This document shows, one piece after another, positions 1-21,428 of a DNA stretch of 21,428 bases. Positions within the stretch are counted from its first letter, which is position 1; every line of letters begins with the position of its first letter. Source of the stretch: a virus; IMG/VR virus record IMGVR_UViG_3300027797_001023, positions 1-21,428 of that record; one strand, written 5' to 3'. The notes beneath the pieces were generated by a model. It was given only the letters and a program-made list of their open reading frames with translations, did not search any database and had not been told where the DNA came from. The translations under genes and the position numbers were made by a program.

Positions 1-774
1 TATCTTGTAGGCGATATTATCGATGCTTGGAAGATTCAACAAAACAAATGGCGCTGGAAGCAGAGTCATACCAATGTGGTACGTCGTGTACTAGGACATG
101 CCAAACGTGGCACTAGAGTTGTTTATATAGCAGGCAATCATGATGAGTTTTTAAGACCAATGATGCCATATGGTTTTAGTTTTGGGCTAGTAGAGATACA
201 CAATCAGATAGAGCACATGGGTGCAGACGGCAAGCGTTATCTAGTTACACACGGTGACCTGTTTGATGGCATTACTCGACTGGCACCATGGATAGCATTT
301 TTAGGGGACAAGGCATATGATGTCATTTTATCACTCAATAGTAAGTTCAATTGGATACGCCATCGTTTTGGTTTTGGGTACTTTAGTCTTAGCAAATACC
401 TTAAACACAAAGTAAAGAAAGCTGTAGACTTCATATTCAAGTTTGAAGAAAACCTAGCCAACTATTGTAAGAAGCGTGGATTCGATGGTGTTATATGTGG
501 CCACATACATCACGCAGAAATCAAAAAGATCAACGGTGTGATGTATATGAATGACGGTGACTGGGTTGAATCATGTACAGCACTTGTAGAACATCATGAC
601 GGTCGTTGGGAAATTGTAACATGGACCAAGGAGAAGGACAATGTGGATACTGATACTGATAGCAGTTCACGTGAACAATCCTCAGGACGTGCCGGGAAGA
701 ATAGAGCTAGCATTCAAGGACCAGATGAGTTGCGAAGTGGCTCTAGCGTCAATGAAGTGGCAGTTAAAGTTTAA
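1..774 (+). CDS. LpxH-like metallophosphoesterase (5' end outside window)
   Basis: The frame is open from the first base, so the start lies upstream; 257 residues are visible. Calcineurin-type metallophosphoesterase motifs appear in order: GDIID (visible residues 4-8), GNHDE (45-49), a THGD block near residue 80 and GHIHH near residue 165, all metal-ligand motifs. The arrangement resembles UDP-2,3-diacylglucosamine diphosphatase (LpxH), which makes lipid X in the lipid A pathway at the inner membrane. The usual first motif (DxH) must lie before base 1. After the core comes a polar tail of about 50 residues rich in Ser, Asp and Gly that is probably disordered. The metallophosphoesterase fold is secure. 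The lipid A substrate is inferred from resemblance and from the glycosyltransferase 21 bases downstream; another phosphodiester substrate is possible. Confidence 0.8.
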   Translation, partial: YLVGDIIDAWKIQQNKWRWKQSHTNVVRRVLGHAKRGTRVVYIAGNHDEFLRPMMPYGFSFGLVEIHNQIEHMGADGKRYLVTHGDLFDGITRLAPWIAFLGDKAYDVILSLNSKFNWIRHRFGFGYFSLSKYLKHKVKKAVDFIFKFEENLANYCKKRGFDGVICGHIHHAEIKKINGVMYMNDGDWVESCTALVEHHDGRWEIVTWTKEKDNVDTDTDSSSREQSSGRAGKNRASIQGPDELRSGSSVNEVAVKV

Positions 775-795
775 TAATTTTAAGGTAGAAGGCCA

Positions 796-1512
796 ATGCA
801 AACGACAATAAGTGATAAGATTACCATTGTGGTTCCCTGTAAGAATGAAGAAAACTATATCGCACATTTGTTAATGCATCTGCGTCAGCAATCAATAGGC
901 GACACTAGAATTATCATTGCCGACTGTTCAACGGACAACACACGAGAAGTTATAGAAATAATGAAGGGTGAACTGAATGTTGAGGTTATTGATGGTGGTC
1001 CAGTTAGTCTTGCCAAGAACAACGGAGCACGATTAGTTACTACACCCTACATTCTGTTCATTGATGCCGATGTTCGTTTCTTTAAGACCACAGTTATTCA
1101 AGATGCTGTTGACATAATAGAATCAAAGAACTTGGACTTGATAGGTTTAAAAATAAAATGTTATGATCGTGATCCAAGAGCACATCTTGGATTCATTATC
1201 TTTAATACTATAAATCATGCCATGAAATACTTCTCACCCTTTGCAGTTGGAGCATTCATGCTCACCCGTAGAGACCGCTTTGAAGAGTATGGTGGCTTTC
1301 CGGAACAGTTTTCAACCAGCGAGGACTTTTTCTTATCTAGAAAGTATAGTCCTAAAAAGTTTAAAATCGTTCGACACCATTTTGGCCAAGACAGTCGCAG
1401 ATTTAAGAAGATGGGTTATATGGGTATGGCCAAGTATCTGGTCAAGAACTTTGTTAACCGCAACAACAAGAAGTACTGGGACAGCCTAGACAATAGCAAA
1501 TACTGGAGTTAA
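796..1512 (+). CDS. Family 2 glycosyltransferase
   Basis: A 238-residue GT-A type glycosyltransferase. The N-terminus has the family 2 opening strand and loop (IVVPCKNEEN, residues 11-20), then IIADCSTDNT (40-49), which contributes to nucleotide-sugar binding. The metal-binding DxD-type motif is IDADV (89-93). An acidic SEDFF motif (175-179) sits where the catalytic base of many GT2 enzymes lies. It probably transfers a sugar from a nucleotide-sugar to a lipid or glycan; the acceptor cannot be read from sequence. No convincing transmembrane segment is seen, so a soluble or peripheral enzyme is likely. The start is preceded by AAGG-type purine runs. It follows the phosphoesterase closely and probably shares its transcript. 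Phage GT2 enzymes can alter host surface glycans or modify phage DNA or proteins; context slightly favours the envelope. Confidence 0.82.
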   Translation: MQTTISDKITIVVPCKNEENYIAHLLMHLRQQSIGDTRIIIADCSTDNTREVIEIMKGELNVEVIDGGPVSLAKNNGARLVTTPYILFIDADVRFFKTTVIQDAVDIIESKNLDLIGLKIKCYDRDPRAHLGFIIFNTINHAMKYFSPFAVGAFMLTRRDRFEEYGGFPEQFSTSEDFFLSRKYSPKKFKIVRHHFGQDSRRFKKMGYMGMAKYLVKNFVNRNNKKYWDSLDNSKYWS

Positions 1513-1522
1513 TATAGAGATA

Positions 1523-2017
1523 TTATTTAAGTGCTGTCTCAAGCCAAGGCTTACAGTTTTCCCATGTGGTGAATACATGTGCCACACCCCCAACTGCTTG
1601 CCACTCTTGACAATTGCTGTGGCGATCATCAATTAAAATGTCGCCCGGGTTCTTGCAATGCCTCCATTTGTCATGGCTGAATGGTCCTATAGTGACAGGC
1701 ACCCCAGGGAAGTGATCGAGTGCCCACATGACTTTGTCACTGGCAGCCAGCGGCATACTATAGTCGTGTGGTAGTGCTGTGAGAAAACGCAAATGGTATT
1801 GAGGATTTCGATCAATGTATGCTTTACACATATTAACTAATTCATGTGCTCCTGTCATCAAGGGCAAATTGCGATAAAATCGCATGTCGTCCTTAACTCT
1901 GTCCCATTCTTCTTGTGGAATACGCTCGCCATTCTTGTCCCAACGTGTTTTAAGAACTTGTTGTGCTTGGCCGTGCCAATCTGCAACAACATCATCCATG
2001 TCTAAGTATATGTTCAT
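1523..2017 (-). CDS. 5'(3')-deoxyribonucleotidase-like HAD phosphatase
   Basis: A 164-residue HAD-superfamily protein. The nucleophile motif is LDMDDVVADW (D6 and D8 being the DxD pair), the second motif is the FLTALPH strand (T80), a candidate motif III lysine is K117 and the final acidic motif is ILIDDR (D130, D131). This matches the short 5'-nucleotidase group, which removes phosphate from (deoxy)nucleoside monophosphates in the cytoplasm. In a phage it may trim dNMPs or adjust pools together with the ribonucleotide reductase further along. The start at 2017 is forced, because the next Met is inside the DxD motif. There is no Shine-Dalgarno sequence. Instead a near-consensus sigma70 promoter ends five bases before the ATG, so the mRNA may be leaderless. 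The convergent 3' end lies 10 bases from the glycosyltransferase stop. Confidence 0.8.
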   Translation of the reverse strand: MNIYLDMDDVVADWHGQAQQVLKTRWDKNGERIPQEEWDRVKDDMRFYRNLPLMTGAHELVNMCKAYIDRNPQYHLRFLTALPHDYSMPLAASDKVMWALDHFPGVPVTIGPFSHDKWRHCKNPGDILIDDRHSNCQEWQAVGGVAHVFTTWENCKPWLETALK

Positions 2018-2022
2018 ACTGT

Positions 2023-2051
2023 ATTATAGTACGTTTATTGGGCATTGTCAA
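2023..2051 (-). promoter_or_regulatory. Sigma70-type promoter of the nucleotidase gene
   Basis: On the reverse strand TTGACA (2051-2046) and TATAAT (2028-2023) are separated by exactly 17 bases, a perfect match to both consensus hexamers. The predicted start of transcription, about seven bases after the -10 box, coincides with the ATG at 2017. Confidence 0.85.
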
Positions 2052-2066
2052 CGGGATAAGTAATCA

Positions 2067-2768
2067 ATGAATATAATAATCTATACCCTAGTGATGGTAC
2101 AAATCACTATAGCCTGTGTCACCTTGTATTTGCACAGAAGCCAAACACACAGAGCTGTACAATTTCATCCAGTGGTTAATCACGTTATGCGAGCCTGGCT
2201 TTGGCTAACAACAGGCATGGTTACTCGTCAATGGGTAGCCATACATCGCCGACATCATCAACGTTCGGACCAAGAGGGCGATCCGCATAGCCCTCAGATC
2301 TACGGCATTTGGCGTGTGCTGTTCGGCGGAGCATTGCTTTATCATTCAGCCAGCAAAGACACAGCCATGGTTGACTCCTTGAGCAAGGACTGCCCCAATG
2401 ATTGGATCGAACGCAACCTTTACTCTGCACACAGTCGCTCAGGTATTCTACTAATGCTGGTCATAGACCTATTGTTATTTGGACCGTGGGGACTTGTAGT
2501 GTGGGGTATTCAAATGATTTGGATACCATTCTGGGCAGCTGGTGTGGTCAATGGTGTTAGCCATTGGTGGGGATATCGCAACACAGATACCAAAGATACC
2601 AGCCGCAACATCATTCCGTGGGCTGTCTGGATAGGCGGCGAAGAACTACACAACAATCATCACAGTGATGGTGCCAACGCCAAGTTCAGCCAGAAATGGT
2701 ATGAGTTCGATCTAGGTTGGTTGTACATCTGTATCTTGCGGTTCTTTAGGCTAGCCACAGTTAGATAA
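2067..2768 (+). CDS. Fatty acid (acyl-CoA/acyl-lipid) desaturase
   Basis: A 233-residue membrane protein carrying the three histidine boxes of the delta-9 type desaturases in correct order: HRSQTH (residues 23-28), HRRHH (60-64) and HNNHH (195-199), plus an extra conserved-looking His at 166. These bind the di-iron centre that inserts a double bond into fatty acyl chains. Hydrophobic segments fall at about residues 3-21, 40-52, 80-92, 127-150 and 151-164. It is shorter than most members (about 300 residues), mainly because the N-terminal membrane hairpin is reduced. It would sit in the host inner membrane and need host electron donors. The ribosome site is weak (GGGATAAG, about six bases before ATG). 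It is probably an auxiliary gene altering membrane fluidity. A terminator follows immediately. Confidence 0.88.
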   Translation: MNIIIYTLVMVQITIACVTLYLHRSQTHRAVQFHPVVNHVMRAWLWLTTGMVTRQWVAIHRRHHQRSDQEGDPHSPQIYGIWRVLFGGALLYHSASKDTAMVDSLSKDCPNDWIERNLYSAHSRSGILLMLVIDLLLFGPWGLVVWGIQMIWIPFWAAGVVNGVSHWWGYRNTDTKDTSRNIIPWAVWIGGEELHNNHHSDGANAKFSQKWYEFDLGWLYICILRFFRLATVR

Positions 2769-2771
2769 AGA

Positions 2772-2799
2772 AAAAGCACCCGAAGGTGCTTTTCTTTTT
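2772..2799. terminator. Bidirectional intrinsic terminator
   Basis: Nine-base-pair perfect stem AAAAGCACC / GGTGCTTTT with a CGAA loop and T-rich tract. It lies between the convergent desaturase gene and the reverse-strand gene ending at 2829. Read on the reverse strand the loop is UUCG closed by C-G, the extra-stable tetraloop, so it should work well for the reverse-strand gene. Confidence 0.85.
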
Positions 2800-2828
2800 A
2801 CCACTATATATTGCTCTACGAGCGTATA

Positions 2829-3101
2829 TTATTTCTTCACGCCGCTGTTTACAAATGAGTACATTTTTTCAGCTGTCTCTAGAACTTTGTCAAGTCCTGG
2901 AAACTGTGGCATTTCAACTTTACTAACGATTTGACCAGTCTTCTCGTCACGAGTAGCAGTCATTTCCCAGCCTTGGAATTTGGCGTGGAAGTCGTCTTGT
3001 ACTAGGCTCTTGGCCATGCCCAAGATGTCTGTACGGATTTCGTAACCGTTCTTGTTGAATTTAACTTCTGGTAGCTTTGGTGCTGTAAAAATTTCTGACA
3101 T
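2829..3101 (-). CDS. Conserved hypothetical phage protein, 90 aa
   Basis: No function recognised. The protein begins MSEIFTAPKLPEV and is soluble, with alternating charged and hydrophobic stretches; the last third (from PGLDKVLETAEKMY) is predicted helical. It resembles small hypothetical proteins I associate with marine T4-type phages, but only by general impression. The frame stays open to an ATG at 3137, but the start at 3101 is preferred: GGAG lies seven bases upstream, and the same ACACACAGGA element occurs at identical spacing before the gene starting at 4074. A sigma70 promoter at 3162-3190 gives a leader of about 55 bases. It ends 30 bases before the shared terminator and looks early-expressed and monocistronic. 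Confidence 0.75.
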   Translation of the reverse strand: MSEIFTAPKLPEVKFNKNGYEIRTDILGMAKSLVQDDFHAKFQGWEMTATRDEKTGQIVSKVEMPQFPGLDKVLETAEKMYSFVNSGVKK

Positions 3102-3108
3102 AATAATC

Positions 3109-3118
3109 TCCTGTGTGT
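3109..3118 (-). promoter_or_regulatory. Repeated ribosome-binding leader ACACACAGGA
   Basis: Reverse-strand ACACACAGGA, seven bases before the ATG at 3101. The same ten bases stand seven bases before the ATG at 4074 (4082-4091). This fixes both starts. Confidence 0.7.
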
Positions 3119-3161
3119 TAATGTCTGTTGCTAACAACTACTTCTTTTTCGCTGTTAGTTT

Positions 3162-3190
3162 ATTATATATGCTCTGCGATAGAAAAGCAA
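3162..3190 (-). promoter_or_regulatory. Sigma70-type promoter for the gene at 3101
   Basis: Reverse strand: TTGCTT (3190-3185), 17-base spacer, TATAAT (3167-3162). The surrounding bases (GTTGCTTTT and GCATA before the -10) match the promoter at 4128-4156, suggesting a phage-specific early promoter family. Confidence 0.75.
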
Positions 3191-3191
3191 C

Positions 3192-3767
3192 TTATTTTCC
3201 GAACTTTTTTACTCGTTCCTTAATAAGGTTTACCACTTGGTCACTGAGCACTACTTCATAATGGTTGTATTCAACTTCCACTAATTCCATATCAGCATGA
3301 TGTTTTTGACTGCTGATAGTTACTACTCCATCGTTGGCTTCGTGCATAAAAGGGCTTTGTCCCTTTACAGTCACAATATTAGTCCAAGGATGTTGTATCT
3401 TGATCTTACTGGCCTGCTTCATTACCCAACTACTAGGCCCAATGTCACGCATGAGCCTACTAAACGGTAAGAAGTACTGGGCATAGTCCGCTACTTCAGC
3501 ACCACCATACGGAGTGCTTAGAGTCACAGCACCTTTAACAGCACTAGGCATTGAGTTGGCCAAATGTAGGCTGTAGATACCGCCCAGACTATGTGCAACA
3601 AACACCAGGTCCTTTTGGTCCTGTAATGTTGCCTGCATGTCTTTTAGGTTGTTTTCAAACCCATTACGACTGTCGTAGTTGATAGCTACTCCGTCGCCTA
3701 ATTTACTTCTAATATAGTTGAAGCTTTCGCTGGTGGCATTAGCCCCGTGAATATACACCAAGTTCAT
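3192..3767 (-). CDS. Alpha/beta hydrolase (lipase/esterase-like)
   Basis: A 191-residue alpha/beta-hydrolase. The oxyanion-hole HG is at residues 7-8 (LVYIHGAN). The nucleophile elbow is VAHSLGG with Ser60; the position usually Gly is Ala58, as in many lipases. A candidate acid is Asp146 (ANDGVVT) and the candidate base His169 (EYNHYEV), all in correct order and spacing. It is close to the minimum size for the fold and lacks a large lid. Likely an esterase, lipase or thioesterase; the substrate is unknown. No signal peptide is seen, so it would act in the cytoplasm unless exported by holin-dependent lysis. It is the last gene of the reverse-strand group 4074-3192. No Shine-Dalgarno is present, and an AATAAATA late-type box lies only five bases before the ATG. 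Confidence 0.8.
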   Translation of the reverse strand: MNLVYIHGANATSESFNYIRSKLGDGVAINYDSRNGFENNLKDMQATLQDQKDLVFVAHSLGGIYSLHLANSMPSAVKGAVTLSTPYGGAEVADYAQYFLPFSRLMRDIGPSSWVMKQASKIKIQHPWTNIVTVKGQSPFMHEANDGVVTISSQKHHADMELVEVEYNHYEVVLSDQVVNLIKERVKKFGK

Positions 3768-3772
3768 GCCAA

Positions 3773-3780
3773 TATTTATT
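3773..3780 (-). promoter_or_regulatory. Late-promoter-like box AATAAATA before the hydrolase gene
   Basis: Reverse-strand AATAAATA, one mismatch from the T4 late consensus TATAAATA, five bases before the ATG at 3767. It overlaps the TAA stop of the 39-residue gene (3781-3779), so chance is possible. Confidence 0.4.
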
Positions 3781-3898
3781 AGTTTCCGTATACTGCTTTG
3801 GCTTCTTCTATGCGGCCTTGACGAGCAAGACTAGCGGCAGCACGGGCTTGCCCAAATGCTTCTAAAAATGACCAGATTGAGTTGACGATTGTTTTCAT
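3779..3898 (-). CDS. Microprotein, 39 aa
   Basis: A short frame beginning MKTIVNSIWSFLEAFG and ending in a charged segment before VYGN. The first half is an amphipathic or weakly hydrophobic helix with aromatic residues; the second half (ARAAASLARQGRIEEAKA) is a strong helix former. Its ATG overlaps the TGA of the preceding gene (ATGA, translational coupling), and GGGA lies eight bases upstream. Function unknown. The coupling, ribosome site and lack of room for another gene in this 120-base stretch support it as real. It may act at membranes or as a small helical effector, but nothing proves this. Confidence 0.65.
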   Translation of the reverse strand: MKTIVNSIWSFLEAFGQARAAASLARQGRIEEAKAVYGN

Positions 3899-4074
3899 AG
3901 ATAATTCCCTTTTTGAGAGTAGTTGAACTCGCGAACATAGTTTTCGAGTTGAGCGGCATCGGTAATGCCTTTGGTGCTTAGATAATGATCCAAGCGGCTT
4001 TGGTAGTTAGTTGCTGGGAACATTTCACTTAAACGTTCCATAATGGCTAACATTTGATCTGATATGTATTTCAT
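3895..4074 (-). CDS. Small hypothetical protein, 59 aa
   Basis: A 59-residue frame beginning MKYISDQMLAIMERLSEMF and ending FNYSQKGNYL. It is predicted mainly helical: one helix at residues 3-19, a loop containing PATNYQ, then another helix from about 39 to 50. No known domain is recognised. The start at 4074 has the ACACACAGGA leader at the same spacing as the gene at 3101; an ATG five bases earlier stops after two codons. It is the first gene of a reverse-strand operon with the 39-residue microprotein (4-base overlap) and probably the hydrolase. Both a sigma70 and a late-type box stand upstream, so it may be transcribed early and late. Confidence 0.7.
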   Translation of the reverse strand: MKYISDQMLAIMERLSEMFPATNYQSRLDHYLSTKGITDAAQLENYVREFNYSQKGNYL

Positions 4075-4081
4075 TTCATTT

Positions 4082-4091
4082 TCCTGTGTGT
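4082..4091 (-). promoter_or_regulatory. Repeated ribosome-binding leader ACACACAGGA (second copy)
   Basis: Reverse-strand ACACACAGGA, seven bases before the ATG at 4074, identical in sequence and spacing to the copy at 3109-3118. Confidence 0.7.
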
Positions 4092-4118
4092 TTGTAGCAA
4101 CTCATGGTTTCTACTGAG

Positions 4119-4126
4119 TATTTATC
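4119..4126 (-). promoter_or_regulatory. Late-promoter-like box GATAAATA
   Basis: Reverse-strand GATAAATACTC, one mismatch from the T4 late box, 44 bases before the ATG at 4074. It lies immediately downstream of the sigma70 -10 box, giving a tandem early/late arrangement. Confidence 0.55.
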
Positions 4127-4127
4127 T

Positions 4128-4156
4128 ATTGTATGCTGCAACCGCACAAAAAGCAA
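4128..4156 (-). promoter_or_regulatory. Sigma70-type promoter for the reverse-strand microprotein operon
   Basis: Reverse strand: TTGCTT (4156-4151), 17-base spacer, TACAAT (4133-4128). Its -35 box lies four bases from the -35 box of the divergent forward promoter at 4161. Confidence 0.75.
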
Positions 4157-4160
4157 CCTA

Positions 4161-4189
4161 TTGACAACCATTTAGTGTTTAGTTATACT
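4161..4189 (+). promoter_or_regulatory. Sigma70-type promoter for the 4229-6463 operon
   Basis: TTGACA (4161-4166), 17-base spacer, TATACT (4184-4189): perfect -35 and five of six -10 bases. It is back to back with the reverse promoter at 4128-4156, and drives 4229 onward. Confidence 0.8.
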
Positions 4190-4202
4190 ATAACTCGATT
4201 GA

Positions 4203-4210
4203 GTTAAATA
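4203..4210 (+). promoter_or_regulatory. Possible late-promoter box GTTAAATA
   Basis: GTTAAATAC, two mismatches from TATAAATA, 18 bases before the ATG at 4229 and just downstream of a strong sigma70 promoter. The mismatches make it weak evidence alone. Confidence 0.35.
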
Positions 4211-4228
4211 CGTGATGGGAAACAATTT

Positions 4229-4516
4229 ATGAAACTTCGTACCAGATCAATTCTACAAGAACTTAATGAAATTGCCGAAGTACGCAACACGGATTCGTTG
4301 ATCGAAAGCCGTGCTACCAACATCATTAATTCTGCTATTAATCTGTTGGAAAGCATACACAAGCACTATGACGCTGACTCAGCGGATGAGCTTGAGCGCA
4401 GACTTATTAATGCCATCAAAGGACAAGATCCCAGTAAATTTACCCGCGGTGTACGAAGATTGGCAGAATCACGTAAAGCCAAAAGAAAACTAGAAGAATC
4501 CAATGACAATGAGTAA
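4229..4516 (+). CDS. Helical hypothetical protein, 95 aa
   Basis: Not recognised. The protein is charged and almost entirely helical: MKLRTRSILQELNEIAEVR, then a helix over about residues 28-45 and another from about 50-64, ending in a basic-then-acidic tail (RKAKRKLEESNDNE). It contains LIE|S at residues 24-27, which fits the T4 prohead-protease pattern (L/I)-x-E before a small residue, but one such match in a helical protein could be chance. It overlaps the next gene by 14 bases and is first in a three-gene operon behind a strong sigma70 promoter. Size and composition would fit a small core or adaptor protein; no function is assigned. Clear evidence for being real is codon continuity, operon overlap and promoter position. 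Confidence 0.65.
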   Translation: MKLRTRSILQELNEIAEVRNTDSLIESRATNIINSAINLLESIHKHYDADSADELERRLINAIKGQDPSKFTRGVRRLAESRKAKRKLEESNDNE

Positions 4517-5369
4517 TCTATTCGAAGGCGGCAATGTTTTTAAAACTGCCGATAAAAAATCACTAACACAGCGCATTGCTACCAAAGACGTGCCAGCCAC
4601 TGTTGACTTTATTGAAAAAATTACAGGCCTAGACTTTACAAAAGAATTAGATCCAGATGACAAGAAGCCAGTTAAGTGGCTAGGTACTACTGGTCGTAAA
4701 GAAGATCCAGATGGCACATTTGATCTAAACAGTTCTGGTGATTTGGATCTCAGCGTAGATGCTAGAGAAATCTCCAAAGAAGAACTAATTGCCAAATTGG
4801 CCGACTGGTGCAGAACCAATGGTGTTCCAGAAGAAGAAATTTTCAACCAAGGCACAAAGAAAACTGACGGATGGATCAAAGACGCTGGTGACAACGTGCA
4901 TTTTAGGACTCCAATTTCGGGCAGTCAAACTAATGGATTTGCGCAGTCCGATTTCATGCTCACAGTGAATCCCAAATTCCAACAAGGATCTATGATCGGT
5001 GGCCGAGGACAATATCGCGGTGAACATCGTCACATTGTATTGAGTTCCATTGCTCGTGCTAGAGGATTTAAATATAGTCCCAAGTTTGGCCTACTTCACG
5101 GAGATACAAACGAACCTGTAGAAAACGGCGACGACTGGAATGTTATCGCAAAACAACTGTTAGGACAAACAGCTACTAACAAAGACGTCAAGAGTGTAGA
5201 TGGCATTGTTGCTTATATTATCAAACTGCCTAACTATGATGAACTTGTAGCAGGCGCTAGAGAAACACTGGGCAAGCAGGGCATAGAATTACCTGTTAAA
5301 GAAGCCTTTGAAAGCTACGTACCAGGAAGTAATGCTTGGATGCGTAGAATGATTAATATTGTAAAATGA
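4503..5369 (+). CDS. Predicted polymerase-beta-like nucleotidyltransferase
   Basis: A 288-residue protein with the signature of the polymerase-beta nucleotidyltransferase fold: a Gly-rich stretch (LGTTGR, residues 60-65), then SSGDLDLSVD (77-86), in which D80 and D82 fit the paired metal-binding acids, and a later strand FAQSDFMLTV (146-155), in which D150 fits the third catalytic acid. Such enzymes transfer a nucleotide to RNA, DNA, protein or small molecules; the acceptor here is unknown. The N-terminus reads SNLFE|GGN, matching the T4 prohead-protease pattern (L/I)-x-E|(A/G/S). An alternative start is the ATG at 4509, two codons later. It overlaps its upstream neighbour by 14 bases and the downstream ligase-like gene by four (ATGA), so the two are probably translated together. 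The fold is inferred from motifs, not shown by homology. Confidence 0.6.
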   Translation: MTMSNLFEGGNVFKTADKKSLTQRIATKDVPATVDFIEKITGLDFTKELDPDDKKPVKWLGTTGRKEDPDGTFDLNSSGDLDLSVDAREISKEELIAKLADWCRTNGVPEEEIFNQGTKKTDGWIKDAGDNVHFRTPISGSQTNGFAQSDFMLTVNPKFQQGSMIGGRGQYRGEHRHIVLSSIARARGFKYSPKFGLLHGDTNEPVENGDDWNVIAKQLLGQTATNKDVKSVDGIVAYIIKLPNYDELVAGARETLGKQGIELPVKEAFESYVPGSNAWMRRMINIVK

Positions 5370-6463
5370 GAGCATTTGAATTCCTAACTGAAGCTGACGC
5401 ACCTCCTGCCAAGAAAGTTGGCAGAGAGTTTAACCACCTAGAAGACAAGGTGTTTGCAGAAGACAATGGTGCTGTCAAAGCCATCCAAATTCTCAAAGAC
5501 CTGGCCAGTCCCGATACCAGCATCACCATCAAGTGGGACGGCAATCCCACAGTCTATTGGGGACGTGAAGAAGATGGCACATTCCGTATGGTGGGCAAGA
5601 ACAACTGGGGACGTGAAGAAGGTAAAAGCTCCAGTCCAGAAGAACTAAAACAATTTATCATGAGTCGTGGCAAGGGCGAAGAATGGCGTGAGAAGTTTGC
5701 AGGAGATATGGCAGCACTATGGCCCATCTTTGAAAAGGCAACTCCTACAGAATTCCGTGGTTATGTCTATGGAGATATTCTTTTCCATCCGGGTAAACCT
5801 TATAAAGGCGGTGATGGTCGTATATCGTTCACACCTAATCAAACAACCTATGCTGTAGCAGGTACCAGTGAAGTTGGTCGTCAGTTGGCCAAGGCCAAAG
5901 TGGCAGTGGCCGCACACAAGGTATTCAGCTACTTTGGAGACAAGAGTGGTGAGGACTTTACTGATCCCGAGCAGTTTAGTGCCAACCCAGAACTAAAAGT
6001 ATTTGGCCTAACCAGTGTGAGTCATAGGCCAGCAGTTGGTGCAGAAAATCTTGCCAAAATTGAAGCCCTAGCTAAAAATCAACAGGCCATTGATAAATTG
6101 TTAGCACCTGTAACAGGCATGAGCTATTTGCGCGATGAGATTTACAAATTTGTTAATACCCAGTCAAAAGACAAACAACTAGACAATATCAACACCGATG
6201 CGTTCATGGCATTTGTAGGCAAGATGCCCGTCAAGGCTGCTAAAATAGCTGCACACAATGAAAAACATCCAGGAGTAATGGACACGATGTTTGAGCTAGT
6301 TCGAGAGATCATGGCGGCCAAAGACGAAGTGATCCGTGAGCTAGATAGTGCCGAGGGTGACATCACAGCCACTACAGGCGGCAAGCCAGGTGGTGAAGGC
6401 TATGTTGCTGGTGGATCAAAGCTGGTACCTAGAGACCGCTGGACTCCGTTTAGAGCCGACTAA
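5366..6463 (+). CDS. Ligase-like nucleotidyltransferase-fold protein
   Basis: A 365-residue protein with motifs resembling ATP-dependent nucleic-acid ligases: IKWDGNP (K56-W-D-G59) fits motif I, where Lys is adenylylated; RGYVYGDILF (131-140) sits like motif III; and EGYVAGGSKLVPRD (344-357) resembles motifs IV and V (EG-V and K-V). The order is right, but the EGYV block is unusually far along and no C-terminal OB domain is seen. I recall similar KWDG proteins of unknown function in marine T4-type phages. The N-terminus MRAFEFLTE|ADAPP looks like the T4 capsid-targeting sequence with its protease site after Glu9. The start is fixed by an ATGA overlap with the nucleotidyltransferase gene. Alternatives: a catalytically dead ligase fold or a guanylyl/adenylyltransferase. 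Biochemical activity is untested. Confidence 0.6.
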   Translation: MRAFEFLTEADAPPAKKVGREFNHLEDKVFAEDNGAVKAIQILKDLASPDTSITIKWDGNPTVYWGREEDGTFRMVGKNNWGREEGKSSSPEELKQFIMSRGKGEEWREKFAGDMAALWPIFEKATPTEFRGYVYGDILFHPGKPYKGGDGRISFTPNQTTYAVAGTSEVGRQLAKAKVAVAAHKVFSYFGDKSGEDFTDPEQFSANPELKVFGLTSVSHRPAVGAENLAKIEALAKNQQAIDKLLAPVTGMSYLRDEIYKFVNTQSKDKQLDNINTDAFMAFVGKMPVKAAKIAAHNEKHPGVMDTMFELVREIMAAKDEVIRELDSAEGDITATTGGKPGGEGYVAGGSKLVPRDRWTPFRAD

Positions 6464-6497
6464 AATCAGCCGTATCGGCGTGATTTTTCCAATCCAA

Positions 6498-6505
6498 TAT
6501 AAATA
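6498..6505 (+). promoter_or_regulatory. T4-type late promoter, perfect TATAAATA
   Basis: Exact TATAAATA followed by C, 72 bases before the ATG at 6578. It is the only perfect match among the late-type boxes I located. The predicted start of transcription (about 6511) falls at the base of the hairpin 6510-6532. Confidence 0.8.
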
Positions 6506-6509
6506 CTGT

Positions 6510-6532
6510 ATAGGAATCAAGGTGATTCCTAT
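6510..6532 (+). other. 5' mRNA hairpin, 10 bp stem
   Basis: ATAGGAATCA / TGATTCCTAT, a perfect 10-base-pair stem with a three-base loop (AGG), at the predicted 5' end of the transcript from 6498. This position suits a stabilising 5' hairpin. It is not a terminator because no T-run follows. Confidence 0.7.
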
Positions 6533-6540
6533 ATATTGCC

Positions 6541-6557
6541 GGTCCCGGAGCGGGATC
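6541..6557 (+). other. Second leader hairpin with GAG loop
   Basis: GGTCCCG / CGGGATC, seven pairs (one G-U) closing a GAG loop, upstream of the AAGGAG ribosome site. A similar CG-GAG-CG hairpin lies at 7483-7495 in another leader. Confidence 0.55.
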
Positions 6558-6577
6558 ATTGATAAGGAGAAAACATC

Positions 6578-6937
6578 ATGGCATCAGTAACAAGAGTAAA
6601 CCCCACAGCAGTAGCACTAGCGGTGGTACAAAAAACATTTCAACAGACAGTATTCAAGTATGTATTAAGCGGTTCAGGTGGTGCAATTGCGCTAACAGCA
6701 AGCTCAGCAGCTCCAGTAACTGACGAAATCGGTACAACTAGTTCTGTTTTCCAAGTTAAGGGCGACGGTCTTGCAATCATCACTTACGGCGACAGACACG
6801 CACTAGACGTCAACACATTAGCTACCCGTGTTGGTCGTATCATTGGTGCTGGTTCTTTAACAGGTACAGGCGTGTGGACATTCACAGCAACAGGTACACT
6901 AACTGTAACAGAGCCTACAACATTGTTCGCACTGTAA
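6578..6937 (+). CDS. Probable abundant structural protein, 119 aa
   Basis: Not recognised by family. The product is low in charge, rich in Ala, Thr, Gly, Ser and Val and predicted mainly beta-strand, with alternating hydrophobic/Thr stretches to the C-terminus (GTLTVTEPTTLFAL). That composition suits a capsid decoration, tail or fibre-associated virion protein. Expression signals are unusually strong: a perfect late promoter, a 5' hairpin, AAGGAG eight bases before the ATG and a UUCG-loop terminator after the stop, making a single-gene unit. This suggests a product needed in many copies late in infection, consistent with a virion component. No cysteine, signal peptide or membrane segment is present. 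The exact role is unknown. Confidence 0.7.
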   Translation: MASVTRVNPTAVALAVVQKTFQQTVFKYVLSGSGGAIALTASSAAPVTDEIGTTSSVFQVKGDGLAIITYGDRHALDVNTLATRVGRIIGAGSLTGTGVWTFTATGTLTVTEPTTLFAL

Positions 6938-6965
6938 TAGTTTTTTCTCAGGGATGGGAAGCACT

Positions 6966-6988
6966 AAAGCACCTTCGGGTGCTTTTTT
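6966..6988 (+). terminator. Intrinsic terminator with UUCG tetraloop
   Basis: AAAGCACC / GGTGCTTT eight-pair stem, TTCG loop, then T-run. The core GCACC-TTCG-GGTGC is the exact reverse complement of the forward-strand reading of the terminator at 2772-2799. Confidence 0.9.
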
Positions 6989-7008
6989 GTTGGCTGGCGA
7001 ATCACGAG

Positions 7009-7016
7009 TGTAAATA
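7009..7016 (+). promoter_or_regulatory. Possible late-promoter box TGTAAATA
   Basis: TGTAAATAG, one mismatch from TATAAATA, just after the terminator and ten bases before the ATG at 7027. Predicted leader is about five bases. Confidence 0.5.
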
Positions 7017-7026
7017 GTAGCACATT

Positions 7027-7431
7027 ATGGCACGCTATCAAGTTATCACTCTCGTGGACATTACTAGAACTCACGCTTCTAGATATGAAACTGACAAAAT
7101 AAAATTGGGTCAACAGGCCAATTTCAATGCTCTTCAACAGGCCATTGGTCTGCGCAGCAACTTTGTTTTTATTGCAGACCCACAGCGTCACGACGGTATC
7201 TTACCACGAGATCTAGATGGCCGAGCCACCTACTGGATTTGGAATTTTGACACAGAGAGAGATAGTGTTTTCCTCAAAGGCAATGATCCAGTTGGCCTGT
7301 TAATCGACGATATCAATGGTGTTCCCATCACCGGTCAACTAAATAATTCAGTTGATATAGATCCGGCAGCATTTATCAGCAAGGGTGATCGTGCAAACAT
7401 TTGGATATACGAAATCACACAAGCGGGATAA
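7027..7431 (+). CDS. Hypothetical protein, 134 aa
   Basis: Not recognised. The protein begins MARYQVITLVDITRT and is soluble, mixed alpha/beta and moderately acidic. It contains QRHDG (about residues 58-62) and aromatic pairs such as TYWIWNFD (about 73-80), and ends WIYEITQAG. Its regular strand-loop pattern is compatible with a small globular virion or baseplate accessory protein, but nothing specific supports that. It lies between a strong terminator and the next late-type box, so it is probably its own late transcription unit. No Shine-Dalgarno is visible before the ATG. The coding assignment rests on length, composition and promoter position. Confidence 0.65.
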   Translation: MARYQVITLVDITRTHASRYETDKIKLGQQANFNALQQAIGLRSNFVFIADPQRHDGILPRDLDGRATYWIWNFDTERDSVFLKGNDPVGLLIDDINGVPITGQLNNSVDIDPAAFISKGDRANIWIYEITQAG

Positions 7432-7434
7432 ATA
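7427..7434 (+). promoter_or_regulatory. Late-promoter-like box GATAAATA
   Basis: GATAAATAC, one mismatch from the late consensus, overlapping the stop codon of the preceding gene and 93 bases upstream of the ATG at 7528. Confidence 0.6.
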
Positions 7435-7482
7435 CAATTTAACAGGCAAAACACACTAGGCAGTCTTACACTTAGGCACATG

Positions 7483-7495
7483 GCTCGGAGCGAGC
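7483..7495 (+). other. Leader hairpin with GAG loop
   Basis: GCTCG / CGAGC stem with GAG loop in the leader of the gene at 7528. It is like the hairpin at 6541-6557. Flanking TTAGGC (7472-7477) can pair with GCCTAA (7523-7528) covering the first base of the start codon. Confidence 0.5.
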
Positions 7496-7527
7496 ACTTG
7501 ACTTAACATACAAAGGATAATAGCCTA

Positions 7528-7833
7528 ATGGCCACAACCGTAGAACGACTTGGTGTAGTAGAGACCAAGGTAGCGAACCTAGACGAAAAATTAGACGAGA
7601 TCAAGGTCGATGTCAAAGACATGCACGACTGTCTAGACAAGACTCGCGACAGTGTCATGGCCAAATTAGATGACATGTACGGAGCAAGCTGTGAACAACA
7701 CAGTGAATTAGCCAAGAAGATTACAGAATTAGAACGTTTCAAACAAAAATGGATTTATATGACAGCAGGCGGCATAGCAGTGTTGGGCTTTTTATCAGGC
7801 CACTCTGCAACATTTGCCAGCTTGTTCAAGTGA
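7528..7833 (+). CDS. XhlA-like coiled-coil membrane protein (possible lysis accessory)
   Basis: A 101-residue protein with a long N-terminal heptad-repeat region (about residues 1-70, with VERLGVVETKVANLDEKL and further repeats) followed by one hydrophobic segment near the C-terminus (WIYMTAGGIAVLGFLSG, about 75-91). This is the layout of the haemolysin XhlA family, found beside holins in phage lysis cassettes. It would be anchored in the inner membrane by its C-terminal segment. No holin or endolysin gene is adjacent, so a lysis role is only an inference; a structural coiled-coil anchor is an alternative. An AAAGGA site lies 11 bases before the ATG in a long leader able to fold. An intrinsic terminator follows the stop by about 20 bases. 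Confidence 0.6.
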   Translation: MATTVERLGVVETKVANLDEKLDEIKVDVKDMHDCLDKTRDSVMAKLDDMYGASCEQHSELAKKITELERFKQKWIYMTAGGIAVLGFLSGHSATFASLFK

Positions 7834-7853
7834 CAGGTTGAATACAATTAAAT

Positions 7854-7875
7854 AAGGGCCATAGGTCCTTTTTTT
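7854..7875 (+). terminator. Intrinsic terminator abutting the next start codon
   Basis: AAGGGCC / GGTCCTT stem (seven pairs, one G-U) with ATA loop and seven T residues. The T-run ends at the base before the ATG at 7876. Confidence 0.7.
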
Positions 7876-8316
7876 ATGACTAACATTTCTAAACGCTTAG
7901 AGCAAGTAGTTAGTTCTGCACAACAAAAATTAATTGAAAAACATCAAATTCTTCCAGTTAAAGTTGCAGAAGGAATCCTTGTGGGTGATGTACTCATAGT
8001 CAGCGAAGGCACGGTCAAACATCTCAGATATAATAACACCTGGCTCTACAAAGACATTCACCTAAATGCAGCAGCCATTCGCCTGGCCAATATGCTGGCA
8101 GTGAACAAACAATCAGTACAAGCAGATAACCTATACAGACTGGATCAAGAATACGGCCGTTGGTACCATGACAGCCAGATGCTACGAACACAGTATCAAC
8201 GATCCATCAACAACCGAGATCATGATCGAGCAGACATGTTATGGGCTAGATACTGTGAAAGCAGAGATCGTGCTCTAAATGCCAAAAACATTGTGCAACG
8301 ATTGGCTTCTATCTGA
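7876..8316 (+). CDS. Hypothetical protein, 146 aa
   Basis: Not recognised. The N-terminal half is mixed alpha/beta with a ILVGDVLIVSEG segment (about residues 34-45) and a helical DIHLNAAAIRLANMLA stretch (about 56-70). The C-terminal half is a long, charged helix rich in Arg, Asp, Tyr and Gln that could form a coiled coil (residues about 84-140). It resembles small hypothetical proteins near structural genes in T4-type marine phages, but I cannot name a family. The ATG directly follows the T-run of a terminator and has no Shine-Dalgarno; the next Met is about 70 codons in, so the 7876 start is preferred despite the odd context. It may be read from terminator read-through or a promoter I cannot identify. 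Confidence 0.65.
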   Translation: MTNISKRLEQVVSSAQQKLIEKHQILPVKVAEGILVGDVLIVSEGTVKHLRYNNTWLYKDIHLNAAAIRLANMLAVNKQSVQADNLYRLDQEYGRWYHDSQMLRTQYQRSINNRDHDRADMLWARYCESRDRALNAKNIVQRLASI

Positions 8317-8323
8317 ATAAATA
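8316..8323 (+). promoter_or_regulatory. Late-promoter-like box AATAAATA
   Basis: AATAAATAT, one mismatch from TATAAATA, overlapping the end of the upstream gene and 26 bases before the ATG at 8350. It is placed to drive the three-gene group 8350-10543. Confidence 0.6.
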
Positions 8324-8349
8324 TACTATCATTCTGGACCTTTACAAAT

Positions 8350-9885
8350 ATGAAAACAACAGACCTTTTTGCATTCAACAGATCATCTAAAAGACTCAAC
8401 GAATCATTAGCCAAGACTTTTGGACGTAAAATCAACCTTGAAACATTCAGCGTTGAACAGCTGGAAGATGCCAGAAACAAGCTGCGCACACAGATCTACA
8501 CAGCACGTAGCAGTTCAAATTTCAATGAAACTGTGGACAACGACACATTGTCTCAAGCACAGTTCATGCACGATGCTATTGTTGCAGAACTAGCAGAGCG
8601 TGATGAACCTATTGTTGACAACACCATACAAGAAGAAGCACAAGAGTTCTTTGTAATGCTCTTGGGACCACGTTCTGGCCAACGTGATCCATACCACGGT
8701 CCTTTTAATAGTCCAGACGAAGCACAGGCATGGATTGACACTGAATCACCTAATCCGGAAGATTACGAAGTAGGCGATTTCCCTGCTGGACAATTTGGAC
8801 AATATGATAATGGCCAACCAGTACAAGAAGGTATGACGGAAGGTGGCAACTTTGACGAACAAGAACTATCAGATGTCCTTAAAGCATTTGATGAGCAAAT
8901 GAATGAGATCAGCGTCTATGGCGATCCCGACTATGATAAAATAATATCAGCGTTAGACAATGGTGATATTGAATCTGCTATGGAAGAAATAGTAAGTGCC
9001 TACAGCGGTCAAAACGGCGGCGAGATTCGTAGCAACGACTATGACAATTACCTAGACGATCTCGAAAGCGAGTTTAAATTTCTTGTACACAGCAACCCTC
9101 AACAACGAGTTAGTTCTACCCGTCCACTTGTCATCAAACAGCCTGATGACAAGCGTGCCACTTTCAATCAAGGCGAAAGTTTACAAAACGAAGCATACAT
9201 TAACAATGCAGAAGATGCTATTAATTTACTAGCGGCAATTAGAGCACAATCTAAAATGGCAGAAAGAGGAGGCGGTGAACCAGTCCGCCCTAATCAATTG
9301 GTCAACGACCTATGGGACGTTATGCAATGGATCGAAGCCAACATGAAAGAATCAATTGAAACAGAATCAAAAAATACAGGAGATAATATGCGTAATCTAA
9401 GAGAAGGTGAAATCCAGCAAGCGTCTGCGATTGTCACAGCAAAGACAATGGTTGATAGAGTAGGCCGTTGGATCGAAGAACTTTCTGGTATGGAGAACGA
9501 CACTCTATTACAGTTAGGTGATTCAATCCGTGATGAGATGGGACAAGAGCAGGCTAAACAATTCATTAGCACAGTTGCTCCGGCAATTCAATCAGCATTA
9601 GAAAATCTAAAGCAGGCACGTGAAACACTGTCAGGCGGAGTTCGTACACTAACAGGTGAAGAGCAGCCAGCAGAAATGTTAGGTGGTGATCCAGCAGCTG
9701 ATATGTCTGCTCCGGCAGAACCAGATGCTATGAATGCAGAGCCGGGTGCTGATATGGGTGCTGACATAGGTGGCGATGACTTTGCCGCGGCAGAACCAGC
9801 AGCAGGTGGTATTGGTGATGCAGGACGTGAACAACGTGAAAGCATTGATCGTCAAAGTCGTTTGATGAAAGTATTGGCAGGATGA
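8350..9885 (+). CDS. Probable virion/prohead core protein, 511 aa
   Basis: A 511-residue acidic protein. The N-terminal part has a helical block NLETFSVEQLEDARNKLRTQ (residues 29-48), a pattern I associate with conserved structural proteins of marine T4-type phages. A compact segment FFVMLLGPRSGQRDPY (about 99-114) with following Trp may be a small domain. The middle is acidic and helical; the C-terminus (about 440-490) is disordered, rich in Ala, Pro, Asp, Glu, Met and Gly. RLNE|S (residues 15-19) and LRE|G sites fit the T4 prohead-protease pattern. Together these suggest a scaffold, core or internal head protein processed at maturation, but this is inference. It is followed by two genes with four-base ATGA overlaps and preceded by a late-type box. 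Confidence 0.65.
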   Translation: MKTTDLFAFNRSSKRLNESLAKTFGRKINLETFSVEQLEDARNKLRTQIYTARSSSNFNETVDNDTLSQAQFMHDAIVAELAERDEPIVDNTIQEEAQEFFVMLLGPRSGQRDPYHGPFNSPDEAQAWIDTESPNPEDYEVGDFPAGQFGQYDNGQPVQEGMTEGGNFDEQELSDVLKAFDEQMNEISVYGDPDYDKIISALDNGDIESAMEEIVSAYSGQNGGEIRSNDYDNYLDDLESEFKFLVHSNPQQRVSSTRPLVIKQPDDKRATFNQGESLQNEAYINNAEDAINLLAAIRAQSKMAERGGGEPVRPNQLVNDLWDVMQWIEANMKESIETESKNTGDNMRNLREGEIQQASAIVTAKTMVDRVGRWIEELSGMENDTLLQLGDSIRDEMGQEQAKQFISTVAPAIQSALENLKQARETLSGGVRTLTGEEQPAEMLGGDPAADMSAPAEPDAMNAEPGADMGADIGGDDFAAAEPAAGGIGDAGREQRESIDRQSRLMKVLAG

Positions 9886-10160
9886 AATTTTTTGACATCA
9901 CCAACGAGGGCGACTTCTTAAAAATTAGAGAACTTGCCCCAACGGTTGCTCCTGGCACCCCTGGAGCGCCGTTAGGTGCTGCACCAGCAGCAGGTCCTGC
10001 ACCTACTGCTGCTCCTGCTCAAGATCCGCAGATGCAACAAAAGATGATGGCACAGCAGGCGTTGGATCGCGCCAATCAGAAAAAACAAATTCAAGATCAA
10101 ATAAAATCAAAACAAGAAGAACTTGCAGAACTACAAAAACAATTGGCAACTATAAAATGA
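9882..10160 (+). CDS. Ala/Pro-rich coiled-coil protein, 92 aa
   Basis: The N-terminus MKFFDITNEGDFLKIRELAP is followed by a disordered Ala/Pro/Gly-rich linker (about residues 20-48) and a C-terminal Gln/Lys/Glu-rich coiled coil (about 49-92, ending ELAELQKQLATIK). The M-K/R-F-F-D/E opening resembles the next gene (MRFFEFAGDD) and the ligase-like protein (MRAFEFLTEA). The start overlaps the previous stop (ATGA), with GCAGG just upstream, and the stop overlaps the next start in the same way. The three genes are therefore a translationally coupled unit. Function unknown; it may be a core or scaffold component or a tether. Confidence 0.65.
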   Translation: MKFFDITNEGDFLKIRELAPTVAPGTPGAPLGAAPAAGPAPTAAPAQDPQMQQKMMAQQALDRANQKKQIQDQIKSKQEELAELQKQLATIK

Positions 10161-10543
10161 GATTTTTTGAATTCGCAGGTGATGATGAGGGTGATAGATT
10201 TGTTATGGTTCTTAGAAACTATATCGGTCGTGCTGCCAGTAAGAAAGCGCCTGCTAAATTGAATTGGAATGGTCTTAATAAAGTTCTAGCTATGAATGGA
10301 TTTGAACTAACAGCGGACTATGAAACATTCAAAGCCATGTATGACTCAATTCCATCCATTCAACAAATGGTTAAGAATTTCAATGATGACGGAATTGAAC
10401 TAAACGTACCCGGAGCACCGGACGCAGAGCCAAAAGGTGACGGAACCCAAACTCCTGCCGACAGCCAAGCAGCAGTAGACCAAACAGCAGCATCGGCCGC
10501 AGCCGGACAATTGGCTGCATCACAAACAACTCCCCAGGCTTGA
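10157..10543 (+). CDS. Hypothetical probable core/virion protein, 128 aa
   Basis: Opens MRFFEFAGDDEGDRFVMVLR. Residues about 14-80 look like a small helical domain containing LNWNGLNKVLAMNGFELT (about 35-52). The last 45 residues are a disordered Ala/Gln/Thr/Pro tail (PADSQAAVDQTAASAAAG). The domain-plus-tail design and the shared N-terminal MRFFEF motif link it to the two preceding genes. Its start overlaps the previous stop (ATGA). No enzyme motif is visible. A sigma70 promoter for the nuclease gene overlaps its last few bases. Likely a structural or internal head protein. Confidence 0.6.
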   Translation: MRFFEFAGDDEGDRFVMVLRNYIGRAASKKAPAKLNWNGLNKVLAMNGFELTADYETFKAMYDSIPSIQQMVKNFNDDGIELNVPGAPDAEPKGDGTQTPADSQAAVDQTAASAAAGQLAASQTTPQA

Positions 10544-10568
10544 CATCCCCGTAGTTTTCCTGTAATAT
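10540..10568 (+). promoter_or_regulatory. Sigma70-type promoter of the nuclease gene
   Basis: TTGACA (10540-10545), 17-base spacer, TAATAT (10563-10568, a partial match). The ATG at 10576 lies where transcription is expected to start. The TACAGTATGA sequence is shared with the leaderless candidate at 2017. Confidence 0.65.
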
Positions 10569-10575
10569 ATACAGT

Positions 10576-11271
10576 ATGACTATATCCCCTCCTCCCTTTG
10601 TAGAAAAATTTCAATATAAACCCTGTCAACAGGTTAATGACCCAGTTACTCGCAAACGAGTATATCTTACTCCCGACGGAGAAAGCCTACCTAGTGTTAC
10701 CACTATTCTTTCAGCTACTAAAGACATGACCCATTTGAATGAATGGAAGAATCGTATCGGTCATGCCAAAGCACAACAGATCACCACTGAAGCCGCAGGT
10801 GTAGGTACAGCCATGCACGGTAACCTAGAACGTTTTGTGTGCGGCATGCAACGTCAACCTGGAAACAATCCAGTACACATACAGGCCAATAAAATGGCTG
10901 ATGTTATTATTGAAAACGGTCTGAGCAAGGTAAACGAAATATGGGCCATGGAACAGAGCCTATACTTCCCGGGCCTGTTCTCGGGCACAACTGACCTAGT
11001 GGGCGTACACGAAGGCGAGCCTGCGGTAATGGATTACAAGCAGACCAACAAGCCCAAGAAAGCAGAGTGGGTAGAAGACTACTATCTACAGCTGATGGCC
11101 TATATACTAGCACATAATGAAGTCTATGGCACAGACATCAAGAAGGGTGTTATCTTCATGTGCAGTCGTGCTTTCGAATATCAACAATTCACACTAGAGC
11201 CTGCAGACTTTAACAAATGGCAAGATGCTTGGTTAAACAAGGTAGAGGAATACTACAGTCTAGGAAGATAA
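10576..11271 (+). CDS. PD-(D/E)XK nuclease (RecB/Cas4/MGME1-like exonuclease)
   Basis: A 231-residue nuclease of the RecB-like branch of the PD-(D/E)XK fold. Motifs in order: SVTTIL (residues 40-45), GTAMHGNLE (77-85, His81 in the motif I helix), an acidic EQSLYF strand (126-131), SGTTDLV (136-142, metal-binding Asp140), VMDYKQTN (151-158, Asp153 and Lys155 as the D-x-K core) and the YYLQLMAY helix (169-176, the Q-xxx-Y motif). Family members are DNA exonucleases in recombination, repair or genome maintenance. In a T4-like phage it could process replication intermediates or degrade host DNA. It has its own sigma70 promoter inside a late-looking region and no Shine-Dalgarno, suggesting early expression from a leaderless message. 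It ends just as the late box for the tail spike begins. Confidence 0.82.
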   Translation: MTISPPPFVEKFQYKPCQQVNDPVTRKRVYLTPDGESLPSVTTILSATKDMTHLNEWKNRIGHAKAQQITTEAAGVGTAMHGNLERFVCGMQRQPGNNPVHIQANKMADVIIENGLSKVNEIWAMEQSLYFPGLFSGTTDLVGVHEGEPAVMDYKQTNKPKKAEWVEDYYLQLMAYILAHNEVYGTDIKKGVIFMCSRAFEYQQFTLEPADFNKWQDAWLNKVEEYYSLGR

Positions 11272-11274
11272 ATA
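11267..11274 (+). promoter_or_regulatory. Late-promoter-like box GATAAATA
   Basis: GATAAATACTC overlaps the nuclease stop codon and lies 23 bases before the ATG at 11298; one mismatch from the late consensus. Confidence 0.6.
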
Positions 11275-11297
11275 CTCTATAACGGGAATTTACTACT

Positions 11298-12890
11298 ATG
11301 GCTGTTGTCCAGATATCAAAAATCCAGGTCAGAAGAGGCCTCAAGAATGCAGGGATCGGTGTTCCTCAACTGAGCGCAGCAGAATTTGCATGGGCAGTGG
11401 ATTCCCAAGAATTGTTTATAGGTAACGGCAGCGTGGCCGATGGTGCTCCTTATGTGGGCAATACCAAAGTGCTCACTGAACATGACAACATACTAGAACT
11501 TGCGGCCAGTTATAGATTCGGTGAAACTGACCCATCCATAGCGCACAGTGTTTCTAGGTCACTTCAGACCAAACTAGATGAATATGTCAGTGTGTTGGAC
11601 TTTGGAGCCATCCCGGATGGCAGCACAGACTGTGTGCCATTTTTTCAAGATGCCTTGAATGAATTGTTTAGAAACATAGATCCTACATTCAAAAAAACTC
11701 TACTAATCCCCAACGGCACATATTTTCTCAGCAGCAACTTAAAAATTCCTAGCACGGCAAAGATACAAGGAGAAACTAGAGACGGTGCTATTCTGCAAAT
11801 AGGCAACAACAGTATTTTGTTTGTCACAGCCAACGGTCAAGAAGTTGCAGAATTCACCAGCAGCAATAGACCAACCAATGTCAACATTGGTAATTTAACA
11901 ATCAATCACAATCAAGGTCAAACAGTATTGACCGGAGTAGCAAACAGTGTGTTCACCAATGTAAAATGGACCAGTAACTACGTGTTGGGAGACCCTATTG
12001 TTGGTGATATTCAAAACGCCAATCCATCATTGTACTGGGAAAACAGTCTTGATGGTACTAAAGTAACCAACATCACGCTCAAAGACTGTGTGTGGCAATC
12101 AACTCCGTTGGCTGTGAGATCTGATCAGATTACCATAGATTCCAGTGCTCCACCAAATTTTGATACCAGCGTGAAATTTGACGGCTGCAGATTTTTTGTC
12201 TGCAACACTGCAATAGTGATCAACGGTGTTCCTGGTCAAGGCAACCTGTGGCGTGTGTTTGACTGTGAGTTCGAAGAAATTGCCGCACATGCCTTTATAT
12301 CTGACAACGGTACAGGCACAGTGATACAACGTGCCAAATTTATTAACTGCGGCAACAACACCAACAGCGCAGCCACTCCAACCTCCAGCATCGTCAAGTT
12401 CGGAGAGAAAAATGGTAATGCTGTGATTGACAGCACCAGCAATAGACATCAAGCAGCAGGATTCACCGCAGTGAGTACTACACCTGCAATAACAGAAGTT
12501 GAAAACGCCTCCAGAGTCAGTTTGATAGATATGAATTATGAAATAATCTATCTATCAGACGGTTTTAAACCACTGTCAGTATTTGCAGCATTCAACAGAT
12601 ATACCTACATAGATTATGTTTTACAGTTAGGCGATCATTCACGAGCAGGACAAATAGTGGTAATGATCACTGAGTCAGTGGGCGAATTCACATTCTCCGA
12701 CAACTACGTGTATTCATCACCCAGTTCATCTACACCAGAGGGGATTCTTATGACAGATTTTGTTTTTAATGTAGAATTAAAAGACAACGATGGCGACAGT
12801 GGAATTGAAACACTGTTGTTGTCATATCGAAATCCGCTGTCTTCCGGTCAACCCGGAACGATATCATATTCAATATCGTACGGTGTTTGA
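11298..12890 (+). CDS. Tail spike/fibre with pectate-lyase-like beta-helix
   Basis: A 530-residue late structural protein. Residues about 5-60 (QISKIQVRRG, then ELFIGNG and GNTKVLT) resemble the N-terminal domain of phage tropism determinants and fibres, which attaches the protein to the tail. Residues about 97-120 (VSVLDFGAIPDGSTD) are the typical entry to a pectate-lyase-3 type right-handed beta-helix. The helix continues to about residue 440 with repeated short strands and Asn/Gly turns. The C-terminal 80 residues are beta-rich. It probably binds and possibly degrades a host surface polysaccharide; catalytic residues cannot be picked out safely. The stop overlaps the next gene's proposed GTG by eight bases. 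Such spikes are often exchanged between phages, so it may differ in origin from its neighbours. Confidence 0.8.
   Translation: MAVVQISKIQVRRGLKNAGIGVPQLSAAEFAWAVDSQELFIGNGSVADGAPYVGNTKVLTEHDNILELAASYRFGETDPSIAHSVSRSLQTKLDEYVSVLDFGAIPDGSTDCVPFFQDALNELFRNIDPTFKKTLLIPNGTYFLSSNLKIPSTAKIQGETRDGAILQIGNNSILFVTANGQEVAEFTSSNRPTNVNIGNLTINHNQGQTVLTGVANSVFTNVKWTSNYVLGDPIVGDIQNANPSLYWENSLDGTKVTNITLKDCVWQSTPLAVRSDQITIDSSAPPNFDTSVKFDGCRFFVCNTAIVINGVPGQGNLWRVFDCEFEEIAAHAFISDNGTGTVIQRAKFINCGNNTNSAATPTSSIVKFGEKNGNAVIDSTSNRHQAAGFTAVSTTPAITEVENASRVSLIDMNYEIIYLSDGFKPLSVFAAFNRYTYIDYVLQLGDHSRAGQIVVMITESVGEFTFSDNYVYSSPSSSTPEGILMTDFVFNVELKDNDGDSGIETLLLSYRNPLSSGQPGTISYSISYGV
12842..12878 (+). other. Two adjacent hairpins at the end of the spike gene
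   Basis: TTCCGG/CCGGAA with a five-base loop (12842-12858) is followed directly by CGATAT/ATATCG with an eight-base loop (12859-12878). They lie within the last codons of the spike gene, ending four bases before the GTG at 12883. They could affect translation of the next gene or mark a module joint. Confidence 0.45.
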
Positions 12891-13317
12891 TCTTTACGGA
12901 AACGAAAGATTATTCAAATGGAAGCAGTTCAGAGATAGTTTAGAAGTTAGCAACGATCCTATGGATGACGTTGCTAAACTCTGGAGCCAGGCTCCATTTG
13001 TTAATCCTTTCTTAGACCCCCAACAACCAACGTCTTGGCCCGATCCTTGGCATTTGGTTATCGACGGCAAGCTAGATGATCTTGCTATTTGTCTCGGTAT
13101 GCTGTATACTATTAAATTAACACAGCGGTTTATAGATACCGTTTGTGAGATACATAAGTCTATGCTCCCCAAAGATCACGAACCAAAATTCTTTCTAGTA
13201 GCAGATAATGCTGTGTTAAATTACGAACCTAGAATAGCGCATGATCTTAAAGTGCTACAAGAAATCAAAACCGACATCGTGTGGTCCAGTTCGGCATTAC
13301 CAATAAATATCAAATAA
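12883..13317 (+). CDS. Conserved hypothetical phage protein, about 144 aa (GTG start)
   Basis: A globular protein opening (V/M)FDLYGNERLFKWKQFRD, with central PTSWPDPWHLVIDGKLDD (about residues 46-63) and a C-terminal IVWSSSALPI segment. I recall similar Trp-Pro-Asp-Pro-Trp-containing hypothetical proteins in marine T4-type phages, function unknown. The frame extends upstream to an ATG at 12790, but that part overlaps the spike gene and has a Cys-run composition unlike a real protein. The GTG at 12883 begins the natural-looking sequence. No strong ribosome site is seen; translation may be coupled to spike termination eight bases later. Start uncertain. The next gene is nrdA, 13 bases on, with a late-type box overlapping this gene's end. 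Confidence 0.6.
   Translation: MFDLYGNERLFKWKQFRDSLEVSNDPMDDVAKLWSQAPFVNPFLDPQQPTSWPDPWHLVIDGKLDDLAICLGMLYTIKLTQRFIDTVCEIHKSMLPKDHEPKFFLVADNAVLNYEPRIAHDLKVLQEIKTDIVWSSSALPINIK
13302..13309 (+). promoter_or_regulatory. Late-promoter-like box AATAAATA before nrdA
   Basis: AATAAATA, one mismatch, in the last codons of the upstream gene and 21 bases before the nrdA ATG. Reductase genes are normally early in T4, so a late box here is surprising and may be chance. Confidence 0.35.
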
Positions 13318-13330
13318 AGTAGAGACATAG

Positions 13331-15658
13331 ATGGAAATAACAGTAATCAAAAGAAATGGTGATCGAGAGCCACTCACCATTGAGAAATGGCAGGCACAGG
13401 TGGCAAAAGTATGTAGTGGTATTGCAGACGTCAGCCAAAGCATGATCGAGATCAAAGCACAACCGCATTTCTATGACGGTATCACAACTAGAGAAGTAGA
13501 TGAAATCACTCTGAGAGCTATTGTTGATCTCATAGATGTTGAAAACAATCCAGATGTGGGCCATGTCAATTATCAATACGTGGCAGGCAAACAGCGAGTA
13601 TCAATGTTGCGTAAAGATGTCTACGGCAGTTACACTCCTCCTTCGTTATATGAAATAGTTAAGACCAATGTAGCCACCGGTCTGTATACTCCTGACTTAC
13701 TTGTGTGGTATACCGAAGATGACTGGAACAAGATGAATGACATGTTGGATCATGAAAAGGATGAAACATATTCATACGCCGCTATTGAACAATTAATCGA
13801 GAAGTACTTGGTTAAGAACCGTAGTACCAAACAGACATATGAAACTCCCCAGATTAGATATATGGTTGCAGCCGCAACTGTGTTTCATAAAGAGGAACCT
13901 AATGCAGCTCGTATGCGTTATATCAAAGAGTATTACAATGCCGCCAGTGATGGTCTTTTTACTCTTGCTACTCCTGTACTCGCTGGCCTTGGTACTCCTA
14001 CCAAACAGTTTAGTAGCTGTGTTCTTATTCGTAGCGATGACGATCTCGACTCTATTTTTGCCTCTGGGGAAATGATGGCCAAGTATGCCAGCAAACGTGC
14101 TGGCATTGGCCTAGAGATTGGGCGACTACGTCCATTGGGCAGTCCCATCAGAGGTGGTGAGATTATGCATACTGGTATGATACCATTCTTAAAGAAATGG
14201 TTTGGAGATTTGCGATCATGTTCACAAGGAGGTATTCGCAATGCAAGTGCTACTGTATTCTATCCTATTTGGCATCTTCAGTTTGATGATCTTATTGTAC
14301 TTAAAAACAACCAAGGAACAGAAGAAACCCGAGTCCGTCATATGGATTATGGGGTTGTGCTTAGTGCCTTCTTCTGGAGACGATTTAGAAACAAAGAAGA
14401 CATAACATTCTTTGACCCCAATGAAGTGCCAGACTTATACGAAGCATTTTACAACAACATCAAACTGTTTGAAGAGTTGTATGTGAAATATGAAAAGCAA
14501 TCAGGACTACGTAAAAAAACTATGAGTGCTGAGGAAGTATTCAAGAGCGGCATATTAAAAGAACGCACTGACACAGGTCGTATCTATCTTGTGTTTATTG
14601 ACAATGTACAAAATCAAGGACCATTTGATCCTGCGTACCACACAATTTATCAAAGCAATCTATGTTGCGAGATCCTACTACCAACTAAGTCATTCAAACG
14701 TCTTGATGATGCAGAAGGACGCATTGCGTTATGTACACTGGGATCTATTAACTGGGGAGCATTCCGTAATCCAGAAGACATGCGCAGGGCTTGCCGCATA
14801 TTACAGCGCAGTCTATGTAACATACTTGATTACCAAGACTTTTTAAGTATTCAAAGTAAATTAAGTAACGATGAAATATCACCGTTGGGTATTGGTGTCA
14901 CTAATTTGGCCTATTGGCATGCCAAACGTAGCTACCAGTATGGTGAGAAAGATGCACTGCAAGATGTTAAAAGCTGGATGGAACATCAAGCATACTATCT
15001 AACAGAAGCCACAGTAGAACTGGCCAAGGAACGTGGCGCATGTACACACAGTGAACACACACGTTATGGACAAGGAGTTTTTCCATGGGAACTACGTGCT
15101 GATGGTGCAAATCAATTGGCAGACTTTACTCCTGAATTGGACTGGGAAACACTACGCACTAATATGAAACAATATGGAGTGCGTAATGCCACACTAATGG
15201 CCATTGCTCCAGTTGAATCAAGTTCAGTTGTGATTAACAGTACCAATGGTATTGAAATGCCAATGAGTCTTATCAGTGTTAAGGAATCAAAAGCTGGATC
15301 ATTTATTCAAGTTGTTCCTGAGTATCATAGATTGAAAAACAAGTATCAACTTATGTGGGATCAAAAGGACTGTGATGGCTATTTGAAAACTGCGGCAGTG
15401 CTTGCGGCCTATGTGGATCAAAGTATCAGCACTAACACATTCTATAATCCCGCACACTTTGCAGATCGCAAAGTACCAACTACATTGATTGCTAAGAACT
15501 TGATGCAAGCACACATATGGGGATTAAAAACATTCTACTACAGTTTGATCAACAAGCAAGGATCCAAGTCAGCCGCTGAGCCTACTCCAGTTGAGGTACA
15601 CTACAACGGACATCAACTAGAGGAATTAGAAGAAGATTGTGAGGCATGTAAACTATAA
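13331..15658 (+). CDS. nrdA: Ribonucleoside-diphosphate reductase, class Ia, large subunit
   Basis: A 775-residue catalytic subunit, close to the usual length (about 760). It reduces NDPs to dNDPs with NrdB. An N-terminal ATP-cone (VIKRNGDREPLTIEKWQ, residues 5-21) suggests allosteric control by ATP/dATP. Active-site residues are in place: Cys230 (FSSCVLI), the radical motif NLCCE (Asn443, Cys445, Glu447), Cys468 (IALCTLGSIN), and a C-terminal CEACKL tail whose cysteine pair carries reducing power from glutaredoxin. An extra Cys446 beside the radical Cys445 replaces the Leu of the E. coli enzyme. The start has only a weak AGAG-type ribosome site. The stop overlaps the next ATG by one base (TAATG), so the aldolase-like gene is co-translated. 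Confidence 0.95.
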   Translation: MEITVIKRNGDREPLTIEKWQAQVAKVCSGIADVSQSMIEIKAQPHFYDGITTREVDEITLRAIVDLIDVENNPDVGHVNYQYVAGKQRVSMLRKDVYGSYTPPSLYEIVKTNVATGLYTPDLLVWYTEDDWNKMNDMLDHEKDETYSYAAIEQLIEKYLVKNRSTKQTYETPQIRYMVAAATVFHKEEPNAARMRYIKEYYNAASDGLFTLATPVLAGLGTPTKQFSSCVLIRSDDDLDSIFASGEMMAKYASKRAGIGLEIGRLRPLGSPIRGGEIMHTGMIPFLKKWFGDLRSCSQGGIRNASATVFYPIWHLQFDDLIVLKNNQGTEETRVRHMDYGVVLSAFFWRRFRNKEDITFFDPNEVPDLYEAFYNNIKLFEELYVKYEKQSGLRKKTMSAEEVFKSGILKERTDTGRIYLVFIDNVQNQGPFDPAYHTIYQSNLCCEILLPTKSFKRLDDAEGRIALCTLGSINWGAFRNPEDMRRACRILQRSLCNILDYQDFLSIQSKLSNDEISPLGIGVTNLAYWHAKRSYQYGEKDALQDVKSWMEHQAYYLTEATVELAKERGACTHSEHTRYGQGVFPWELRADGANQLADFTPELDWETLRTNMKQYGVRNATLMAIAPVESSSVVINSTNGIEMPMSLISVKESKAGSFIQVVPEYHRLKNKYQLMWDQKDCDGYLKTAAVLAAYVDQSISTNTFYNPAHFADRKVPTTLIAKNLMQAHIWGLKTFYYSLINKQGSKSAAEPTPVEVHYNGHQLEELEEDCEACKL

Positions 15659-16308
15659 TGCTAGAAACTATATGTGACATAATGGTAGACGCTTACAAGC
15701 GCAATTGGATTACCAGTAGAGATGGAAATGTAAGCATACGACATCACGACCGTGATCATTTTTACATTACACCCAGCGGTGTGCGTAAACAAACTCTACA
15801 ACCAGATCAGTTTAAGAAGATTGGTATTGAAACAGGATACTATGATCAACCGCCAATTAGGTATTATTCTAGTAAAGAATTGGAATATACTGAGATCAGT
15901 AAAAACTTAAAGCCAAGCGGAGAACTGCCACTACACTTTGGACTACAAAAGGAAATGGGCCAGCATACTGGAGAGGTTCGTGTAGTGGTACATGTACACC
16001 CTACATACTGTATTGCCGCTATGCATGCCGGTATTGATCTAAGCACTATTAGTGAAGAGTTCCCAGAACTCAATCGCTATACAAAAGTAGCAAAGAATGT
16101 AGGGGACGTTCCGCCAATTAGTCAAGAGCTTGCAGATCGTTGTCATGAAAATCTATGGCTCCGTAAAGATGGTACAATTGGTTTTGATATTGTAGGAATT
16201 AAAGGACATGGGGTTGTTGCTATTGATACAACACCGTGGCGAGCATACGAACACATAGAAAGATTAGAACATATTTGTAAGATAGTATTAGCATCAGGGA
16301 AATATTAA
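15658..16308 (+). CDS. Class II aldolase/adducin-family protein
   Basis: A 216-residue member of the L-fuculose-phosphate aldolase/adducin family. It shows the phosphate-binding GN (residues 23-24, RDGNVSIR) and TPSG (38-41), Glu89 in SGELPLH, the zinc-binding His pair in VHVHPTY (His112, His114) and the third zinc His184 in IKGHGVV. All the metal ligands and the catalytic-type Glu are present, so it is probably active, cleaving or making a sugar-phosphate such as a ketose-1-phosphate; the substrate is unknown. It starts on the last base of the nrdA stop, so it is in the reductase operon. A link could be sugar-phosphate supply for nucleotides, but this is speculation. Residues 60-85 form an insert relative to my memory of the smaller aldolases. 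Confidence 0.85.
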   Translation: MLETICDIMVDAYKRNWITSRDGNVSIRHHDRDHFYITPSGVRKQTLQPDQFKKIGIETGYYDQPPIRYYSSKELEYTEISKNLKPSGELPLHFGLQKEMGQHTGEVRVVVHVHPTYCIAAMHAGIDLSTISEEFPELNRYTKVAKNVGDVPPISQELADRCHENLWLRKDGTIGFDIVGIKGHGVVAIDTTPWRAYEHIERLEHICKIVLASGKY

Positions 16309-16941
16309 ATGAGTTTTTTAGTAGCAAACCTACCACCAGTAAAATGTTTTGTTCGTAGAGAATTCTTATATGACTTTACAAAAGGTCACGGAGAACTTGA
16401 ACCTTGTTGGTGGATATCGATAAAGTCTCAAAGAAGTCAAGCATTTAGAATTGAATCATATCTCAATCAATATGGTGCGCTATATGACAAACTTCCACTT
16501 CATGCCTACTGTTGGAAACCCATAGAAGGTGATCCTTATCCGTTAGACTTCTTGCAGTTATGGAACAGTATGTCTTATGATATCGCTGTGATTAGAAAAG
16601 CCATGATTGCTAACATGCGATGTAAAATCAAAATGAAGGATGGATCCTGGTTAGAAGGGGAATATCTTTTTACAGTTGATTCTGCACATCCAGATTTTAA
16701 TGTTATAGATTGCGGTCATAGTGAAGATGTTGAGGATCACAAATCTTTTAACTTTATTAAATGCGACAACGGACAATTTGCCGCACAGCCAAACAATCGT
16801 ATTGTTATTTTAGAACCAGCAAGTAATCCTAAAGAAATGAAAATACCAGATTTTAATGTCGCTACCACTAGATGGAATGTTGAAATGGACCCAAAGTGGG
16901 ACTTTGGGTTGCCAGAAAACAAATGGCGTATGAACGAATAA
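16309..16941 (+). CDS. Conserved hypothetical phage protein, 210 aa
   Basis: Not assigned to a function. Soluble mixed alpha/beta protein with many aromatics: opens MSFLVANLPPVKCFVRRE, has PCWWISIKSQRSQAFRIES (residues 33-51), an LPLHAYCW segment (63-70), a beta-hairpin with CKIKMKDGSWLEGEYLFTVD (105-124), and ends FGLPENKWRMNE. I have an impression of similar proteins beside nrdB in marine T4-type phages. The start directly abuts the aldolase stop, with GGGAAATATTAA before the ATG, almost the same as the ribosome leader of nrdB (AGGAAAATATTAA) and glutaredoxin (AAGGAAATATT). Part of the reductase operon; possibly an accessory nucleotide-metabolism protein, but untested. Confidence 0.7.
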   Translation: MSFLVANLPPVKCFVRREFLYDFTKGHGELEPCWWISIKSQRSQAFRIESYLNQYGALYDKLPLHAYCWKPIEGDPYPLDFLQLWNSMSYDIAVIRKAMIANMRCKIKMKDGSWLEGEYLFTVDSAHPDFNVIDCGHSEDVEDHKSFNFIKCDNGQFAAQPNNRIVILEPASNPKEMKIPDFNVATTRWNVEMDPKWDFGLPENKWRMNE

Positions 16942-16955
16942 CAGGAAAATATTAA

Positions 16956-18056
16956 ATGAGTAAACAACAATATAATTTAAACACAAAGACAGACTATCTT
17001 AATCGTAAGATGTTTCTTGACCCAGCTGGTCCAGTAACTATACAACGTTTTGAAGAAGTTAAGTACAAGAAGATTGCAGACTTTGAACAAACTGCACGTG
17101 GCTTCTTTTGGCAACCAGAAGAGATTAGTCTAAGCAAGGATGCTAACGACTTTAAAGATGCCAGTGATGCAGTTAAGCATATCTTTACCAGTAACCTATT
17201 ACGCCAAACAGCACTGGACAGTTTACAAGGTCGTGGCCCTAGTCAAATCTTTATGCCAGTGATCAGTTTGCCAGAACTAGAAGCATTGGTCTACAATTGG
17301 ACATTCTTTGAAACTAACATTCATTCAAAGAGCTACAGCCATATTATTCGCAACATCTACAATGTGCCCAAGGATGTGTTCAACACTATCCACGACACTA
17401 AAGAAATTGTGGATATGGCATCAAGTGTAGGCGACTACTATGAAGCATTACATAGAATTAACTGCATGAAAGAAATGGACGGATCAGTTAATGAAAAAGC
17501 TCATATCCGTGCAATCTGGATGGCACTACATGCAAGTTACGCTCTAGAAGCATTCCGCTTTATGGTTAGCTTTGCCACTAGTTTAGCTATGGTAGAGAAC
17601 AAGATCTTTATTGGTAACGGTAACATTATTCAGTTGATATTACAAGATGAATTATTACACAAAGGATGGACAGCCTATTTGATTAATCAAGTAGTCAAAG
17701 AAGATCCGCGTTTTGCTGAAGCCAAACAAGAATGTGAACAAGAAGTGTATCAACTGTACATGGATGTTATACGTGAAGAAAAAGCCTGGGCTGACTATTT
17801 GTTCAACAAAGGTCCAGTGATTGGACTTAATGCCAACATTCTAAAAGACTTTGTGGACTACACAGCAGTTGGCGCACTTAAAGACATTGGTCTAAAGTAT
17901 AACAATACTGCACCAAAGACAACACCAATTCCTTGGTTCAATAAACATACTGATACAAGTAAAAAACAAACTGCCTTACAAGAAAACGAATCAACTAATT
18001 ATGTAATTGGTGCAATGAGTGAGTCACTTGATTACGAAGCACTACCAAATTTTTAA
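16956..18056 (+). CDS. nrdB: Ribonucleoside-diphosphate reductase, class Ia, small (radical) subunit
   Basis: A 366-residue ferritin-like R2 protein holding the di-metal centre and tyrosyl radical. Ligand motifs are LLRQTALDSLQGR (Asp88), FFETNIHSKSYSH (Glu119, His123 and the radical Tyr127), ALEAFRF (Glu198) and QDELLH (Glu232, His235). Compared with E. coli and T4 R2 as I recall them (SETIHSRSY), there is one extra residue between the Glu and His ligands; this may be a helix bulge or a shared marine-phage trait. The C-terminal tail SESLDYEALPNF would bind NrdA. AGGA lies ten bases before the ATG. Two genes separate it from nrdA, and glutaredoxin follows by nine bases. Confidence 0.95.
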   Translation: MSKQQYNLNTKTDYLNRKMFLDPAGPVTIQRFEEVKYKKIADFEQTARGFFWQPEEISLSKDANDFKDASDAVKHIFTSNLLRQTALDSLQGRGPSQIFMPVISLPELEALVYNWTFFETNIHSKSYSHIIRNIYNVPKDVFNTIHDTKEIVDMASSVGDYYEALHRINCMKEMDGSVNEKAHIRAIWMALHASYALEAFRFMVSFATSLAMVENKIFIGNGNIIQLILQDELLHKGWTAYLINQVVKEDPRFAEAKQECEQEVYQLYMDVIREEKAWADYLFNKGPVIGLNANILKDFVDYTAVGALKDIGLKYNNTAPKTTPIPWFNKHTDTSKKQTALQENESTNYVIGAMSESLDYEALPNF

Positions 18057-18065
18057 GGAAATATT

Positions 18066-18305
18066 ATGAAAGCAACTATATGGTCTAAGTATCATTGCCC
18101 TTATTGCGATCAAGCAAAGGCGTTATTGAAAAATAAAGGAATCCCATTTGAAGAAAAGAAAATTGGTGATGGGTATAGCAAAGAGGAACTGTTAGAAGCA
18201 GTGCCTAATGCAAGAACAGTGCCACAAATCTTTTTAGATGATAAATTAATAGGTGGGTTCCAAGAGCTCAACGAACATTTAAAAAAGGTACAATATGTTA
18301 ATTAA
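18066..18305 (+). CDS. Glutaredoxin
   Basis: A 79-residue glutaredoxin/NrdH-sized thioredoxin-fold protein. The active site is CPYC (Cys11-Cys14, in SKYHCPYCDQ), the cis-proline loop is TVPQIF (residues 55-60), and the GG of IGGFQEL (67-68) fits the glutathione-binding loop. It would return electrons from glutathione to the C-terminal cysteine pair of NrdA. The gene lies nine bases after nrdB with a strong AAGGAAATATT leader. The following gene starts 11 bases before its stop, so the operon continues. Confidence 0.93.
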   Translation: MKATIWSKYHCPYCDQAKALLKNKGIPFEEKKIGDGYSKEELLEAVPNARTVPQIFLDDKLIGGFQELNEHLKKVQYVN

Positions 18306-18582
18306 TAAAGGTGTCTCATCAGGGGACATAGTAACAATCAAACTAACTTCAGGCGAGGAATTAGTGGCCAAGTTAATTGAAGAAAACCCAATGCAGATAA
18401 AGATTGCTAGACCATTAGTTTTAACAATGGGACAGCAAGGAATTGGTATGGTTCCGTACTTGTTTACCGTGGATCCTGATAAGGATATCAAAATGAGCAA
18501 ATCCACTATCACAGTGTTAGAAACCACTGAAGATTCTGCGGCCAAGCAATATATCAAAGCAACCACAGGGATCGTGACATAA
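18295..18582 (+). CDS. Small beta-rich hypothetical protein (Sm/SH3-like)
   Basis: A 95-residue protein. The start SSGDIVTIKLTSGEELVAKLIEE (residues 8-30, strand-turn-strand) resembles the beginning of Sm/LSM or SH3-like barrels; the middle is hydrophobic and Met-rich (VLTMGQQGIGMVPYLF, about 42-57). The rest (SKSTITVLE) adds strands before a helical end. I recall similar short proteins in marine T4-type phages with no known role. RNA binding, as in Hfq, is a possibility only. It overlaps the glutaredoxin gene by 11 bases, with AAAAAGG just upstream of its ATG. It is the last gene of the reductase operon. Confidence 0.65.
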   Translation: MLINKGVSSGDIVTIKLTSGEELVAKLIEENPMQIKIARPLVLTMGQQGIGMVPYLFTVDPDKDIKMSKSTITVLETTEDSAAKQYIKATTGIVT

Positions 18583-18601
18583 TAGTGTAATAAATACACT
18601 A
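18583..18601 (+). promoter_or_regulatory. Inverted repeat centred on a late-promoter box
   Basis: TAGTGTA and TACACTA (seven-base perfect arms) flank ATAAA; the AATAAATA box is 18589-18596. The right arm includes the first base of the ATG at 18601. It could be a promoter with an operator or hairpin, or a chance palindrome. Confidence 0.5.
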
Positions 18602-18957
18602 TGACCTATAAACTAAGGGCAGGCGCCCCATTTGATTTAGACAACTATTTTAACCGACCTGCTATAGACGCGGGTCCTTTTGTTAATCCGTACCCAGATG
18701 CGGCTGTGAGTAAAATAGATGGTGGGTTTTTTAATAGGCCCGCCACATTCACTATTGATGGTGGCAAAATACCCTTAGCGGGCACAGCAACATACGATCC
18801 AACAAAAACTTATACATCAGCAGATGTGTTGCCTGCTACAGCTATTGGCGGTCCTGAGTATTGGATATTAAATTATAACCCTAGAGTTTATAGAGATGGA
18901 TACATTTTAAATTTTGATCCATTAGTCACTGTTGATGGAAGCATACCCCCACCATGA
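18601..18957 (+). CDS. Gly/Pro/Asp-rich small virion-type protein, 118 aa
   Basis: Not recognised. The sequence repeats short aromatic-Gly-Pro modules: DNYFNRPAIDAGPF (14-27), GGFFNRPATFTIDGG (41-55) and YNPRVYRDGYILNFDP (91-106). It has few charged residues apart from Asp and no enzyme motif. Beta-turn-rich composition and position before a giant adhesin suggest a tail accessory or fibre-attachment protein. There is no Shine-Dalgarno; the late-type box ends four bases before the ATG. No other start codon exists further in that would keep the repeats. The TGA overlaps the next ATG (ATGA), so the adhesin is translationally coupled. Confidence 0.6.
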   Translation: MTYKLRAGAPFDLDNYFNRPAIDAGPFVNPYPDAAVSKIDGGFFNRPATFTIDGGKIPLAGTATYDPTKTYTSADVLPATAIGGPEYWILNYNPRVYRDGYILNFDPLVTVDGSIPPP

Positions 18958-21428
18958 GCGATACTGGAAGCATTTTATTAAGAAGAGGGCCTACAACAGA
19001 TAGGCTAGCGTTTGTTCCTTTGGATGGCGAGATCATTTATGATAGTGATCTTAAAAAGGTATATGTAGGTGACGGTGAAATCTACGGTGGCAATGCTGTT
19101 ACGTTTGGCGGCACCACTAGTAATGTATATTATGTAACATCTGAAGGCAAAGACAATGATGTAAGTCATGACGGAACCAGTATAGATAGAGCGTTCGCAT
19201 CAGTTAAAAAAGCCTGTGAAGTAGCAGGCGCTGGTGTACAATATGCAAATGCCACATACCTAATAACACAAAATAAAAGCTGGTTGGTTACAGAAATGTA
19301 TCAATGGATGCTTTATCAAAAAGCAAATAGCACTAATGGATTTACTCCAAATTCAGTATTTGATCAAACAGCAACATTAAGAGATGCAAACTATATTGTT
19401 GATGCTGTCATATATGATTTATCACGCAATGGTAATTTTAGAACAGTTGCTTCTACGTTAACATACTTTAAACAAGATGCCGTTAATACTTTTTATAATA
19501 CTGACACTGCGGCAGCAATGCCGTACATTATATCATCGTTAACGTATTTAAGAAGCCTAATACTAACAGTTATTACCAATACTGCACCAGCACAAAACTA
19601 TCAAAGTTTAAACAATGTTGGTAGTCCCATAACACAATTAATTGATTTAACTAAGACTGCTGAGACTGGTGCTAATGCTTACATCACAAATTTATTCAAT
19701 ATATTATTACCCGCTCTAACAGCACAGTCAACAGCATCAATACCAACAGCAACTACTGGAGTCAATGCCACAATCTATGTAAAAACTGGAACATATTCTG
19801 AACAGCTACCAATTATAGTTCCTGAGAATACGGCCATTTTGGGTGACAGTATTCGCAACACATTTATACAACCTAAAACTGGTCTAAGTGATGATGGCGT
19901 GACTGCAAACAATCTTAGTAAGATGTTTTTAGTAAGTGATGGTGCAATATTAAAAAATATAACAGTAAAAGGCATGACTGGGTTTACACCAAATCCAGCG
20001 AGTCCAACAAATATTAACACAGCAACTATTGGAGGCATATTTGTAGCGTTCAATCCAGCAAGTCCTATTATTAATAAAAGTCCATACATTATTGAATGTA
20101 GTAGTTTTAGTTCAGGCGGCATTGGCGTAGTAGTTGACGGCACAGTACATAGATCTGGAAACAAGAGCATGGTGTTCCACGGCTATACCAATATCAATGA
20201 TGATGGAATAGGTTTTTGGATCAAAGATGCAGGGCGAGCAGAAATTGTAAGTTGTTTCACATATTATTGTTACATAGGTTATGTTGCCAGCGGCGGCGGC
20301 ATCATACGAAGTCTAAACGGCAATAACAGTTATGGCACATACGGTGCCATTAGTTACGGCAACGATTCAACTGAAACAACAGTGGGCGGTTCTCTCTACG
20401 GTACTCAGTTACTTTACGATACTGATTTCTCAGTGGGCACTATTGCTGTTGGTAATACCATTACTGGTGCAACTAGTGGTGCAACTGGTACAGTACTAAG
20501 TGTTGTTGCAGTTTATAGTAAAATACACTACAAGGCAATAAGTGGCACATTTACAGCGGGTGAAACAATTAGTAATGGTGCTGGAGCAAGTACAAAAATC
20601 AAAGCGGGTAGTGTAACAGGACAGTTTGGATTTACCTTGTATGTTAACAATTTAACACCAGTTCCTAAAGCTGGTGGATCAATTGAATTTGTCACAGGTG
20701 ATACTGGTACATATGTTATTCAAAGTGTAAGCGGATATGATCCAGCTACTGGCCAAGCTATTATTGTTCTAGCCAATGAAAAACCCACAGCAAGCAACGA
20801 TGGCGTATCCATACGTATACGTTATAGATATAGCAGTTGTCGAATAACTGGACACGACTTTTTAAGTATTGGCACTGGCGGTACGGCAACTACTAACTAT
20901 CCTTTCATTCCAATCACACCCCCAAGTCAAGGCAACGAAATTATTGAAGAAGCTACTGGTCGTGTTTACTATATTAGCACAGACCAAGATGGCAATTTTA
21001 GAGTAGGTAACTATTTTAGAATTAATCAAAGTACTGGGGTCGCCACACTTAACACAAGTGCATTTGATCTAAGCGGATTAAACACACTTAACGTTGCGGC
21101 ATTGGGTGGTATTGTTGGTGAAACAATTAACGAATTCAGTAGCGATCCTTTATTGAGTGGTGACAGTAATTTGGCAGTGCCTACAGAATTTGCTGTGAGA
21201 AATTACTTTACACAAATATCAACTAATGTAGTACCAGCAACCACTAACACATACAATTTGGGTAGTACAACTAAAAACTGGAATAACTTATATGTTACCA
21301 CCATAAATGGAACTACTTTAAATGTTACATCACTAAATCTTGGCAGTAGTCTAATATTTGAAGGTGCAACAGCTGATGCATTTGAAACAACTCTACACGT
21401 AACTGACCCTACAGCAGATCGCACATTA
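18954..21428 (+). CDS. Large tail adhesin with tropism-type N-domain (3' end outside window)
   Basis: The frame opens at the ATG overlapping the previous TGA and stays open for 825 codons to the window edge. Residues about 6-45 (ILLRRGPTTDRLAF, DGEIIYDSD, KVYVGDG) match the N-domain of tropism-determinant fibres, as in the spike at 11298. Next is a YYVTSEGKDND segment, then a large beta-helix-like region (TIYVKTGTYSEQLPI and VPENTAILGD, about 265-287). Two similar modules, TITGATSGATGTV (about 502-514) and FTAGETISNGAGAST (about 530-544), follow, then YYISTDQDGNFRVGNYF (about 675-691). The end, NTYNLGSTTKNWNNLYV, is a module often found before intramolecular chaperone domains. It is probably a long tail-fibre-like protein determining host binding. 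Confidence 0.85.
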   Translation, partial: MSDTGSILLRRGPTTDRLAFVPLDGEIIYDSDLKKVYVGDGEIYGGNAVTFGGTTSNVYYVTSEGKDNDVSHDGTSIDRAFASVKKACEVAGAGVQYANATYLITQNKSWLVTEMYQWMLYQKANSTNGFTPNSVFDQTATLRDANYIVDAVIYDLSRNGNFRTVASTLTYFKQDAVNTFYNTDTAAAMPYIISSLTYLRSLILTVITNTAPAQNYQSLNNVGSPITQLIDLTKTAETGANAYITNLFNILLPALTAQSTASIPTATTGVNATIYVKTGTYSEQLPIIVPENTAILGDSIRNTFIQPKTGLSDDGVTANNLSKMFLVSDGAILKNITVKGMTGFTPNPASPTNINTATIGGIFVAFNPASPIINKSPYIIECSSFSSGGIGVVVDGTVHRSGNKSMVFHGYTNINDDGIGFWIKDAGRAEIVSCFTYYCYIGYVASGGGIIRSLNGNNSYGTYGAISYGNDSTETTVGGSLYGTQLLYDTDFSVGTIAVGNTITGATSGATGTVLSVVAVYSKIHYKAISGTFTAGETISNGAGASTKIKAGSVTGQFGFTLYVNNLTPVPKAGGSIEFVTGDTGTYVIQSVSGYDPATGQAIIVLANEKPTASNDGVSIRIRYRYSSCRITGHDFLSIGTGGTATTNYPFIPITPPSQGNEIIEEATGRVYYISTDQDGNFRVGNYFRINQSTGVATLNTSAFDLSGLNTLNVAALGGIVGETINEFSSDPLLSGDSNLAVPTEFAVRNYFTQISTNVVPATTNTYNLGSTTKNWNNLYVTTINGTTLNVTSLNLGSSLIFEGATADAFETTLHVTDPTADRTL

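Follow-up and report, generated by a model that had tools for sequence, protein, structure and literature searches.

A conserved T4-like N-terminal tag predicts head packaging of a ligase-like DUF6267 protein, and possibly of its nucleotidyltransferase partner, in large phages

Two overlapping genes of a freshwater phage raise the question of whether enzymes can be loaded into the head and delivered with the DNA. The stretch of DNA analysed here (the window) is a complete IMG/VR record of 21,428 bases and corresponds to a phage fragment, from a large freshwater virus infecting bacteria. The first-pass annotation had proposed that the two proteins, a nucleotidyltransferase and a ligase-like enzyme, both start with a short segment ending in a T4-type (L/I)-x-E site, the motif cleaved in T4 (PMC9026906). 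We found both ORFs and confirmed the two motifs, MTMSNLFE|GGNVF in the first protein and MRAFEFLTE|ADAPP in the second. The locus comprises the following features:

4205-4211, plus strand: TAAATAC, a late-promoter-like box 5' of the three-gene operon (enriched upstream of genes in relatives)
4229-4516, plus strand: upstream gene (MKLRTRSILQEL...), matching PHROG 11854 'virion structural protein' (hmmscan, E 5e-20)
4503-5369, plus strand: Pol-beta-superfamily nucleotidyltransferase (NTase), 288 aa (Foldseek; invariant D80, D82 and D150)
5366-6463, plus strand: DUF6267 protein, 365 aa, likely ligase-like (PF19782, E 3.7e-18; covalent nucleotidyltransferase motifs)

The three genes form a tight run with an overlap at every junction: the NTase starts inside the upstream ORF, and the NTase and DUF6267 ORFs share 4 nt (ATGA). 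The PHROG 11854 gene is kept upstream of the NTase/DUF6267 pair in most loci. In two large relatives of the window phage, G001 (353 kb) and G002, TAAATAC occurs at most 60 nt upstream of 27 genes (2.3 expected) and 25 genes (1.7 expected), respectively, and the control heptamers CAAATAC and TAAATCC show no enrichment upstream of genes in either genome. The exact T4 late promoter TATAAATA was not found upstream of the pair; the broader box TAAATAC is present there and resembles it, and the run is therefore probably expressed late, as packaging would need. Elsewhere, the left arm of the window carries genes for a 5'-nucleotidase (NT5C; 1523-2017, minus strand), a fatty acid desaturase (2067-2768) and an alpha/beta hydrolase (3192-3767, minus strand), and a ribonucleotide reductase cluster holds, between nrdA and nrdB, a gene of the class II aldolase family (PF00596; 15658-16308).

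The proposed nucleotidyltransferase identity of the first protein is borne out by its fold. Foldseek matched it to polymerases beta and lambda (E 7.5e-5 to 1e-3) with low TM-scores (about 0.37), so that the match is limited to the core, and its DxD and third aspartate (D80, D82 and D150) are invariant in the alignment. The protein has no Pfam or PHROG match, tblastn found no counterpart of it in isolate phages, and a sequence search of the PDB returned nothing useful for it or for the DUF6267 protein. We rejected its identification as RlaP, there being no PF10127 match in the Pfam search; the same profile is absent from G001, G002 and four cyanophage/pelagiphage genomes. A CCA-adding enzyme was rejected as well, since the PolyA_pol head domain (PF01743) does not match; a CCA-adding enzyme is present as a separate gene in loci of the L475 type described below.

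The second protein is likely ligase-like, judging from its motifs and fold matches, as the annotation had suggested. Its principal motifs are located as follows:

5531-5542, plus strand: ligase motif I, K56-W-D-G59 (invariant in 32 representatives and also present in cyanophage homologues)
6395-6433, plus strand: putative ligase motifs IV and V, EGYV...KLVPR (G345, K352, V354 and R356 invariant, E344 nearly so)

Motifs I, III, IV and V occur in order (K56-W-D-G59, F130-x-G132...D137, E344-G345 and K352-x-V354). The best Foldseek matches are nearly all DNA or RNA ligases, including DNA ligase IV, the tRNA ligase Trl1 and T4 Rnl1 among the top ones, each of them individually insignificant (best E 0.029) and with low TM-scores. 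An Rnl2-type RNA ligase (PF09414) was rejected, PF19782 alone being above the cut-off; PF09414 was not found by profile in G001 or G002 either, and both genomes encode a separate DNA ligase. No relative of DUF6267 was found in bacterial genomes.

The question of packaging turns on the N-terminus of this second protein:

5366-5392, plus strand: MRAFEFLTE, tag of the DUF6267 protein, a predicted capsid-targeting sequence with a putative E9|A10 cleavage site (homologue conservation, portability, pLDDT)

As a yardstick, we used the T4 internal proteins IPII and IPIII, whose N-terminus reads MKTYQEFIAE|A. Among DUF6267 homologues with complete N-termini, 213 of 215 carry M(R)x[FWY]E[FLI]LxE, or a near variant of it, at the start, and MRAFEFLTE or MRAFEFLIE is retained at 32-36% overall identity, so that the alignment of N-termini suggested in the first-pass annotation speaks for a conserved tag on this protein. 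Position 4 of the segment is aromatic, as it is in T4, and the segment ends in LTE|A or variants; compared with T4, it is one residue shorter and frequently has D or K in place of A at P1'. The AlphaFold model has pLDDT below 50 at residues 1-20, order starting after the tag. The cyanophage DUF6267 (T4-GC71) proteins that we examined have no tag.

A strict pattern modelled on the IPII/IPIII layout, which in T4 matches those two proteins alone, was found in six phage genomes at 14 of 2611 candidate starts against one of 6357 internal methionines (Fisher p=3e-7), with 1.3 matches expected in all after column shuffling. This pattern, checked on T4, superseded an earlier and looser one that gave no significant enrichment. 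A match is not proof for any single protein, because at least one of the 14, the ferredoxin of the cyanophage P-TIM40, is a clear false positive. For the DUF6267 tag, a chance origin is ruled out by the 213/215 conservation together with the enrichment of the strict pattern at starts. An origin as a piece of the enzyme fold is likewise ruled out, the model being disordered there and the tag being, on a CCA-adding enzyme, an N-terminal extension that three isolate homologues lack. In T4 itself, a 54-residue ORF (18966-19130, minus strand) begins with MKTFKEFIKED, close to the IPII/IPIII leader.

At a number of loci (L007:5082-6281, L017:1865-3109, L048, L055, L059, L104, L106-L108, L147 and L148), a Cys/Lys-rich module (KWSKKYKSSINCSNPKGFSQKAHCAGRKK) is inserted directly after MRAFEFLTE and is usually followed by NESIYE or similar; the border of the tag is therefore a module junction. 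The same module occurs in cyanophage proteins, mostly after E|GWS or E|SWS.

Is the tag confined to DUF6267? A scan for ATG starts encoding MRAFEFLxE gave 84 tag starts, of which 63 are DUF6267 by blastp. The remaining ones are mostly on unrelated proteins. Profile matches mark a CCA-adding enzyme (PF01743, E 2e-36) and a GH19 hydrolase (PF00182, E 2e-12); the others include a second NTase and a family whose GD...VEVK motif, judged by eye, is possibly nuclease-like, and several other carriers have no profile match. The CCA-adding enzyme at L475:5416-6558 starts with MRAFEFLIE, directly follows an NTase of the window type and overlaps by 4 nt into a tagged DUF6267 gene; the pair formed by the tagged CCA-adding enzyme and the tagged DUF6267 protein recurs in L501 and L502. 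Three isolate CCA-adding enzymes used for comparison have no tag, and the enzyme is absent from G001 and G002. The tag is encoded by 55 distinct DNA versions, which indicates selection on the peptide; these versions being synonymous or near-synonymous, a single copied DNA cassette is an unlikely source of the conservation.

A second scan, for MKTFxEFLxEA, gave 124 starts in 31 clusters without mutual similarity, and Pfam searches of ten clusters gave one match only, a double-psi beta-barrel (DPBB_1, PF03330). The presence of a T4-like tag on many unrelated enzymes suggests that related phages probably carry ready-made enzymes into the infected cell. Some of the MKTFxEFLxEA clusters (L614, L581, L649, L593, L605, L634 and others) look like ADP-ribosyltransferases or metallopeptidases by eye. 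In S-CRM01, T4-type tags are present on a GNAT-like acetyltransferase (139045-139440, MKTFDEFLTE; a weak match, below the cut-off) and on a weakly kinase-like protein (101508-103973, MISFDQFLSE). The large relatives encode further carriers of the strict tag at G001:38809-40233, G002:9351-10478 and G001:269523-270083; the last of these has a TAAATAC box and a match to PHROG 14802 'virion structural protein'.

A link between such a leader and the virion comes from cyanophages. In purified S-SM1 virions, 41 proteins have been reported, one of them the putative cytidylyltransferase T4-GC190 (Sullivan et al., 2010; PMC3037559). The gene for this protein begins with MKKFSAFLNE|AERS, a layout kept in all 140 homologues with readable starts, with a linker of 20-87 residues to the enzyme domain. 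DUF6267 (T4-GC71) adjoins T4-GC190 in S-SM1, S-WAM1 and P-TIM40. In S-PM2 (NC_006820, 103025-104804), DUF6267 is divided between two annotated ORFs, and the second runs on into the cytidylyltransferase; the annotated GC190 ORF thus starts with the C-terminal half of DUF6267, which is apparently a fusion partner of the cytidylyltransferase in this phage. PHROG 455 covers both proteins. As the cyanophage DUF6267 proteins have no tag, the tagged member is the partner in cyanophages and DUF6267 itself in the clade of the window. The literature covered, which is incomplete, describes capsid-targeting tags in cyanophages no further than a general T4 review.

A protease able to process such leaders is encoded in the relatives: a gp21-type (S77) prohead protease was detected in both G001 and G002 (E about 1e-24), the window being a 21 kb fragment. 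Both relatives also have an LAE|S or LSE|S sequence in the major capsid protein, close to residue 41, and these predicted sites are consistent with a gp21-type specificity shared with the tag. Altogether, the DUF6267 protein is likely packaged in the head, because its tag is conserved, portable, T4-like in layout and disordered, and because a tagged relative of its partner was reported in virions, the relatives encode a gp21-type protease and a late-type box precedes the run.

Two other readings of the tag were weighed. It might be an intracellular sorting or binding signal with no role in the capsid, for instance a handle for a phage-made complex; any short, conserved and portable leader would look identical, and the clade is known from sequence alone. 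We consider this very improbable, given a layout that matches IPII/IPIII, the S-SM1 virion protein, whose leader is of the same kind, the gp21-type protease of the relatives and the late-type box. Slightly less improbable, yet still hardly to be expected, is that tagged proteins enter the prohead core and serve head assembly, or remain there, instead of acting as host effectors. T4 IPIII influences head assembly and its host role is only partly known, and the gene upstream of the pair belongs to a PHROG virion structural family. Against such a structural role, the tag sits on enzymes from unrelated families whose catalytic residues are conserved; moreover, IPI and Alt of T4 exert their effects in the host once injected, and infection of one E. 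coli strain requires IPIII.

For the NTase, the leader is of another kind:

4503-4526, plus strand: MTMSNLFE, leader of the NTase with a possible E8|G9 cleavage site ([LI]xE before GG conserved; weak alone)

Compared with the T4-type tag of about 10 residues, in which positions 4 and 7 serve targeting, this leader has no basic residue 2 and no aromatic residue at position 4, and shares the [LI]xE site only. The leader varies from 4 to 8 residues across homologues, down to MILLE, and E8-G9-G10 are invariant in 23 representatives; residues 1-8 have pLDDT below 50 in the AlphaFold model. An [LI]xE followed by A, G or S within the first 12 residues is found at only 0.7-3.0% of candidate starts. 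It may be that LFE|GGN is a coincidence, the conserved start of the NTase fold, and that the ligase-like protein alone is packaged. We give this reading slightly less than an even chance: the conserved stretch continues through GGNVFK and could belong to the fold, short starts of the general form M..[LI][FL]E show a weak (1.8-fold) enrichment, and as few as 4 residues precede the glutamate in some homologues. On the other side, [LI]xE before GGN is kept by every NTase homologue listed, and comparable short leaders (MKLLELFE and MLLLELFE) open the HIGH-motif NTases of G001 and G002, whose cyanophage homologue has the full tag and is reported as a virion protein. The housekeeping-type relatives of these HIGH-motif NTases, and the DNA ligase, have no such leader. 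T4 Alt, an injected ADP-ribosyltransferase, has a 7-residue N-terminal propeptide (PMC9026906), so that a short NTase leader is compatible with processing. The annotation had seen capsid-targeting leaders on both proteins; this is supported for the ligase-like protein, which passed all the tests run, and the case for head packaging of the NTase is weak, its leader offering an [LI]xE|G site.

Taken together, these data suggest the following scheme, which we regard as rather probable as a whole. MRAFEFLTE would be a capsid-targeting sequence of the T4 type; the DUF6267 protein would be synthesized late, its tag would bind the prohead core and the protein would be trapped in the head, where a gp21-type protease would cut it after E9. 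The mature enzyme would then exit with the DNA into the next cell and cooperate with the Pol-beta-type NTase, which may enter likewise by means of its shorter LFE|G leader or bound to its partner. The likeliest job of the two would be RNA end repair, that is nucleotide addition followed by sealing, and tRNAs cut by host defences at entry are a possible substrate. We thus infer packaging and cleavage of both proteins, their injection and an RNA substrate, and our best guess is that the NTase and the DUF6267 protein are an injected RNA (tRNA) repair pair.

The alternative substrate is DNA: the pair could be packaged as proposed and repair phage DNA on entry, by gap filling in the manner of Pol X and nick sealing, with UV damage in surface water as one possible target. 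The NTase resembles DNA polymerases beta and lambda in fold, and the best fold matches of the DUF6267 protein include DNA ligase IV, although the RNA ligases Trl1 and T4 Rnl1 are also near the top. DNA repair nevertheless appears unlikely, since G001 and G002 already have a DNA ligase and since, in the phage family with both tagged genes, DUF6267 also has a tagged CCA-adding (tRNA) enzyme beside it, which favours RNA as the substrate. Counting against RNA repair, neither the NTase nor the DUF6267 protein matches the canonical tRNA-repair families, and G001 and G002 have no gene for a CCA-adding enzyme. In its favour, G001 carries about 32 tRNA genes, about 29 of them in one cluster at 58-66 kb and three near 327 kb; a possible tmRNA was also called in this genome.

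In jumbo phages, RNA ligases are described as partners of Pol-beta NTases (RlaP) and of CCA-adding enzymes in the repair of tRNAs that host immunity has cut (PMC7824862). T4 internal proteins are thought to counter first-response defences (PMC9391042) and, by analogy, a repair pair loaded in the head would fit the same logic. A broader and more tentative proposal, less likely than not, is that, in T4-like phages of lakes and seas, one portable tag loads various unrelated enzymes into the head, among them an injected RNA repair kit composed of the Pol-beta NTase, the CCA-adding enzyme and the ligase-like DUF6267 protein, which would restore tRNAs damaged by host immunity before phage expression. 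If so, N-termini would predict the cargo that a phage injects. Injected proteins are known for very few phages and, should the tag prove reliable as an address, sequence would reveal what thousands of uncultured T4-like phages inject; enzymes of the RNA-repair type would then be at work from the very moment of entry, which defence studies seldom consider.

Among known systems, the pairs of RlaP and RNA ligase in jumbo phages resemble the window pair in that an NTase of the Pol-beta superfamily adjoins a ligase-type enzyme, and a tRNA repair logic has been proposed for them, as we do here for the window pair (PMC7824862). The window pair differs in having no PF10127 or RNA_ligase PF09414 match, so that the kinship is by fold and not by family, and a packaging tag for RlaP is not described in the passages covered. 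T4 Alt, an enzyme located inside the head, has a very short propeptide at its N-terminus and in this is comparable to the NTase with its leader, but it is a different enzyme without sequence relation. The cyanophage T4-GC190 protein is a nucleotidyltransferase with the same kind of tag that adjoins DUF6267 or, in S-PM2, is joined to its C-terminal half; unlike the window NTase, it has a HIGH-motif fold, not a Pol-beta one, and it carries the tag itself, next to a DUF6267 protein without one. The closest likeness is with the capsid-targeting sequence of T4 IPII and IPIII (Mullaney and Black; PMC9026906), which is also N-terminal, about 10 residues long and portable, with a basic residue 2, an aromatic residue 4, a hydrophobic core and [LI]xE before the predicted cut, and a gp21-type protease is present both in T4 and in the relatives of the window phage. 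In contrast to the small host-specific inhibitors IPII and IPIII, the carriers here are conserved enzymes (ligase-like, CCA-adding and other NTases), and the tag on DUF6267 would thus put a known sorting device to new use.
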